A stretch of DNA of 64,000 nt from Chryseobacterium lacus. Lineage in GTDB: Bacteria > Bacteroidota > Bacteroidia > Flavobacteriales > Weeksellaceae. This document shows, piece by piece, positions 1 through 64,000 of the stretch. Made by a program: the position numbers and the translations under genes. The stretch covers positions 248,001-312,000 of the forward strand of contig NZ_QPIE01000003.1 in the NCBI RefSeq assembly GCF_003336205.1, in the 5' to 3' direction. Every line of letters begins with the position of its first letter. Position 1 is the stretch's first letter. The notes beneath the pieces were generated by a model that ran no database searches, was not told the origin of the DNA, and worked only from the letters and a program-made list of their open reading frames with translations.

Positions 1-57
1 ATTCAGGACCAGCAATTACTTTAGTTAATCCTTTTCCTCTTTGTATTTTTTTGCTCA
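1..57 (-). CDS. 5' end of an unidentified gene running off the window
   Basis: An ATG at 57 (minus) opens a frame that stays open to the window edge. The 19 visible residues begin MSKKIQRGKG and are basic. The start lies 8 bases after the stop of the MurU-like gene, as expected for the next gene of the same operon. Too little is present to name a family. Confidence 0.5.
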
Positions 58-65
58 TAAAATTC

Positions 66-779
66 TTATTTAAAATGCTGCTCCGCTTCCAAAACAGATT
101 TCGGACGGCCTACATCTACCAATTTGGCACTGTGTTCAAAACCATAAATTTCTTCCGTCATCATCAGATCCAGATATTCTTCCATAATGGAGAATTTTCC
201 GGTTCTTGTGATATGGTTAAAAAATTGGGAATCAACACAATGAATTCCGCTGAATGCCAGTTTTTTATAATTATTATTGAATCCGGCAAGACGCTGTTCC
301 CCGGTATCCGTATTCATCCAGCCTCTGAGAATCATTTCATTATCGAAAAGTAGTTTTCTTGAACTTTTTCGGTCGGAAACTGCCAAAGTAACGAGGCTAT
401 TTTGTTCACGGTGGAAATTCACGAAATCGGTGATATTCATATCCGTCAGAATATCTGCATTCATAATGAGGAAATCCTCTTCCTGATCCAAAAGCTTTTT
501 TGCAAAAATTAAACCACCTCCCGTTTCCAGAAGTTGATCTTTCTCATGAGAAAATTCTATATGTGCATCGAAATGGTTTTTTTCTTTCAAAAAATCCACA
601 ATTTGTTCCCCGAAATGGTGAAGATTGATCACAAAATCATTAATTCCGAACGATTGCAGATAATGGATATTTCTTTCAATAAGCGGAATTCCGTTCACTT
701 CCATCATGGCTTTCGGATGGTGATCTGTGAAAGGGCGCAGACGAGTACCTTTTCCGGCAGCAAATATCATCGCTTTCAT
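66..779 (-). CDS. murU: MurU-like nucleotidyltransferase (sugar-1-phosphate NTP transferase)
   Basis: This 237-residue protein has the N-terminal signature of sugar nucleotidyltransferases (MIFAAGKGTRLRPFTDHHPK). The GxGTRLRP loop binds the nucleotide phosphates, and the following Lys and NADIL segment fit the GT-A-like fold. In the known MurU pathway this enzyme makes UDP-MurNAc from MurNAc-1-phosphate and UTP, recycling peptidoglycan sugar in the cytoplasm without MurA/MurB. The assignment to MurU rather than another NTP transferase rests mainly on the linked AmgK-like kinase upstream. The start overlaps the RapZ-C gene by 4 bases (ATGA-type), so the two are probably translationally coupled. 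Other family members handle glucose- or mannose-1-phosphate, so the exact sugar is inferred. Confidence 0.8.
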   Translation of the reverse strand: MKAMIFAAGKGTRLRPFTDHHPKAMMEVNGIPLIERNIHYLQSFGINDFVINLHHFGEQIVDFLKEKNHFDAHIEFSHEKDQLLETGGGLIFAKKLLDQEEDFLIMNADILTDMNITDFVNFHREQNSLVTLAVSDRKSSRKLLFDNEMILRGWMNTDTGEQRLAGFNNNYKKLAFSGIHCVDSQFFNHITRTGKFSIMEEYLDLMMTEEIYGFEHSAKLVDVGRPKSVLEAEQHFK

Positions 780-1192
780 GGAAGGGAAACATTGAGCTGC
801 GGTTGCTCGTCATGATGGACAACCACGTTGGCTTCAGGATATTTCTCACGGATAAATGCAGCGGTTTCTTCAGCACAAAATACCGAGCGGTGTTGTCCGC
901 CGGTACATCCAAAATTAATCTGAAGATGCTCGAAATTCCGATCCAGGTAATTTTCTATAGTGATGGAAATGAGGTTAATAATGTGCCCCAGAAATTCCGG
1001 CATTCTGGTTTGGGAACGCAGAAAATCCTGTACAGAAAGGTCTTTTCCGGTTAATGATTTATATTCTTCCTGCCTTCCCGGATTTAAAATTCCACGGCAA
1101 TCGAAGGTGAATCCGCCGCCATTTCCGCTAAGATCTTTTGGGATACCTCCTTTTTTGTATGAAAAACTATGAATTTCGATGGTTAAGCTCAT
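776..1192 (-). CDS. stand-alone RapZ C-terminal domain protein
   Basis: This 138-residue protein matches only the C-terminal half of RapZ. It carries the conserved GGFTFDCRGILNPG segment and the NFGCTGGQHRSV phosphate-binding loop. In E. coli that domain binds glucosamine-6-phosphate and RNA. The N-terminal P-loop kinase half of RapZ is absent and there is no room for it, because the gene is flanked tightly by the kinase gene (7-base gap) and the MurU-like gene (4-base overlap). I infer that it senses an amino-sugar phosphate for the sugar recycling operon. No enzymatic function can be read from the sequence. Confidence 0.82.
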   Translation of the reverse strand: MSLTIEIHSFSYKKGGIPKDLSGNGGGFTFDCRGILNPGRQEEYKSLTGKDLSVQDFLRSQTRMPEFLGHIINLISITIENYLDRNFEHLQINFGCTGGQHRSVFCAEETAAFIREKYPEANVVVHHDEQPQLNVSLP

Positions 1193-1199
1193 ATCAAAA

Positions 1200-2219
1200 T
1201 TATGGGTTTATATCGTTGTTAAAGTGGTGTATTTTTTCTAAAATAGAATCGGAATTTAAACTGAAAATCAATTTTCTCAATTCCGGATACTGGTTAATTT
1301 CCGGCCATGTTTTTTCGATCGTTTTCAGATTTTTCAAACCCTGTCCGATACTTTGTCTGAAATGGGGTTTTTTCTGAACCAAACCTCGGAAACCATAAGC
1401 TCCCAAGACTTGTAACGACCGGATAAGGCGCAGTGGCATAATAGAAGTCCGTAACTGTTTTTTTTCTTTTTCATCTTTAAAAAGCGAAATAAAATAGTCC
1501 ATCATTTGCTGACGGAAGGATTCCGGAAAATTGGCCTTCGCCTGATAAAGAAAGGAAATCACATCGTACATTCTCGGTCCGTTCATTGCGGATTGATAGT
1601 CGATGAAATAAATTTCGTTTTTTGCCGCCATGATGTTTCTTGCCTGGAAATCTCGAATCATAATGCTTTTCGGTCCCAAGTTGGCTATTGCTTCTTCAAG
1701 GTGTCTGAATTCAGTAATCAATTTCGTTTTGTGATAGGGAATTTCAAGAATATCGACGAAAAGAAATTTAAAATAATTCAAGTCATTGGAAATAGGAATC
1801 GTATCGTAAACTGAATATTCAAACGTTTTGGAATAATCAATCTGATGTAACGTAGCTTGTTGCATTTCAAAAAGCCTCAGTAAAGAAACTTTCACCAGAT
1901 TTTTTACATTGTTGCTTAATCCTTCCTTTTCAATGATTTCGCTAAGCGTTTGATCTGCGAGATATTCCTGAATATAAATTTTACGGTCGTCAGAAATAGC
2001 AAGAACTTTTGGGGTATTAAGATTTAACTTTGAAAACACTTTTGAAAAATAAAAAAAACTTTCATTTTCAGCCAGATTTTCGTTAAAAGTGATGATGTAC
2101 TGGCGGTCGGCAGTAGCTCCAACGAAATTTTTTCGCGAAGATCCGCTCTGTGGAAGGGCTGTGAATCGGGAAGCCTTCCCTTGAATATACTGCTCAAAAA
2201 AATACCGGGCTTTTTCCAA
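1200..2219 (-). CDS. AmgK-like phosphotransferase (APH fold amino-sugar kinase)
   Basis: This is an aminoglycoside-phosphotransferase-fold kinase. The catalytic loop IMIRDFQARNIM (equivalent of HxDxxxxN) and the Mg-binding FIDYQSAM segment are both present. AmgK phosphorylates MurNAc or GlcNAc at the anomeric position, giving the substrate of MurU, and that fits its place two genes before the MurU-like gene. The longest frame opens at 2294, but that would overlap the divergent xrtF gene and start upstream of a -7 promoter box (TATCTTTG at 2236-2243). I therefore place the start at the TTG at 2219, giving about 339 residues, near the usual AmgK length. A role in antibiotic resistance is unlikely given the neighbours. 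Confidence 0.78.
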   Translation of the reverse strand: MEKARYFFEQYIQGKASRFTALPQSGSSRKNFVGATADRQYIITFNENLAENESFFYFSKVFSKLNLNTPKVLAISDDRKIYIQEYLADQTLSEIIEKEGLSNNVKNLVKVSLLRLFEMQQATLHQIDYSKTFEYSVYDTIPISNDLNYFKFLFVDILEIPYHKTKLITEFRHLEEAIANLGPKSIMIRDFQARNIMAAKNEIYFIDYQSAMNGPRMYDVISFLYQAKANFPESFRQQMMDYFISLFKDEKEKKQLRTSIMPLRLIRSLQVLGAYGFRGLVQKKPHFRQSIGQGLKNLKTIEKTWPEINQYPELRKLIFSLNSDSILEKIHHFNNDINP

Positions 2220-2235
2220 TGGTTTCCGTAAAGCA

Positions 2236-2272
2236 CAAAGATAACCATTTTGCGTTCTTATTTCTATATTTG
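2236..2272. promoter_or_regulatory. divergent promoter region, amgK-like / xrtF
   Basis: Two Bacteroidota -7 boxes (TAnnTTTG) face away from each other. TATCTTTG lies at 2243-2236 on the minus strand, 16 bases before the proposed TTG start of the kinase. TATATTTG lies at 2265-2272 on the plus strand, only 4 bases before the xrtF ATG. No -33 TTG at the usual distance is obvious for either. Confidence 0.5.
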
Positions 2273-2276
2273 CAGG

Positions 2277-2801
2277 ATGTTCAGGGAATTTCAACCGTCA
2301 TTGATCGTACTTTTAAGATTCGCGGGAATTTATCTTCTGCTTTTTTTGGTGTATCAGACGTATCTGAACCGGACAGCACCACTAGGTTTGGATCCCTTTT
2401 CGCGTTCGGTGGCGCAACAAGTGAAGAAAATACAGGAATTTGCGGGATACGAGACAACACTTCACCACGTTCAGGAGCTACGGACAGAAAGATTTGCCAT
2501 CAACGGAAAGTTTGTTTCCCGAATGGTGGAAGGTTGTAATGCATTATCAGTGATGATCCTCTTTGCTTCCTTTGTACTGGCGTTTTACAAAGGTTTTCAA
2601 ACGGTGTGGTTTGTTTTAGGCGGCATTATTTTTCTCCATTTGATGAATATTTTCAGAATCATGGGACTGAATATTGTGTTGTACGAATATCCGCAATATG
2701 GAAAATTGACACACGATTATCTGTTTCCCGGATTTATTTACGGAATGGTCGTCGTTCTTTGGCTCGTCTGGATTCAGTTTTTTGCAGTAAAGAAAAGATG
2801 A
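2277..2801 (+). CDS. xrtF: exosortase family protein XrtF
   Basis: This is a polytopic membrane protein of 174 residues with the exosortase catalytic triad. The Cys is in VEGCNALSV, the Arg in NIFRIMGLN and the His in HDYLFPGF, in the right order between hydrophobic segments. Exosortases are membrane transpeptidases that cleave proteins with a C-terminal sorting signal (short motif, TM helix, basic tail). XrtF is the flavobacterial type and is normally found with the small membrane protein that follows here. I chose the ATG at 2277, because the frame extends upstream only into the promoter box. The stop overlaps the start of the partner gene (ATGA). Confidence 0.9.
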   Translation: MFREFQPSLIVLLRFAGIYLLLFLVYQTYLNRTAPLGLDPFSRSVAQQVKKIQEFAGYETTLHHVQELRTERFAINGKFVSRMVEGCNALSVMILFASFVLAFYKGFQTVWFVLGGIIFLHLMNIFRIMGLNIVLYEYPQYGKLTHDYLFPGFIYGMVVVLWLVWIQFFAVKKR

Positions 2802-3235
2802 AAATCGTTAACTGGCTTTTGATTTTTGTAGGAATCTGCGGGTTAATATCCGTTCGTGTGGTGGAAGGTGCGTTGTTTTACGATCCTTTTCTTTCATTCT
2901 TTAAAGAAGCCAATCCCAGCATTTCTTTTCCGGATTTTGAATGGATTCCTTTGGTTTTGCATCATATTTTACGCTGGAGTCTGAATGTTCTTTTTTCGTT
3001 GATCATTATTCAGTTTCTCTTCAAAAATAAAATGTGGACAGCACAGGCAGCTTTGTTGATGCTTATTTTTTTTGTTATTACCTTTGCCGTCTATCTCTAT
3101 TGCATTTACACACAATTTGAAATAGGATATGTTTTTTCTTTTTATATGAGAAGATTTGTCATTCAGCCTTTGGTATTGCTGTTGATTGTTCCTCTTTTTT
3201 ATTATAGAATGAAAATAAACCACAACGATGAATAA
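2798..3235 (+). CDS. exosortase F system-associated membrane protein
   Basis: This 145-residue protein has about four hydrophobic segments (starting MKIVNWLLIFVG) and a short basic tail. Position and character match the small membrane protein routinely encoded next to xrtF in flavobacteria, whose biochemical role is unknown. It overlaps xrtF by 4 bases and the next gene by 8, so all three are probably one transcript. The assignment rests on context and overall character rather than on a catalytic motif. Confidence 0.8.
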   Translation: MKIVNWLLIFVGICGLISVRVVEGALFYDPFLSFFKEANPSISFPDFEWIPLVLHHILRWSLNVLFSLIIIQFLFKNKMWTAQAALLMLIFFVITFAVYLYCIYTQFEIGYVFSFYMRRFVIQPLVLLLIVPLFYYRMKINHNDE

Positions 3236-3965
3236 AAAAAATATGACGAAGGCTTTGGCTGTTGCATTAGTATTTCTTTTGAGTTTTTTAAAGGCACAGG
3301 AAAATCACGTAAACCATTCGGTTCCTGAAATTAAACCTGAAATTAAAAACAGTAACGATTCCATTCCTTCTTTGATTCCTCATAAAAGAAACGGCAAATT
3401 CGGCTTTGTAAATCAGCAGGGAAAGATGGTCATTCAGCCTGAATACAGCAATGTGGGATTTTTCACCGAAGATTGTAATCTCTTGAATTCCCCGAATGAA
3501 AAAGCACAGAAATTCGGAACCGCTGCTTATGCTTCCGTTCGCCGGAATGGCATTGATTTCAGAATTGACCGATCTGGTAAGCGTGCATATCAATTTAAAG
3601 ATTCTGATTTGGGAAAATGTCCGTCAGAATTTAAAAAACAGAGATTTTATGCCTATGTTAAGAACGGATTTTACGGAATTATTGAAGAAAGCAAATTTTA
3701 TGATCAGGAAGATTTTCGCCAATATAAAATCTATCCGCAATACCATTATCTACATGTAATGGAAGGTGACGATTTGGATAATCCGATGATTATTGCCTCT
3801 TTTAATGACTATTTTGGCGTTATTGATATCAATAATAATATCGTTATTCCGTTTGAGTATCAAGATATTAAACGAAATTACAGTTGGAAATTGGCCAGAT
3901 TATTCGAAGTGACCAAAGACGGAAAAAACTATTATTTTATAGATGCTAAAAATCAGGGATACTAA
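3228..3965 (+). CDS. secreted WG-repeat protein
   Basis: This 245-residue protein has an N-terminal signal peptide (hydrophobic segment ending LKAQE). WG-type repeats follow, clearest in GKFGFVNQQGKMVIQPEY, with further copies around YVKNGFYGIIEES, FNDYFGVIDINNNIVIPFEY and a partial one at the C-terminus. WG repeats form beta-rich, probably protein-binding folds with no known enzymatic activity. The start overlaps the exosortase partner gene by 8 bases, so it is cotranscribed with xrtF. I see no obvious exosortase sorting signal at its C-terminus, so it does not look like a substrate. Confidence 0.75.
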   Translation: MNKKNMTKALAVALVFLLSFLKAQENHVNHSVPEIKPEIKNSNDSIPSLIPHKRNGKFGFVNQQGKMVIQPEYSNVGFFTEDCNLLNSPNEKAQKFGTAAYASVRRNGIDFRIDRSGKRAYQFKDSDLGKCPSEFKKQRFYAYVKNGFYGIIEESKFYDQEDFRQYKIYPQYHYLHVMEGDDLDNPMIIASFNDYFGVIDINNNIVIPFEYQDIKRNYSWKLARLFEVTKDGKNYYFIDAKNQGY

Positions 3966-3975
3966 ACTTAATTTT

Positions 3976-4485
3976 TTATTCCAGATACACCAGTTCGTTG
4001 CCGTGATTTTCGTCTGGATGTTTTAATACTACAGCAGTTTTAGTTTTTTTTAGCAAAACGTCTATAAAAAATCCGGTTTCAAAAAATTGCCGGTGAATTC
4101 CGGGAAGCAGCTCCATAAAAAGATTCATTCCTACTTTATTATTATGCAGATCCATCTGGGCTTGCAGCGGTTCATTCGGAAACAGTTCTTCGTGAAGATC
4201 CGTCATTTTTTTACACCATTTCAAAGATTTTTCGGGCGAGGAAATTTTGCAGCAGTACATCATTATCAAACAACACCACAGTGCGTGCCGGAAAGCGTTG
4301 CCAATACCATCATTAGAATTGGTTTTGGGGAAATGTTTCTGAGCCAATGTGAAACTTTTTATCGTTGCATAAAAGCTTAATATAGCAAAAAGAGGGTGTG
4401 GAAGCACTAAGGAGAGCAGCTTGATTATTTTCTTCAAACTCAGGGTCCCCAGCGTGTTGAATATTATTTTTGCTATTTTTCTCAT
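3976..4485 (-). CDS. conserved protein, possible DUF6973-type
   Basis: This 169-residue protein has a hydrophobic N-terminal third followed by a helical part with the motif GIGNAFRHALWCCL and a later MDLHNNKVGMNL. The paired RHALW and DLHNN motifs resemble a widespread family of unknown function (DUF6973-like). The conserved His, Asp and Asn suggest metal binding or hydrolysis, but this is conjecture. It lies downstream of accD on the same strand, separated by a probable terminator, and is convergent with the WG-repeat gene. Confidence 0.6.
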   Translation of the reverse strand: MRKIAKIIFNTLGTLSLKKIIKLLSLVLPHPLFAILSFYATIKSFTLAQKHFPKTNSNDGIGNAFRHALWCCLIMMYCCKISSPEKSLKWCKKMTDLHEELFPNEPLQAQMDLHNNKVGMNLFMELLPGIHRQFFETGFFIDVLLKKTKTAVVLKHPDENHGNELVYLE

Positions 4486-4492
4486 AAAAGAA

Positions 4493-4518
4493 ATCTCTCC
4501 TTTGATGAGAGGAGAGAT
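4493..4518 (-). terminator. intrinsic terminator after accD
   Basis: A perfect 9-bp inverted repeat (ATCTCTCCT / AGGAGAGAT) has an 8-base loop. On the minus strand it is followed by TTCTTTT. It sits between the accD stop and the start of the next minus-strand gene, whose ATG is only 7 bases further on. Confidence 0.65.
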
Positions 4519-4539
4519 GACTTATTTATAGGTTGTTTT

Positions 4540-5391
4540 TCAGGTTCCGTACAGCAGGTTCACTGTTTTGGAAACAGTTTCTTTTATTTCTGTTCTTTTC
4601 ACAATAAAATCTACAAAACCTTTATCCTGGATAAATTCTGAAGTTTGAAAACCTTCCGGCAAATCGCGTCCTATGGTTTCCCGAATCACTCTTGGCCCGG
4701 CAAAACCGATCAGTGCACCGGGTTCTGCCATAATAATATCAGCCGTCATGGCAAATGAAGCGGTAATTCCTCCGAAAGTCGGGTCGCAGAGATATGCAAT
4801 ATATGGCAAGCCTGCTTCTGAAAGTTGCGCCAGCTTACTCTGAACTTTAGCCAATTGCATCAGCGAGTACGTTGCTTCCTGCATTCTTGCACCTCCGGAC
4901 TGGCATATAATCATGTACGGAAGTTTGTGCTTTATACAATAATCTACCGCTCTTCGGATTTTCTCGCCCATCACAGAACCTAAAGAGCCACCAATGAAAG
5001 AGAAATCCATACAGGAAATCACCATTTCGGTGCCGTTCACTTTTCCGGTTGCATTTCTGATAGAATCGGTAAGTTTGGTTTTTGCTTTTACTTCTTTTAG
5101 CCGGTCTGTGTAAGATTTAGTGTCTTTGAAATCCAGCATGTCCACACTTTCAACTCCTGCATCCAACTCCGTAAATTTCTGGTTATCAAACAGCATATCA
5201 AAAAATTCATTACTGCCAATTCTAACGTGAAATCCATCTTCCGGCGAAACATAATTGTTGCGCTTCAATTCTTCGTGCTCCACAATTTTTCCTGAAGGAG
5301 TCTGATGCCAAAGCCCTTTCGGAACATCTTTTTTGTCTTCGGTGGAAGTAGTGATATTTTTTGCTTTTCTTTTAAACCAGTCGAATGCCAT
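4540..5391 (-). CDS. accD: acetyl-CoA carboxylase carboxyltransferase subunit beta
   Basis: This 283-residue AccD transfers the carboxyl group from carboxybiotin to acetyl-CoA, the first committed step of fatty acid synthesis, together with AccA. The crotonase-type core is well conserved ([36 protein letters not shown]). The N-terminal zinc ribbon of the E. coli type, normally two CxxC pairs, is present in outline ([17 protein letters not shown]), but all four cysteines are replaced. Promoter box TAAATTTG lies about 50 bases upstream. Confidence 0.95.
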
Positions 5392-5440
5392 GTTTTGAAA
5401 TTTTACATTGAAAATCGTAGACTATAAATTTTTGAGACTG

Positions 5441-5448
5441 CAAATTTA
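5441..5448 (-). promoter_or_regulatory. -7 box of accD promoter
   Basis: TAAATTTG on the minus strand matches TAnnTTTG and lies 49 bases before the accD ATG. Confidence 0.45.
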
Positions 5449-5504
5449 ACGGTTAAAGTCAAATTTCCTGCAATAAATCCGATTTTATAATCTTTAATCT
5501 AAAA

Positions 5505-6575
5505 TTACTTGAGTGTATTGATGTTGTTCAGATCTTCAAACGCTTGTACAAGTCTCGTATTGAAGGTTTCTTCGCCTTTTCTGATCCAGACTCTCGGGTC
5601 ATAGAACTTCTTATTCGGCTTATCGTCACCTTCAGGATTGCCGATCTGCGATTTTAGATACTCTCCTTTTTCACCCATATAATCGCGGATTCCTTCCGTA
5701 TAAGCAAATTGTAAATCGGTATCAATATTCATTTTAATCACACCATAATCAATTGCTTCGCGGATTTCTTCCAATGAAGATCCAGATCCTCCGTGGAATA
5801 CAAAGTTGATTGGCTTTTCGCCGGTTCCGAATTTTTCTTGAACAAATTTTTGTGAATTATGAAGAATTTCAGGCGTTAGTTTTACGTTTCCGGGCTTATA
5901 AACACCGTGCACGTTTCCGAAAGCAGCAGCTACAGTGAAATGAGGGGAAATGGCTTTCAGTCTTTCATAAGCGTAGGCTACTTCATCAGGTTGTGTGTAC
6001 AGTTTTGACGAATCAACGCCTGTGTTGTCCACACCATCTTCTTCGCCACCGGTTACGCCAAGTTCTATTTCAAGAGTCATCTGCATTTTCGCCATTCTTT
6101 CAAAATATTTACAGGAAATATCCATGTTTTCTTCGATGCTTTCTTCAGAAAGATCCAACATGTGAGAAGAATAAAGAGATTTTCCGGTTTGTTTGTAGAA
6201 TTCTTCGTTGGCATCCATTAGTCCGTCAATCCATGGAAGAAGTTTTTTAGCGCAATGGTCGGTATGAAGAATCACGGTTGCTCCGTACGCTTCTGCAAGT
6301 GTGTGAATATGTTTTGCACCGGCAATTCCGCCCAGAATGGCAGATTTTTGTCCATCGTTACTCAAGCCTTTGCCGGCGTTGAAAGCTGCACCGCCATTGG
6401 AAAACTGAATAATAACAGGCGAGTTCAGTTTGGCTGCTGTTTCCATAGTGGCATTCACGTTGCTGGAGCCAATGACATTCACAGCGGGAAGCGCAAATTT
6501 ATTTTCTTTAGCATACTCAAAAATGTCGGAAACCATTTGACCTGTGGCAACACCTGCCGGGAACATTCTACTCAT
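5505..6575 (-). CDS. fbaA: class II fructose-bisphosphate aldolase
   Basis: This 356-residue zinc-dependent aldolase (long, type A, as in E. coli FbaA) splits fructose-1,6-bisphosphate in glycolysis and makes it in gluconeogenesis. Diagnostic segments are ALPAVNVIGSSNVNA, HTDHCAKKLLPW with zinc-binding His, FHGGSGSS and NIDTDLQFA. Length and both ends match the family. The gene stands alone, 113 bases upstream of accD on the same strand. Confidence 0.96.
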   Translation of the reverse strand: MSRMFPAGVATGQMVSDIFEYAKENKFALPAVNVIGSSNVNATMETAAKLNSPVIIQFSNGGAAFNAGKGLSNDGQKSAILGGIAGAKHIHTLAEAYGATVILHTDHCAKKLLPWIDGLMDANEEFYKQTGKSLYSSHMLDLSEESIEENMDISCKYFERMAKMQMTLEIELGVTGGEEDGVDNTGVDSSKLYTQPDEVAYAYERLKAISPHFTVAAAFGNVHGVYKPGNVKLTPEILHNSQKFVQEKFGTGEKPINFVFHGGSGSSLEEIREAIDYGVIKMNIDTDLQFAYTEGIRDYMGEKGEYLKSQIGNPEGDDKPNKKFYDPRVWIRKGEETFNTRLVQAFEDLNNINTLK

Positions 6576-6658
6576 AATTTTTACTTTTTAATGTTGAAAT
6601 TTTTGGGTTATTAAATATTCCGTAAAGTTAAGGAATTTGAAACAAAAGAAACGGGCTC

Positions 6659-7519
6659 TCAGTTCCTTTTATCTTTTCCCCAAAGCAGTTTTTGGCGAAT
6701 GGTTTCATAAAAACTGAGGTTGTCGGGCTGGATCAGCAAAATCTTGAACTGTGCTTTTCTGATAATGAGCTCGGTTTCGGTATTTACATGTACCAAACGG
6801 GAATCTAATGAAAGTGAAAACTGGGATACCCGGCTGTCGACCAGAAGACGAAATTCTGAATGATCATTTACAATAAGAGGCCGTACGTTCAGATTGTGAG
6901 GCGCAATAGGCGTGATGACAAAATTTTCATTTTCTGGAGAGATAATAGGGCCGCCGCAACTCAGGGAATACGCTGTAGAGCCTGTCGGCGTAGAAATAAT
7001 GACGCCATCACCCCAGAAAACGTTCAGGAATTCATCATTAATATAACTCTCCACCGTTATCATAGAAGTGGTTTCTTTTCTGGAAATCGTGATATCATTC
7101 AGCGCAAACGGAAAAAAAGAAGGTATTTTGGGAGATACAATTTCGATGACGGATCTTTTGGAAATTTTATATTTTCCTTTCAGCAAGCTGTCCAGTTCCA
7201 AGAAAACCTGCTCTTTTGTAAAACTTGCCAGGAAACCTAACCGTCCCGTATTCACACCTACAATCGGAATTTCGCTATCCTGAACAAATAAAAGTGAGGT
7301 AACCAAAGTTCCATCGCCGCCAAAAGTGAAAAAAAGATCTACCTTTTTATCCAATAAATCTTCTTTGGAGGAAAAGGATTCTATATTTTTTGAAAACTGC
7401 ATTGCAATTTCGGCATGAAGCACGGGTGTTACCTTTCTTTCGTCCAACTCTGAAATGAATTTGCTGAGGTAGAAGAAAGTATCCAGATCAGTTTTCTGCG
7501 TATAGATAGCAACTTTCAT
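6659..7519 (-). CDS. nadK: NAD kinase
   Basis: NadK phosphorylates NAD to NADP. The signature GGDGTLVTSL, the NTGRLGFLASF segment and GSTAYSLSCGGP are present. The frame could start at 7561, but the ATG at 7519 (MKVAIYTQK) begins at the family's usual first strand and leaves 10 bases after the upstream CBS gene, so I chose it (286 residues). Cotranscription with the CBS-domain gene is likely. Confidence 0.95.
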   Translation of the reverse strand: MKVAIYTQKTDLDTFFYLSKFISELDERKVTPVLHAEIAMQFSKNIESFSSKEDLLDKKVDLFFTFGGDGTLVTSLLFVQDSEIPIVGVNTGRLGFLASFTKEQVFLELDSLLKGKYKISKRSVIEIVSPKIPSFFPFALNDITISRKETTSMITVESYINDEFLNVFWGDGVIISTPTGSTAYSLSCGGPIISPENENFVITPIAPHNLNVRPLIVNDHSEFRLLVDSRVSQFSLSLDSRLVHVNTETELIIRKAQFKILLIQPDNLSFYETIRQKLLWGKDKRN

Positions 7520-7529
7520 AGAAATCAGA

Positions 7530-8183
7530 TTAAAATTCAAGGTATTTTTGGAAAAAATCAAATCGGTCTTTCAGCAGGTCTTCTTTTTCGTCAATATAAT
7601 GTTTTTGAACGACATTGTAGCCATATCTTTCGAAAGTTTCATCTACAGAACTCAGGGAATCACCGCTTATTTTCAATGTTAGCCAGAAATTATCTTCATG
7701 AATGGCACTCACAAAACAACCGTAAATTTTCGCATTATTCTCCTCTACTATTTTTGCAATTTCCGTGAAAGAGTAGTGCTTGGAAGTCGTTTGCACCGTC
7801 AGTATTGCACCATTTTCAGAGAAAAGTGGATATTTGGAAAATTCAGTAAAGACGTCGTCGCAGGAAATGTACCCCAGATATTTTTCGGTTTTACCGATCA
7901 CAGGAACTACATTGGCATTAAAAATATGAAAGAGTTTCACAGTATCCAGAATACTTCCGTCTTCCATAATGGCAAATTTCTCATAATGGAGTTCCAGCGT
8001 GCTCAGGCTGCCTTCCGGGCTTTCTTCTAAAAAACTCTGGCTCAGCGCACCACAATAAATTCCTTTCTTTTTTATGAAAATATGAGAATATCCAAATTCT
8101 TTGGCAATTTCCGAAGCTTCTTCTATCGAATCTGAAGTACTGAATGCCGGATAATCTTTCGAAACATAATCTTTAATAAACAT
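7530..8183 (-). CDS. CBS domain protein
   Basis: This 217-residue soluble protein appears to hold two CBS motifs in its first 130 residues (for example FATLxx-like turns around HIFIKKKGIYCGALS and VVPVIGKTEKYLGYIS). A C-terminal segment of about 75 residues resembles an ACT-like fold (TVQTTSKHYSFTEIAKIVEE). CBS pairs bind adenosine nucleotides and act as sensors. The tight linkage to nadK (10 bases) makes a link to NAD(P) or adenylate metabolism plausible, but this is inferred. Confidence 0.8.
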   Translation of the reverse strand: MFIKDYVSKDYPAFSTSDSIEEASEIAKEFGYSHIFIKKKGIYCGALSQSFLEESPEGSLSTLELHYEKFAIMEDGSILDTVKLFHIFNANVVPVIGKTEKYLGYISCDDVFTEFSKYPLFSENGAILTVQTTSKHYSFTEIAKIVEENNAKIYGCFVSAIHEDNFWLTLKISGDSLSSVDETFERYGYNVVQKHYIDEKEDLLKDRFDFFQKYLEF

Positions 8184-8283
8184 TATGCTAAAATACTAAA
8201 AATTACAGAAAGAACATTTTGAGAAATAGTGAAATATTAGAAAAGAAAATGAGGTTTTCTTTAAATATGAGTCGTGTTTTGTA

Positions 8284-8820
8284 TTATTTCAGCTTTTTGA
8301 AAAACTCCCACATCGCGATTGCGGCACACACCGAAACATTCAGCGAATGTTTGGTTCCCAATTGAGGGATTTCGAGGAAAGCATCATAACTCTTGAAAGC
8401 TTCATCGGATAATCCTTCCACTTCATTTCCCAGCACCAGGGCGTATTTCTTATTTTTCTGAATACTGAAATCGTCAATATTTTGGCTGTTGGTGGTTTGT
8501 TCAATCCCGATAATTTCCACACCTTCTTTTTTTAAATTCTGAAGTGCCGTTGAGATTTCCTTTTCAAAAATCCAGTCTACACTTTCCGTAGCTCCCAGTG
8601 CAGCTTTATGAATTTCACGGTGCGGCGGAACCGGTGTAATTCCACACAGAACAATTTTTTCTATGATAAAGGCATCAGCAGTCCGGAAAACAGCACCTAC
8701 ATTATGCATACTCCGAACATTATCCAAAACTACAATCAGCGGGATTTTCTCCGTTTGTTTAAAGGTTTCCACATCGATTCTTCCCAGTTCCTCGAGTTTC
8801 AGTTTTTTGGTGGTTGACAT
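8284..8820 (-). CDS. TrmH/SpoU family RNA 2'-O-methyltransferase
   Basis: This 178-residue SPOUT-fold methyltransferase has all three motifs of the SpoU family: NVRSMHNVGAVFRTADA, LVLGNEVEGL and IPQLGTKHSLNVSVCAAIAMWEF. The last two form the trefoil knot that binds S-adenosylmethionine. It methylates a ribose 2'-OH in tRNA or rRNA; the site cannot be told from sequence. The frame opens at 8862, but the ATG at 8820 (MSTTKKLK) is the better start. The gene is divergent from mutS. Confidence 0.88.
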   Translation of the reverse strand: MSTTKKLKLEELGRIDVETFKQTEKIPLIVVLDNVRSMHNVGAVFRTADAFIIEKIVLCGITPVPPHREIHKAALGATESVDWIFEKEISTALQNLKKEGVEIIGIEQTTNSQNIDDFSIQKNKKYALVLGNEVEGLSDEAFKSYDAFLEIPQLGTKHSLNVSVCAAIAMWEFFKKLK

Positions 8821-8910
8821 TTTCGTATTTTTGGCAAAATTAATTTTTAAACCCCAAGTCACAAAGTTTTGTCACGGCGTACAGAAAAATTTAATCAAAT
8901 CCATCTGGTA

Positions 8911-9000
8911 AAATCCGTGCAATCTGTGAGAATCAAAATCAAAGCAGTCACAAATTTTAATAATATCATTTGTGAAATCTTTGAAATTTGTGAGAAATAA
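8911..9000. repeat. degenerate TGTGA-type intergenic repeats upstream of mutS
   Basis: Short related units recur here: AAATCCGTGCAATCTGTGAG at 8911-8930 and TTTGTGAAATCTTTG with AAATTTGTGAG at 8969-8995. Between them is an inverted repeat TCACAAAT / ATTTGTGA (8948-8955 and 8968-8975). They resemble short dispersed repeats I associate with flavobacterial intergenic regions. They are not coding. Confidence 0.4.
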
Positions 9001-9004
9001 CCCC

Positions 9005-11590
9005 ATGGCAAAAGCAAAGAAAGAAACCCCGTTAATGACGCAGTACAACACCATCAAGGCGAAATATCCTGATGCTTTGCTGCTCTTCAGAGTTGGGGAT
9101 TTCTATGAAACCTTCGGTACAGATGCCATCAAAACTTCACAGATTCTGGGAATTGTTTTGACCAAAAGAAATAACGGTGATTCTCACATTGAACTTGCTG
9201 GATTTCCGCACCATTCCATTGATTCTTATTTGCCAAAACTTGTTCGGGCAGGGCTTCGCGTAGCCATTTGCGATCAGTTGGAAGATCCAAAAACGGTAAA
9301 AGGTATTGTGAAGAGAGGCGTTACAGAACTGGTGACACCTGGCGTGACTTTCAATGATCAGGTTTTAAATTCCAAAACCAATAACTTTCTGCTTTCCGTT
9401 CATAAGGAAAAAGAAAAATACGGTTTTGCATTAATTGACATTTCTACCGGTGAATTTTTAGTTTCAGAAGGAAATCTGGAAAAACTGCTTCATGTAGCAC
9501 ACACTTTCGATCCCAGCGAAATCATTTACCAGAGAACAAAAGAACTCCCTTTACCGTTGAAAAACAAGAATTCCTTCAAGCTGGAAGACTGGGCTTTTCA
9601 GCATCAATATGCATCTGAAAAACTCACCGGCCATTTTAAAACCAATTCATTAAAAGGATTTGGGATTGAAGAAATGCAATTGGGAATTACCGCTGCTGGT
9701 GCTATTTTCGCTTATCTGGTGGAAGATACACATCATAAATTGTTGTCGCATATCACGAAGATTCAGCGCATACCTCAGGATGATTTCCTGATGATGGATA
9801 ATTTTACACTGCGCAATCTTGAAATTGTTTATCCATCCAGCAAAGATGGGAAAAGCCTGCTCAATATTGTGGATAAAACGGCCACCCCGATGGGCGGAAG
9901 GCTTTTAAGGAGAAGAATGATTCTTCCGCTGAAAAATGTAGATGAAATCAACAGAAGGCTTTCACTGATTGAGTTTTTCAACAATGAAGATTTTCTGAAG
10001 TTTGAAATTTATAATCTGCTGAAATCTATATCAGATCTGGACCGGCTGATGGGAAAACTGGCTGCGGAAAAACTTTCACCGAAAGAATTAGGTTATCTGC
10101 GGCAAAGCTTAATTGCAATCAAAGAAATCAAGGAAAAACTGAAACCTCATCATGATCTTTTGGCCTGGCTTCAGCCTCTAAACGATCTTTCGGAAGTCAT
10201 TAGCTTTTTGAGCTCTCATCTCCATGAAGAACTTCCTGTAAGCCTGTCTAAAGGAAACGTGATCAGAGAAGGAGTGAATGAGGAACTCGACCGTTTGCGA
10301 AACCTTCAGACAAAAGGCAAGGGGTTTCTGGAGGAAATGTGCCGGCGTGAAGTAGAACGCACCGGAATTTCTTCGCTTAAAATTGATTTTAACAATGTAT
10401 TCGGCTACTATATTGAAGTCAGAAACGCTCACAAAGACAAAGTTCCTTCCGATTGGATCCGCAAACAGACGTTGGTGAATGCCGAACGCTACATTACTGA
10501 AGAACTAAAAGAATACGAAACCCAGATTTTGGGTGCTGAAGAGAAGATTTCTGTTCTGGAGCATCAACTTTATCGCAGTATTTGCGAAAATGTGATGAAT
10601 TATATGGATCAGATTCAGGAAAATGCCCATCTTATTGCGCAGCTGGACGTCGCGGTAGGTTTCAGCGAATTGGCAGTTTCAGAAAGTTATACAAAGCCGA
10701 TCTTGAACGATGGTTTTGCGATAGATTTGAGGGAAGCCCGGCATCCGATTATTGAAAATGCGCTGCCTTTAGGAGAAAAATATATTCCGAATGATATTTA
10801 TCTGGACAGGGATTCGCAGCAAATCATTATGGTGACAGGCCCGAATATGGCGGGTAAATCCGCAATTCTTCGTCAGACTGCATTGGTTTGTCTGCTGGCG
10901 CAGGTAGGAAGTTTTGTTCCCGCAAAGCATGCGGAGATCGGGGTTTTGGATAAAATCTTCACCCGGGTTGGTGCCAGCGATAATATTTCTGCGGGCGAAT
11001 CAACCTTTATGGTAGAAATGAATGAAGCGGCCAATATTCTCAATAATATTTCGGAACGAAGCCTTATTCTGCTGGATGAAATTGGGCGCGGAACTTCAAC
11101 CTACGACGGTGTTTCCATTGCGTGGGCCATTGCCGAATATCTGCATCAGCATCCTACGCAGGCGAAAACCCTTTTCGCTACCCATTATCATGAACTGAAT
11201 GAAATGACGCTGAATTTCGAAAGAATCAAGAATTTTCACGTTTCTATTCAGGAGAACAAAGGGAACATCATTTTTTTAAGAAAACTCGTTCAGGGCGGGA
11301 GCGAGCACAGTTTCGGAATTCACGTTGCCAAGCTGGCAGGAATGCCGGCAAAAGTGGTGAACCGTGCAAATGAGATCCTGAAAACACTGGAAGAAAGCCG
11401 TACTCAAGGGAGTTCCAAAGAAAACATTAAAAAGATCACAGAGGAAAATTTGCAACTTTCGTTCTTTCAGCTGGATGATCCCGTTCTGGAAAATATCCGC
11501 GAGGAACTTACCAAAATCGACATCAATACCCTTACTCCTATTGAAGCACTGATGAAACTGAATGCGATTAAAAAAATGATCGGGAGGTAA
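9005..11590 (+). CDS. mutS: DNA mismatch repair protein MutS
   Basis: This 861-residue MutS recognises mispaired bases and small loops and recruits MutL. The mismatch-binding domain starts with LLFRVGDFYETFGTDA, containing the Phe-x-Glu wedge. The ATPase carries GPNMAGKSA (Walker A, about residue 612), LLDEIGRGTS (Walker B) and TLFATHYHEL. The frame is open from 8972, but MAKAKKETP at 9005 is the natural start. It is convergent with the TonB-like gene, with only 2 bases between the stops. Confidence 0.97.
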   Translation: MAKAKKETPLMTQYNTIKAKYPDALLLFRVGDFYETFGTDAIKTSQILGIVLTKRNNGDSHIELAGFPHHSIDSYLPKLVRAGLRVAICDQLEDPKTVKGIVKRGVTELVTPGVTFNDQVLNSKTNNFLLSVHKEKEKYGFALIDISTGEFLVSEGNLEKLLHVAHTFDPSEIIYQRTKELPLPLKNKNSFKLEDWAFQHQYASEKLTGHFKTNSLKGFGIEEMQLGITAAGAIFAYLVEDTHHKLLSHITKIQRIPQDDFLMMDNFTLRNLEIVYPSSKDGKSLLNIVDKTATPMGGRLLRRRMILPLKNVDEINRRLSLIEFFNNEDFLKFEIYNLLKSISDLDRLMGKLAAEKLSPKELGYLRQSLIAIKEIKEKLKPHHDLLAWLQPLNDLSEVISFLSSHLHEELPVSLSKGNVIREGVNEELDRLRNLQTKGKGFLEEMCRREVERTGISSLKIDFNNVFGYYIEVRNAHKDKVPSDWIRKQTLVNAERYITEELKEYETQILGAEEKISVLEHQLYRSICENVMNYMDQIQENAHLIAQLDVAVGFSELAVSESYTKPILNDGFAIDLREARHPIIENALPLGEKYIPNDIYLDRDSQQIIMVTGPNMAGKSAILRQTALVCLLAQVGSFVPAKHAEIGVLDKIFTRVGASDNISAGESTFMVEMNEAANILNNISERSLILLDEIGRGTSTYDGVSIAWAIAEYLHQHPTQAKTLFATHYHELNEMTLNFERIKNFHVSIQENKGNIIFLRKLVQGGSEHSFGIHVAKLAGMPAKVVNRANEILKTLEESRTQGSSKENIKKITEENLQLSFFQLDDPVLENIREELTKIDINTLTPIEALMKLNAIKKMIGR

Positions 11591-11592
11591 TA

Positions 11593-11976
11593 TTATTGAA
11601 AGTTCATGGTGATAGGGAATCTGAACATGAATTTCACCGGCTCTCCATTAATTTTGGCGGGACGCCACCGCGTTTTGATTGTGGATAAGGTGCGTACGAT
11701 TTCTTTTCCCAATGAAGCATTCCCCGTATATTGGATGTCGGAAATTTTTCCTTCTCGATCGATGACAAAAGTAGCTTCACAAGATAAGCTGCCGCTACCA
11801 CGAATTTTTGACGCATCAAAACCGTTTGTTATTGCTTTACGGAATTCAATTATACCTCCGGGAAATTCGGCGTTTTCTTCTACCATAGTGTAAATAGAAT
11901 CTGTTTTTACAGGTGTTTCCTGAGCGGATACAAAAAGGCCTAAGAAAACGAACAAAAGGGGATATATTTTTTTCAT
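11593..11976 (-). CDS. small secreted TonB C-terminal domain protein
   Basis: This 127-residue protein has a signal peptide (MKKIYPLLFVFLGLFVSAQ). A single domain follows with the TonB C-terminal pattern: EFPGGIIEFRKAI, then ATFVIDREGKISDI and RWRPAKINGEPVKFMFRFPI. It lacks the N-terminal membrane anchor and proline-rich linker of true TonB, so it cannot transduce energy in the usual way. Similar domains occur in three tandem genes at 53469-55551. Function unknown. Confidence 0.75.
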   Translation of the reverse strand: MKKIYPLLFVFLGLFVSAQETPVKTDSIYTMVEENAEFPGGIIEFRKAITNGFDASKIRGSGSLSCEATFVIDREGKISDIQYTGNASLGKEIVRTLSTIKTRWRPAKINGEPVKFMFRFPITMNFQ

Positions 11977-12009
11977 TTTTTAAAAGTAGTAAATATTTGG
12001 TAAATATCA

Positions 12010-13212
12010 CTAACCATTCAAATCCTCAGCCATTAGCCATGCTTCGCTCCAGCAGGCCTGAAAGTTGAAACCGCCGGTTACGGCATCAATATTCAGGACC
12101 TCGCCGGCGATATAGAAGTTTTCCAGAATTTTGGACGACATGTTTTTGAAATTAATTTCTTTCAGTTCAACGCCTCCTGCCGTTACAAATTCATCTTTAA
12201 AGGTCGATTTTCCCTCTACTTTAAAAGTTTTCCGACAGAGTTGGTCCAACAAACTTCTCATTTCTTTTTGTGAAATCTGAGCCACCTGTTTTTCAGGGTT
12301 TATCCGTGAAACTGCCAAAAGCTGATTCCAGAAACGTTGGGTTACATTGAATATTTTACTTTGCCCGATGGTCTTTTTGGGATGTTGCTGTTTAAATTCT
12401 GCGAAGATTATTTCGGCATCTTCTATGGTTTCTGCACTGAAGTTCACTTTTATTTCAAACTGATAATTCAGGTCAAAAAGTTCACGGGCTTTCCATGCAG
12501 AGATTTTAAGAATGGCCGGCCCAGAAAGTCCCCAATGGGTAATTAGTAGCGGGCCGCTTTCCTCAATTTTCAGTTTCGGAATCGAGACTTCTGCCCATTC
12601 GAAACTGGTTCCGGGCAGTTCATTCAACAATTCATCATGAATATTAAAAGTAAATAACGAAGGAACAGCAGGCACGGTTTTATGGCCGAGATTCTCCAGG
12701 ATTTTCAGGGATTTCGGTGAACTTCCGGTGGTATAGATTATATAATCAGCGATGAATTCGCCGATATTGGTTTTAACCAGATACTGATTTTCGGTTTTCT
12801 GAATTTCCCGAACGGTCGTTTTGGTGACAATTTCAAAGTTCTTTTCCTGAATTTCTTTTTTAAAACAATTGATAATGCTTTGTGAAGAATTGCTTTCGGG
12901 AAATATCCGGTTGTCGTTTTCTATTTTCAGCGGCACATTTCTGTTTGCGAACCATTCCATCGTGTCACCAGGTTGAAATTTGCTGAACACGCTGAGCAAT
13001 TCCTTATTACCTCGGGGATAGAATTTCACCAGATCTCTGGGATCGAAACAAGCGTGTGTTACATTGCACCTTCCGCCACCGGAGATTTTTACTTTCTGAA
13101 GAACATCGGAATTCTGCTCCAGAATTTTTACTTCATACTTCTTTTCATCAAGATTTGCAGCGCAGAAAAATCCGGCTGCTCCGCCGCCGACTACAATGAT
13201 TTTTTTTTTCAT
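12010..13212 (-). CDS. HI0933-family FAD-dependent oxidoreductase
   Basis: This 400-residue flavoprotein has the N-terminal dinucleotide motif VVGGGAAGFFCA, the family motif ISGGGRCNVTHA and the C-terminal FAD segment AVTGGFNFQACWSEAW. These define the HI0933/BaiN-like group, often annotated as NAD(P)/FAD-dependent or aminoacetone oxidase. The physiological substrate of most members is unknown. It is expected to be cytoplasmic, and its neighbours give no clear hint of a pathway. Confidence 0.88.
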   Translation of the reverse strand: MKKKIIVVGGGAAGFFCAANLDEKKYEVKILEQNSDVLQKVKISGGGRCNVTHACFDPRDLVKFYPRGNKELLSVFSKFQPGDTMEWFANRNVPLKIENDNRIFPESNSSQSIINCFKKEIQEKNFEIVTKTTVREIQKTENQYLVKTNIGEFIADYIIYTTGSSPKSLKILENLGHKTVPAVPSLFTFNIHDELLNELPGTSFEWAEVSIPKLKIEESGPLLITHWGLSGPAILKISAWKARELFDLNYQFEIKVNFSAETIEDAEIIFAEFKQQHPKKTIGQSKIFNVTQRFWNQLLAVSRINPEKQVAQISQKEMRSLLDQLCRKTFKVEGKSTFKDEFVTAGGVELKEINFKNMSSKILENFYIAGEVLNIDAVTGGFNFQACWSEAWLMAEDLNG

Positions 13213-13256
13213 TCGTTGAAATTACGCCTCAAAGTTCCGAAAATAGTCAGAAAAGA

Positions 13257-14183
13257 TCAGGATTCTTCTTCCTCTTCTTTCAATTCTTCTTTATACGCTT
13301 TCAATTTGCTCCATTTTGCATGTTGTGAGGGGATGATGCGATAACCCTTTTTGTAGGAATATAGTTTGGTAAATTCCGCGCCGAAGAAGACCAACATGCA
13401 GGAATAATTAATCCACATCATTATAAGAATGACCGTTCCGGCAGTCCCAAAAGCAGAGGTAGGTTTGAATTCTGAGAAATAAAGACTCAAGAGAAATTTA
13501 CCCAATGTAAATAAAACGGCCGTCATGAGTGCGCCTCTCCAAACCGGTTTCCAGCTTAGTTCAACATCGGGCAACACTTTGAACATGAGTGCAAAAAGAA
13601 AAGTGACGACTCCGAAAGCAACGGCAAAATTAACAAACTCTGCCAGCAGATAGGTTTCGAGCCCAAAATATTGTGTAATCCAGTTGTTGAAAATACTGAT
13701 TAATGAAGATAGAATCATGGTAATCATCAGCAGAAATCCTAAGATGAGGATCATTCCTAAAGAATTCGCACGATCCAGAAGAAATTTTATCAGTGCTTTT
13801 TTCGGTGCTGGTTCTACATCCCAAAGCTCGTTCAGGGAGCGTTGCAGCTGGAAGAATAAAGTGGTGGCACCAAAAACCAGAGAACCGATTCCGACAATTT
13901 TCATAAAAATATTTTCTTTGTCGATGAGTGCTCCGGCAATCATGTCTTCTACACTTTTAGAAACATCGCTTCCCATCAACCCGCTGATCTGTTTGCTGAT
14001 TTCACCCCGAATAGCTTCTTCCCCAAAAAAACCGCCGGCAATCCAGATGATAATAATCAACAATCCCGGAATGGAAAATATAGCATAATAAGCCAATGCA
14101 GCCGCATCTTTAGAGGCGTTGGAGTTATTCCACTCTTTAAAAGTATCTTTAATAACAGGCCATAAAAATTTAATTTTTTTCAT
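13257..14183 (-). CDS. YihY/BrkB family inner membrane protein
   Basis: This 308-residue integral membrane protein has about six hydrophobic segments. The family's N-terminal motif DAAALAYYAIFSIPGLLII is present, as is LNELWDVEP. It has an acidic C-terminal tail (KEELKEEEEES). The family was once mis-called RNase BN, and its function is unsettled. The frame opens at 14243, but the ATG at 14183 (MKKIKFLWP) avoids a non-membrane N-terminal extension. It lies 37 bases after tamL and may belong to that envelope operon. Confidence 0.88.
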   Translation of the reverse strand: MKKIKFLWPVIKDTFKEWNNSNASKDAAALAYYAIFSIPGLLIIIIWIAGGFFGEEAIRGEISKQISGLMGSDVSKSVEDMIAGALIDKENIFMKIVGIGSLVFGATTLFFQLQRSLNELWDVEPAPKKALIKFLLDRANSLGMILILGFLLMITMILSSLISIFNNWITQYFGLETYLLAEFVNFAVAFGVVTFLFALMFKVLPDVELSWKPVWRGALMTAVLFTLGKFLLSLYFSEFKPTSAFGTAGTVILIMMWINYSCMLVFFGAEFTKLYSYKKGYRIIPSQHAKWSKLKAYKEELKEEEEES

Positions 14184-14220
14184 GATGATTCTTTTACAAT
14201 TTTCATTCTTTTGGCCGGCA

Positions 14221-16539
14221 TCAGAAAGGATAACCGATGGCAATATTCAGGATAAGATTGTCCCGGCGCCATTGGCTGCTTCCGAAATTGATTTTATCAA
14301 AAGTCCAGCGGTCGCCCTTTTCATAGTACGGAACCCGGAGCGGCATGGCAAGATCCAGACGTAAAATAAGAATCGAAAAGTCCAGACGAAGTCCGACGCC
14401 CGCGCCTACAGCGATTTCACTCAACCAGTCTTTAGAAAATTTTGCTCCGGGGCGTGAAGTATCCTCGTTCACCAGCCAGATGTTTCCGGCATCGGCAAAG
14501 GCTGCGACGTTCAAAAATCTGACAATATTCGCACGGTATTCCGCATTTAATTCCAGTTTAATATCACCGGACTGATCAAAGTAAAACCCGTTATTGTTTC
14601 GCGGATCGTAGCTTCCCGGCCCTAAAGTCCGTGCCCGAAATGCCCGGATGCTGTTGCTTCCACCCGCAAAAAACTGTCGGGAGAAAGGAATATATTCTGA
14701 ATTTCCGTAGGGATAGGCGATTCCTGCAATAATTCTGGAGGCAAAGGAGGTTTTTTCTGTGAATTTATGATAGAAACGGAAGTCGTTTTCCATCTTGGCA
14801 AACTGGCTGAAAGGAATATCAAAAATTTCCTTCTGATTTCCGTTTTTTGCATTGGCTCCGGACAGTAATCCGGCGAGGTTCCCTGCAAGATCCAGCATTC
14901 CACGGTAATAAATGGTATTGGTTCTGGGAAGCATAGTGTTGGTGTACGTGTACGTATACACCGGCCCGAAAATAAGTTGCTTTTCCACAACCCGACGCAG
15001 CGCAGGTGTTACTGCAATAGAATCGTACAGCGGTGTGACATTGGCCGGTTGTACCAAAGTAATATCGATCAATTTTAAATCATGTTCTTTCCGAACATTT
15101 TCTTTCCAGACATAACCGAAAGAAGTGTTGAAATTATTAAGCGTATAATACTTGGTCCGGTTCTGAAATTCGTAGCCCAAGGTAATATTGGTTCGAGGTA
15201 CGAACGCACTGGAAGACTGAAAACGGAAAGGGGCCACAATTCTGGGGATGGAAAGTTGTGCATTCGCTCCGGCACGGAAAAGGTTGTTAGCGTCTTTCGG
15301 GCCGCCAATTTGAACATCAAATGCGCCGTAGGTTGAGATTTTCAACTGCTCGGCACCGCGGAAGATATTGCGATGAGTCCAGTTGAGGTTCACTTCGCTT
15401 CCGGCATAATTGGCAGAATTGGTTCTACCCAAAGCTTCCAGGCGAAGTGACTGCAATTCTCTCGGAGTCAAAAGATAATAGGCATCAAATTGATGATTGA
15501 GTGAGTCTGAAACCACAAATTCATTCTTGACAAATTTAAAAACCCCAAGACTGATGAGGCGGTTCAGCGTGAGGTTATGATCCGCTCTGTTGTATAAATC
15601 TCCTTTTTTAAAATACAAAGCGCGGTCGAAAATAATGGGTTTGAATTTCTTATCAGGGTCCACCACATAAATGTCATTATAGATATGGGTCGTCAGTGAA
15701 TCCGAGTGCATCGGAATTTCATACGTTCTGTTGGCTCTTCTTCGGATGTCATAGTCAGAAAAAACGATCACATTATTGATTCTGAACTGTTCTGTTGCCA
15801 GCGGAGGAGTGTTGTCTTTCAGTTTAACAATCAACTCCACTTCCTGATTTTCGCTCACGGTACTGTCTGCCTGAACGATGATGTTGTCCGGATGGAAGTA
15901 ATAAAAACCTTTTTCCTTCAGGCTGTTGTCTATCCTTTCTCTTTCAGCTTTAATAATGTCGAGATCGAAAGGATCTCCTTTTTTCAGGAATGTTTTGTCC
16001 GTTGTTTTCTGAATTTCCTGATTGATTACTGAAGAATCTGCCGGAAAACTGACATTGCTGATGAGGTATCGCGCACCCGGATGTACCGTGTAGATCACTT
16101 TGGCTTTTTTGTTTTTGGATACGGTATCATAGGTGGCTCTCACATTGAAATATCCTTTGTTCTCGGAATAATTTTCAATGATATCTTTGTTGAATTCCCG
16201 GTCTACATCACTGATGAGCACGGGTGCTTCGCCCAATTTGTATTTCATCCAATAACGGAAGCCTTTGTCTTTTTCAGGTTCCTTGGTGATATTGTAAAAG
16301 AAAAGTTTAGGCCGGAGCCCCAGAAAAGAAGTATTGGGTTTCGGAACCAGGTTGTCTTCCAGAGCAGCTTTCAGTTCCTTTTTATCTTTCTTTTTTATTG
16401 TATCGCTGACGATATTGATTTCCGCTCCGGTGTACAGCATTTCGCCTTCCGCGAGATATTTGGTATTGCACGAAAGGAAAATTCCTGCAAGAACTGCAGT
16501 AAGAAAATATTTGCTGAATGTAAAAGTATTTCTTTTCAT
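14221..16539 (-). CDS. tamL: TamL, lipoprotein form of TamA (BamA/TamA family)
   Basis: This 772-residue outer-membrane protein of the BamA/TamA superfamily starts with a lipoprotein signal (lipobox around IFLSCN, Cys about residue 24). POTRA-like repeats follow, with VRATYDTVSKNKKAKVIYTV as one. The C-terminal half is a beta barrel with typical surface motifs (FFAGGSNSIRAFRARTLGPG) and an end compatible with a barrel signal. Bacteroidota encode this lipidated TamA variant next to tamB, as here (1-base overlap). Together they insert or move material between the membranes. Confidence 0.9.
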   Translation of the reverse strand: MKRNTFTFSKYFLTAVLAGIFLSCNTKYLAEGEMLYTGAEINIVSDTIKKKDKKELKAALEDNLVPKPNTSFLGLRPKLFFYNITKEPEKDKGFRYWMKYKLGEAPVLISDVDREFNKDIIENYSENKGYFNVRATYDTVSKNKKAKVIYTVHPGARYLISNVSFPADSSVINQEIQKTTDKTFLKKGDPFDLDIIKAERERIDNSLKEKGFYYFHPDNIIVQADSTVSENQEVELIVKLKDNTPPLATEQFRINNVIVFSDYDIRRRANRTYEIPMHSDSLTTHIYNDIYVVDPDKKFKPIIFDRALYFKKGDLYNRADHNLTLNRLISLGVFKFVKNEFVVSDSLNHQFDAYYLLTPRELQSLRLEALGRTNSANYAGSEVNLNWTHRNIFRGAEQLKISTYGAFDVQIGGPKDANNLFRAGANAQLSIPRIVAPFRFQSSSAFVPRTNITLGYEFQNRTKYYTLNNFNTSFGYVWKENVRKEHDLKLIDITLVQPANVTPLYDSIAVTPALRRVVEKQLIFGPVYTYTYTNTMLPRTNTIYYRGMLDLAGNLAGLLSGANAKNGNQKEIFDIPFSQFAKMENDFRFYHKFTEKTSFASRIIAGIAYPYGNSEYIPFSRQFFAGGSNSIRAFRARTLGPGSYDPRNNNGFYFDQSGDIKLELNAEYRANIVRFLNVAAFADAGNIWLVNEDTSRPGAKFSKDWLSEIAVGAGVGLRLDFSILILRLDLAMPLRVPYYEKGDRWTFDKINFGSSQWRRDNLILNIAIGYPF

Positions 16540-19500
16540 TATTTAAATTCTACACTGTTCTTATTATGATTCCGGCGGTTTTTATTTCTTTCTTTTTTCC
16601 TGAAAATGTCCCGGAATTTATTGTAATCCAAGGTGATGATAAATCCTACTCCTGTTTCTATGATCTGACCCTGCAAGGCAACCTGATATTCATTTTTTCG
16701 ATACGCTCTCAGCATATACCTTCCGTCTTTTGAGAGGCTATAATCAACCGTTACATCGCCGGCAATGTTGGTGGTGTTTTCGTTTTGGCGGGCATCGCCT
16801 TCCAGTCCGAAATTGCTTCCTACGGAAACTTTCAATCTGTCATCAAGCAGTTTTTTGCTGATGTCCACACCCAGATCGGTTCTCGTATTTCTGGCCCCGC
16901 TTGTATAATCTTCGGAAGATTCCAAATCGAAGGTCAGATCTACCCCTTCAATAAGATCTGAAGCCAGATTATTCAGCTGCTGAGACAGGATTTTACTGAC
17001 ACTCTGCCGCACCATAGTTCCTGCAGAAAGGCCGGCTTCGCTCTGGAAAGGATTCTCGCCGATAAAGCGGTTCAGCAATAATAACGCAAAAACCTGCTTG
17101 TTCATTTCCGCTTCGTCATTTTTCAACTGTGCCAGTTTGGCTTTGGTATCATCCAACACCTGAGTGGATACCGACACATTATCCTCATCGGTTGTAATAT
17201 CGAAAGTAATGACAGGTTTCAGGAGTTCGCCGCTGAGTTTCAGTAAAGTATTGAACGGAATTCTCTGTTTGTACTGGTTCATTTCTTCTGCCGACCTGCC
17301 AGAAAGTTGCTGCTCCAGCAAATCGATGGGGGCTGCATCGGTTTTGTACACGGCGGTGATGTCGAGGTCAGCGGTGGTGGGTTCACCCGTCCAGGTGATG
17401 GTGCTTCCTTTTTCAATATCGAACCGGCGTTTCAGCATGCTGACAGAAAGTTCGTAGGCTCCTTCTTCCACAACATAAACGCCGACCAGCGTAGTTTTGC
17501 CGGAAGGATCAATGCCCCCTGTGAGTTGCGCTTCGCCCTGAAGTTCCACGAAATCTCCGTTAGCCTTATCGATAATAATGGAAAGTTTGGCTTCTTTGTC
17601 CACTTCGATATTCACATTCACGTCCATTCCCTGAATCTTTGTTTCGGCAACCAGTGAATCTGCTTTGATGGTTTCCTGAAGGGCGATCTGATCCTGGTCA
17701 ATAAACTCCACAATACCTGCACGCTCCTGCAAAGAAGGTGTGGACTGAGGAATAATAAAAGTGAAATTGGTATTGTCGGCAACTGCAATTCTCCCGTCCA
17801 CCCTGGGAAGATCCATATTTCCGCGAACCTGTAATGACGCATCCACAGCCAGAATTCCATACATCATCGCATCATTGGATTTTTCAGAATTCACCACTTT
17901 GAAATCCTGTGCATTCACATCGAGGTTAAAATTAAAATCACGGTAAGTGTCTGTGAGGATTTGTCCGTCAATCACTAAAGAGTTTCCGTCTTTATCATTG
18001 ATTTTAAATCTGTTGAATTCAATTCCACGGCCGGTGAAGTCGATTTTATCATTAATATTCCGGAAGTCGCTGCCGGTTTGGGCAATCATCAGTCCGGCGT
18101 TATTGAATTTCAGGCTTCCGTTAAGGTCAGGATTCTCCACCGTTCCCTTGATTTTCATATTTCCGGAGAGATAGCCTTCGGTATTGGTGACGGCATTCAT
18201 CGAAAATCCCTGAACTGTCTGCATTTGCAGTTGGCGCATATTCATATCCAGATCAAACGTTCCTGAAGAAGTATTGTAATCGCCCAGAATTTTCACATCG
18301 TTGTTGTTTCCGGAAAGGGTAACGTCGGCATTCAGCACATTGGCGGTGGTGTTGTTAACTTTCAAATCCAGATTTCCGACCGGGCTTCCATACACGAGAA
18401 GATTGGTAATATCCAGATCGGACACAAAGGTCATGTTGCTGTTCAGGTTGCGAAGTTGTGCAGTGCCGTTGATGGTGCCCTGTGCCAGAAGAGAATCTTT
18501 TTTGATGATTTCGGTGAGGGTTTCAATTTTAAAATCTTTCAATGAAACATTCAATGGACTGTTGCCTGCCATGGATTCAGACTGAAGAAGGATTTCACTT
18601 CCCGCATTTGAAATCCGGAAGTTGTCTGCAAAAATTCCCTGTTCTCCGATCACAATTTTATTGTTCGGAGCCACTGTCCAGTCGTCATAATTTAATTTCA
18701 AACCGTCCGTGTTCAGTGCAATTTCCGTAGCTGAGCTGACGGAAGCTGCTGTTCCCGCAATCAGATATTGGGTAACGTCTTTTTCATCTTTTGTGGTGAC
18801 AGAATATTGGATGGTATTGTCCGCTACATCTCCGCTGATGTTGATTTTATCCAGGGCAAAGCTTTCACTCTGCAAAGTTGCGACGTCCATTCTCACCTGT
18901 AAAGCCCGGTTTTCATTGGTGATAAGCAACGAGGCATCCTCTACGGTATTTTCACCGTATAAGAGTTGGGGAATGCTTCCGTTCACTTCCAGTCTGCGGG
19001 AATCGGCATCAAAATTTCCGTTCAAAGTTATGGTCTCAAAACTTTTAAGATCGGGGACAAACCTGCGGATCAGATCATCGTTTTTGATGCTGGCATTAAA
19101 AGTGAAATGCTGATTTGGATCGGTTTTTTGTAGGGTTCCGGGTTTTTGAAACTGATAATACTGATTCAATGTTTCCTGCAAGGCGCCGAAAATCTGGGTC
19201 ATTTTGTATTTCCCTGAAAGTTCAATATCGGCAACTTGGGACTGGAGTGTAAGCTGATTCAGGCTGTCGGTCGAAACGGCGTTCAGGTACACTTCCTGCA
19301 GCGGAAAAACATCTTTGGTATCGGAAATGGCAAAATTCTGAAGGCGAAGTTCACCGTTCAGGAAATCGGGGTTCAGGTTGGTGAAATCCCCGTCCAGTTT
19401 TCCGGCGATAATCATCGGATCCTGATAGAACCCGAGTTTATTCAGATCCAGGCGGACAATATCACCGTTTATTTTTACGGACGGATTGTTTTCGTTGTAT

Positions 19501-21548
19501 ATTCCCGATGCGGCCAGTTTCAGGTTGGCATTCGGATCGCGGGAATCCAGGTTCAGGCGGTACGCACCACGGTTCATGCTTCCGTCCAGATTCATATTCC
19601 GGTATCGGTAACCGTTATAATCCGCTTCTTTTACGATTCCTTTTACATCGGCATTGGCCTGGTTCAGATCAAAACTCCGGCCTTTCGCTGCAATCTGAGC
19701 CGTCACTATTCCGAGGTCTTTATTCTGAGTGATTCTGCCGATCTGCAGGTTCTGCAGGTTGGCTTTTACATCGTACAATTCCTGATTTTTGCGGCGCATA
19801 TCGACTGCTGCATCGACCGTAGCATTACCCAATGTTGAAATCAGTTTCAGTTCGGTGTTCACCTGTTGCGTAGTTCCTTTCGCATTTCCGGAAAGGGTGA
19901 AAAAAGAGGGAAGGGTAATATTGGAAGGAATGGTTCCTTTTGGAACAAGATTATAAATCGTTTTAGAAGCGGAAGAAAGCTCGCGGATGTTGAGGTCATA
20001 AGACAAATGATCCGGATTCATCGCGTTTCTGATCTTCCCTGAGGCGTTCACTTTCATTTGATCCAAACCCGAAAGCTGAAGCGTTTGGATATGAAGATCG
20101 TTCAGTGTTCCTCTCATGCGGGTGTGCAGATTCAGGATTGCGTTCGGATATTGGCTGAACGGCGCAGTGTTTCTAAGGTCGGGCGCAAAAGTAAGAAGGT
20201 CTGCAAATCCGATTTTAGAATTTCTGATATTCGCTGAAATCTTTACAGAGCCCGGATTCTCTGAAAGCTGTTCGATGGAATTGTAATTCAGGACGATCTC
20301 ATCCCGAAGCAGCGTTTTTGGAGTTTGTAAATACAGGTTTCTCAGGAAAGCCTGCTTTTCCCGGTAAGCAAAATCGGTTCTGAATTCCTGAATGTTTAGT
20401 CCGCGGTTTTCCCGGATCTCAGCACTGTTTACCCTTCCAGCAAAGGTTCCGTTTTCCATTTTGAAATCTTCCAGATTCAGGTTGATATTACTGAACTTCA
20501 GGTGATTGAAATCCGTTCCGCGCCGGGCTGGTGCGGCTGCGGTATTGTTGTACTCCACCTGCACGTCTTCCAGAGTCAGTTTTCCCAATAAAAGTGACAT
20601 GGGTTTTTGTGTTTCATCTGCTGCATTTTCCGGCGGAGTTTGGGAATTATTGCTGGAAGGAAGATAAAGGTCCGAACGGATTCTTGCTCCTGCCAGTTTC
20701 AGGTTTTCGATATCGAAAGCGTTGTTTTCAATATCAATTTTATTGATCTTTGTGCTCAGTTCTTTGAAGATCACTTTTGCAGAAGCCCGTGAATTGTCAT
20801 CGCCGTAATCTACATCAAAATTGGTAAATTTTACACTGTTCAAGTCAATTGACATTGGTTTTTTCCGGTTAAGGGAATCGATGGTTTCTTCCACTTCTTC
20901 CGCCACTTCTTCTATGAGATCCTGCTGAAGTTTCAGTTTCAGTCCGTCGAGATCAATGTTATTGACCGCGTAATTATTATTTTCCAGATCGAAAGTTCGC
21001 ACTCGGGTATTCAGTTCATTAAAATGAAAACGAATATCGTTTTGTGCCTGAAGATCAGTAAAAATGACGCCGATGTCTTTCAGGTGGATTTTATCCAGCG
21101 AAATAATGAAGGGTTTGGAAGGGCTTTCTTCTTTATCTTCGGTGGCGAAAGCGTCCAGAATATAATCGAAATTGAATCTTCCTTCCTGATCGCGAACTAC
21201 ATGAGCGCGCACGCCTTCCATTTCTATTGAGGTAAGGTCGGCGGTGGAATTGATGAGTTTCAGAAGATGAAGCCCGACATCCAGTTTTTTTACGGACAGC
21301 AGGGTATCCAGTTCCTGACCTTGAAGGTGGAGGTTTTCCATCACGAGGCTGTTCGGGAAATCGATGTATACCCGTTCAAGACTCACATCGGTTTTGATTT
21401 TTTCTTCCAGATACACCACGAGTTGGTCTTTCACATAATTTTGTACAGCAGGAATCTGCAGGCTTAGAATCAGGCCAACAATAAGCACCAGAAGAGAGGC
21501 CAGGCCAATCAGCGTGTATTTTACTATCTTTTTCAGTGGGTTTTCAAT
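16539..21548 (-). CDS. tamB: translocation and assembly module protein TamB (start uncertain)
   Basis: This very long AsmA-like/TamB protein has an N-terminal anchor, a long repetitive beta-helical body and the conserved C-terminal DUF490 domain (PTTADLDITAVYKTDAAPIDLL, then VDLTFDLESSED). It bridges the inner membrane to TamL and may carry phospholipids or help assemble outer-membrane proteins. The first usual start codon is a GTG at 21488, which cuts the membrane segment in half. The in-frame codons upstream, back to a stop at 21557, encode KKIVKYTLIGLASLLVLIVG, a complete anchor. They include only non-canonical starts (ATT at 21548, CTG at 21536). I give the ATT start as best estimate; with the GTG start the protein has 1649 residues. 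Confidence 0.88.
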   Translation of the reverse strand: MENPLKKIVKYTLIGLASLLVLIVGLILSLQIPAVQNYVKDQLVVYLEEKIKTDVSLERVYIDFPNSLVMENLHLQGQELDTLLSVKKLDVGLHLLKLINSTADLTSIEMEGVRAHVVRDQEGRFNFDYILDAFATEDKEESPSKPFIISLDKIHLKDIGVIFTDLQAQNDIRFHFNELNTRVRTFDLENNNYAVNNIDLDGLKLKLQQDLIEEVAEEVEETIDSLNRKKPMSIDLNSVKFTNFDVDYGDDNSRASAKVIFKELSTKINKIDIENNAFDIENLKLAGARIRSDLYLPSSNNSQTPPENAADETQKPMSLLLGKLTLEDVQVEYNNTAAAPARRGTDFNHLKFSNINLNLEDFKMENGTFAGRVNSAEIRENRGLNIQEFRTDFAYREKQAFLRNLYLQTPKTLLRDEIVLNYNSIEQLSENPGSVKISANIRNSKIGFADLLTFAPDLRNTAPFSQYPNAILNLHTRMRGTLNDLHIQTLQLSGLDQMKVNASGKIRNAMNPDHLSYDLNIRELSSASKTIYNLVPKGTIPSNITLPSFFTLSGNAKGTTQQVNTELKLISTLGNATVDAAVDMRRKNQELYDVKANLQNLQIGRITQNKDLGIVTAQIAAKGRSFDLNQANADVKGIVKEADYNGYRYRNMNLDGSMNRGAYRLNLDSRDPNANLKLAASGIYNENNPSVKINGDIVRLDLNKLGFYQDPMIIAGKLDGDFTNLNPDFLNGELRLQNFAISDTKDVFPLQEVYLNAVSTDSLNQLTLQSQVADIELSGKYKMTQIFGALQETLNQYYQFQKPGTLQKTDPNQHFTFNASIKNDDLIRRFVPDLKSFETITLNGNFDADSRRLEVNGSIPQLLYGENTVEDASLLITNENRALQVRMDVATLQSESFALDKINISGDVADNTIQYSVTTKDEKDVTQYLIAGTAASVSSATEIALNTDGLKLNYDDWTVAPNNKIVIGEQGIFADNFRISNAGSEILLQSESMAGNSPLNVSLKDFKIETLTEIIKKDSLLAQGTINGTAQLRNLNSNMTFVSDLDITNLLVYGSPVGNLDLKVNNTTANVLNADVTLSGNNNDVKILGDYNTSSGTFDLDMNMRQLQMQTVQGFSMNAVTNTEGYLSGNMKIKGTVENPDLNGSLKFNNAGLMIAQTGSDFRNINDKIDFTGRGIEFNRFKINDKDGNSLVIDGQILTDTYRDFNFNLDVNAQDFKVVNSEKSNDAMMYGILAVDASLQVRGNMDLPRVDGRIAVADNTNFTFIIPQSTPSLQERAGIVEFIDQDQIALQETIKADSLVAETKIQGMDVNVNIEVDKEAKLSIIIDKANGDFVELQGEAQLTGGIDPSGKTTLVGVYVVEEGAYELSVSMLKRRFDIEKGSTITWTGEPTTADLDITAVYKTDAAPIDLLEQQLSGRSAEEMNQYKQRIPFNTLLKLSGELLKPVITFDITTDEDNVSVSTQVLDDTKAKLAQLKNDEAEMNKQVFALLLLNRFIGENPFQSEAGLSAGTMVRQSVSKILSQQLNNLASDLIEGVDLTFDLESSEDYTSGARNTRTDLGVDISKKLLDDRLKVSVGSNFGLEGDARQNENTTNIAGDVTVDYSLSKDGRYMLRAYRKNEYQVALQGQIIETGVGFIITLDYNKFRDIFRKKERNKNRRNHNKNSVEFK

Positions 21549-21558
21549 AGGGTTTCAG

Positions 21559-21566
21559 CAAAAATA
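21559..21566 (-). promoter_or_regulatory. -7 box of tamB promoter
   Basis: TATTTTTG on the minus strand matches TAnnTTTG. It ends 10 bases before the in-frame ATT at 21548, so a transcript from here would have a leader of only a few bases before ATT. No -33 TTG is apparent. Confidence 0.4.
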
Positions 21567-21832
21567 AACATTTTGGCTAAGCTTGCTTTATAAGATTTGA
21601 GGAAGAGGTTTATAGGATTTGGGTGATGAAATTGGTTTATTACTCTGTATTTTCAAAACTATTGATGTTATTAGGTTTTATAAAAAATATACCAATTACA
21701 ACTCTTTTTTTAATGAAATAAAAAAAATGGTTTATTGGAAGAGTTACAGTTTTTATGTTTTTTTATTGCTTCATAGTTCTTTTGTGGATTGATAAAAAAA
21801 TTAATACACGGATCACTTCCCTCCCAAATCTT

Positions 21833-21840
21833 TATCTTTG
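21833..21840 (+). promoter_or_regulatory. -7 box of thioesterase/thiL promoter
   Basis: TATCTTTG matches TAnnTTTG and lies 14 bases before the ATG at 21855. Confidence 0.5.
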
Positions 21841-21854
21841 CAGAAATCTGAAAT

Positions 21855-22358
21855 ATGTCTGTTTACTATCATACTTTTGAAGTGCGCTGGAGTGATATTG
21901 ATGCCAACAAGCACCTCGCCAACTCTGCTTATGTAGAATACTGTGCCCAAACGAGAATGTCTTTTATGGGAAAAAATAAAATGGGTCTCAGCGAACTGAA
22001 CCGCTGGGGAATTGGCCCGGTGATTCTGCATGAACAGTATTCTTTTTTTAAGGAAATTTATCTTGATCAGGAAATAAAAGTAAGCCTGGAAATCAACGGA
22101 TTCTCTGAAGATGGAGGAATTTATCGTTTTCTTCACCAATTTTATCTTCCGGATGGAACCCACTGTGCGACATCCGAAGCTTTGGGAGTCTGGATTGATA
22201 TGATGCTGAGAAAATCCACCACGCCGCCGGATGATATCCTCGTGTTCATGAAACGTTACGGTTCGGAAAACGCTGAGGTTCTCACCAAAGATCATCTGAA
22301 AGCCTTGCCTTTCCGGCCGGAGAATGTGGATCCAAAACTCTTTACTATTCAACCTTAA
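21855..22358 (+). CDS. hot-dog fold acyl-CoA thioesterase
   Basis: This 167-residue protein is of the 4-hydroxybenzoyl-CoA thioesterase type. The motif RWSDIDANKHLANSAYVEY contains the catalytic Asp and the helix that binds the CoA end. Such enzymes hydrolyse acyl-CoA thioesters; the acyl chain preferred is unknown. It is followed after 17 bases by thiL, so the two are probably cotranscribed, with no obvious metabolic link. Confidence 0.85.
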   Translation: MSVYYHTFEVRWSDIDANKHLANSAYVEYCAQTRMSFMGKNKMGLSELNRWGIGPVILHEQYSFFKEIYLDQEIKVSLEINGFSEDGGIYRFLHQFYLPDGTHCATSEALGVWIDMMLRKSTTPPDDILVFMKRYGSENAEVLTKDHLKALPFRPENVDPKLFTIQP

Positions 22359-22375
22359 TTTTAAATTTTTCACTG

Positions 22376-23419
22376 ATGCTTGAAAATAAAAATCAGGACC
22401 TGACGCCGATTTCAACTTTAGGCGAATTTGGCCTTATCCGTCACCTTACCGAAAAGTTCAGCCTGAAGAATCCGTCGTCCGAACTGGGTGTTGGCGATGA
22501 TGCCGCTGTTATTTTTCACGAAGGAAAAAGAATGGTGGTGAGCACAGATCTGTTTGCCGAAGGCGTACATTTCAACCTGGGTTATGTTCCTTTGAAACAT
22601 CTGGGATATAAAACCGTTGTGGCCAACCTCAGCGATATTGCTGCAATGAATGCGGTGCCCACTCAAATCCTGGTTTCTGTGGCAGTTTCCAACCGCTTTC
22701 CGGTGGAAGCACTGGAAGAGATTTATTCAGGAATTGCGCTGGCGTGCGGGAAATATAAAGTGGATTTAATTGGCGGCGATACCACGAGTTCCACCTCCGG
22801 TTTGGTGATGAGCATTACCGCCATCGGCGCTGCGGATCAGGATAAAATTGTCACCCGGAAAGGTGCCCAAGAAAACGATTTGTTGGTGGTGACCGGAGAT
22901 CTGGGAGGTGCCTATCTCGGACTTCAGATTCTGGAAAGGGAACACGCTGTATTTCTGGCAAATCCGCAGATGCAGCCTGAAATGGAAGGTTATGATTATC
23001 TGTTGGAAAGGCAGCTGAAACCCGAAGCGCGAACCGATGTGCAGGAAATTCTGGAAGGTTTGGAAATCGTTCCGACGGCCATGATTGATATTTCGGATGG
23101 CCTGGCTTCAGAAGTACTTCACCTTTCAAAACAGTCGGAGGTCGGTTTCAGAATTTATGAAAATAAAGTTCCGCTGGATCCGCTGACGGTTTCTACGGCG
23201 GAGGAATTCAACATCAGTCCCGTAATGTGTGCGCTGAACGGAGGTGAGGATTATGAGCTTCTTCTCACCATTGCACCAAAGGATTTTGAGAAGATCAAAA
23301 ACCATCTGGATTTTACAGTGATCGGCCATGCTGTTGAGCTTTCTCAGGGCAATCATCTGGTGCTGAGCGGCAGCAACGAACTGGCGGAAATTACCGCTCA
23401 GGGATGGAAACATTTTTAA
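22376..23419 (+). CDS. thiL: thiamine-monophosphate kinase
   Basis: This 347-residue ThiL phosphorylates thiamine monophosphate to the active cofactor thiamine diphosphate. The ATP and Mg-binding motifs are all present: ELGVGDDAAVI, VVSTDLFAEGVHF, LIGGDTTSS, MIDISDGLASEVLHL and NGGEDYELLL. No other thiamine genes and no THI-box riboswitch are visible nearby. It ends convergent to the yqeY/ftsZ operon. Confidence 0.96.
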   Translation: MLENKNQDLTPISTLGEFGLIRHLTEKFSLKNPSSELGVGDDAAVIFHEGKRMVVSTDLFAEGVHFNLGYVPLKHLGYKTVVANLSDIAAMNAVPTQILVSVAVSNRFPVEALEEIYSGIALACGKYKVDLIGGDTTSSTSGLVMSITAIGAADQDKIVTRKGAQENDLLVVTGDLGGAYLGLQILEREHAVFLANPQMQPEMEGYDYLLERQLKPEARTDVQEILEGLEIVPTAMIDISDGLASEVLHLSKQSEVGFRIYENKVPLDPLTVSTAEEFNISPVMCALNGGEDYELLLTIAPKDFEKIKNHLDFTVIGHAVELSQGNHLVLSGSNELAEITAQGWKHF

Positions 23420-23422
23420 TGT

Positions 23423-23453
23423 AAAAAAACCCGGAACCAAATGAGGTTCCGGG
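23423..23453 (-). terminator. intrinsic terminator at the end of the dcw operon
   Basis: A perfect 9-bp stem (CCCGGAACC / GGTTCCGGG, 23430-23438 and 23445-23453) has a 6-base loop. On the minus strand it is followed by seven T (A23-A29 on plus). It lies 63 bases beyond the end of the GatB/YqeY gene and probably ends the long division and cell-wall transcript. For thiL on the plus strand it lacks a T-run. Confidence 0.8.
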
Positions 23454-23515
23454 CTTCAATCAAATCGATATGCAAAGGTTGGATATCCACACAATGCCGA
23501 AAAGTGATGTGCTGC

Positions 23516-23962
23516 TTAGGAAAGCAACTTTTTCACCATTTCGGAGATGCTTTTTCCGTCGGATTTTCCGGCTAAAGCTTTAGAGGCTGTCCCCATTACT
23601 TTCCCGAGATCTTTGACAGAAGTGGCACCGGTTTCTTCTATAATTTTCTTAATTTCTGTTTCCAGTTCAGCAGTCGAAAGCTGTGCCGGCAGAAACTTTT
23701 CGATGACCTTCATCTGATCCGTTTCCACGGTCGCCAGATCATCTCTTCCCTGTGCAGTAAACTGCTCATAGGAATCTTTCCGCTGTTTGATCATCCGCTG
23801 AAGAATGGCGATTTCCTGTTCGGGAGAAACTTCTGCACCACGGGCTTCTGTCTTCAGCAAAATAATCTGCGATTTTACGGCGCGCAAAGCATCGAGAGCC
23901 GTTTTGTCTTTCTCCCGCATTGCGGTTTTGATGGCATCATTGATGGTATTTTCTAAACTCAT
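23516..23962 (-). CDS. GatB/YqeY domain protein
   Basis: This 148-residue helical protein is the free-standing YqeY form of the tail domain of GatB. It begins MSLENTINDAIKTAMREKDK and contains the usual LPAQLS and the C-terminal GKVMGTASKALAGKSDG. It is thought to bind tRNA or assist amidotransfer, but the cellular role is not established. It follows ftsZ by 20 bases as the last gene of the dcw run. Confidence 0.9.
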   Translation of the reverse strand: MSLENTINDAIKTAMREKDKTALDALRAVKSQIILLKTEARGAEVSPEQEIAILQRMIKQRKDSYEQFTAQGRDDLATVETDQMKVIEKFLPAQLSTAELETEIKKIIEETGATSVKDLGKVMGTASKALAGKSDGKSISEMVKKLLS

Positions 23963-23982
23963 TTTTTGCTTTTTTTAAAAGA

Positions 23983-25815
23983 TTAATCTACATCTTTATT
24001 TAGAAATCTGTTTTCGCGAACCTGCATTTGTCCCTTATCGTTTTCGGAAAGGAAGGTTTGCACATGTTGCTCCGAAGCATTATTTCCATCGATGGTAATG
24101 TTTTTTCTTCTGAAAGCGGGAATGGTTTCGAAATCACTTTCATGCTCCGTTACCAGATATCTGGAATTGAATTCTTTCAGTTTGTTTCTTCTTTCTGCCA
24201 CTTTGTCCGAATGAACGGTTTTATTGATAAAAGTAAATTCTTCCGTTTCCATAGTCGGCTCTGCATCAGGAATGAGCTGGGTTTCCGGTTTTGCTGTATT
24301 ATTTTCCGGTTTTGCAAAATCTTCCGACTTTGAGGAAGTTTCCTTTTCTTCTTCAAAACTTAATTCGGGAATCGCATTATTTATGAAAAAGCTGTATTCC
24401 ATCGGTTTTTCTTCGTCTTGCTGTTGCGAAGAAACTGGCGGCACATTTCCGAAAGTATTTTCATCTTTGGCAGGTTTCTCTTCTGTTTCAAAACGGAACG
24501 ACTGTGTTTCCAGATCCTGTTCGGCTAACGGTTCGGCATTTCCCGAGAAAAGAGGTTCAGCGTTATGAGAATCATCATTTTCTTCAAATTGTCGGTACTT
24601 TTCTTCTCGGTCAATGATTTTAAAATCACTTTTAATTTCCTTTACTGCAGCGGTATTTTTCGGAAAATCAGGAGTTCCTGTTTCATCTTCATCATCTAGG
24701 CGGAAAAGCGTCGGCGAACTGAAGTCTTTTGCTGATGATTCCTCTCTTTCTGAAGCACATTTGAATGGAGAGTTTCTTGGTGTATCGTTCAGATTGTATT
24801 TTACTTTCTCGGTAAAAGCTGTGTTTTTCTGATTGTCTTTGGCAAATCCAGTGGCAATGACCAATACGCTCACTTGCTCTTCTAATTCCTCATCAGTTCC
24901 GACCCCGAAAATAATATCGGCGGTATTTCCGGCTTCCTGCTGAATATGATCCATAATAATTCCGATTTCGTCCATGGTGACTTCCTGCGAACCACTTCTG
25001 ATGAGTAGCAGGACATTTTTGGCGCCGGTAATTTTATTATCGTTCAACAACGGAGAATCAAGGGCCTTTTTCACGGCTTCTTCGGCTTTGTTTTCACCGG
25101 AAGCGGATCCTGTGGACATGAGTGCAGTTCCGGAATTCTGAAGCACCGATTTGGCATCACGGAAGTCAATATTCACATCAAAATATCCTGTGATGACTTC
25201 GGCCATTCCTTTTGCTGCATTGGTCAGCACTTCGTCGGCTTTAGAAAATCCCTGTTTGAAGCCTAAGTTTCCAAACTGCTGGCGAAGTTTATCATTATTG
25301 ATTACGATCAGAGAATCCACATTATTTCTCAGTTTTTCCAATCCGAGTTCCGCCTGATCCAGCCTTCTTTTTCCTTCAAAACTAAAAGGTACGGTTACGA
25401 TTCCTACAGTCAGGATTCCCATTTCCTTTGCCACTTTTGCAATAACGGGAGCTGCTCCGGTACCGGTTCCGCCACCCATTCCGGCTGTGATGAAGACCAT
25501 TTTGGTGTTTTGTCCCATCGCTGCTTTTATTTCATCGATGCTTTCGATGGCAGCTTTTTCTCCGACTTCCGGGTCGGCACCTGCGCCCAAACCTTCTGTG
25601 GTGGAAATTCCCAGTTGAACTTTATTGGCAACGGGGTTGTTGTCCAATGTCTGTGCATCGGTATTGCAAATCACGAAATCTACGCCGTGAATTCCTCTCT
25701 CGTACATGTGTTTCAGGGCGTTGTTACCGCCACCGCCGACTCCAATAACCTTAATGATCGACGAATTTCCTTTGGGCAGATCGAACGAAAATCCTTGTGT
25801 GTTATAATTTTCCAT
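23983..25815 (-). CDS. ftsZ: cell division protein FtsZ
   Basis: This 610-residue tubulin homologue forms the Z ring. The GTP-binding signature GMGGGTGTGAAPV and the T7-loop region NVDINFRDAKSVL-like segment are intact in the first 330 residues. Beyond them is a long acidic, Glu/Pro/Thr-rich linker of about 230 residues, as usual in Bacteroidota. A basic C-terminal part follows. The extra length compared with E. coli FtsZ (383 residues) lies in this linker. It is 20 bases downstream of ftsA. Confidence 0.97.
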   Translation of the reverse strand: MENYNTQGFSFDLPKGNSSIIKVIGVGGGGNNALKHMYERGIHGVDFVICNTDAQTLDNNPVANKVQLGISTTEGLGAGADPEVGEKAAIESIDEIKAAMGQNTKMVFITAGMGGGTGTGAAPVIAKVAKEMGILTVGIVTVPFSFEGKRRLDQAELGLEKLRNNVDSLIVINNDKLRQQFGNLGFKQGFSKADEVLTNAAKGMAEVITGYFDVNIDFRDAKSVLQNSGTALMSTGSASGENKAEEAVKKALDSPLLNDNKITGAKNVLLLIRSGSQEVTMDEIGIIMDHIQQEAGNTADIIFGVGTDEELEEQVSVLVIATGFAKDNQKNTAFTEKVKYNLNDTPRNSPFKCASEREESSAKDFSSPTLFRLDDEDETGTPDFPKNTAAVKEIKSDFKIIDREEKYRQFEENDDSHNAEPLFSGNAEPLAEQDLETQSFRFETEEKPAKDENTFGNVPPVSSQQQDEEKPMEYSFFINNAIPELSFEEEKETSSKSEDFAKPENNTAKPETQLIPDAEPTMETEEFTFINKTVHSDKVAERRNKLKEFNSRYLVTEHESDFETIPAFRRKNITIDGNNASEQHVQTFLSENDKGQMQVRENRFLNKDVD

Positions 25816-25835
25816 ATTGCTTATTTTAATTTGAT

Positions 25836-27200
25836 TTATTCTACTTCTTCAAAGAACTTTTTAACTTTTTCCATTAACGACTGTCCGAAAGTGAGGCCTT
25901 TTCTCTTCCTTTCAGCATTGGATTCGCCGGTTTCTTCATTTGAAACTGTTTCCTGTCCGTTGTCAGAAACCATTTCAGCGGGAGTGCTTTCAGTAGCTTC
26001 AGCGGTATTTTCCACTTCCGTAGTATAGGATTTTTTGTCTCGGATTTTTAAACTTTCCATCAGTAATCCAATTGCGGTGGCAAATTCCGGCCCTTTCAGA
26101 TACTGGTTTTTATCATTCACAATATATTCGTTGGCGAAACCGATTCTGCTGTCGAAACCGGTGGTGTAATTGGCCAGCAGACGAAGATTTTTAAGGTTGG
26201 ATCCGCCGCCCGTCAGGACAATTCCCGCAATCAGTTTTTTCTTCTGCTCGAAGGCGCCGTAAGCTTTCAGTTCAGTGTTTACCATTTCCAGAATTTCTTC
26301 TACACGGGCACCTACAATCTGCGCCAGTGTTTTCAGGGAAATTTCTTTATCCTGTCTTCCGTGCAGTCCCGGAATGGTGACAAAAGTGCTTTCCTTCTCC
26401 ATGTCCGGAAGGGAAGAGCCAAACTTCACTTTCAGTTGTTCTGCATGTTTTTCGATGATGGAACAGCCTTCCTTGATGTCATCCGTAATAATTCCTCCAC
26501 CATAAGGAATGACGCAGGTATGACGGATAATGTTGTCTTTGAAAATTGCGATATCGGTGGTTCCGCCGCCTATGTCAATGATAGCAACTCCGGCTTCTTT
26601 TTCTTCCTTGGTGAGTACGGCTTCGGAAGAAGCGAGGGGTTCCAAAGTGAGCGCTTCCATTTCCAATCCGGCTTCCTTTACACATCTTGCAATATTCCGG
26701 ATGCTTCCCATCTGTCCTACCACAACGTGAAAATTAGCTTCCAGGCGTTTTCCGTGCATTCCGACAGGTTCATGAATTTCACCTTCACTGTCCACTTTAT
26801 ATTCCTGAGGAAGAACATGAATAATTTCCTCGCCGGGAAGCATGACGAGTTTTTTCACCTGTTCTTTCAGGGCTTCGATGTCTTTTTCTGTAATATACTG
26901 ATCGGGATGTTCTCTCATAATATAATCGGAATGCTGAAGCGAGCGAATATGCTTTCCGGCGATCCCGACGGTTACTTTATGAATAGGAACTCCTGCGCTG
27001 GCCTGTGCTTCTGCAACGGCCGCTTTTATGGAATTGATGGTTTGGGAAATATTGTTCACAATTCCCTTGTGCACGCCCAAACTTTTTGCTTTTCCGACAC
27101 CCATGACTTCGATTTTCCCATGAGCGTTTCTCCGTCCGACAATGGCGACAATCTTAGTTGTCCCGATGTCCAGTCCTACTGAATACTCTTGATTTTGCAT
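25836..27200 (-). CDS. ftsA: cell division protein FtsA
   Basis: This 454-residue actin-like ATPase tethers FtsZ to the membrane. The opening YSVGLDIGTTKIVAIVG and the later AIIDIGGGTTDIAIF and VLTGGGSNLKNL are the phosphate and adenosine loops of the actin fold. The C-terminus (LMEKVKKFFEEVE) can form the amphipathic membrane-targeting helix. A Thr/Glu-rich linker of about 50 residues precedes it. It lies between ftsQ and ftsZ as in most bacteria. Confidence 0.97.
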   Translation of the reverse strand: MQNQEYSVGLDIGTTKIVAIVGRRNAHGKIEVMGVGKAKSLGVHKGIVNNISQTINSIKAAVAEAQASAGVPIHKVTVGIAGKHIRSLQHSDYIMREHPDQYITEKDIEALKEQVKKLVMLPGEEIIHVLPQEYKVDSEGEIHEPVGMHGKRLEANFHVVVGQMGSIRNIARCVKEAGLEMEALTLEPLASSEAVLTKEEKEAGVAIIDIGGGTTDIAIFKDNIIRHTCVIPYGGGIITDDIKEGCSIIEKHAEQLKVKFGSSLPDMEKESTFVTIPGLHGRQDKEISLKTLAQIVGARVEEILEMVNTELKAYGAFEQKKKLIAGIVLTGGGSNLKNLRLLANYTTGFDSRIGFANEYIVNDKNQYLKGPEFATAIGLLMESLKIRDKKSYTTEVENTAEATESTPAEMVSDNGQETVSNEETGESNAERKRKGLTFGQSLMEKVKKFFEEVE

Positions 27201-27221
27201 TGTATATTGATTTGATTTGAT

Positions 27222-28052
27222 TTATTCTGTTTTTTTTCTGATCATTTCTTGTTTCCTTTCGGCGAGTTCAGGAATTTTTGCCAGTTGCTTTTTCCGCACC
27301 GTTAAAATACTGTCGTTTCCTTCATACTGCGGATTGAGCGTGGTGACAATCTGATTGTCGTATTTTACGGAAACCTTGTTGTATTTATTCTGATCCTGAA
27401 AGACAAGGAATTTCTCCGCAAAGGTTTTGAAGCCTTTCACTTTGAATTCGATATTCTCCAGATTTCCTATTTCTACTTTGAAATTTCCTTCGCTGGTAAG
27501 GAGGTTGTAGTCCTTTTTCACTTTTGAAATACCAATAAAGTATTTCTTACTGAAAGGATCCTGGTTGATCTTGTCGATCAGCTCTGCCAAAGGAATGTAT
27601 TCTTCCTTTTTTACATTTCCCGTCACCAGCATGCACGGATGCGAATAAATTCTGGAAACCGGAAATTCATTGCCTTTGCGGTCCACATAAAAATCGTTTC
27701 CGTTTTTGTTCAGCCTAAAGACGGGAACACGCTGTACGATATCCACATTCAGCCGTCCGTTCAGGTTCAGATACACATTGGCACTGTCGATGGACGGAAG
27801 CCTGCTGATCTTTTTTTCCAGTGCCGGAATATCAATATCACCAATCTTTTTAGTAGGATTTGATTTCTTAATTAAATTTCTGATTTCCTTTTCATCAATA
27901 AAATATACCTTTTCACTCTCCTGCAGCTCTACTAAATTGACAGATACCTGCTCCATTGGTGCATCGCTGAAACGCTGCAAAGAGAAGCTTAACAGAAACC
28001 CAAAAAGGATCACTGTTACGAGTATCTTCAGTATTCTCCACTTATTCTTCAT
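27222..28052 (-). CDS. ftsQ: cell division protein FtsQ/DivIB
   Basis: This 276-residue protein has one N-terminal membrane segment (ILKILVTVILFGFLLSFSL). A periplasmic POTRA-like domain follows (VYFIDEKEIRNLIKK through VDIVQRVPVFRL) and then the FtsQ beta domain. It links early and late divisome proteins. Sequence conservation in this family is low, and position between murC and ftsA supports the call. Start is 2 bases after the murC stop. Confidence 0.88.
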   Translation of the reverse strand: MKNKWRILKILVTVILFGFLLSFSLQRFSDAPMEQVSVNLVELQESEKVYFIDEKEIRNLIKKSNPTKKIGDIDIPALEKKISRLPSIDSANVYLNLNGRLNVDIVQRVPVFRLNKNGNDFYVDRKGNEFPVSRIYSHPCMLVTGNVKKEEYIPLAELIDKINQDPFSKKYFIGISKVKKDYNLLTSEGNFKVEIGNLENIEFKVKGFKTFAEKFLVFQDQNKYNKVSVKYDNQIVTTLNPQYEGNDSILTVRKKQLAKIPELAERKQEMIRKKTE

Positions 28053-28053
28053 G

Positions 28054-29406
28054 CTATTTTCTGCTGAGCCATTCTACTATCGGGTCATACAGCCGGTCGA
28101 TATTTCCGGCACCCGCAGTAAGGATAATATCGAAATCTTTTTCTTTTATCAGTTCCAGGCTGTTCTCCAGCGATGTTACATTTTTGTTCTGATGAATAAT
28201 TTTCTCTGATAACCATTCGGACGTGATTCCTTGGAAATCTTCCTGAAGTTCTCTTGCCGGATAAATGTCCAACAACAGCAGCTCATCACTATTGGAGAGG
28301 CTTTTTGCAAATCCGTCGGCAAAATCGCGGGTGCGGCTGAACAGGTGCGGCTGGAAAACGACCATTAACTTTTTCTCGGGATAAAAGGTACGGATAGAGT
28401 TTAAAATAGCATCCAGTTCCGTGGGATGATGCGCATAATCATCGATGTAAATTTTATCATCAAAATGATGAATGGTGTATCTTCTTTTAATGCCTTTGAA
28501 ACTGCTGATGCCTTCCTGCAATGTGGGCATATCTATTCCCAAACTGCTGAGAAGGGCAATAGCGGCTGTGGCATTTTCCACATTATGAATTCCCGGGATT
28601 TCCCAAGAAAACGACGTTGTTTTTCCCTCATAATGAAAGCTGAAATGCATCCGTCCTTCCTCAATCTGAAGCTCATCCGAATAAAAATCAGCCGGACTGT
28701 TGACGGCGTAGGTCATGCAGGGCCGATTTAAATGAGTTCCTTTCCTCACAAAAAGGTGTCGGTTTTCCGGAATGAGATTTGCGAAATCCTGAAATCCCTG
28801 GCGGATGGTTTCAGCATCGCCATAAATATCCAGATGATCAGCATCATCGGAAGTGATAATAGCCCAATCCGGAGAAAGCTGTAGGAAACTTCTATCGTAT
28901 TCATCCGCTTCCACGACGGAATATTGATTTCCTTTATAGAGGAAATTCGATTTAAAATTCTCAGAGATTCCGCCCAGAAAACAGGAGAAAGGAAGTCCAG
29001 CCACGTTGCATAAATGTGCGATGAGGGTAGACGTTGTGGTTTTGCCATGCGTGCCTGCCACAGCAATACATTCAGTGTGTTCCGTGATGAGTCCGAGGAC
29101 TTTTGCCCGTTTCAGAATCTGAAAGTTATTTTCATTAAAATAATCCAGAATCTTCAGGTTTTTAATGGCCGGAGTATACACCACCAGAGTGTTGTCGGGA
29201 TTTAAATCCGCAATATTTTTATGAATATCGTCTTCAAAAGTAATCGAAATCCCTTCTGCCACAAGTTCTTTGGTCAGTTTGGTTTCTGTTTTATCATATC
29301 CAAGAACGTTTTTCCCGGAAGCATGGAAATAGCGGGCAAGATTGCTCATGCCGATGCCGCCGATGCCTGCGAAATAGAAGGTTTGATATTTATCTAAGAC
29401 GCTCAT
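28054..29406 (-). CDS. murC: UDP-N-acetylmuramate--L-alanine ligase
   Basis: This 450-residue Mur ligase adds L-Ala to UDP-MurNAc. Features are GIGGIGMSNLARYF at the N-terminus (the dinucleotide-type UDP-binding fold of MurC), VAGTHGKTTTSTLI as the ATP loop and DDYAHHPTEL, a MurC-specific segment. It overlaps murG by 4 bases. Confidence 0.96.
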   Translation of the reverse strand: MSVLDKYQTFYFAGIGGIGMSNLARYFHASGKNVLGYDKTETKLTKELVAEGISITFEDDIHKNIADLNPDNTLVVYTPAIKNLKILDYFNENNFQILKRAKVLGLITEHTECIAVAGTHGKTTTSTLIAHLCNVAGLPFSCFLGGISENFKSNFLYKGNQYSVVEADEYDRSFLQLSPDWAIITSDDADHLDIYGDAETIRQGFQDFANLIPENRHLFVRKGTHLNRPCMTYAVNSPADFYSDELQIEEGRMHFSFHYEGKTTSFSWEIPGIHNVENATAAIALLSSLGIDMPTLQEGISSFKGIKRRYTIHHFDDKIYIDDYAHHPTELDAILNSIRTFYPEKKLMVVFQPHLFSRTRDFADGFAKSLSNSDELLLLDIYPARELQEDFQGITSEWLSEKIIHQNKNVTSLENSLELIKEKDFDIILTAGAGNIDRLYDPIVEWLSRK

Positions 29407-30542
29407 TCTGTTTTTAATTTTTTTAAAATTTCATCCACGATTTCCTGTGTAGCATTAGGTTTCGCAAAGAAATTGAGATTCTGCGACAGCGTAGCTCTTA
29501 GATTCTGATCATTGCAGAGTTCAGTTAGCGTTGCCCAAAATTTGTCTTTCATTTCGGAATCCTTTACCATTCTCGCGGCATTTTTCTCCACCAATTTCAT
29601 GGCGTTCATGGTCTGATGATCTTCTGCCGCAAAGGGGAAAGGAACCAGAATCACCGGTTTTCCAGCTACGGAAAGTTCGGAGATGGCAATGGCTCCCGCT
29701 CTGGAAACGATGATGTCCGCAGCGGAATAAGCCATCGGCATATCAGTAATAAATTCCCTGAGCAGGATTTGCGATCCAAGGCGGGTTATTTTTGAATCTG
29801 ATTCTAGTTTCTGATACTCCAGTTTTCCGGTTTGCCAAATGAGCTGACAGTTGCTTTCTTTGAGCAGATCTAAATGCTCCAACCAGCTGTTATTTAGCGT
29901 TTTGGAACCCAGTGAGCCTCCAACAGAAAGAATCACCAGTTTCTCAGGATCTAAGCCTAATTTTATTTTTGCTTCTTTGGAATCAACGCGCCCGGAAATG
30001 ATGCTTTCCCGAATCGGATTTCCTAAAAATCTTGTTTTAGGTGCCGGAAACCCTTTTACTTCCGGATACGCCGTAAAGATCAATTGAGCGCTTTTGCTCA
30101 GGATTTTATTGGTGATCCCGGCATGTGCATTCTGCTCCTGAATAAAAACCGGGATTCCGAAGCTTGCAGCAGCATAGAGTGCAGGCCCGCTGGCGAATCC
30201 GCCGGTTCCAATAGCCAAATCCGGTTTGAAATTCTTAACAATATCTTTTGCTTTATAAATACTGGAAATCAACCGGAAGGGAAGTTTGATGTTTGCCAGT
30301 TTATTCCCACGGTCTATGCCGGTAATATTCAAACCCTGAATTTTATATCCTGCCTCAGGAACTTTTTCCATTTCCATTTTATTATTGGCTCCGATGAAAA
30401 GAAATTCAGCGTCAGGAAATCTTTTCTTTATTTCATCGGCAATGGCAACAGCAGGAAAGATGTGCCCACCGGTTCCGCCGCCGCTCATCAGGATATGCAG
30501 CGGTCTTGTATTCCGGGTATTTTCGGTGGCATTATTTTTCAT
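29403..30542 (-). CDS. murG: undecaprenyl-PP-MurNAc-pentapeptide GlcNAc transferase MurG
   Basis: This 379-residue GT-B glycosyltransferase converts lipid I to lipid II at the inner face of the membrane. The N-terminal GGGTGGHIFPAVAIA, the EQNAHAGITNKILS segment and the C-terminal SRAGAIAISELSVAGKPVIL donor-binding motif are all typical. It overlaps murC by 4 bases and follows ftsW by 10 bases. Confidence 0.96.
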   Translation of the reverse strand: MKNNATENTRNTRPLHILMSGGGTGGHIFPAVAIADEIKKRFPDAEFLFIGANNKMEMEKVPEAGYKIQGLNITGIDRGNKLANIKLPFRLISSIYKAKDIVKNFKPDLAIGTGGFASGPALYAAASFGIPVFIQEQNAHAGITNKILSKSAQLIFTAYPEVKGFPAPKTRFLGNPIRESIISGRVDSKEAKIKLGLDPEKLVILSVGGSLGSKTLNNSWLEHLDLLKESNCQLIWQTGKLEYQKLESDSKITRLGSQILLREFITDMPMAYSAADIIVSRAGAIAISELSVAGKPVILVPFPFAAEDHQTMNAMKLVEKNAARMVKDSEMKDKFWATLTELCNDQNLRATLSQNLNFFAKPNATQEIVDEILKKLKTE

Positions 30543-30552
30543 TTTCTGCTGT

Positions 30553-31791
30553 TTATGCGATATCGTTTATTTCTTCAATACTTTGTTTTTTGCCCATTCC
30601 TTCCTCATCATACACCTGAATTCTTGAACTTACATTCAAGACTATTCCCAACTGGAAGTAGGTAACCAGCATGGAAGTTCCTCCATAACTGATGAGCGGA
30701 AGCGGCTGTCCCGTTACCGGAATGAGATTGACTGCCACAGCAATATTGACAGCAATCTGGATAAAAATCATCACTCCCATGGAGATAACGAGCAGCGAGC
30801 CGAAGAAAGCAGGCATTTTGCTGGCAATCATTACGATTCGTATGATGATAATCAGGTAAAGTATAATGAGTGCAAAAGCTCCGATAAAGCCGTATTCTTC
30901 TACAATAATGGCAAAAATAAAATCCGATGCAGACTGTGGAAGCATTTGTTTCAGTGCGCTTTTTCCGGGTCCCATTCCCGTAATTCCACCGTGAACGATG
31001 GCCGCTTTCGCCTGCATTACCTGATAGTTTTTTGCTTTAAATTCTTCAGTCGGCAGTTCGGCGGATTTATCTTTTGAATCAAAAAAAACTTCTACGCGGC
31101 TCATCCAGGTATGAACTCTGTTGCTACCTATGAGGTCTGTATGAAGGGCTACCATCACAAACATGGTTCCTGCTACGAAAGCCGTCGCCATAAATCCGGC
31201 GATATATTTCCAGTTCAGCTGGCCGATGATGAGCACTGCGATAGAAACCAACATGATCATCAACGCTGTGGAGCCGTTATCTTTTGCAACAAGGAAAAAC
31301 ACCAGAAGTATCGGCCCGAAAATGTAAAAGATATTTTCAATAGGCAATCTCTCCCTGTTGATTTTTTTCGTAAGATACCTGCACAAATAAATGACGAGCA
31401 TGAGATAAGCAAACGAAGAAGGCTGAAAGGAGAACGGCGTTCCCGGAATTTTGAGCCAGCGTGAAGCACTTGCACCATCAATGGTTTGCCCTGTAAACAT
31501 GGTAACCACCAGTAATATGGCTGAAATTCCTAATAAAATGGTGCTGAGCTTTCCGATGTATTCATATTTTACAAATCCTACCGCACGCATAAGGCCGAGA
31601 CCGAGGATCACGAAGAAGAGATGCTTTAGCAAATGCCCTGTTGTGGTTCCGGTGTTCACGATATATTCCAGATTGGAACTCGCAGAATATACCGGAAAAA
31701 CAGAAAATGCCGAAATCAAAATGATAGCGGTCCAAAGAACCTTGTCGCCCTTCAGGTATTCAAATTTGTTTTCTGTAGTTATTCCGTTCAT
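30553..31791 (-). CDS. ftsW: FtsW/RodA/SpoVE family septal peptidoglycan polymerase
   Basis: This 412-residue polytopic membrane protein of the SEDS family has about ten hydrophobic segments. It carries the conserved C-terminal NLIPVTGQPLPLISYGGTSM segment. SEDS proteins polymerise lipid II together with a class B PBP, here most likely the ftsI product. Position in the dcw cluster makes FtsW the better name than RodA. It overlaps murD by one base. Confidence 0.94.
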   Translation of the reverse strand: MNGITTENKFEYLKGDKVLWTAIILISAFSVFPVYSASSNLEYIVNTGTTTGHLLKHLFFVILGLGLMRAVGFVKYEYIGKLSTILLGISAILLVVTMFTGQTIDGASASRWLKIPGTPFSFQPSSFAYLMLVIYLCRYLTKKINRERLPIENIFYIFGPILLVFFLVAKDNGSTALMIMLVSIAVLIIGQLNWKYIAGFMATAFVAGTMFVMVALHTDLIGSNRVHTWMSRVEVFFDSKDKSAELPTEEFKAKNYQVMQAKAAIVHGGITGMGPGKSALKQMLPQSASDFIFAIIVEEYGFIGAFALIILYLIIIIRIVMIASKMPAFFGSLLVISMGVMIFIQIAVNIAVAVNLIPVTGQPLPLISYGGTSMLVTYFQLGIVLNVSSRIQVYDEEGMGKKQSIEEINDIA

Positions 31792-33119
31792 TATTTTTTC
31801 AGGACTTCTTCTTTAAATTTCTTTCCTCTGTCTTCATAATTTTCAAAGAGATCAAAGCTTGCGCAACAAGGCGAAAGCAATACGGTATCTCCTTTCTCTG
31901 CAATATTTCTGCAAACCGCGACGGCTTCTTCCATACTGGAGGTATCGTAAATGGCCTGTTTTTTATCTTTAAAAAAATCAATAATCTTTTGATTGTCAAG
32001 ACCGAGGCAAACAATGGCTTTTACTTTTCTCTTCACCAGTTCCTCTATTTCCGTATAATCGTTTCCTTTATCTACTCCGCCTACAATCCAAACGGTGGGT
32101 TTTTTCATGCTTTCCAAAGCATAATATGTAGCGTTCACGTTGGTCGCTTTGCTGTCGTTGATGTACTGCACACCGTTGATTTCCGAAACAAGTTCCAGAC
32201 GATGCTCGACAGCCTGAAACGTGATCAGCGAATTCCGGATGCTTTCGTTGCTGATGTTCAGTAGTTTCCCGGCAATAGAAGCTGCCATGCTGTTGGCGAC
32301 ATTGTGTTTTCCCATGAGTGCCAGTTCTTCGATTTTCAGTGAGAACTCCTCATGAAGCTGTATGAAAATACGGTCTTCATCTGCATAGGCTCCTTCCGCT
32401 AAAGTCTCAGACGTAGAAAAAGGAAGCATTTTCGCTTTTATTTCCAGTTTTTCGAGGAGGTTTCTGCTCATTTCATCATCTTTATTGTAAATGAAAAAAT
32501 TATCATTTTCCTGATTCTCGGTAATTCTGAATTTCGCCAGTGCATATTCCTCGTAATCGTAATTGTACTGATCCAGATGATCTTTAGACAGGTTCAGCAA
32601 AAGGGAGATGTAAGGCCGGAAATTCTGGATATCATCCAACTGGAAGGAACTTACCTCCAAAACGTAATAATCGTGATTTTCTTCAGCCACCTGTTTTGCG
32701 AAACTCTTTCCGATATTTCCACCCAGACCTACTTTCAGTCCGTCATTTTTCAGGATATGATAAATAAGGGAAGTGGTGGTGGTTTTGCCGTTGCTGCCTG
32801 TGACTGCGATAATTTTGGAGTCCGTAAACTCAGAAGCGAATTCAATTTCTGATGAAAGCCGGATTCCTTTTTGGTTAATTTCCAAAATAATATCTGCTTT
32901 TTTTGGAACTCCGGGGCTTTTTACAATCCAATCCGCGTTCAGTATTTTTTCATACGTATGCATGCCTTCTTCAAAATCAATATCATTTTGAATCAGCAGT
33001 TGCCTGTAATTTTCGCGGATGCTGCCCATATCGGAAAGAAATACTTCCATTCCTTTCTTTTTGGCCAACAATGCTGCTCCGACGCCACTTTCTCCTCCAC
33101 CTAAAATTACTGTTCTCAT
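31791..33119 (-). CDS. murD: UDP-N-acetylmuramoyl-L-alanine--D-glutamate ligase
   Basis: This 442-residue Mur ligase adds D-Glu. It begins with VILGGGESGVGAALLA, has the ATP loop AVTGSNGKTTTTSLIYH and the NDSKATNVNAT and GGVDKGNDY motifs typical of MurD. It lies one base from mraY, as part of the tight cluster. Confidence 0.96.
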   Translation of the reverse strand: MRTVILGGGESGVGAALLAKKKGMEVFLSDMGSIRENYRQLLIQNDIDFEEGMHTYEKILNADWIVKSPGVPKKADIILEINQKGIRLSSEIEFASEFTDSKIIAVTGSNGKTTTTSLIYHILKNDGLKVGLGGNIGKSFAKQVAEENHDYYVLEVSSFQLDDIQNFRPYISLLLNLSKDHLDQYNYDYEEYALAKFRITENQENDNFFIYNKDDEMSRNLLEKLEIKAKMLPFSTSETLAEGAYADEDRIFIQLHEEFSLKIEELALMGKHNVANSMAASIAGKLLNISNESIRNSLITFQAVEHRLELVSEINGVQYINDSKATNVNATYYALESMKKPTVWIVGGVDKGNDYTEIEELVKRKVKAIVCLGLDNQKIIDFFKDKKQAIYDTSSMEEAVAVCRNIAEKGDTVLLSPCCASFDLFENYEDRGKKFKEEVLKK

Positions 33120-33120
33120 A

Positions 33121-34362
33121 CTATCTTACTTTCAGCGTTATTAAACAAATGATGGCGAGCATCACTCCGATAATAATCATCCTGTTTACAATTTTACTCT
33201 CATGATATCCATTCATCTGATAATGATGATGAAGTGGTGACATTTTAAATAATCTGTTGTTTTGGGCATATTCTAGTCCGTATTTTTTCTTTCTGTATTT
33301 AAAAACGGCTACCTGAAGCATGACGGAGATATTTTCGACCAGAAAAATTCCGCACAACACAGGAATTACCAGTTCTTTTCTTAAAATAATCGCCAGAACA
33401 GCGATAACGCCTCCTAACATCAGACTTCCCGTATCTCCCATAAAAACCTGCGCAGGATAGGTATTGTACCAGAAAAATCCGATGACGGCACCTACCATGG
33501 CTACAGCAAAAATGGTGGTTTCACCCATATTTGGAAGGAACATAATGTTGAGATAATCTGCAAAAATGATATTCCCCGAAACATACGCCAGAAAAGCCAG
33601 TGTAAGCAAAATAACGGCGCTGGTTCCAGCTGCCAAGCCGTCGATGCCGTCAGTAATATTGGCACCATTGGAAACGGCTGTGACGATGAAAATTACCATG
33701 GGAATAAAGATGATCCAGGCCCATTCCTGCTGTTCTTCTTCATCCATCCAAAAGAGGATTTTACTGTAATCAAACTCATTGTTTTTGAAAAAAGGAACGG
33801 TTGAAACAGTCGATTTTTCCGTTGGCATAAAGTTCTGTTCCACATTATTTCTGTTCAACACCTGCGCATCTGCATATTTTCTTTTGACAGTAATATCTGA
33901 GTGATAATACATGGTAACGCCTACGATGAGCCCCAGGCCGACTTGTCCTATAATTTTAAATTTCCCGCTGAGCCCGTCTTTATTTTTCTTAATTTTCTTC
34001 AGATAATCATCAATAAAACCGATGGCTCCCATCCACAGTACGGAAACGATGAGGAGCAGGATGTAAATATTTAGAATTTTGGTAAAAAGAAGTACCGGAA
34101 TAAGGGTAGCGAGAATAATGATAAGCCCGCCCATAGTGGGAGTTCCTTCTTTTTGCTTTTGCCCTTCCAGTCCAAGATCGCGTACCAATTCCCCAAGTTG
34201 TCGTTTCCGGAGGTAATTGATGATTCTTTTGCCGTACACCATGGCGATGATGAGAGAAAGCAAAACAGCAACCGCAGCGCGGAACGAAATGTACCGTAAC
34301 AGATTGAGCCCTGGAACGTGAATTCCGTTGGCTGTCAAATATTCGTAGAGGTAGTACAACAT
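33121..34362 (-). CDS. mraY: phospho-N-acetylmuramoyl-pentapeptide transferase
   Basis: This 413-residue, about ten-segment membrane enzyme makes lipid I from UDP-MurNAc-pentapeptide and undecaprenyl phosphate. Motifs are [10 protein letters not shown], the Asp-rich [29 protein letters not shown] and the [12 protein letters not shown] end. An insertion of about 60 residues around 185-245 ([16 protein letters not shown]) accounts for its length over E. coli MraY (360). Such an insertion is, to my knowledge, common in Bacteroidota. Confidence 0.96.
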
Positions 34363-34383
34363 GTTTTTTAATTTATTCTGTTT

Positions 34384-35844
34384 TTATTTACTCATCATTT
34401 TCCAGAGTTCTTCAATGATTTTTCTGTCATCGAAATCCTGTTTCACGCCGTTCACTTCCTGATAGGTTTCATGGCCTTTGCCAGCTACCAGAACAATATC
34501 TTTAGGTTCGGCAAATTTAATTGCCATTTTTATTGCTTCTTTTCTGTCGGGAATTGTGGTGTATTTGCTATAATTCTGCGGTTCTACTCCTTTTTGTATC
34601 TCGCGGATTATTTCTCCTGGATCTTCCGTTCTCGGATTATCGGAAGTAAGGATGGAGAGGGTGGATTTCCGAGTCGCGATTTTTCCCATCTCGCTTCGCT
34701 TTTCCTTGTCTCTGTCGCCACCACAACCGAATACGGTGATTAATCTTTCATTTTTTGTGCGAATTTCGTTGATGCTGTCCAACACGTTTTCCAGAGCATC
34801 CGGCGTGTGTGCATAATCTACGATGAAGAAAATTCCGCCGTCGGATCTCATGGTTTCAAATCTTCCGTTCACTCTTTTCAGCCGCGAGATCGCTTGCAGA
34901 ATTTCGGATTCCTCTTGGCCGAGTTCAGATGCTATGGCAAAAGCTAAAAGCAGATTATTGGCATTAAATTTTCCCGTGAGGGTAGTCCAGAATTCCTTTC
35001 CGTTGAAGTTCAGCAACATTCCGTTGAAGTCGGCTTCCAGTAGTTTTCCGTGATAATCTGCCATCGTTTTCATGGCAAATGTTTTCTTCGTTGCTAACGT
35101 ATTTTGCAGCATTATTTTTCCGTTTTTATCATCGCCGTTGGTTATGGCGATGGCAGAAGCGGGAAGTTGATCGAAAAACGATTTTTTTATTTTCAGATAT
35201 TCATCGAAAGTTTTGTGGTAATCCAAATGATCATGGGTGATGTTGGTAAATCCTGCTATTGAAAACTGAAGTTCTTCTATTCTTCGCTGATGAATGCCGT
35301 GTGAACTGACTTCCATAAAGGCATATTCGCAACCTTCTTCCAGAGCTTTCGCCAACAATTTGTTGATGGTGATGATATCAGGCGTGGTGTGTGTTGCAGG
35401 AATAATTTCATCTCCGATTCTGTATTCCACAGTGGAAATAAGTGCCGACTTCAGGCCTAATTCTTTGAATATTCCGTAAAGCAGTGTTGCTACAGAGGTT
35501 TTTCCGTTGGTTCCTGTAATGCCGATAAGCTGTAGGTTTTCGGAAGGATTTCCGTAAAAATTAGAAGCCAGCTTGCCCAAAGTTTTCGCTGAATTTTTGA
35601 CCTTTATGTAAGTGATATTTTCTTTTAATTGCTCAGGAAATATTTCGCACACAACTACAGAAGCACCTTTGTCCACAGCATTGGCAATGAAAGCATGGCC
35701 GTCTGTAACAACACCCTTTACGGCGATATACAGTGCGCCTGCGGTCACTTTACGGCTGTCGAAAACGATTCCGGAGATTTCTGTTTCCAGCGTGCCGTGG
35801 GTTTCCAAGGTTGGGATTCTATTGAATACTTCTAATGCTCTCAT
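34384..35844 (-). CDS. murE: UDP-MurNAc-L-Ala-D-Glu--meso-diaminopimelate ligase
   Basis: This 486-residue Mur ligase adds the third residue of the stem peptide. It has the ATP loop ITGTNGKTSVATLLYG and the motif TSDNPRTEDP. DNPR is the signature of enzymes that use meso-diaminopimelate rather than lysine, which fits the lysA gene elsewhere in the window. Neighbours are ftsI upstream and mraY downstream, with gaps of about 20 bases. Confidence 0.96.
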   Translation of the reverse strand: MRALEVFNRIPTLETHGTLETEISGIVFDSRKVTAGALYIAVKGVVTDGHAFIANAVDKGASVVVCEIFPEQLKENITYIKVKNSAKTLGKLASNFYGNPSENLQLIGITGTNGKTSVATLLYGIFKELGLKSALISTVEYRIGDEIIPATHTTPDIITINKLLAKALEEGCEYAFMEVSSHGIHQRRIEELQFSIAGFTNITHDHLDYHKTFDEYLKIKKSFFDQLPASAIAITNGDDKNGKIMLQNTLATKKTFAMKTMADYHGKLLEADFNGMLLNFNGKEFWTTLTGKFNANNLLLAFAIASELGQEESEILQAISRLKRVNGRFETMRSDGGIFFIVDYAHTPDALENVLDSINEIRTKNERLITVFGCGGDRDKEKRSEMGKIATRKSTLSILTSDNPRTEDPGEIIREIQKGVEPQNYSKYTTIPDRKEAIKMAIKFAEPKDIVLVAGKGHETYQEVNGVKQDFDDRKIIEELWKMMSK

Positions 35845-35865
35845 TTATCGTCTTGCGTTGCTTTT

Positions 35866-37857
35866 TTAATTCTGTAAATTCAGGTAAATTTTCTGGTCTT
35901 TGTTGATCACCGTTCCTACTAAAGGAAACTGCTCCTGAATTTTTCCTACCCCTTTATATTCTACTCTATATCCTGCGTTTTCCAGTTGAGGAATCACATT
36001 TCTGCCAATCAGTCCGACAACATTCGGCATTCTCTGCCCCTGAAAAGCAATTTTCACATTGGGTTCAGTGAGTTTCGTGAGATCTACTTTTTTATCTTCT
36101 AAAAGATGAGGTTCGATATTCTGAGGCGTTTTCAAAAATGTTTTTCCTGCAATTTCCTTGAAAACGGGAGCCGCAACGGTAGAACCATAATAGCTTTTGG
36201 AGTTATCCGGTTGATTCACCATTACAATACACGTATATTTCGGATTGTCAGAGGGATAAAACCCGGCAAAAGAAGCCTGATATTTCGCAGGACCAGGTTT
36301 CCAGTATTCGAAACGCGCTGTTCCGGTTTTTCCGGCCATTTTAAGATTGGGGGTAAATATACTTCTTGCAGTTCCTTTCTCCACCGCTTTTGTGAGGGCT
36401 TGAGTCATCATTTTAATCGCTTTGTCAGACGCCATTTTATTGACCATAATTTCCGGTTTTGCACTGTAAAAAACCTGTCCGTCCTTCATGATCTTATCGA
36501 TAAACAGTGGCTTCACCATTTTCCCTTTGTTGGCAATGCCGTTGTAGAAAGTAGTGAGTTGCAATAAATTAAATCTCGAAGCATATCCGAAGGATAAAGA
36601 GGCTAATGCGCCTTTGCTCCATTTCGGGCTTTCCGGTGTCTGTATAAATGGTTTTGTAATGCCGGGAAGTTCAATATCCATTTTATCGAACATTTTCCAC
36701 CGTCTTAAATGATCCAGAAATACCTGAGGTTTTTCGCCATAAAACTGTGTGATAAGTTTGGCTGAACCTACATTGCTCGATTTAGCCAACACATCGCTGA
36801 TGTCATAAATTCCACCTCCGTGCCCGTCCGAAACGGGTTGTCCGGCATAAGTCCAGTGTCCGTTTCCGATATCTACAGTCGTATTTTCGTCGATAAATCC
36901 GTCATCCATGGCAGCAAGCAGCGATACGGTTTTGAAAGTGGAACCAGGTTCGGTAGCATCTTTCAAAGCATAATTGTAGGCATCAATATAAATTCCGGGT
37001 TCTGTTCTTCGGAGATTTACCATAGCTCGCACTTTTCCTGTAGCAACTTCCATTACTACAACGCTTCCGTGGTCTGCATCAAATTCGATCAGTTGTTTTT
37101 CCAATGCAGAACTGGCGATGTCCTGAATTCTCAGATCCAGAGTTGTGTACACATCCTGCCCGTCTACAGGTTCTATTGCTTTCCAGTAATCAATAGGTTT
37201 CCACTGGTTGGAGTTCACCCGTTGTTCCAAACGGGTTCCGTCCGTTCCTGAAAGATATTTAGAAAAAGCTGCTTCCAACCCCGATTTGTATTCGCCGTTG
37301 TCCATTCCGATGGTTCCGGCTCCTATTTCGGTGGTGGCAAGTTCGCGCCTGTATTTCCTGTCAACGATAAAGCCGCCTCTGTGTTTTCCTTTATTGAAAA
37401 TCGGAAATTTTCGGATCCTGTCATATTGGTCGAAATCCAAGCCTTTTACCAGAGAATAATACTGGTTTTCTTTCCGGCGCTGCTCATCCAACCGTTGTCT
37501 GTAAATATTTCGGGGTTTGCCAAACATTGCATTCAGCGAATCCGTCAGTGAGCCGATATTATTTTTATAAACAGAATCTTTAATGGTTTTGAGATCCAGA
37601 TAAATATCGTAACGCATTACCGTTGTCGCCAGAATGGAGCCGTCTGAAGCGTAAAGGTTTCCTCTTGCAGCTTTTAATTTGGCTTCGCGGTAATTTTTAC
37701 TGATGTAATCGTCTTTTATTTCCTGAACATTGGTGTTCTGCAAAACGATAATTTTTCCGAGAAACAACGTAAAAGCAAGAAAGGCCACCAGTGCGAACAG
37801 GTATCCCCATCTTAACGTTTTCCGTCTTTTGTTATCGAAATTATTCTTATTCTGCAT
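35866..37857 (-). CDS. ftsI: class B penicillin-binding protein (FtsI/PBP3) with PASTA domain
   Basis: This 663-residue septal transpeptidase has one N-terminal membrane segment, a dimerisation domain and a transpeptidase domain. The active-site Ser-Thr-Phe-Lys is in EPGSTFKTVSLL, with SSNVGSAK and GKTGTARFE as the second and third motifs. The last 60 residues (MPNVVGLIGRNVIPQLENAG) form one PASTA domain. E. coli FtsI lacks PASTA, so the gene looks more like Spo/PBP2x types in this respect. The start overlaps the ftsL-like gene by 11 bases. Confidence 0.95.
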   Translation of the reverse strand: MQNKNNFDNKRRKTLRWGYLFALVAFLAFTLFLGKIIVLQNTNVQEIKDDYISKNYREAKLKAARGNLYASDGSILATTVMRYDIYLDLKTIKDSVYKNNIGSLTDSLNAMFGKPRNIYRQRLDEQRRKENQYYSLVKGLDFDQYDRIRKFPIFNKGKHRGGFIVDRKYRRELATTEIGAGTIGMDNGEYKSGLEAAFSKYLSGTDGTRLEQRVNSNQWKPIDYWKAIEPVDGQDVYTTLDLRIQDIASSALEKQLIEFDADHGSVVVMEVATGKVRAMVNLRRTEPGIYIDAYNYALKDATEPGSTFKTVSLLAAMDDGFIDENTTVDIGNGHWTYAGQPVSDGHGGGIYDISDVLAKSSNVGSAKLITQFYGEKPQVFLDHLRRWKMFDKMDIELPGITKPFIQTPESPKWSKGALASLSFGYASRFNLLQLTTFYNGIANKGKMVKPLFIDKIMKDGQVFYSAKPEIMVNKMASDKAIKMMTQALTKAVEKGTARSIFTPNLKMAGKTGTARFEYWKPGPAKYQASFAGFYPSDNPKYTCIVMVNQPDNSKSYYGSTVAAPVFKEIAGKTFLKTPQNIEPHLLEDKKVDLTKLTEPNVKIAFQGQRMPNVVGLIGRNVIPQLENAGYRVEYKGVGKIQEQFPLVGTVINKDQKIYLNLQN

Positions 37858-38206
37858 GTGTACTATCGAGTTTTATCAACAATTTATGCGGATGGCTTTC
37901 CAAAGGCAGTAATGAGTCCCGAACCATTTCTTTGCCCAGCTCAGATTCCATTCTTACTTTTATCAGTTTGCTTTGAGCATAGGCATTCCGGGATTTATAT
38001 TCTTCCGTCTGCTCTTTCAGCTCATTGATGATTTCTATTTTTTGATTGACCAGATGATTGCTGTAAATCATCATCATCATCAGTAAAAACAACAACAGAA
38101 AATACTTGTAATGCGCTTTGATTTCCTCTCGGTTCAGGAAATTGCCCTTCACAATGTCAATGAAAGTGAGCTTCTTTTTCGGTCTGTATGTTTTTCCTTT
38201 GGCCAA
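37847..38206 (-). CDS. FtsL-like cell division protein
   Basis: This 119-residue bitopic protein has a short basic cytoplasmic part, one membrane segment (YFLLLFLLMMMMIYSNHLV) and a coiled-coil stretch (NQKIEIINELKEQTEEYKS). This is the plan of FtsL, which forms a complex with FtsB and FtsQ, and it sits exactly where ftsL lies in the dcw cluster (between rsmH and ftsI). FtsL sequences are poorly conserved, so the name rests on position and topology. Confidence 0.82.
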   Translation of the reverse strand: MAKGKTYRPKKKLTFIDIVKGNFLNREEIKAHYKYFLLLFLLMMMMIYSNHLVNQKIEIINELKEQTEEYKSRNAYAQSKLIKVRMESELGKEMVRDSLLPLESHPHKLLIKLDSTHAE

Positions 38207-38214
38207 TTTTGGTT

Positions 38215-39108
38215 TTATAATTTTATTCCTGTTCTCATTTTTGCGCTTCTCGCACGCGAGTTTTCTTCTATTTCGCTGCTATCGGGAATGGTGGCTTTAG
38301 TTTTTAAAAGCTCGAATGATTTCCGGTAATTTCCGTAAATATCTCTTTCCGGTTCACCTTCGAACATTCCGTTTTTCAGGAAACGTTTCACCAGCCGGTC
38401 TTCCAGAGAGTGATACGAAATCACCACCAGTCGTCCCTGTGGTTTCAGGATTTTGTATGCCTGAAGAAGCATTTCCTTTAAGGCTTCCAGTTCCTGATTT
38501 ACCTCAATACGAATGGCTTGAAAAACCTGGGCAAAAAACTTATTCTGCTTGTGTGGCGGTATAAAACTGAATATTTTTTTTAAATCTTCTGTCGTTTTTA
38601 TCGCGCTGATTTTCCGGTGATGAACAATGGTTCTTGCTAGTTTTCGAGCTTCTCTCAGTTCTCCGAAATGGTAGAGAAGATCAGCGAGATGTTCTTCTTC
38701 ATATTTATTAATTATTTTTCTCGCATCTAAGCTTTGCATCACGTTCATTCGCATATCCAGCGGCGCATTGCTTCGGATGGAAAATCCACGTTCTGCTTCA
38801 TCGAACTGATGGGAGGATACGCCCAAATCGGCCAAAATCCCGTCTACCTGCGTTACACCGTGCATCAGCAATGAATTTTCCAGAAACCTGAAATTTTGAT
38901 TGATCAGGGTGAAGCGTTTGTCTCCAATCTTATTCAGAAGTGCATCCGCATCCTGATCGAAACTGTAGAGTTTTCCTTTTTCTGAGAGTCTGGCAAGTAT
39001 TTCTTTTGAATGTCCGCCACCACCGAAAGTGCAGTCTACATAAATCCCATCCTGATCCGTGACCAGATCATCAACACTTTGCTTCAACAATACGGGGTTG
39101 TGATACAT
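38215..39108 (-). CDS. rsmH: 16S rRNA (cytosine-1402-N4)-methyltransferase
   Basis: This 297-residue RsmH (MraW) methylates C1402 of 16S rRNA using S-adenosylmethionine. It begins MYHNPVLLKQSVDDL, has the cofactor motif VDCTFGGGGHSKEIL, the ILADLGVSSHQFDEAERGFS segment and the C-terminal VVISYHSLEDRLVKRF. It follows mraZ by 44 bases as usual. Confidence 0.97.
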   Translation of the reverse strand: MYHNPVLLKQSVDDLVTDQDGIYVDCTFGGGGHSKEILARLSEKGKLYSFDQDADALLNKIGDKRFTLINQNFRFLENSLLMHGVTQVDGILADLGVSSHQFDEAERGFSIRSNAPLDMRMNVMQSLDARKIINKYEEEHLADLLYHFGELREARKLARTIVHHRKISAIKTTEDLKKIFSFIPPHKQNKFFAQVFQAIRIEVNQELEALKEMLLQAYKILKPQGRLVVISYHSLEDRLVKRFLKNGMFEGEPERDIYGNYRKSFELLKTKATIPDSSEIEENSRARSAKMRTGIKL

Positions 39109-39152
39109 TTTTTATCGTTTCAAATTACAGCGAGCGCTGGTAGAATCCAGCT

Positions 39153-39620
39153 TTAATTTAATTCATCCGAGCCAGTACTGCCCATTACTTCTTCTGCAAG
39201 ATTTGCGAAGTCTGCTTCGTTTGTCGAGATCACCTGTTCATAAGCGTCCTTATCCCATATTTCAAAGAGTTCTCCCGCGCTGGTGATGACCATTTCTTTC
39301 TTCAGTCCGGCAAACAGGGTTAAATCTTTGGAGATCTGCAACCTGCCGGCACTGTCGAGTTCAACGGTTTTTACTCCGGCGGTAAACATCCTGATGAAAT
39401 CGGCATTCTTTTTTACAAACCTGTTCAGTTTGTTGATTTTTTCCATCAGGCTGTCCCAGTGCTGCATCGGATAAACTTCGAGACAGTTCTGAAACACAGA
39501 ACGTTTGATGACAAAAGTAGCTCCGCCAAAATCCTCCATCTGCTTCGCCAGAGAAGAGGGAACTTTAACGCGGCCTTTGTCGTCAATTTTACATTCGTAT
39601 GTGCCTATGAAATTCTTCAT
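39153..39620 (-). CDS. mraZ: transcriptional regulator MraZ
   Basis: This 155-residue protein has two AbrB-like half domains, each with a core Lys/Gly/Arg motif: IDDKGRVKVPSSLAKQM (N-terminal) and LDSAGRLQISKDL (C-terminal). In E. coli MraZ binds TGGGA direct repeats upstream of its own gene and represses the dcw cluster. The ATG at 39620 (MKNFIGTYECK) matches the family start; a longer frame from 39659 would read through the operator-promoter area. It is the first gene of the cluster. Confidence 0.95.
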   Translation of the reverse strand: MKNFIGTYECKIDDKGRVKVPSSLAKQMEDFGGATFVIKRSVFQNCLEVYPMQHWDSLMEKINKLNRFVKKNADFIRMFTAGVKTVELDSAGRLQISKDLTLFAGLKKEMVITSAGELFEIWDKDAYEQVISTNEADFANLAEEVMGSTGSDELN

Positions 39621-39643
39621 TTGGGACAAATTTATATAATAAT

Positions 39644-39668
39644 TTCCAAAACTTCCCACTTTTTCCCA
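39644..39668 (-). promoter_or_regulatory. MraZ operator: direct repeats with 5-bp spacers
   Basis: Read on the minus strand, two exact TGGGA copies (39668-39664 and 39658-39654) and a third degenerate TGGAA (39648-39644) are separated by exactly 5 bases each, 24 to 48 bases before the mraZ ATG. This is the arrangement known for E. coli MraZ. A -7-like box TAAATTTG lies between the operator and ATG, at 39634-39627. Confidence 0.7.
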
Positions 39669-39860
39669 CTTTTTGACTTAATGTGTATAACTTTTTGTTC
39701 ATCGTAAAACTATTGGTGCTAATTTGCTTGCTTACAATCTCTTAAAGCAATGGAGGTAGGGCTGAAGATTTATTTTAACATTTAAGGGATCACAGTTTCA
39801 CAATTAAGTTTTATTTTTATAAAATATTTGCTATAAATTATGATAATGCAGGGTTATTTG

Positions 39861-39868
39861 TAATTTTG
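39861..39868 (+). promoter_or_regulatory. -7 box upstream of alpha/beta hydrolase
   Basis: TAATTTTG matches TAnnTTTG, 19 bases before the ATG at 39888. No clear -33 TTG at the expected distance. Confidence 0.45.
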
Positions 39869-39887
39869 CAGCGATTGACTGAAATCT

Positions 39888-40649
39888 ATGATTTTTAAAT
39901 TAAAGAAAAAGAGAAAATACACTTTCATCGAAGAAGGTGAAGGGCAGCCTATCGTTCTGTTACAGGGCTTAATGGGCGGTTTGAGTAACTTCACCATTTT
40001 GATCGATTTTTTCTCTCAGAGAGGATATAAAGTTTACTTTCCGAATTTGCCCATTTATGATCTTCCAATTTTAAATACGAACTTAACAAGCATCGCAAAA
40101 TTTGTAGCCAGATTTATAACAGAAGAAGTAGGCGAACCGGCTATTGTGATAGGCAATTCTATGGGTGGACATGTAGGTTTAATCCTTACACTTTCGCGTC
40201 CTGATTTAGTGAAATATCTGGTGCTGACAGGTAGTTCCGGGTTATATGAAAGAAGTTTTGGAGACAGTTTTCCCAGAAAAAATGACCGCAATTATATCCG
40301 CAAAAAAGCAGAGGAAGTTTTTTATGACCCTACTGTTGCTACAGAAGATCTGGTAGATGAGGTTTTCTCGGTAGTAAACGACCGCGGAAAAGGAATAAAA
40401 ACTGTGATGCTGGCCCGAAGTGCGATAAAGCATAATATGGAAAAGGAACTTCATAAAATTCAGGTGCCTACCTGCATTATCTGGGGAAAACAGGATAATG
40501 TGACTCCGCCGGAAGTGGCTTCGGAAATGGACAGGCTGATTCCCGATTCCGACCTTTTCTGGATTGATAAATGCGGGCACGCTGCTATGATGGAAAAACC
40601 TGAAGAATTTAATGCAATTCTTTACGATTGGTTGAGAAGCCGGGAGTAA
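39888..40649 (+). CDS. alpha/beta hydrolase
   Basis: This 253-residue serine hydrolase has the nucleophile elbow GNSMGGHVG, the oxyanion region VLLQGLMGGLSNF and the catalytic His in DKCGHAAMMEKPEEF. The substrate cannot be told. It lies divergent from the dcw cluster and 46 bases before engB, and may share a transcript with engB and the GNAT gene. Confidence 0.88.
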   Translation: MIFKLKKKRKYTFIEEGEGQPIVLLQGLMGGLSNFTILIDFFSQRGYKVYFPNLPIYDLPILNTNLTSIAKFVARFITEEVGEPAIVIGNSMGGHVGLILTLSRPDLVKYLVLTGSSGLYERSFGDSFPRKNDRNYIRKKAEEVFYDPTVATEDLVDEVFSVVNDRGKGIKTVMLARSAIKHNMEKELHKIQVPTCIIWGKQDNVTPPEVASEMDRLIPDSDLFWIDKCGHAAMMEKPEEFNAILYDWLRSRE

Positions 40650-40695
40650 CCCGAAACATAACCATCACGATTTTACGGGATGAATCCTATTTCTT

Positions 40696-41316
40696 ATGAT
40701 TAAAACTGCAGAATTTATAAAAAGTTCAGGGAAGTGGCAGGATTGCCCCGATCCGGTTTTGCCGGAATATGCTTTCATCGGCCGCTCGAATGTGGGCAAA
40801 TCTTCACTGATTAATGCGATGGCCAACAAAAAAGACCTCGCCAAAACCTCGCAAACGCCCGGGAAAACACAGCTCATCAATCATTTTCTCATCAATGAAG
40901 AATGGTATCTTACCGACCTTCCCGGTTATGGTTATGCCAAAGTTTCCAAATCGTTGAGGAAAGATTTTGAAAAACTGATTACACAATATATCCTCAACAG
41001 AACCAATCTGGTGAATCTTTTTGTTTTAATCGATATCCGGCATTCGCCACAGCAAATTGACCTAGATTTTATGCAATGGTGTGGTGAGAGCGGAATTCCC
41101 TTTTCTATTGTTTTCACAAAAGCGGACAAACTGAGAGGAAATGCTGCTGTCAAAAATACCGAAGAATACAGAAAAAAAATGGAGGAATTCTGGGATGAAT
41201 TGCCGCCAATGTATATTACTTCAGCTGAAAAAAAGCAAGGTGGAGACGAGATTCTGTCTTTTATTGAAAAAACCAACCAGTTTCTGAAGAAAAATAATGT
41301 CCGTTTTGAAAAGTGA
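40696..41316 (+). CDS. engB: ribosome biogenesis GTP-binding protein EngB (YsxC/YihA)
   Basis: This 206-residue GTPase takes part in assembly of the large ribosomal subunit. The GTP motifs are GRSNVGKSSLINAM (G1), TPGKTQ (G2), LPGYGYA (G3) and TKADK (G4). Length and layout are normal. It overlaps the following GNAT gene by 20 bases. Confidence 0.96.
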   Translation: MIKTAEFIKSSGKWQDCPDPVLPEYAFIGRSNVGKSSLINAMANKKDLAKTSQTPGKTQLINHFLINEEWYLTDLPGYGYAKVSKSLRKDFEKLITQYILNRTNLVNLFVLIDIRHSPQQIDLDFMQWCGESGIPFSIVFTKADKLRGNAAVKNTEEYRKKMEEFWDELPPMYITSAEKKQGGDEILSFIEKTNQFLKKNNVRFEK

Positions 41317-41758
41317 TTTCATTTGGAAGGCAAAATCGTTTGATCAGCTTTCTGTCGATGAATTGTACAAGATTCTTCAAGCAAGAATGGAAGTTTTCGT
41401 TGTGGAACAGCATTGCCACTATTTGGATCCTGATAATGCCGATCAAAAAGCCATTCATCTTTGGGCAGAAAAAGATGGTGAAGTTGCAGCTTATTGCCGG
41501 ATTTTCGACAAAGGAATAAAATATCCGGAAACATCTATAGGCAGAGTTCTGACGACAGGAAACTTCCGAAGAATAAGTTTGGGTAAAGCACTGATGAATA
41601 TTGCCCTGCAACTTATTGAAAGCCGCTTCCAGACTTCTGTTGTGCGAATTTCAGCGCAGGATTATCTTCTGGATTTTTACCAGAATTTTGGATTTGAAGA
41701 TACGGGTAAAAAATATCTGGAAGACCAGATTCCTCACACTGAAATGCTGAGAAAGTAA
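41297..41758 (+). CDS. ElaA-type GNAT N-acetyltransferase
   Basis: This 153-residue acetyltransferase is of the ElaA branch. Diagnostic segments are LYKILQARMEVFVVEQHC, the Q/V-x-x-G-x-G/A-like IGRVLTTGNFRRISLGKALM for acetyl-CoA binding and a FYQNFGFEDTG end motif. The substrate is unknown. It is encoded overlapping engB. Confidence 0.85.
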   Translation: MSVLKSDFIWKAKSFDQLSVDELYKILQARMEVFVVEQHCHYLDPDNADQKAIHLWAEKDGEVAAYCRIFDKGIKYPETSIGRVLTTGNFRRISLGKALMNIALQLIESRFQTSVVRISAQDYLLDFYQNFGFEDTGKKYLEDQIPHTEMLRK

Positions 41759-41785
41759 TTTTAAGAATCCTGAATAATTAGGATT

Positions 41786-42109
41786 TTACAGCAGATCATT
41801 ATCAGGTTCGTTATTCATTTCCTTAATAATAAGAAACAAATTTTCTTTCTCTACACCGGTAATTTCATGTTCCACATCAATAGGAATTTCATAAAAATCC
41901 AGTTCTGTAAAAGTTAAATCCACATCCGGCAACGAAAATTTAATTTCGCCTTTGAGCATGATTAAAGTCGTTGATTCTGAGAAGTTTTGCTTTTCGAGAA
42001 CAGCACCCTGTCCCAGTGCTACGGCCAATTGCTGTTGAGTTGCTGTCTTTTTAATCTGAAAAACAGAAGGCCTGTCTTTAAAGAAATCTGTATATTTCAG
42101 TATATTCAT
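41786..42109 (-). CDS. small cupin-like protein
   Basis: This 107-residue protein has the pattern of a single small cupin barrel (GAVLEKQNFSESTTLIMLKG, then LDFYEIPIDVEHEIT). The classical metal-binding His pair is mostly lost (EIPIDVEHEI keeps one His). It is the last gene of the minus-strand CstB-like operon, 6 bases after the rhodanese lipoprotein. Function unknown. Confidence 0.65.
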   Translation of the reverse strand: MNILKYTDFFKDRPSVFQIKKTATQQQLAVALGQGAVLEKQNFSESTTLIMLKGEIKFSLPDVDLTFTELDFYEIPIDVEHEITGVEKENLFLIIKEMNNEPDNDLL

Positions 42110-42115
42110 GAGCTC

Positions 42116-42475
42116 TTATTTTAGGTGAAGGATAGCATTTATATTTTTCCAGGTTTTCCCGTTTCGGACGTTGTTGATTTTATTTTCTTTCAGTACTTCC
42201 ATTGCTTTTCCGGCTTGTTTGCCTGAATTACAAAAAACGACCGTTGATTTGCTGTTTCTGAATACTTCCAGATTGTTTTCAATTTGTGCCAAAGGAATAT
42301 TAACAGCGTTGGGAACAGGATTATTGCGGAAATCTTCCGGAGTCCGTACATCCACCAAAAGCGTTTCGGGGCTTTGTACAGTTTCGATCAAGCCATGCCG
42401 GTTATCGAAGGCGACAGTGGGTGCTGCACATGAAAAAAGGAATACGAGTAAGAAAAAGTTTAAGATCGTTTTCAT
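42116..42475 (-). CDS. rhodanese-domain lipoprotein
   Basis: This 119-residue protein starts at the ATG 42475, with a lipoprotein signal (LLVFLFSCAAP). A single rhodanese domain follows with the active Cys in VVFCNSGKQAGKA. Rhodaneses accept sulfane sulfur and pass it to thiols or cyanide. The lipid anchor would place it at the periplasmic side of a membrane. It lies 7 bases after the CstB-like gene, so both probably act on the same sulfur compounds. Confidence 0.85.
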   Translation of the reverse strand: MKTILNFFLLVFLFSCAAPTVAFDNRHGLIETVQSPETLLVDVRTPEDFRNNPVPNAVNIPLAQIENNLEVFRNSKSTVVFCNSGKQAGKAMEVLKENKINNVRNGKTWKNINAILHLK

Positions 42476-42482
42476 TTCAAAA

Positions 42483-43883
42483 TTATTTCTCACAAGTGAT
42501 CTGTGGTGCAGGGATTTTTCCGGTTTTAATAATTCCGTTATATCCTCCTCCGATCTCTGTGAAATTCCGTATTCCACGAGAGTTCAGGATGCTAGCTGCA
42601 ATCATGCTTCGGTAGCCGCCTGCGCAATGAAGATAAAAATGTTCCTGATCAGGAATGTTTCCTGCCCATTCTGAAATATAATCTAAAGGCTTGTTTTCAG
42701 CATTTTGGAGATGCCCTTTTTCAAATTCTGATTCTTTTCGAACGTCAATAATTTTTAAATCGGTGTGGAACTGTTCTGCAAATTCATCAGGTGAAATTCT
42801 TTTAATTTCATCAGTTTCTTTTCCTGATTTCTTCCAGCTTTCAAAACCACCTTCCAGAAAACCTACCACGTTATCAAAACCAACCCGTGACAGTCTGGTG
42901 ATGGCTTCTTTTTCCTTCCCCGGTTCTGTGATTAAAAGTAAAGGCTGTTTTACGTCCACCACCATACTTCCAACCCATGGAGCGAAGTCGCCCTTCAATC
43001 CTATGTTTACTGCGTTCGGAATAAATCCCTGATGAAATTCTGCGGCACTTCTGGTATCGAGCAAGAGTGCTCCTGTTTCTTCTGCAGCCGTTTCAAAATC
43101 ATCCGGATTTAGTGGATTCAAACCTTTATTCATTACTGTTTCGAAACTTTCATATCCGCTTTTATTCAAAGTAACATTCATTCCGAAATATTTGGGAGGT
43201 GCGGTAAGACCTTCCAGAACAGCACTGATGAAGCTTTCCTTATCCGGTTGATTAAGCGCATAATTTGTTCTTTTCTGGTTTCTGAGCGAGTCTACGGTTT
43301 CTTTCTGCATGTTTTTGCCACAAGCCGAACCTGCGCCGTGTGCAGGATAAACCGTCACGTCATCAGGAAGCGGCATTATTTTATTTTGCAGGCTGTCATA
43401 CAGCATTCCGGCAAGTTCTTCCTGAGTGATGGTGCCCTTTTTCTGTGCAAGATCCGGCCTTCCGACATCGCCTAGAAATAACGTGTCTCCTGAAAAAATA
43501 GCGTTTTCTTTTCCCTCTTCATCAATCAATAGAAATGTAGAACTTTCCAGAGTATGGCCGGGAGTGTGCAGAACTTTTATTTTTATTTTTCCAATTTGAA
43601 AAATCTGATGGTCCTCAGCAATAATGGCTTCAAAATCCGGTTGAGCGGTAGGTCCGTAAATAATGGGAGCTCCTGTCTTTCTGCTCAGGTCTAGATGTCC
43701 GGAAACAAAATCGGCATGAAAATGCGTTTCAAAAATATATTTGAGCTTTACCTGATCTTTTTCCAGACGATCCAGATAAGGTTGCACCTCACGCAGAGGA
43801 TCAATAATGGCTGCTTCATCTTCAGAAACAATGTAATAAGCACCCTGTGCCAGACATCCGGTATAAATCTGCTCAATCTTCAT
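42483..43883 (-). CDS. CstB-like persulfide dioxygenase-rhodanese fusion
   Basis: This 466-residue protein has three parts. A metallo-beta-lactamase-fold persulfide dioxygenase spans about residues 1-240, with THFHADFVSGH and HTPGHTLE as iron ligands and FSGDTLFLGDVGRPDL. A first rhodanese domain (260-355) lacks the active Cys (LLLITEPGKEKEA). A second (365-455) has it at about residue 420 in LHCAGGYRS. This is the domain order of Staphylococcus CstB, which oxidises persulfides and passes sulfur to sulfite to make thiosulfate. It heads an operon with the rhodanese lipoprotein and cupin gene, and has a CRP-like site upstream. Confidence 0.88.
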   Translation of the reverse strand: MKIEQIYTGCLAQGAYYIVSEDEAAIIDPLREVQPYLDRLEKDQVKLKYIFETHFHADFVSGHLDLSRKTGAPIIYGPTAQPDFEAIIAEDHQIFQIGKIKIKVLHTPGHTLESSTFLLIDEEGKENAIFSGDTLFLGDVGRPDLAQKKGTITQEELAGMLYDSLQNKIMPLPDDVTVYPAHGAGSACGKNMQKETVDSLRNQKRTNYALNQPDKESFISAVLEGLTAPPKYFGMNVTLNKSGYESFETVMNKGLNPLNPDDFETAAEETGALLLDTRSAAEFHQGFIPNAVNIGLKGDFAPWVGSMVVDVKQPLLLITEPGKEKEAITRLSRVGFDNVVGFLEGGFESWKKSGKETDEIKRISPDEFAEQFHTDLKIIDVRKESEFEKGHLQNAENKPLDYISEWAGNIPDQEHFYLHCAGGYRSMIAASILNSRGIRNFTEIGGGYNGIIKTGKIPAPQITCEK

Positions 43884-43905
43884 TTTTAAATTTTTTAGTT
43901 GATAG

Positions 43906-43950
43906 CAAATTTCAGGCTAATTGCTTAAACGTAAAGTGATATAAATCACA
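43906..43950 (-). promoter_or_regulatory. CRP/FNR-like site and promoter of the persulfide operon
   Basis: The plus-strand sequence AGTGATATAAATCACA (43935-43950) matches TGTGA-N6-TCACA at 9 of 10 fixed positions and has perfect GTGAT/ATCAC arms. A near -7 box GAAATTTG lies at 43913-43906. The site centre is 36.5 bp upstream of the box's last base, typical of class II activation. The gene starts 23 bases beyond the box. The site also abuts the end of the upstream gene at 43957. Confidence 0.55.
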
Positions 43951-43956
43951 TTCAAT

Positions 43957-44328
43957 CTATTCATCCGAAAAAGCAGTGCTGTTTCCCTCTTTATCGGTGA
44001 GCTTTCCACCTGTTCCGCTGCTGTTCATTTCCCACATCATTTCTTCGTTAGAAAAAATCGGATTTCCCTGAGCGTTAACGGTTTTTGCGGTAAGTTTCTG
44101 TTCAGGCTGTCCTTCCTTTTCTAATTTTACAGCTACCATTCCGCCTTCAGCAAAGTAGGTTACTTTTACTGTTTCGCCGGTGCTGCTTTTAAGTGTTTTC
44201 GTATCCTGAACATTGCTCTCCTGAGCATCCTGAGTTGTCGTTTCCTGTTGCGCTCCTTTGTTTTCTTCTTTTGTACAACTTGCTAATGTTATACCTGAGA
44301 GCGCAACGAAAAAAAATAATTTCTTCAT
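43957..44328 (-). CDS. small lipoprotein of unknown function
   Basis: This 123-residue protein has a lipoprotein signal (ITLASC) followed by a Glu/Gln/Thr-rich linker. A compact domain comes next (VKVTYFAEGGMVAVKLEKEG...MMWEMNSSG). The pattern resembles MliC/PliC-type lysozyme inhibitor folds but is too weak to claim. It follows the TauE-type gene by 4 bases and is probably cotranscribed with it. Confidence 0.7.
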   Translation of the reverse strand: MKKLFFFVALSGITLASCTKEENKGAQQETTTQDAQESNVQDTKTLKSSTGETVKVTYFAEGGMVAVKLEKEGQPEQKLTAKTVNAQGNPIFSNEEMMWEMNSSGTGGKLTDKEGNSTAFSDE

Positions 44329-44332
44329 TTTA

Positions 44333-45133
44333 TTAAGATATTTGTTTAATTAATAATTCATTGATGATAATCCAGATTCCCATCACCAAAACCAACCAGC
44401 CAAATATCGGGCGAAGCTTTCGGCCAGCAATTTTTTTGGCGATTTTCACTCCGATGAGAATCCCGAAGACAGAAAGTCCAGTGAAGGACAGCAAAAACGG
44501 CCAGTCGATTACAGTTCGATCCAAGGAAGAAACAAAACCGACATTGGAGTTAAATGCAATAATGAATAGCGAAGTTCCGACAGCCTGTTTCATAGGAACC
44601 CTCAGTAGCATTACCAATGCGGGAACAATAAGGAATCCGCCGCCTGCTCCAATAAATCCGGTGATTATTCCCACTAAAAGCCCTTGAGAAATTAGAAGCG
44701 TATAATTGATTTCTTCAGATTTCGGTATTCTTTGCCGATCGATTCTTTTTATCATTTTAAAAGCCGAAATGAGCATCAAAACCGCAAAAAGAACCAGGAT
44801 GAACATTTCTTTGGTAATGGTAATTCCCCATCTGTTGATGATATATGGTGGCAAATGCGGCAGCACTACTCTTCTGGAAAATAAAATACCCGCCACTGAC
44901 GGAAGTCCGAAAAGCAATGCCGTTCTGAAATTAACATGCCCTTGCCGGATGTATCCTACGGAGCCAACCGCACTGGTGACTCCTACGACAAATAATGACA
45001 ATGTAGTCGCTGTGACGGCATCGATTTGAAATAAATATGCAAAAACAGGAACGCTCAATATACTTCCGCCGCCACCGATAAGCCCCATGACGAGACCTAT
45101 TACAATGGCGAAAAAATATCCTGCTATATTCAT
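44333..45133 (-). CDS. TauE/SafE (DUF81) family sulfite/anion exporter
   Basis: This 266-residue membrane protein has about eight hydrophobic segments and the family's two repeated motifs, GLIGGGGSILSVPVFAYL and GFIGAGGGFLIVPALVML. Members export sulfite, sulfoacetate or related anions. With the neighbouring CstB-like operon, which would produce sulfite and thiosulfate, an exporter of such anions makes sense. It has its own -7 box TACCTTTG (45146-45139), ending only 5 bases before the ATG. Confidence 0.9.
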   Translation of the reverse strand: MNIAGYFFAIVIGLVMGLIGGGGSILSVPVFAYLFQIDAVTATTLSLFVVGVTSAVGSVGYIRQGHVNFRTALLFGLPSVAGILFSRRVVLPHLPPYIINRWGITITKEMFILVLFAVLMLISAFKMIKRIDRQRIPKSEEINYTLLISQGLLVGIITGFIGAGGGFLIVPALVMLLRVPMKQAVGTSLFIIAFNSNVGFVSSLDRTVIDWPFLLSFTGLSVFGILIGVKIAKKIAGRKLRPIFGWLVLVMGIWIIINELLIKQIS

Positions 45134-45144
45134 CCTCGCAAAGG

Positions 45145-45182
45145 TAACGGTATCATTTTAAATTGAAATTGCAATACCGTTA
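45145..45182. repeat. 9-bp inverted repeat over the tauE promoter
   Basis: TAACGGTAT (45145-45153) and ATACCGTTA (45174-45182) form a perfect inverted repeat with a 20-base spacer. The proximal half overlaps the -7 box of the TauE gene and the distal half covers the stop codon of the GreA-like gene. There is no T-run, so it is not an ordinary terminator. An operator or RNA hairpin is possible. Confidence 0.6.
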
Positions 45183-45623
45183 GAAAATAGAAGTAATCTT
45201 AAAGGTATTGCTTCCCATTTCTATAGTGTCGCCGGTTTTTTTGCCGCGTAGTTTTCCGAAAATCGGAGCTTCAGGCGAAACACAGAAGACTTCTTTGCTC
45301 TCCATTTTAAACGCCGGAAGTGCAACGCCAATGAAGAAATAATGATTTTCGGTTTCCACTACGGAACCGGGTTCGATTTCCGTATGAGAAGTTTCTTTTT
45401 CTGAAAGAACAAAATTCAGGTCGTTTTTTTCCTTTGCCAGCATTTTTTCATACCTCAACTGCATATCTTTTGCCTGAGTCTGGCGTGCATAATCGTCCGG
45501 ATCTGCGGTATCATCCTCATCTAGATCTGACGCAGACTTGTACCTGTCCACGGATTCCTGTAGATTTTGAATCACTTTATTTTGTTCTTCAATAATTCTT
45601 TGAAGTATTTCTGCTCTTTTCAT
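45180..45623 (-). CDS. GreA/GreB-type transcript cleavage factor-like protein
   Basis: This 147-residue protein has an N-terminal helical pair followed by a GreA/GreB C-terminal domain (PGSVVETENHYFFIGVALPAF, SPEAPIFGKLRGKKTGDTIE). The tip between the helices is strongly acidic (SDLDEDDTADPDDYA). In Gre factors acidic residues there reach the RNA polymerase active site and stimulate cleavage of backtracked RNA. It is therefore probably a real cleavage factor or a regulator that uses the same channel. The overall sequence is divergent from canonical GreA. Confidence 0.8.
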   Translation of the reverse strand: MKRAEILQRIIEEQNKVIQNLQESVDRYKSASDLDEDDTADPDDYARQTQAKDMQLRYEKMLAKEKNDLNFVLSEKETSHTEIEPGSVVETENHYFFIGVALPAFKMESKEVFCVSPEAPIFGKLRGKKTGDTIEMGSNTFKITSIF

Positions 45624-45707
45624 AGGTTTCTTTTAAACAAGGAATAAATTTAATAAAAAAAATGATTGTACCGCATTTTTCAAACATGGAAGTTATCATG
45701 TTCTCAT

Positions 45708-47696
45708 TTAAAACTGATAATGAATATTAAGATAAAAATTTCTTCCCGGTCTTGGTATTTTGTTCCAATCAGAATAGGTATTATACTGTGTATCCAGAAG
45801 GTTTTCAACTCCTATCTTAGTGTGAATTTTATTTTTCCCGAACAGAAATCTATAGCCAGCAGAAATTTGTATTACTGCGAAAGCGGGCGTTTCGGTTTCT
45901 CCATAAACTTCGCTGAAGTCTGTTTGTCGGGAATTGGCCATCACAGAGGCTTCGGCAGAAAAGCGATTTTTCTCAAAACTGACTGATGACAACAAAGTCA
46001 ACGGGCTGATATAAGGAAGCGGCTCGTTCTGAAAATCGCGTCCTTGACTGTAGGTAAGCTGTGCTTTCCATTTAAAATCATTCAGAAAAATAAGTTCTGT
46101 TTCCAAAGCAGAATTTATAATGGTGGCAGATTTCAGTGCTGTATAGCGTTTCACGCCTTTTCCTCCAATCGTCATAGGAACGAGATCAGGAATAATTTCT
46201 CCTATAATATAATCTGAAATATGAAAATAGGAACCGGAGAGTTTTACGTAGAAATTATTCTTCTTAAAAGCTGCAAATGCATTCGCTTCCGCTGAACTTT
46301 CGTTCTTCAGCTCAGGATTTCCGATATAATCGTAACGTTCCGCACTGTTAAAAAGATAAAAACCATAACCTTCAGAAACAGAAGGTGCTCTGTCGCCATA
46401 ACCAGTGCCGAAGCCATAATTAAAGCCATTTCTGTTAAACTCAAAATTTGCGGAAATATTTTTCAGAAGACGGCTTTTCTGGTCTTTCATATCAGGATGG
46501 AAAATTTTCAGGCTGTTCAGGCCAAATTCGCTGGCTACTTTATTGGAATGAAAACCTAAAGAACAGGAAATTTTAATAAAAACATTGGGGTTCAACACTG
46601 CTTTATCTTCCAGAAAAACTCCCTGAAAAGAAGTTCGTACATCTGGCCAGGTGTACATGAACATTAAATTTTCCTCCGGATTATTTGGATACATCGTCAT
46701 TTCTGCAACGGATTGATTGTAAAAACCATTCACATTCATTAGCAACTGATGGTTTTTGATTTCGCCTTTCAGTTTGGAATAATAACCATACGTTTTGCTC
46801 CAGCCGGGCATATCCATGTGTACCGGAACGCTCGGGCGGGTGGTGTCATCCATTCGGTGGGTGATGGTATTGTAATATATTTTAGTATCCCAACTTGTAA
46901 AAAGCTCACTTTTGGGTACCATTTGGTAATTCAGAGAAGTAATGACGGCTTCTGCAAGTGAAACATCCATGGGAAGTGCGGGATAACCCACATCTGTAGC
47001 TTTATCATAAATAACCGAGCCTTCTAGCAAGTGATTTTCAGCTATTTTCACGCCAATATTTCCTGATGTGTTAATTTTCCTGAATTGGGAATACAGAACT
47101 TCCATGTTATTTCCTGCCTTATAATTTTCAGCATCCCGGCTCATCACATCCGCTTCTAAATAGAATTTCTGATGTTGATAACGGGCACCTGCGCCGAATA
47201 TTTTTTGCTGATTAACACTTTCAAATCCTGAATTGATATTGAAATCCCATTTGTTTTCCGCAAAATTCCCTTTCTGCCTTTTCAGATCCACAGCACCGCC
47301 AATGGTACTTCCGTGGCATGAACCCTGCTGTCCGGAAATGATTTCAGCTTCAGAAAGATTGGAAACTTCCACGTAAGAAGTGATGGGATCCATTTTATCC
47401 GTACATGCTCCGAAAATTCTCATTCCGTCAATGGTGATCAAAGTTCTTTCTGTCTGCATATTGTTAATCACCGGTTCCCAGGCGTAAGCGCCTCTTCGAA
47501 TCATATTGATGGACGAAGATTTTTGAAGATATTCGTCTATAGAGCCGAGAGGTTTTTCCTGTTTGTTGGTAATTCTAGTAGTACCTATAACAATAACTTC
47601 CTGAATTTCTGCAGTTTTCAAAGTGTCTTTTTCCGACTGTGCCACTATATTCTGAACAGCAAAAGCGCTGAACAGAATGATTCCTATTTTTTTCAT
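45708..47696 (-). CDS. TonB-dependent outer membrane receptor, probable copper type
   Basis: This 662-residue receptor has a signal peptide, a plug with QEVIVIGTTRIT (TonB-box region) and a beta barrel ending in FYLNIHYQF, with terminal Phe. The plug segment GACTDKMDPITSYVE and GQQGSCHGSTIGGAVD resembles the Cys/Met region of the OprC/NosA copper receptors. The upstream genes encode Met/His- and Cys-rich proteins, supporting copper. A siderophore receptor is the alternative. Confidence 0.85.
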   Translation of the reverse strand: MKKIGIILFSAFAVQNIVAQSEKDTLKTAEIQEVIVIGTTRITNKQEKPLGSIDEYLQKSSSINMIRRGAYAWEPVINNMQTERTLITIDGMRIFGACTDKMDPITSYVEVSNLSEAEIISGQQGSCHGSTIGGAVDLKRQKGNFAENKWDFNINSGFESVNQQKIFGAGARYQHQKFYLEADVMSRDAENYKAGNNMEVLYSQFRKINTSGNIGVKIAENHLLEGSVIYDKATDVGYPALPMDVSLAEAVITSLNYQMVPKSELFTSWDTKIYYNTITHRMDDTTRPSVPVHMDMPGWSKTYGYYSKLKGEIKNHQLLMNVNGFYNQSVAEMTMYPNNPEENLMFMYTWPDVRTSFQGVFLEDKAVLNPNVFIKISCSLGFHSNKVASEFGLNSLKIFHPDMKDQKSRLLKNISANFEFNRNGFNYGFGTGYGDRAPSVSEGYGFYLFNSAERYDYIGNPELKNESSAEANAFAAFKKNNFYVKLSGSYFHISDYIIGEIIPDLVPMTIGGKGVKRYTALKSATIINSALETELIFLNDFKWKAQLTYSQGRDFQNEPLPYISPLTLLSSVSFEKNRFSAEASVMANSRQTDFSEVYGETETPAFAVIQISAGYRFLFGKNKIHTKIGVENLLDTQYNTYSDWNKIPRPGRNFYLNIHYQF

Positions 47697-47715
47697 TACA
47701 AATAATTTTTGAAAA

Positions 47716-47743
47716 GCAAAGCCCGCTCACGCAAGGGCTTTGC
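47716..47743 (-). terminator. hairpin between copper lipoprotein and receptor genes
   Basis: A 9-bp perfect stem (GCAAAGCCC / GGGCTTTGC) with a 10-base loop is followed on the minus strand by TTTTC. It stands between the two copper operon genes. It could end part of the transcripts from the upstream lipoprotein gene and so lower receptor expression. Confidence 0.55.
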
Positions 47744-47759
47744 GTTTAGTTTTGAAAAT

Positions 47760-48614
47760 TTAGAAATCAATTTCAAAGAAAAGACTACTGGAAGTTTGAG
47801 TATCCGTTACATCGTTTCCTCCGACAATATTTCCGGACGCGTCCGCAAGCTGGAGATTTATTTTCCAATAACCTGTCATGGTTAAAGAAAGTTTTCCTTT
47901 ATACAAACTGCCGGCAGAAATCTGTGTCAGATTCACATTATTGGGCGAAGAGTGATTTCCCATTCCCGGCATTCTCGGATCTATTTTCAAAGTATAACCG
48001 TTGGCAACTGGGAAAGTCATCATATCCTGCATCATCCAAACTCCGGCTGTCATGTCATTTAAGGCAACTTTTGGATTCTTCGGGTTAATGTAGGCAACAA
48101 TATATCGCTTGTTATCGGAGCCTAAAAAAGAAGCCACCGTTTTTTTATCGGAAACCGGAACATCGATCACCGAAATTGCTGAATAATCAGTACCGTTGAT
48201 GGTGTAATCAATTTTTAAATCCCAGAATTCTGACGCATTTTGTGGCATTTGAAACACGATATATCCATTATACAAAGTATCATCGGATCCGTTTTTCGTT
48301 ACCAAAGATTTTGGGCAGGAATGGCTCATGCTCGTCATATGCATCATTGGAGTCCAGGTGATGGTTGCATTTTTTTCGTACTGATTGTTAGATTTGTTTT
48401 TAATTCTGATGCTCAGTTCATTGTATCCCAGAGCCGTGGTTCCGCTAACTGAATACAACTCTATAATATGGTCATTATTGTCAATGTCTTTTATTTTTTT
48501 AAGACTTGTAGAAGGATTAGAGGTCTCGTCTATATCGCTGTTTTCGTTACGGCAGGATACGAGGAAGAGGGCCATCATCAAAACGGCCAATATTGGTTTT
48601 ATTGAAAATTTCAT
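47760..48614 (-). CDS. Met/His-rich FixH/YtkA-like lipoprotein, probable copper binding
   Basis: This 284-residue lipoprotein (lipobox around LFLVSC) appears to hold two related beta domains. The first contains TPMMHMTSMSHSCP and the second DPRMPGMGNHSSP and VWMMQDMMTFP. Such Met/His clusters bind Cu(I)/Cu(II) in periplasmic copper chaperones. The domains resemble YtkA/FixH-type folds. It lies 64 bases before the TonB-dependent receptor in the same orientation. Copper binding is inferred from motif composition. Confidence 0.78.
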   Translation of the reverse strand: MKFSIKPILAVLMMALFLVSCRNENSDIDETSNPSTSLKKIKDIDNNDHIIELYSVSGTTALGYNELSIRIKNKSNNQYEKNATITWTPMMHMTSMSHSCPKSLVTKNGSDDTLYNGYIVFQMPQNASEFWDLKIDYTINGTDYSAISVIDVPVSDKKTVASFLGSDNKRYIVAYINPKNPKVALNDMTAGVWMMQDMMTFPVANGYTLKIDPRMPGMGNHSSPNNVNLTQISAGSLYKGKLSLTMTGYWKINLQLADASGNIVGGNDVTDTQTSSSLFFEIDF

Positions 48615-48714
48615 TGTTTTGGATTTTAATTAATAGACGGATGATTCTAAAGAATATTCTCTTTAAAATTTAAATAAGGGTGTGAAAATTCCTTAAAGAA
48701 AAAACACAGTTTTC

Positions 48715-49083
48715 TTAAAGTCTATATTCTGGAGGGCGTGGAGCTGTTTCGGAAAAACCTTTTAGTACAGCGTGTTCGCCTAAATAAAATGGTTTGTGAT
48801 TACCAACAGGTTGGTCATACATAAAGGTTAGAGAGATTTGTACTGCTGGCAGAAAATGAAATTCAAAACTTCCGGATTTTATAACACTCACAGGAGTTCC
48901 GCTCTTTTCAGATTGTTTTTTGGCTTGGCATTTTCCGTGACACTCCATTTCCGGCACGTCCTGATTGATACAATGAGCTTCGTAGAATTCTTTGTGGATT
49001 TTATAATCCAGAAGTACAAGAGAGTTCTGGAAACTCACCACATAAACAATTACAGATAATATAGTACAAAGAACTATTCTCAT
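48715..49083 (-). CDS. small Cys-rich membrane-anchored protein of the copper operon
   Basis: This 122-residue protein has one N-terminal hydrophobic segment (IVLCTILSVIVYVVSFQNS). A metal-binding type cluster CINQDVPEMECHGKCQAKKQ follows, with three Cys, one His and one Met. Proteins with a C-x-G-K-C core of this kind are, to my knowledge, often found beside copper-type receptors in Bacteroidota. The frame opens at 49116, but the ATG 49083 follows the -7 box and is the likely start. It is the first gene of the operon. Confidence 0.75.
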   Translation of the reverse strand: MRIVLCTILSVIVYVVSFQNSLVLLDYKIHKEFYEAHCINQDVPEMECHGKCQAKKQSEKSGTPVSVIKSGSFEFHFLPAVQISLTFMYDQPVGNHKPFYLGEHAVLKGFSETAPRPPEYRL

Positions 49084-49091
49084 TATTGATA

Positions 49092-49136
49092 CAAAGGTAC
49101 TTCTGAAACAGGGCATAACCTATGACTGCGGTCACA
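49092..49136 (-). promoter_or_regulatory. CRP/FNR-like site and promoter of the copper operon
   Basis: TATGACTGCGGTCACA (49121-49136, plus strand) matches TGTGA-N6-TCACA at 9 of 10 fixed bases. The -7 box TACCTTTG lies at 49099-49092 on the minus strand, 8 bases before the ATG. The site centre is 36.5 bp upstream of the last base of the box, the same spacing as at 43935-43950. Confidence 0.55.
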
Positions 49137-49242
49137 ATATTCTGATGATAAATATCACTTCACTCTTCCTCAACGTAAAAAATTTAAAATACCATTCTCT
49201 TTTAGGTAAAAAATTTTAAATTTAACATTTTATAAGCGAGTT

Positions 49243-50766
49243 ATGGCAGATAAAATAACATTCATTGAAGAGATGAACGCCCGGTATACCACTAAAGGAG
49301 AGTGTCTCATCCTTGGAAAAGCCATGTTGGATGGTGAAGTAGTTCCGGAAGTCAATATTACGATTCCCTTAAAAACGATCAACCGGCACGGATTAATAGC
49401 CGGTGCCACCGGAACAGGAAAAACAAAAACCGTTCAGGTGTTTGCTGAACAGCTTTCTCATGCCGGAATTCCTTCGCTGGTGTTGGACATCAAGGGAGAT
49501 TTTTCGGGAATTGCGAAACCCGGTGTGCGTAATGCCATCATTGAGGAAAGATATGGTAAAACAAAACTGGACTGGAACGCTCAGGGTTTTCCTGTAGAAC
49601 TGATGACCATTTCCGGAGAAGAAGGAGTAAAACTAAGATCTACGGTAACGGAGTTTGGGCCTGTTTTGCTTTCGAAAGTTCTTCAGCTCAATGAAACCCA
49701 GTCCGGAATTATGTCCATTGTTTTCAAATACTGTGATGATAAAGGATTGCCGCTAATTGATTTGAAAGATCTGAAGAAAGTGCTTCAGTATGTAACAGAT
49801 AACCCACAAGGAAAAGTTGATATGACCCAAAATTACGGATCTGTTTCTACTGCTTCTTTGGGCGCTATTCTTCGGTCTATTGTATCCTTGGAACAGCAGG
49901 GCGGAACTGGATTCTTCGGTGAGCCGAGTTTTGATGTGTATGATTTAAAGAGTCAGAAGGACGGGAAAGGTGTCATCAATATTCTGAGAGTAGGAAATAT
50001 CCAGACCCAGCCTCAGCTTTTTTCTACTTTTATGTTGGCGCTGTTTGCGGAAATATATATGGAATTCCCCGAAGAAGGAGATTCCGGGAAACCAAAGCTT
50101 GTATTATTTATTGACGAGGCGCATCTTATTTTCAAGGAAGCTTCCAAAACTCTCCTGAGCCAGATTGAAATGATGGTGAAACTCATCCGCTCCAAAGGAG
50201 TAGGAATTTATTTTATTACTCAGATCCCAGGTGATGTCCCGGAAAATATACTTTCTCAGCTCGGGTTAAAAATTCAGCACGCTCTTCGTGGATTTACTGC
50301 AAAAGACAAAAGAGAAATAAATAAAGCAGTGGAAAATTATCCCGAAACGGAGTATTACAATGCGGGTAATTTAATACAGAATTTGGGAATTGGGGAAGCA
50401 TTTGTCACAGCACTCAATGAAAAAGGAATTCCGACACCATTGGTTCATACCTATTTAATTTCTCCGGAATCCAGAATGGATATTCTTTCTGAATCTGAAG
50501 TGTCAGAATTGGCCTCGCAATCAGCTCTGGTTGCAAAATATAAAAATGATATTGATAAAGACAGTGCTTATGAAATGTTGGTTACCAGAATGGAAGAGGC
50601 TGTACAAAATGCTTCGGCTCAGCAGAAAGTAAAAACCGTAAAAAAAGAGCAGAGTGTAGTGGAGCAAGTACTCACAAGCAGAGCAGGAAGAACCTTTACC
50701 AATACACTGATGAGGGAGGGAGCGAAAGCCATTATGGGAATGTTAGGATTAAGTAGAAGAAGATAA
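49243..50766 (+). CDS. HerA-like ATPase (DUF853 / YjgR type)
   Basis: This 507-residue P-loop ATPase has Walker A GATGTGKTKTVQVFAEQL and Walker B VLFIDEAHLIF. The HerA-like C-terminal motor of DUF853 proteins (E. coli YjgR) is present, with the QIPGDVPENILSQLGLKIQHAL segment. Members belong to the FtsK/HerA superfamily of DNA-moving motors, and their cellular role is not settled. It is followed after 11 bases by an exonuclease gene, recalling the HerA-nuclease partnership. Confidence 0.88.
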   Translation: MADKITFIEEMNARYTTKGECLILGKAMLDGEVVPEVNITIPLKTINRHGLIAGATGTGKTKTVQVFAEQLSHAGIPSLVLDIKGDFSGIAKPGVRNAIIEERYGKTKLDWNAQGFPVELMTISGEEGVKLRSTVTEFGPVLLSKVLQLNETQSGIMSIVFKYCDDKGLPLIDLKDLKKVLQYVTDNPQGKVDMTQNYGSVSTASLGAILRSIVSLEQQGGTGFFGEPSFDVYDLKSQKDGKGVINILRVGNIQTQPQLFSTFMLALFAEIYMEFPEEGDSGKPKLVLFIDEAHLIFKEASKTLLSQIEMMVKLIRSKGVGIYFITQIPGDVPENILSQLGLKIQHALRGFTAKDKREINKAVENYPETEYYNAGNLIQNLGIGEAFVTALNEKGIPTPLVHTYLISPESRMDILSESEVSELASQSALVAKYKNDIDKDSAYEMLVTRMEEAVQNASAQQKVKTVKKEQSVVEQVLTSRAGRTFTNTLMREGAKAIMGMLGLSRRR

Positions 50767-50777
50767 TAAGAAAGATT

Positions 50778-52004
50778 TTGTATTCAATAATAGATATAGA
50801 AAGTAACGGAGGTGGTTTCCGGGAGGAAATTATCATCGAAATTGCGATTTACAGATTTGACGGCCATAAAATTGTGGATCAGTTCAGTTCGCTCATCAAT
50901 CCTGAAGCGGACATTACCAATTTTGTTCAGCGATTAACGAGAATTTCCCCCAAAATGGTGAAAACAGCTCCGAAGTTTCATGAGGTAGCCAAAAGAGTGA
51001 TCGAAATAACTGAAGGCACAACGCTGGTAGGACATAATGTAGAGTTTGATTATCGGATGTTGCGGCAGTCTTTTAAAAGGCTGGGCTATGATTTTAAAAT
51101 TGATACGCTGGATACGATTGATCTGGCAAAAAAACTCATTCCGGAAGCTGAAAGTTTCTCACTTGGAAAATTGGTGAAATCTCTCGGAATCCCTTTGGTG
51201 GAGCATCATCGTGCTCGTGGAGACGCCCGGGCAACATTGGATCTTTTCAAGGTTCTTATCTCAAAAGATACCGAAAATGAAATTATACAGAAGCAGCATG
51301 AGGAAACCAACGCGAAAACCTATGTGAACAAAATAAAAGAACTCACTCAGGATCTTCCCAATGCGATAGGAATCGTGTATTTTCAGGATGAAAAAGGAGA
51401 AATATTGTTTTCAGATTTTGTGGATAATATTAATAAGTTTTCCAAGAAACTCTTTAATTCCAAATCCCAAAAATACAGTGGCATTCAGGAAAAAACGCAA
51501 CAAATTCATTATGAACTTGCCGGAACCCCCGTTTTGGCCAAGCTGCTGATGATTACCAAGAAAATCAGAAAAAAGCAACTGTTGCCTTACGGTTTGTACC
51601 ATCGAAAAGGAAAATATTTGGCAGAGAAAACAAGCCTTCATCCAAACGAAATCCCTTTGCTGAAATTCAGTTCATTTACGCAGGCGATGAAGGTGCTGCA
51701 TTTTATTCGGGAGAAGGAAGTTTATCAGAATCCGGAGCATCTTACATCGGTGATTAGCCTGAAAGATCGCAATGAATTATGGTCAATTGCCGGCCGCACG
51801 TTAGGGGAGAAAGCCTTTTTAATTTTAAAAAACGGAAAACTTGCTTCGTATGGATTTTATGAACTTTATACCCAAATTCAGAATAAAACAAAACTTCAAC
51901 AGCTGAAAATCGACGTTCCTTCCGTTCCGGAGCACCTGACCAATGACTTGAAATTGTTATTACTAAAAGGAGACGTACAAATACTGCCACTGCCGGAATC
52001 TTAA
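50778..52004 (+). CDS. DEDDh exonuclease with degenerate GIY-YIG-like domain
   Basis: This 408-residue protein starts with a DnaQ-type 3'-5' exonuclease: Asp and Glu in MYSIIDIESN, Asp in GHNVEFDYRML, and His and Asp in HHRARGDARATLDLF. The second half has the outline of the GIY-YIG region found in similar flavobacterial exonuclease fusions (LPNAIGIVYFQDEKGEILF). The second motif's Tyr-Val-Gly and the catalytic Arg context are not recognisable, so the nuclease is probably inactive. The start is a TTG at 50778, forced because the fold begins immediately. Confidence 0.82.
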   Translation: MYSIIDIESNGGGFREEIIIEIAIYRFDGHKIVDQFSSLINPEADITNFVQRLTRISPKMVKTAPKFHEVAKRVIEITEGTTLVGHNVEFDYRMLRQSFKRLGYDFKIDTLDTIDLAKKLIPEAESFSLGKLVKSLGIPLVEHHRARGDARATLDLFKVLISKDTENEIIQKQHEETNAKTYVNKIKELTQDLPNAIGIVYFQDEKGEILFSDFVDNINKFSKKLFNSKSQKYSGIQEKTQQIHYELAGTPVLAKLLMITKKIRKKQLLPYGLYHRKGKYLAEKTSLHPNEIPLLKFSSFTQAMKVLHFIREKEVYQNPEHLTSVISLKDRNELWSIAGRTLGEKAFLILKNGKLASYGFYELYTQIQNKTKLQQLKIDVPSVPEHLTNDLKLLLLKGDVQILPLPES

Positions 52005-52018
52005 TTTGAAAAGAAAAA

Positions 52019-52049
52019 TTGCAGGATCGGTTCAAAAAAATTATTTTTG
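52019..52049 (+). promoter_or_regulatory. lysA promoter (-33 TTG, -7 TATTTTTG)
   Basis: TTG at 52019-52021 and TATTTTTG at 52042-52049 are separated by 20 bases, inside the range reported for flavobacterial promoters. Transcription would start near 52056, about 17 bases before the leader ORF. Confidence 0.6.
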
Positions 52050-52072
52050 ACAAAATTTATAAGCATTACATA

Positions 52073-52150
52073 ATGTCTGCCGTTGTTACATTCAAAAAAG
52101 TTTCTTCAAAGGGAAAAAAACACTTCTTTAAAGGAATTTCTGTAACATAA
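52073..52150 (+). CDS. lysine-rich leader peptide of lysA (putative)
   Basis: This 25-codon ORF begins with ATG at 52073 and stops with TAA at 52148. Six of its 25 residues are lysine (positions 8, 9, 13, 15, 16, 20; codons between 52094 and 52132). It lies between the promoter and an intrinsic terminator in front of lysA. The product is too short to have a likely function by itself. I read it as a sensor ORF whose translation controls termination. The caveat is that AAA codons are frequent in AT-rich DNA. Confidence 0.65.
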   Translation: MSAVVTFKKVSSKGKKHFFKGISVT

Positions 52151-52214
52151 GGTCTGGTGTTTTGGAAGTAATCGTAATCGTATAGGCAGACTCATTTGGG
52201 GTCTGTTTTTTTTT
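52151..52214 (+). promoter_or_regulatory. attenuator: antiterminator and intrinsic terminator before lysA
   Basis: The terminator stem is CAGACTC (52187-52193) with GGGTCTG (52199-52205), loop ATTTG, followed by nine T (52206-52214); lysA starts at 52218. The hexamer GGTCTG also occurs at 52151-52156, directly after the leader stop, and can pair with CAGACT (52187-52192). The two structures exclude each other. A ribosome at the leader stop would cover the first hexamer and allow termination. One stalled at the lysine codons would leave it free. Confidence 0.7.
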
Positions 52215-52217
52215 AAA

Positions 52218-53426
52218 ATGATCAATATGACAAATAGAAATTTATTAAAAATTGCCGAAGAATTCGGGACTCCTGTTTATGTGTATGATGCAGAAAGCAT
52301 TAAAGTTCAATATGAAAAACTAACTTCTTCGTTTCACCGGAATACCCGGTTTTTCTATGCTGCAAAAGCACTCACCAATATTAATATCCTGAAATATGTG
52401 AACAACTTAGGAGCGGGATTGGATTGTGTTTCCATTAACGAAGTGAAACTTGGGTTAAAAGCAGGTTTTCCGTCTCATAAAATCCTGTTTACGCCAAACT
52501 GTGTAGATCTTGCAGAAATAGAAGAGGCGATGGAGCTGAAAGTGCATATTAATATCGACAATATTTCAATTCTGGAACAGTTCGGGAACCGATATGCAGG
52601 CAGTTATCCTATTTTCGTGCGGATCAATCCGCATATTTTTGCAGGTGGAAATTATAAAATTTCAACAGGGCATATCGATTCCAAATTCGGGATTTCCATT
52701 CATCAGTTGCGACATATTGAGCGGATTATGAATTCTACAGGCCTCAGAATTGAAGGTTTGCATATGCACACCGGAAGCGAAATTAAAGATCCCGATGTTT
52801 TCCTGCAAGGATTGGATATTATGTTTGAACTTTCTGAGCATTTTCCTGAGCTGAAATATATTGATATGGGAAGCGGTTTCAAAGTACCTTATCAAAAAGA
52901 TGATCTGGAAACTGACGTACCGAGTCTTGGCAAAAAAGTAGATCACGCTCTGAAGGAATTTAGCAAAAAAACAGGAAAAAAAGTAGATCTCTGGTTCGAA
53001 CCGGGAAAATTTCTCGTCAGCAAATCCGGGCATTTTCTGGTGAAAGCCAATGTAATAAAACATACGACGGCGACGGTTTTTGCGGGTGTCAATTCGGGGT
53101 TCAATCATCTTATTCGTCCCATGTTTTATGATTCGTATCACGTTATTGAAAATCTTTCCAATCCTAAAGGGACAGAACGAATTTATACGGTGGTGGGCAA
53201 TATTTGCGAGACGGACACTTTTGCTTGGGACAGAAAAATAACGGAGGTTCGGGAAGGCGATATTTTGGTTTTCCGGAATGCCGGAGCGTATGGTTTTGAA
53301 ATGAGTTCCAATTTTAATTCCCGCTTGAAGCCTGCTGAAGTTTTATTTATCGAGGGCAAAGCAAAACTAATCCGGAAAAGGGAAGAGTTTGAGGATCTGC
53401 TGAAAAATCAGGTGGAAGTCCTCTGA
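52218..53426 (+). CDS. lysA: diaminopimelate decarboxylase
   Basis: This 402-residue PLP-dependent enzyme of the alanine racemase fold family converts meso-diaminopimelate to lysine in the last biosynthetic step. The PLP Lys is in FFYAAKALTN. Other motifs are GLHMHTGSEI, MGSGFKVPY, LWFEPGKFLVSK and CETDTFAWDR with the catalytic Cys. The start at 52218 has an ATG just beyond a T-tract; MTNRN at 52227 is an alternative. It is the only lysine gene in the window, and the preceding leader suggests control by lysine supply. Confidence 0.95.
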   Translation: MINMTNRNLLKIAEEFGTPVYVYDAESIKVQYEKLTSSFHRNTRFFYAAKALTNINILKYVNNLGAGLDCVSINEVKLGLKAGFPSHKILFTPNCVDLAEIEEAMELKVHINIDNISILEQFGNRYAGSYPIFVRINPHIFAGGNYKISTGHIDSKFGISIHQLRHIERIMNSTGLRIEGLHMHTGSEIKDPDVFLQGLDIMFELSEHFPELKYIDMGSGFKVPYQKDDLETDVPSLGKKVDHALKEFSKKTGKKVDLWFEPGKFLVSKSGHFLVKANVIKHTTATVFAGVNSGFNHLIRPMFYDSYHVIENLSNPKGTERIYTVVGNICETDTFAWDRKITEVREGDILVFRNAGAYGFEMSSNFNSRLKPAEVLFIEGKAKLIRKREEFEDLLKNQVEVL

Positions 53427-53445
53427 TATTCATGAGACAAAATCT

Positions 53446-53453
53446 TATATTTG
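53446..53453 (+). promoter_or_regulatory. -7 box of the tandem TonB-C-like genes
   Basis: TATATTTG matches TAnnTTTG, 15 bases before the ATG at 53469. Confidence 0.45.
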
Positions 53454-53468
53454 TAACAAATCCTATAT

Positions 53469-53960
53469 ATGAAAACTGTATTATTTTTATTGATATTTGC
53501 CTTCAGTTGGGTGCCTGCACAGGATGTGGAAGACCTTCAGGAAGGGTTTTTTTATGCGGAAAATTCCCGTAATTTTTTCCGTGTAGAAATTGCGCGGCCT
53601 TTCGGATTGTACAAACCTGAATCGTGTTCTGATATCTCCAAATTTTCCCGTGCCCAGTTTGAGGGAGGAGACGAAGCTTTTAGTAGAGAACTGTTCAAGT
53701 ATATTTCCGCGTATGTGGATCGAGAAATATATGTGGTGAACGGGCCTTTTTTCCTTCACGTTTCCATCAATTCCAAGGGTGATGTGGAAAATCTTGAAGT
53801 AACCCCCAAAGTTCCGAATAGCCAATCGTTTCTTCGGGATCTGAAATTCGCGGTAACCAGAATTAAGAAAAGATGGAGCCCGGCTGTTTGTAATGAAGTT
53901 CCTGTTTCTTCGAAAATTAGAATTAAATTGAATTTCACCTCAGAAAGTGTGGATTTGTAA
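53469..53960 (+). CDS. secreted TonB C-terminal-like protein, copy 1
   Basis: This 163-residue protein has a signal peptide (MKTVLFLLIFAFSWVPAQ). One domain follows with the pattern FFLHVSINSKGDVENLEV and later RIKKRWSPAVCNEVPVSSKI, which repeats the RWxPAxxNxxPV signature of the small TonB C-terminal domain proteins. No proline-rich linker or membrane anchor is present. It is the first of three tandem related genes. Function unknown. Confidence 0.7.
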   Translation: MKTVLFLLIFAFSWVPAQDVEDLQEGFFYAENSRNFFRVEIARPFGLYKPESCSDISKFSRAQFEGGDEAFSRELFKYISAYVDREIYVVNGPFFLHVSINSKGDVENLEVTPKVPNSQSFLRDLKFAVTRIKKRWSPAVCNEVPVSSKIRIKLNFTSESVDL

Positions 53961-53978
53961 ATTTCTTAAACAATAATC

Positions 53979-54743
53979 ATGAGAATAAAACTTTTTTTAA
54001 TCCTGTTTCTTTCAGGATTCTTTTCACTGAGTGATGCCCAAATCTTAAATGAATATCCGGAAGGACAGGATTTTTATGCGGGAGGAATTAATGCGTTAAG
54101 TGCTGATGTATTACAAGCTATAAAATTAGCAGATTTAAAACCGTGTGCTAATAAAGAGGAAATTTACACTATATCAGTTTTGGTAAATCCTGATTCTAAA
54201 ATTAATCTGGTGAAAGATTTCGACACGCTTAATATACAGAAAAATAAATGTGCTTTCGAGTTCAGTAAAAAATTGCTTCCTCATCTTAAAAAATGGCAAC
54301 CGGCAAAGGTAGATGATCTACCAGTAAAAGCAGTGGCCACTTTCACCGTTAAACCTGCAGATCTTTTTTATACGGAAAAAAATGAGATCAGTACGGCTCC
54401 AGAATTTCCAAAAGGGCTGCATAATTTCAGAATGATTGTAAAAGATATTTTCGAGAAATCCCTTAAACATAATAAATATGGTAGAACCGAGCTTACTTTT
54501 GTAGTAGGTTTAGCAGGCAATATAGAAGATGTTCTTGTGAAAGGAGATTATAATGAGAGAGAAAGGAAGCAGTTAATTCATGAAATTACGAACATCAAAG
54601 AACGATGGAAACCGGCAACAGTGGACGGCCAACCTGTAAAATACAGAATGAAAATGATCGTGAGTCAGGAATTTGACCATACTTGGGAAAGAGAAAAATT
54701 TGAACAACCGGTGAGACCGGGAATCAACAGAATGGGATTTTAA
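53979..54743 (+). CDS. secreted TonB C-terminal-like protein, copy 2
   Basis: This 254-residue protein has a signal peptide and appears to carry two copies of the TonB-C-like domain. The first ends LKKWQPAKVDDLPVKAVATF and the second IKERWKPATVDGQPVKYRMK. It starts LNEYPEGQDFYAGGINAL, close to the third gene's LEKYPNGQQFYKNGTTG. It follows gene 1 by 18 bases. Confidence 0.7.
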   Translation: MRIKLFLILFLSGFFSLSDAQILNEYPEGQDFYAGGINALSADVLQAIKLADLKPCANKEEIYTISVLVNPDSKINLVKDFDTLNIQKNKCAFEFSKKLLPHLKKWQPAKVDDLPVKAVATFTVKPADLFYTEKNEISTAPEFPKGLHNFRMIVKDIFEKSLKHNKYGRTELTFVVGLAGNIEDVLVKGDYNERERKQLIHEITNIKERWKPATVDGQPVKYRMKMIVSQEFDHTWEREKFEQPVRPGINRMGF

Positions 54744-54753
54744 AAAAGCAGAA

Positions 54754-55551
54754 ATGAGAAATGGAATTTCCCTTTTGAGGAAAAGTTATATTCTTCTGGC
54801 ATTTTTATTTTCCCAAGCTCTTACATCCCAAGTGTTGGAGAAATACCCTAACGGACAGCAGTTTTATAAAAACGGTACAACGGGAATGATGTTGGATATG
54901 ATTAAAATTGTTAAGGAAAAGAATATTCAGAAATGTAAATCAAAGGAGGAATATTATGACCCTGCAGTTCTCGTTTATCCTGATGGCAAAATCGATTTTG
55001 TTAAAGATTTTGATACTTTGAGAATTAAACAACGCCAATGTGCTTATGACTTCACAAAAGCGGTTCTTCCTCACATGAAAGGATGGATACCTGCAAAAAT
55101 TGACGGAAAGGAAGTAAAAGCGATTGCTAAATTTTCTGTTTTCCCCTTTATAATCTTTAATTCTAAACTCAATCCTCAAGAGAATGTTTATACAAGCCCC
55201 ACATTTAGCGATGGTGTAGCTGAACTTCATAAGAAAATATCAATAGTGTTGACTAAGGACGTGACGGGGAATACCAATGAGCCTATATTTATCCTCTTTC
55301 TAATTGATGAGAGAGGAAAACTTAAAAAGACTCAGTTATTTTACACTGGTGATGATGCTAAAAAAATACATAAAGTATCGTATAAATTACAAAATATAAG
55401 CGGAGATTGGGCACCTGCTACTTTTAATAGTGTCCCTTTTGAATGGTTCATTGTAGTGACTCTTGATCCGCTGAAAAAGCAGTTTCAGCAAAATAATACA
55501 ATCCGGCTTGATCACGTTGATCGTTTCTTTTTTGAAAGATTTAACTTTTAA
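54754..55551 (+). CDS. secreted TonB C-terminal-like protein, copy 3
   Basis: This 265-residue protein has a signal peptide and the same plan as the second gene: YPNGQQFYKNG near the N-terminus, VDFVKDFDTLRIK-like middle, MKGWIPAKIDGKEVKAIAKF and a second domain with GDWAPATFNSVPFEWFIV. Genes 2 and 3 are clear paralogs from a local duplication. It starts 10 bases after gene 2. Confidence 0.7.
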   Translation: MRNGISLLRKSYILLAFLFSQALTSQVLEKYPNGQQFYKNGTTGMMLDMIKIVKEKNIQKCKSKEEYYDPAVLVYPDGKIDFVKDFDTLRIKQRQCAYDFTKAVLPHMKGWIPAKIDGKEVKAIAKFSVFPFIIFNSKLNPQENVYTSPTFSDGVAELHKKISIVLTKDVTGNTNEPIFILFLIDERGKLKKTQLFYTGDDAKKIHKVSYKLQNISGDWAPATFNSVPFEWFIVVTLDPLKKQFQQNNTIRLDHVDRFFFERFNF

Positions 55552-55655
55552 ATTTTCGGATTTACAAATCGATCAGAAAGATTAATAGCTCATCTTTATC
55601 GACTAATCTGAAAGAAGCACTTCAATCTTTCCTGCCATTCTGTCACTTTTTTATG

Positions 55656-55663
55656 TATCTTTG
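55656..55663 (+). promoter_or_regulatory. -7 box of miaB promoter
   Basis: TATCTTTG matches TAnnTTTG and lies 43 bases before the GTG start at 55707. Confidence 0.5.
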
Positions 55664-55706
55664 CACCTCAGATCTTTATCATTTCTGGAAATAAAAACAG
55701 AACAAA

Positions 55707-57140
55707 GTGCAGGAAAAATATATAGACGAAACCAAACAGGGCGAAGCTTACGCCATCGCTGAACGTAAAGGAAATACCAAAAAACTCTTTCTGGAAAGCT
55801 ATGGCTGCCAAATGAATTTCTCAGACAGTGAAATTGTAGCCTCTATTCTTCGGGATGAAGGATACAATACCACGCTAAATGTGGAAGAAGCAGATCTCAT
55901 CCTTCTCAACACCTGTTCTATTCGCGAAAAAGCAGAACAAACAGTCAGGATGAGGCTTTCTCAGTTTAAAAAACAAAAAGAAACTAACCCCGGTCTTACA
56001 GTGGGCGTTTTGGGTTGTATGGCTGAAAGGCTGAAAACCAGGTTTCTTGAAGAAGAACAGTTGGTAGATTTGGTGGTCGGTCCCGATGCCTACCGCGATT
56101 TGCCAAATTTATTAAAAGAAACCGAAGGCGGAAGTGATGCCATCAACGTCATCCTTTCCAAAGAGGAAACCTACGCCGATATTTCCCCTGTCCGTTTGGG
56201 TGGAAACGGTGTTACGGCTTTCGTTACCATTACCCGGGGTTGCGATAATATGTGTACTTTTTGTGTAGTTCCTTTTACTCGTGGCAGGGAAAGAAGCCGT
56301 GATCCATTTTCTATTTTGAAAGAATGCGAAGAACTGTGGAACAACGGTTATAAAGAAGTGACGCTTCTGGGACAAAATGTTGACAGCTATTTATGGTATG
56401 GAGGCGGCCCAAAGAAAGATTTTGCCAAAGCTTCTGATCTACAGAAAGCAACTGCAGTGGATTTTGCTGCCCTGCTCGAGATGGTGGCACTTCGCGTTCC
56501 GGAAATGAGAATCCGTTTCGCTACTTCCAATCCACAGGATATGAATCTGGAGGTTTTCAGAATGATGTCCAAATACAATAATATTTGTAAATACGTTCAC
56601 CTTCCGGTTCAGAGTGGAAGCAACAACATGCTCAAGGCGATGAACAGACAGCACACCCGAGAAGAGTATCTGGAACTGATTTATGAAGCCAAAAAGATAG
56701 TTCCGGAAATCGCATTTTCTCAGGATATGATCATCGGATTCTGTGGCGAAACGGAAGAAGATCATCAGCAAACCCTTTCGTTGATGAGGGAAGTGGAATA
56801 TGACTACGGCTATATGTTTGCCTATTCCGAAAGACCTGGAACACCCGCGCATAAAAAAATGGAGGATGATGTTCCCGCAGAAGTGAAACAAAGAAGACTT
56901 TCTGAAGTTATCAAACTTCAGGGAGAGCTTTCCCGAAAAAGGATGTCAGGATATGTTGGAAAAGTATATGAAATCCTGATAGAAGGAACATCCAAAAAGA
57001 ATGATAACCAATGGAAAGGAAGAAATTCACAAAATGCAGTGTGTGTTTTCGATAAACTGGATGGACAAAAAATAGGCGATACTGTTTCCGTTTTTGTTTA
57101 TGGCAATACCCAAGGAACACTTTTGGGCGAAACGGTGTAG
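55707..57140 (+). CDS. miaB: tRNA-2-methylthio-N6-dimethylallyladenosine synthase
   Basis: This 477-residue radical-SAM enzyme adds a methylthio group to i6A37 of tRNAs reading UNN codons. The N-terminal cluster domain has Cys in ESYGCQMNFSDSE, LLNTCSIREKAEQ and GVLGCMAE. The radical SAM motif is RGCDNMCTFCVVPFTRGRE, and a TRAM domain ends the protein. The start is a GTG. Alternative methylthiotransferases (MtaB, RimO) have different lengths and motifs, so MiaB is preferred. Confidence 0.95.
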   Translation: MQEKYIDETKQGEAYAIAERKGNTKKLFLESYGCQMNFSDSEIVASILRDEGYNTTLNVEEADLILLNTCSIREKAEQTVRMRLSQFKKQKETNPGLTVGVLGCMAERLKTRFLEEEQLVDLVVGPDAYRDLPNLLKETEGGSDAINVILSKEETYADISPVRLGGNGVTAFVTITRGCDNMCTFCVVPFTRGRERSRDPFSILKECEELWNNGYKEVTLLGQNVDSYLWYGGGPKKDFAKASDLQKATAVDFAALLEMVALRVPEMRIRFATSNPQDMNLEVFRMMSKYNNICKYVHLPVQSGSNNMLKAMNRQHTREEYLELIYEAKKIVPEIAFSQDMIIGFCGETEEDHQQTLSLMREVEYDYGYMFAYSERPGTPAHKKMEDDVPAEVKQRRLSEVIKLQGELSRKRMSGYVGKVYEILIEGTSKKNDNQWKGRNSQNAVCVFDKLDGQKIGDTVSVFVYGNTQGTLLGETV

Positions 57141-57300
57141 ATGAACCCAAACAGACATCGTTTGTTAATTCTCGATATTCAAATAATGAATTAAATTAGG
57201 AAGCAGTTCTTTCTTTTCCTTATTGGAAAAACTTTTTGCCAGTAAATACAAAACGGTTTTTGCCGTCAAAAGAAGATTTTATTCAAATTTTAGAACAAAA

Positions 57301-58575
57301 ATGACAGACTTACAATCCATAAAAACACGCTTCGGAGTTATCGGAAATTATCCCGCGTTGAATCGCGCCTTGGAAAAAGCGATACAGGTAGCACCTACTG
57401 ATATTTCTGTCCTTGTGATAGGAGAAAGCGGTGTCGGAAAAGAATTTATCCCAAAAATTATTCATGCAGAATCCCGGCGGAAGCACCATCCTTATATCGT
57501 TGTAAATTGTGGCGCAATTCCTGAAGGGACGATAGATTCCGAACTTTTTGGCCACGAAAAAGGAGCTTTTACGGGAGCCACTTCCACCAGAAAAGGATAT
57601 TTTGAAGTTGCAGACGGCGGAACCATTTTTTTGGATGAAGTTGGCGAATTGCCTTTGCAGACGCAGGTGCGGCTTCTTCGGGTGTTGGAAAGCGGTGAAT
57701 TCATGAAAGTTGGTTCCTCGCAGGTTCAGAAAACTGATGTGAGAATTGTGGCCGCCACCAATGTGAATATGATGAAAGCGATTCAGGACGGAAGATTCCG
57801 GGAAGATTTGTATTACCGTTTGAATACCGTTCAGATTGATATGCCACCACTTCGGGAAAGAAAAGGAGACATTCATCTGCTGTTCAGAAAATTTGCGATT
57901 GATTTCGCTGAAAAATACAGAATGCCCGAACTGCAGCTTACTGATGATGCGGTAACTTATCTTGAAAATCACCCCTTCCCGGGAAATGTGCGACAGCTCA
58001 GGAATTTAGTCGAGCAGATGACCGTCGTGGAACAGAAAAGGGAAATTAATTCTGTACGGCTTGCTGAATATATTCCCAGCCAAACCAACCTTCCGGCGGT
58101 GATTCAGAAAAACCAACCGGGAAGTGTTTCCAATTCAGAATTTCATTCCGAAAGAGAAATTATGTACAAGATTCTTTTTGATATGCGCAATGATCTTAAT
58201 GATTTAAAATCCTTAACTTCGGAACTTATCAAGAGTAAAGGAAACAATAATTTTAGTCATCAGGAACAGGCTCTTATCAATAAAATCTACTCTCCGGAAA
58301 CACAAACGGGCAGCTCAAACTCGTTGTTGTATTTTGAAAATCAATCGAGAAAGCCAAGTGTTATTCCAGGTTCAGAAGACGATTACCAAGAGGTGGAAGA
58401 TGTGGAAGTGGAAGAAGCAAAGCCGGTCTCCCTTTCATTGCAGAATAATGAAAGAGAACTGATTGTAAAAGCTTTGGAAAAACACAAAGGCAGACGCAAC
58501 AAGGCTGCTGATGAACTGGGCATTTCCCAACGGACATTATACAGAAAAATAAAACAATACAATTTAGAAGACTGA
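57301..58575 (+). CDS. sigma-54-interacting transcriptional activator (AAA+), no receiver domain
   Basis: This 424-residue activator has an AAA+ domain right at the N-terminus: Walker A VIGESGVGKEFI, the sigma-54 contact loop GHEKGAFTGAT, Walker B IFLDEVGELP and the arginine finger region FREDLYYRLN. It ends with a Fis-type helix-turn-helix (GRRNKAADELGISQRTLYRK). It has no receiver or GAF sensor, so its activity may be set by its level or a partner. The frame opens at 57223, but the ATG 57301 is more likely. Three genes follow with 2-3 base gaps. Confidence 0.9.
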   Translation: MTDLQSIKTRFGVIGNYPALNRALEKAIQVAPTDISVLVIGESGVGKEFIPKIIHAESRRKHHPYIVVNCGAIPEGTIDSELFGHEKGAFTGATSTRKGYFEVADGGTIFLDEVGELPLQTQVRLLRVLESGEFMKVGSSQVQKTDVRIVAATNVNMMKAIQDGRFREDLYYRLNTVQIDMPPLRERKGDIHLLFRKFAIDFAEKYRMPELQLTDDAVTYLENHPFPGNVRQLRNLVEQMTVVEQKREINSVRLAEYIPSQTNLPAVIQKNQPGSVSNSEFHSEREIMYKILFDMRNDLNDLKSLTSELIKSKGNNNFSHQEQALINKIYSPETQTGSSNSLLYFENQSRKPSVIPGSEDDYQEVEDVEVEEAKPVSLSLQNNERELIVKALEKHKGRRNKAADELGISQRTLYRKIKQYNLED

Positions 58576-58577
58576 AA

Positions 58578-59102
58578 ATGAAATTTCGACACCTAACATA
58601 TTTCTTTTTTCTGGTAATATTTTCCATTCTATCGTCTTGCTACAGTTTTACGGGATCTTCACTCAGCCCTGAAACCCAAACGATTCAGATAAATGAATTT
58701 ATTAATAATGCACCACTGAACAACCCACAGTTGGCGCAACAATTTTCTACAGATATACAAAACAGATTTTTGCAAAGAACGACGCTGAAAGGAACTAAGG
58801 AAAATCCCGATATTCTGATTGAGGGTGAAATAACCGATTACAGCATAACGCCCACCACGATTTCCTCCTCGGTGAATGCACCGGGCGGAAATATTCAGGC
58901 GGCACAAAACAAACTGACGATTACCGTAAAAGTGCATTATGAAAACAGAATTGAGCCTGACAAAAGCTTCGACAGGGTTTTTTCTGACGAAGCCGTCTTT
59001 TCAAGCGATCTGGATATTCAACAAATAGAAACAGCTCAGGTAAAGCTTGTAAATGAGCGGATTATCAACAAAATTTTTAATGATATTGTAGCCAACTGGT
59101 AA
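58578..59102 (+). CDS. LptE-like lipoprotein
   Basis: This 174-residue lipoprotein (lipobox near ILSSC) is of the LptE (RlpB) type. It supports the LptD barrel, which places lipopolysaccharide in the outer leaflet. The segment IQINEFINNAPLNNPQLAQQF and the later FDRVFSDEAVF are typical of the Bacteroidota branch. It lies 2 bases after the activator gene; linkage of these two is recurrent in flavobacteria, to my knowledge. Confidence 0.85.
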   Translation: MKFRHLTYFFFLVIFSILSSCYSFTGSSLSPETQTIQINEFINNAPLNNPQLAQQFSTDIQNRFLQRTTLKGTKENPDILIEGEITDYSITPTTISSSVNAPGGNIQAAQNKLTITVKVHYENRIEPDKSFDRVFSDEAVFSSDLDIQQIETAQVKLVNERIINKIFNDIVANW

Positions 59103-59105
59103 ATT

Positions 59106-60812
59106 ATGAATGCGAGAATCATAGAGTTAATCAAAAATAAAGAACTGCTGCAGCCGGAAGATCTTAACCTGCTGAAAGAAGAGATAAAATCCAAACCTTA
59201 TATTCAGAGTTTCAGAGCGTTATATCTTTTAGGCACTTCTAAGTTTGATGCCGAAAATTATCAGCAAAGACTTTCAGAAACAGCGGCTTATACGACGGAT
59301 AAAAAAATCCTGTATCATCTGATTAATGGAGAACCCATTGCTAAATCGCAGCAAGCTGAAATTAAAAATGATACTTCAGAAGAAATTTCTAAAACTGAAA
59401 TTCCTGTCGCTGAAGTTAAAGAAATAGAAACAGAAATTCCTTCAGAAAATATAGAGATTATTCCGCAGGAAACCGCTGAAAAAATTCCTTCGCCGCTTCC
59501 TTCTGTTGCTCCAAAGCCACAACCGGTGTATGTTAAAGGAGAACTGAACCGCATTCTTTTTGAAGGTGAAGAAGACTTTATGGGAAAAGAGGCACCGAAA
59601 ATTGATTTGGAAGCCTCGCAGGAATCTGGACAAATTGTTGTAGCTGATCCTGAGATGAAAGCACCGCCCGTTTTTACAGAGGAAACCACACCCACCAAGG
59701 AATTTACCAAACAACTGGAAGCGGAAGAAAATAAAACAATTCACACTCAGGCCTCTGCCGATCCCGTTGCCGGAAGTCCGGAAGCCAAAGTGGAAGAAAA
59801 TAATAGACATCAGGATAAAACGACGGTGCAGGATCCTTCGGTTTTAAGTTTTCACCGAACGGCAGAATTTCTTCCTGATATTAAAATGACTCCCGGGAAG
59901 GTAAAAGAAGCAGTTTCTGAACTTCCGAAACCCAAGCTGAGCAAACATGAAGAGGAAATGCGGAAGCTGGTGGAAGAAGTAGAACGCAAAATAAAAGAGA
60001 AAAAGGCGAGGGAAAACCAAACGAAAGAACAGCCGAAGCCCGAAATTGAAGAAGATAATACGGAAAATACGGAAGTCAGTTTTGGAGAAACGCAGCCTTT
60101 CGCCGTTTCCCAAAAAGAGCAGGATATTCCGGCAGAAAAAATTGATGAAGCAGAAATAAAAAAAGAAAACAAAACCGAATCGGAGCCTGAAAAGAACCAT
60201 ATACAATCTTCTTGGAAACCTATGGAGGTGAGCACTGTGAAACCAGATGCGCTCATTGAAACTTCCAAACAGCAAAGGGAAGAACCAAAAAATCATCAGG
60301 AAAAAACCGAAAAATCAGATGATAAAATCGGGAATGATTTGAAGGAATCTGCTAATGAAAAAGAACTTCCCGTGATGAATGTTTCCTTTTTTGCTCCGAC
60401 TATTTCCACAATGGATAAACCCGAAGAAAAAGCTCAGGATAAACCCGACGAACAGGATAAAAGTAATGTTCCACACTTTCTCAACACCTGGCAAAGTTGG
60501 CTGAAAATTGATCGGTCATCTTCTAAGCCAGAGGAAACAGTGCAAAAAGTTAAAGCCAAAGCAATAGAAAAATTTATAGAGAGCGAACCCAAAATTTCGC
60601 AGTTGAGAGACGAAGGCAGCTATATTATTAAAGAAAAAAAGGATGATATTTCACATCTGATGACAGAAACTCTGGCTAAAATTTATACGGAGCAGAAACT
60701 GTATACCAAAGCAATTCAGGCTTATGAAATATTGAGTAAAAAACATCCGGAAAAAGAACAGTATTTCATGGAAAAAGTGCAGGAAGTAAAAGCCTTGCGA
60801 AACCCTCAATAA
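59106..60812 (+). CDS. long acidic/Lys-Pro-rich protein with possible TPR end
   Basis: This 568-residue protein has short ordered N- and C-terminal regions. Between about residues 75 and 490 it is rich in Glu, Lys, Pro and Gln, likely disordered with a coiled-coil stretch (KLVEEVERKIKEKKAREN). The C-terminus (ETLAKIYTEQKLYTKAIQAY) fits one TPR-like repeat. No signal peptide is seen. It is in the lptE operon, 3 bases after lptE. Function is unknown; a scaffold role is a guess. Confidence 0.65.
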   Translation: MNARIIELIKNKELLQPEDLNLLKEEIKSKPYIQSFRALYLLGTSKFDAENYQQRLSETAAYTTDKKILYHLINGEPIAKSQQAEIKNDTSEEISKTEIPVAEVKEIETEIPSENIEIIPQETAEKIPSPLPSVAPKPQPVYVKGELNRILFEGEEDFMGKEAPKIDLEASQESGQIVVADPEMKAPPVFTEETTPTKEFTKQLEAEENKTIHTQASADPVAGSPEAKVEENNRHQDKTTVQDPSVLSFHRTAEFLPDIKMTPGKVKEAVSELPKPKLSKHEEEMRKLVEEVERKIKEKKARENQTKEQPKPEIEEDNTENTEVSFGETQPFAVSQKEQDIPAEKIDEAEIKKENKTESEPEKNHIQSSWKPMEVSTVKPDALIETSKQQREEPKNHQEKTEKSDDKIGNDLKESANEKELPVMNVSFFAPTISTMDKPEEKAQDKPDEQDKSNVPHFLNTWQSWLKIDRSSSKPEETVQKVKAKAIEKFIESEPKISQLRDEGSYIIKEKKDDISHLMTETLAKIYTEQKLYTKAIQAYEILSKKHPEKEQYFMEKVQEVKALRNPQ

Positions 60813-60814
60813 AG

Positions 60815-61192
60815 ATGAAAATGGACAGCACAACTTTGGTTATTGGCTTGGTAGTTCTCGGTTTATTAGCCGGATATCTCAGTGGTTTGGTCGGCATTGG
60901 CGGCGGTATTATTATGGTTCCTGTGTTGGTGTTTTTTTTCGGTTTTACTCAGCATAAGGCTCAGGGAACAACCCTTGCTTTACTCATGATTCCAGTGGGA
61001 ATTTTCGGGGTCATGAATTATCATAAAACAGGAAATGTTGATATAAAAACTGCACTTCTTCTGTGCTGTGGTTTTGTATTGGGAAGTTATCTGGGAAGCA
61101 AAACCGCAATTTCCCTTTCTCAGGATGCGCTTAGGAAAATATTTGCTGTATTGATGTTCATCGTAGCGATCCGGATGTTCTTCCAGAAATAA
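60815..61192 (+). CDS. half-length TauE/SafE family membrane protein
   Basis: This 125-residue protein has about four hydrophobic segments and only one of the two TauE/SafE repeats (GLVGIGGGIIMVPVLVFFF). The full-length relative in this window has 266 residues. The frame is clean from ATG to stop, with no downstream remnant before rnpA (7-base gap, convergent). It is therefore probably a real single-repeat protein that dimerises rather than a truncated gene. It is the last gene of the lptE operon. Confidence 0.85.
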   Translation: MKMDSTTLVIGLVVLGLLAGYLSGLVGIGGGIIMVPVLVFFFGFTQHKAQGTTLALLMIPVGIFGVMNYHKTGNVDIKTALLLCCGFVLGSYLGSKTAISLSQDALRKIFAVLMFIVAIRMFFQK

Positions 61193-61199
61193 ATAGATG

Positions 61200-61577
61200 T
61201 CAATTATTTAGCTGCGATTCACAAAGTTTCAAAAATTCTTTCTCAACTTCCTGATAGTGAACGGGAAATTTTTTAGAAGCCCAAAACAGCATCGCTACAG
61301 AATTATTCCCGAAAGCATCCGTGTATTTTTTCTTATTTAAACGGTAAGCCTCTCTCAGCAACCTTTTAATCCGGTTTCTATCCACTGCCTTTTTGAAATT
61401 TTTCTTTGAAACGGAAAAGCCAATCCTGTGGTTTGAAACTCCTTCGGAAACCTCAGAAGGATAAAAAGTGATGATCCGAAGTCTGCCAAAAGTAGTCCAT
61501 TTTCCCTGCTCGAAAAGCAGCTTAATTTCTTTCTTCTGTTTCAGCTTTTCTTTTGTGGGATATCCTTGCGGTTTCAA
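61200..61577 (-). CDS. rnpA: ribonuclease P protein component
   Basis: This 125-residue basic protein binds the RNase P RNA and helps cut tRNA 5' leaders. The conserved RNR-type motif AVDRNRIKRLLREAYRLNKK is present. The start overlaps the tcdA stop by 4 bases. Unusually, rpmH and the dnaA region, often neighbours of rnpA, are not adjacent. Confidence 0.93.
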   Translation of the reverse strand: MKPQGYPTKEKLKQKKEIKLLFEQGKWTTFGRLRIITFYPSEVSEGVSNHRIGFSVSKKNFKKAVDRNRIKRLLREAYRLNKKKYTDAFGNNSVAMLFWASKKFPVHYQEVEKEFLKLCESQLNN

Positions 61578-62314
61578 TGGAGCTTTTCTTTTTTTATAAG
61601 ATAATTAATGACTTCAGCGGCGGCATACAACCCGAATAAAGCAGGAATATAACTGTTGGTCCCATAGAATGAACGTTTATAATTGGTTCCGTCGGTCAAT
61701 TTAAGGCTTTTTTCGTCCTGAAGTTCACTGGAAAAAACACATTTCACTCCTTTTACGATATTGCTTTCTTTTTTCAGGCGTTTTCTTATTTGTTTTGCAA
61801 GGTAGCAATTGTTTGTTTTACTCAAGTCACGAACCAACACTTTGCTTGGATCTTTTTTTCCGCCGGCTCCCATGCAGCTTATCACTTTGATTTTTCTTTT
61901 TTTTGCTGCTTTTATCAGGCTGATTTTGGGGCTGACACTGTCAATACAATCCAGAATATAATCAAAATTTTGTCCGTCCAGCGTTTCATCCATGTTTTCA
62001 GGATTTAGAAATGTACTGATTATCGTAAGCTGAAGTTCAGGATTAATGTCCATGAGCCGTTCTGCGACCAATTCAGTCTTCTTTTTTCCAATGGTAGAAT
62101 GCAAGGCTGGAAGTTGGCGGTTGATGTTCGTGATGTCTACCGTATCGCCGTCAGCAATGGTCATTTTGCCCACGCCGGCTCTACCCAGAAATTCTGCTGC
62201 AAAGGAACCGACTCCGCCTAATCCAATAATCAAAAGGTTGGCGTTCTGCAGTTTCTGGATTCCTTCTTCTTTCACCAGAAGTTCCGTACGTTCCAGCCAA
62301 TTTTTGTTCGTCAT
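61574..62314 (-). CDS. tcdA: tRNA threonylcarbamoyladenosine dehydratase (TcdA/CsdL)
   Basis: This 246-residue E1-like (ThiF-type) enzyme cyclises t6A37 of tRNA to ct6A. The adenylation fold shows IGLGGVGSFAAEFLGRAG, DGDTVDITNINRQ and DCIDSVSPKISLI. Length and the absence of a second ubiquitin-like domain favour TcdA over ThiF/MoeB. It overlaps rnpA and starts 14 bases after the TatD gene. Confidence 0.88.
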   Translation of the reverse strand: MTNKNWLERTELLVKEEGIQKLQNANLLIIGLGGVGSFAAEFLGRAGVGKMTIADGDTVDITNINRQLPALHSTIGKKKTELVAERLMDINPELQLTIISTFLNPENMDETLDGQNFDYILDCIDSVSPKISLIKAAKKRKIKVISCMGAGGKKDPSKVLVRDLSKTNNCYLAKQIRKRLKKESNIVKGVKCVFSSELQDEKSLKLTDGTNYKRSFYGTNSYIPALFGLYAAAEVINYLIKKEKLH

Positions 62315-62328
62315 ATATTTTTATTTTC

Positions 62329-62964
62329 TCATTCGGGAACAGAAATCCCAATATTGTTGAGGTTGGTAAATATCTGTTCCTGCAGTTCTTCGGGCGTCAT
62401 TTTTTTCAGTTCGGCTGTTTTTCTGTACAGCAATTCGATTTCAAAATCCTGCCCGTCAGTTTCCAGAAACATTTTTTGCACCGGGAACTGTTCCAGTAAT
62501 TTTTGCAAAGATAAATTGTGCAGGACAGATTTCCCAAAACTAAGGTAAAAATCATGCTTCAGCATATCTTTTGCCAACTGTTCTTTTTTATTAAATCCGT
62601 GAATGATCATCGGGATTTTCGCAATTTTTTTAAACGGAATCAGCTCATAAAATTTTCTTACACAATGGATGATGACGGGCTTGTTCACCTCATTCGCTAA
62701 CAGAATTTGACGGTGAAAAATTTCTTTTTGCAACTGAAAATCTGTGGCGAGCAACCCGTCTAATCCACATTCACCGATGGCGACGCAGTTTTCGTTTTGC
62801 GCAGTTTCATAGAGCCATTTTATTGTCTCCTCATTATGATCTGAAATGTAATTTGGGTGTATTCCTGCGGAAAAAAGTCCTGCAGATGGGCGTTCACCGG
62901 GTTCAGCGTTGTAGATTCCCGAAACAGAATTTTTATAGTGATGATGAAAATCAAAGAAAATCAT
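62329..62964 (-). CDS. TatD family metal-dependent hydrolase (compact, divergent)
   Basis: This 211-residue TIM-barrel hydrolase has a HxH-type metal motif as MIFFDFHHHYKNS, the Glu in AIGECGLDG, His in VIIHC and IIHGF and the Asp in LETDG. It is shorter than usual TatD proteins (about 260) and its HxH region differs from the normal DTHxH. The likely start is the ATG 62964. Possible roles are DNase or D-aminoacyl-tRNA deacylase. Confidence 0.82.
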   Translation of the reverse strand: MIFFDFHHHYKNSVSGIYNAEPGERPSAGLFSAGIHPNYISDHNEETIKWLYETAQNENCVAIGECGLDGLLATDFQLQKEIFHRQILLANEVNKPVIIHCVRKFYELIPFKKIAKIPMIIHGFNKKEQLAKDMLKHDFYLSFGKSVLHNLSLQKLLEQFPVQKMFLETDGQDFEIELLYRKTAELKKMTPEELQEQIFTNLNNIGISVPE

Positions 62965-63032
62965 CTTCAAAAATACAGAATATCTATTTCTTTGCGATTC
63001 GGTTAAAATGATTAAATTTACCAAAACATGAT

Positions 63033-63662
63033 ATGAGAAAAAAATTCTCTGACAAACAAATCCATATTCTGGAAGTTGCCGAAGAACTTATTGCTCAAAA
63101 GGGATTTGAGGGAACTTCTGTTCGCGATATTTCAACAAAAGCCAACATTAACGTAGCGATGATTTCCTATTATTTTGGGTCCAAAGCCAAAATGATGTCA
63201 CAGCTTTATGAATACAGGTTGCAGCGCGCTATCGCCAATTTTGCTGAATTTACAGGAACTATTACTGATGGAAAACCGGAAATGCAGATGAAAGAAATTG
63301 TGAAATATCTGGTCTCTCAAATGTTCAAGTACAATTTCTTTTATGGTTTTATTACTCAGGATCTTCGGCATAATGCGCATCTGAAAGAAGATTTACTGGT
63401 TTTCTACCAAATATGCGCTTCAAAACTGGACGAGGTTACCAAAAAAGGATTAGCTTCAGGTGTATTTACTTTTAATCCCAAATCGGAAGAACTTCTCTAT
63501 ATCGTTTTGGGAACAACGCTTTTTGCGATTAGAAACCGAAATTTCGTTGAACTGTACGTTCCGCACAAGGATGATGCGCAGTACCTAAAAGAAGCAGAAA
63601 AGAAGATAAAAGCCACCGTTTTGTTGTCTGTTTTTACATTGTTGGGTTTTGTAACGGAATAA
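63033..63662 (+). CDS. TetR/AcrR family transcriptional regulator
   Basis: This 209-residue regulator has an N-terminal TetR helix-turn-helix (ILEVAEELIAQKGFEGTSVR then SYYFGSKAKMMSQLYEY). A helical ligand-binding domain follows. It is divergent from the TatD gene. Target and ligand are unknown; no multidrug efflux genes are nearby. Confidence 0.9.
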   Translation: MRKKFSDKQIHILEVAEELIAQKGFEGTSVRDISTKANINVAMISYYFGSKAKMMSQLYEYRLQRAIANFAEFTGTITDGKPEMQMKEIVKYLVSQMFKYNFFYGFITQDLRHNAHLKEDLLVFYQICASKLDEVTKKGLASGVFTFNPKSEELLYIVLGTTLFAIRNRNFVELYVPHKDDAQYLKEAEKKIKATVLLSVFTLLGFVTE

Positions 63663-63707
63663 TTGAGTTAAATAATCATAAAAACAATGCTTTTGACAAA
63701 AAAATTA

Positions 63708-63715
63708 TATTTTTG
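63708..63715 (+). promoter_or_regulatory. -7 box of bamD promoter
   Basis: TATTTTTG matches TAnnTTTG, 50 bases before the bamD ATG at 63766. Confidence 0.45.
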
Positions 63716-63765
63716 CAGACTGGCAGACGGAATCATCAATTTCAGAGTCTTGCAGTAAAAAAATT

Positions 63766-64000
63766 ATGAAAAATTATCTTATTGTTCTTATTGCCATATT
63801 TATTGTAGCATCGTGTAATACGCGTCACGACCAAGCCCTGAAAAGTGCTGACAAGAACTTTATCCTGAATGTTGCCAATGAACATTTCGCCAATAAGAAA
63901 TGGCCAAAAGCGATCGCACTGTATGAAAGACTTTCTAATCTGGTAGCAGGAACAGATGATGCCCCGAATGTCGTTTTTAATTCCGCTTATGCCAATTATT
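63766..64000 (+). CDS. bamD: outer membrane assembly lipoprotein BamD (5' part)
   Basis: The frame begins MKNYLIVLIAIFIVASC, a lipoprotein signal with the lipidated Cys. It continues with TPR-like sequence (LNVANEHFANKKWPKAIALY). This is the start of BamD, the essential lipoprotein partner of BamA. The gene runs off the window end, so about 78 residues are visible. Confidence 0.85.
   Translation, partial: MKNYLIVLIAIFIVASCNTRHDQALKSADKNFILNVANEHFANKKWPKAIALYERLSNLVAGTDDAPNVVFNSAYANY

Follow-up and report, generated by a model that had tools for sequence, protein, structure and literature searches.

A putative lysine-specific leader-peptide attenuator upstream of lysA in Chryseobacterium lacus and other Weeksellaceae

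Introduction

The classic attenuators that operate through a leader peptide, those of the enterobacterial type, precede the trp, his, leu, ilv, phe, and thr operons. Lysine biosynthesis is usually taken to be controlled by the L-box riboswitch, by repressors, or by T-boxes, and the ribosomes of Bacteroidota do not rely on Shine-Dalgarno sequences.

Several described or proposed systems invite comparison with the locus examined here. In Flavobacterium psychrophilum, which belongs to the same phylum and to another family of the same order, transcript mapping has yielded strong indications of leader-peptide attenuation before operons for amino-acid biosynthesis (PMC9723704); the underlying idea is the same, and the main text of that work names neither lysine nor lysA. 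The LEU element of Actinobacteria and candidate leaders of trp, ilv, leu, and cys genes (PMC1262725) come, like the present case, from comparative prediction, beyond the Proteobacteria, of leader peptides that serve amino acid genes. The same survey reports that lysine operons lack a conserved upstream RNA structure. SEP5 of Sinorhizobium meliloti is a proposed leader peptide with six Thr and three Lys codons (PMC10117765) that shares with the lysA leader its Lys codons and a position before a gene that the authors of that study connect with aspartate metabolism, but it is dominated by Thr codons, is alphaproteobacterial, and does not precede lysA. The lysQ gene of Lactococcus is cited among histidyl-tRNA-dependent cases and not among lysine-dependent ones (PMC4833913). 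Finally, the lysine riboswitch (L-box, RF00168) likewise has a terminator at its end and regulates lysine genes in other organisms, but its aptamer binds lysine directly.

Here, a leader upstream of lysA is described in a 64,000-nucleotide stretch of the Chryseobacterium lacus genome (contig NZ_QPIE01000003.1, positions 248,001 to 312,000; the whole stretch is termed the window and all coordinates refer to it) and in relatives of the family Weeksellaceae. As in the trp, his, leu, ilv, phe, and thr attenuators, a short open reading frame (ORF) rich in codons for the end product contains a hairpin, antiterminator and terminator are mutually exclusive, and the terminator stands directly before a biosynthetic gene. 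Unlike the enterobacterial systems, the lysA module concerns lysine, precedes a single late gene, and has its antiterminator segment at the stop codon of the leader; moreover, the leader is unrelated in sequence, and initiation of the Shine-Dalgarno type is not expected in this phylum. Comparative sequence analysis leads us to consider it likely, with a probability of about 0.86, that in Weeksellaceae a ribosome-mediated transcription attenuator makes expression of lysA depend on charged lysyl-tRNA.

No lysine leader peptide and no lysA attenuator were found in searches of the open-access literature, and in this sense leader-peptide attenuation specific for lysine appears new. A preliminary description of the locus had likewise known of no lysine leader for lysA. 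Leader peptides as such, however, are not new for the group, and the claim to novelty is softened because PMC9723704 predicts leaders for amino-acid operons of F. psychrophilum, left unnamed in its main text.

The lysA leader of the window

The lysA gene, encoding diaminopimelate decarboxylase, extends from 52218 to 53426 on the forward strand, and this identity, already assigned in the preliminary description, is confirmed by a match to TIGR01048 (score 374.1 bits, cut-off 297.9). Its actual start is probably the ATG at 52227 rather than the one at 52218, as the alignment with nearly all relatives begins at residue 4. Upstream on the same strand, a flavobacterial-type promoter is predicted from the sequence at 52019 to 52049, comprising TTG (52019-52021), a 20-nt spacer, and TATTTTTG (52042-52049), the last a match to the TAnnTTTG consensus box described for flavobacterial promoters (PMC9723704); the TTTTG of this box is kept across an alignment of 32 leaders. 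The leader ORF (52073-52150) has an ATG start and 25 codons, encodes MSAVVTFKKVSSKGKKHFFKGISVT, and carries Lys codons at 52094, 52097, 52109, 52115, 52118, and 52130 (codons 8, 9, 13, 15, 16, and 20). Within it, RNAalifold applied to the 32 leaders places a hairpin at 52110 to 52129 (AGGGAA..../....TTCTTT), which is probably a pause hairpin. The 5' segment of the putative antiterminator, GGTCTG (52151-52156), abuts the leader stop codon and has its pairing partner at 52187-52192, inside the terminator 5' arm AGGCAGACTC (52184-52193), which is thus common to antiterminator and terminator. The terminator as a whole (52184-52214) reads AGGCAGACTC-ATTTG-GGGTCTGTTT followed by a T run, with the 3' arm and T run at 52199-52214. 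Inspection of the sequence between terminator and lysA revealed no promoter for lysA.

Promoter, ORF, the six Lys codons, GGTCTG, and hairpin all lie where the preliminary description had put them. The terminator it reported is present with its T run to 52214, but the 5' arm is 10 nt long, beginning at 52184, and the interval of 3 bases given between terminator and lysA holds for the ATG at 52218; a start at 52227 places 12 bases between the end of the T run and lysA.

As a separate observation, the start of the leader at 52073-52083 (AUGUCUGCC) contains GUCUGCC, the complement of GGCAGAC in the terminator arm and a third copy of the GTCTG word. In the genus of the window, this copy may compete with the antiterminator.

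Taken by itself, the locus of the window is only suggestive, because 3.0% of the dinucleotide-shuffled versions of the intergenic region contain an equally Lys-rich ORF with an ATG start (at least six Lys and at least 20% Lys). The earlier caution that AAA codons arise by chance in AT-rich DNA is therefore fair for one locus, but it is overcome by comparison with relatives, among which conservation of the module is, judged from the alignments, far beyond chance. The 6-bp antiterminator of the window is no better than in shuffles (mean z -0.54). Of the window's 65 ORFs that reach 130 amino acids or more, just two have a terminator in the preceding 90 bases, namely lysA and one more, whose hairpin comes shortly after the stop codon of an upstream gene. 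On the reverse strand at 4492 to 4518, an ordinary-looking terminator-like hairpin stands just before a DUF6973 gene and some 40 nt past the point where an upstream, accD-like gene ends with its stop codon.

Proposed mechanism

From the sequences we infer a course of pausing, stalling, antitermination, and response to lysine in which the coupling of transcription and translation in Bacteroidota is an assumption of the attenuation model. RNA polymerase would start about 20 bases upstream of the short, Lys-codon-rich ORF, and the hairpin inside the ORF would probably make it pause, letting the ribosome catch up. When lysine is plentiful, the ribosome would reach the leader stop codon and cover the segment just behind it (GGTCTG in the window), whereupon the terminator hairpin would form and transcription would end before lysA. 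Under lysine shortage, the ribosome would stall on an upstream Lys codon and the segment would remain free to pair with the terminator 5' arm, allowing transcription to continue into lysA. With the ribosome edge assumed at 12 nt, following PMC4833913, geometry and predicted folds place the antiterminator segment 3-9 nt past that edge when the last core Lys codon is in the A site, and place it under the ribosome when the latter stands at the leader stop codon. The leader ORF, lying between promoter and lysA, would have to be translated, and the codon-level selection described below fits this.

Occurrence among relatives

The comparison covered 110 lysA loci, taken from relatives and from a set of 80 named genomes that includes Chryseobacterium, Epilithonimonas, Kaistella, Cloacibacterium, and further genera. 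In 67 of these loci, lysA is preceded by a homologous leader ORF (23 to 31 codons, five to nine of them for Lys), and all 67 have a counterpart of the terminator shortly before lysA, with standard base pairs at seven core positions in every case. The leader start codon of one locus (L015, genome G027) is TTG. Examples of the encoded peptides are MQNFKQNKTGKKGAVKFSKVWNI (Chryseobacterium), MQYFKQSKIGKKGAVRFSKVWNV (Epilithonimonas), MNVLKSIKKVASKGKKFFSKENSVD (Kaistella yonginensis), and MNAILKIKSTSSKGKKHFPKAKKWSYSKELQ (Cloacibacterium rupense).

A hidden Markov model (HMM) of the peptide gave a single strong match per genome (E of 1.5e-4 or lower) in 51 of 148 Weeksellaceae genomes, a set that overlaps the named genomes and so is no independent sample, and the next-best matches per genome had E values of 0.01 or worse. 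The match in the window's own genome had an E value of 1.1e-7, and each of the 30 strong matches whose genomic context was examined lies before lysA. Across 246 genomes from the order, clear matches were confined to the family of the window. Further, a covariance model (R1) built from 32 leaders retrieved one additional leader, in genome G014 (E = 5.9e-12), directly before lysA. The genus of this genome is absent from the R1 alignment, making it a hold-out, and its leader encodes MPTLSSKQIKISKKGIKPFSKDFVLS and has the same inner hairpin, the same terminator, and a segment capable of pairing behind the stop codon; the module therefore occurs in at least eight genera. The reading of the locus as a lysine attenuator, first put forward in the preliminary description together with a proposal to align upstream regions, gains support from this comparison, in which the short ORF with its Lys codons is conserved and the antiterminator and terminator segments are conserved and partly covarying.

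A regulon extending beyond lysA was considered and rejected, as the peptide HMM and the RNA model each give one real match per genome, the rest being noise. Additionally, no such leader was found upstream of dapA or aspartokinase in the window's genome, and therefore only the last step of lysine synthesis would be controlled. With regard to other amino acids, hisG was not found in this same genome, which is rated 99.96% complete, and the organism is possibly a histidine auxotroph.

Selection on the reading frame

The ratio pN/pS is 0.37 for 36 distinct leaders of Chryseobacterium and Epilithonimonas and 0.60 for 12 leaders of the Kaistella and window type. In the latter set, six codon positions are invariant, five of them Lys and one Gly, and AAA and AAG are exchanged at four of the five invariant Lys positions. 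Judged from these alignments, the Lys codons are conserved as an amino acid, and selection acts on both the reading frame and Lys. In one group of Chryseobacterium, Gln has taken the place of Lys at position 8 and position 7 has become Lys, leaving the Lys count unchanged; a third of the Chryseobacterium and Epilithonimonas set has Arg instead of Lys at position 16. The A AAA AAG heptamer of the Chryseobacterium leader was considered as a site of programmed frameshifting and rejected, being disrupted in relatives by GGTAAAAAG, GGTAAGAAG, and GGAAAGAAG.

Conservation of the peptide reaches well beyond Lys (K-G-x3-F-S-K, KVWN), which, together with pN/pS values below 1, speaks for an ORF that is an independent small-protein gene, or for a trans-acting small RNA with its own terminator, lysA then being expressed by read-through and free of control by lysine. 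There is precedent for trans action in rnTrpL and peTrpL of Sinorhizobium, an attenuator RNA and its peptide (PMC7298713). Such an origin of the conservation seems quite unlikely to us, as the covarying hairpin occupies the positions of the conserved non-Lys residues. K-G-x3-F-S-K is conserved because the inner hairpin covers that stretch of RNA, which explains the motif better than a functional peptide signature does; in Kaistella haifensis and Kaistella montana, F-F-S has changed to L-S-T, yet seven of the eight hairpin pairs are retained. Moreover, the ORF is always single copy and always adjoins lysA, and the terminator lies between a few and about 25 bases before lysA, an interval into which a second promoter would not fit. 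We also regard it as unlikely that the leader RNA or peptide of Weeksellaceae is a dual-function lysine sensor that, beyond attenuation, acts in trans or as a sequence-specific arrest peptide.

Arrest of the ribosome by the nascent chain, as in SecM or TnaC, where stalling would come from the peptide sequence itself in response to lysine or another signal and not from starvation for charged tRNA-Lys, could draw on the conserved non-Lys residues near the C terminus, for example KVWN in Chryseobacterium and Epilithonimonas. These C-terminal residues differ between genera, however (KVWN, KANSVD, KGISVT, KKPV), and a strict arrest peptide is less likely for that reason. In the predicted RNA fold, the pairing partners of the KVWN codons are codons 3-6, and Lys and the RNA hairpin alone are common to all leaders. 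The probability of an arrest peptide of this kind is accordingly put very low, and attenuation through the Lys codons is preferred.

RNA structures

For the 32 aligned leaders, RNAalifold predicts two helices, one being the inner hairpin of the ORF and the other the terminator. Compensatory double changes affect 7 of their 13 pairs. The inner hairpin is weak in the species of the window and has 8 bp in most relatives. Across 41 distinct ungapped cores, 93.9% of its cells are paired, compared with at most 69% when the helix is slid by 1-3 columns, and its covariation of 0.355 (0.217 in shuffled alignments) was reached by none of 500 shuffles. In nearly all leader-bearing species, the antiterminator segment starts at most about 3 nt from where the stop codon ends; in Cloacibacterium, it lies inside the last codons of the ORF. 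It can pair with the terminator 5' arm in every leader-bearing relative, a pairing that is retained throughout with only modest covariation. Duplex energies calculated across clades were discarded as a test of antiterminator covariation, being uninformative because GAG/CTC is common to most clades.

An extra helix is predicted in Chryseobacterium and Epilithonimonas, where AUGCAA at the leader start is complementary to UUGCAU or UUGCGU behind the stop codon. In locus L111 both sides are altered (AUGCCA with UGGCGU), with pairing intact as assessed by eye, and in G027 a long helix links the leader start to the antiterminator segment in the predicted fold. This helix resembles the 1:2 helix of trp in the manner of a protector helix and, on the handful of sequences available, would favor termination in an untranslated leader.

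A structured, covarying RNA with a terminator before a lysine gene also raises the question of whether the leader is a lysine-binding riboswitch or a protein-bound terminator, the ORF being incidental. This too appears very unlikely. The leader matched no Rfam family, and no L-box (RF00168) was detected in the window or in 120 Weeksellaceae genomes, the latter in a search whose controls (Escherichia coli, Bacillus subtilis, Thermotoga maritima, and Lactococcus lactis) were all positive. The conserved RNA consists of two simple hairpins and lacks a complex aptamer core. Moreover, the reading frame evolves under selection, and the antiterminator tracks the stop codon in its position.

Presence and absence of the module

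The gene order of HerA-like ATPase, DnaQ-type exonuclease, and lysA is identical in loci with and without the module. The intergenic region before lysA mostly measures about 210-265 nt where the module is present and 69-176 or 353-382 nt in most loci where it is absent. ORF and terminator occur together, with no alignable relative having the terminator and lacking the ORF, once L042, which ends at a contig end, and L025 and L029, which have unrelated hairpins farther upstream, are set aside as exceptions. The pattern that the preliminary description named as contradicting attenuation, a terminator kept after loss of the ORF or its Lys codons, was seen in no alignable relative. The hairpin as a mere terminator of the upstream exonuclease gene, with the Lys-rich ORF as AT-rich noise, can appeal to the 3% of shuffles with an equally Lys-rich ORF and to an upstream gene on the same strand, but it has a negligible probability given that leaderless relatives with the same exonuclease before lysA also lack the terminator and that ORF and hairpin, both conserved in at least eight genera, appear and vanish jointly.

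On a tree of LysA, the distribution of the module requires at least 14 changes, 5 of which are forced by well supported branches, and the module has therefore been lost repeatedly as a whole or, less likely, gained repeatedly. Its absence from lysA in many close relatives makes it dispensable. Seven Chryseobacterium loci without a leader (L014, L061, L066, L068, L082, L089, and L095) have mutually similar regions of 350-380 nt before lysA that differ from the module and contain a promoter-like TACCTTTG box.

Implications

A lysine leader peptide would extend the classic list of amino acids with such leaders by one, and the lysA module would represent a multi-genus case of leader-peptide attenuation in Bacteroidota that is supported by covariation. 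Closely related species, among which the entire module has repeatedly been lost, supply natural controls. The module would also offer a ready test of whether the coupling of transcription and translation in Bacteroidota is tight enough for attenuation.
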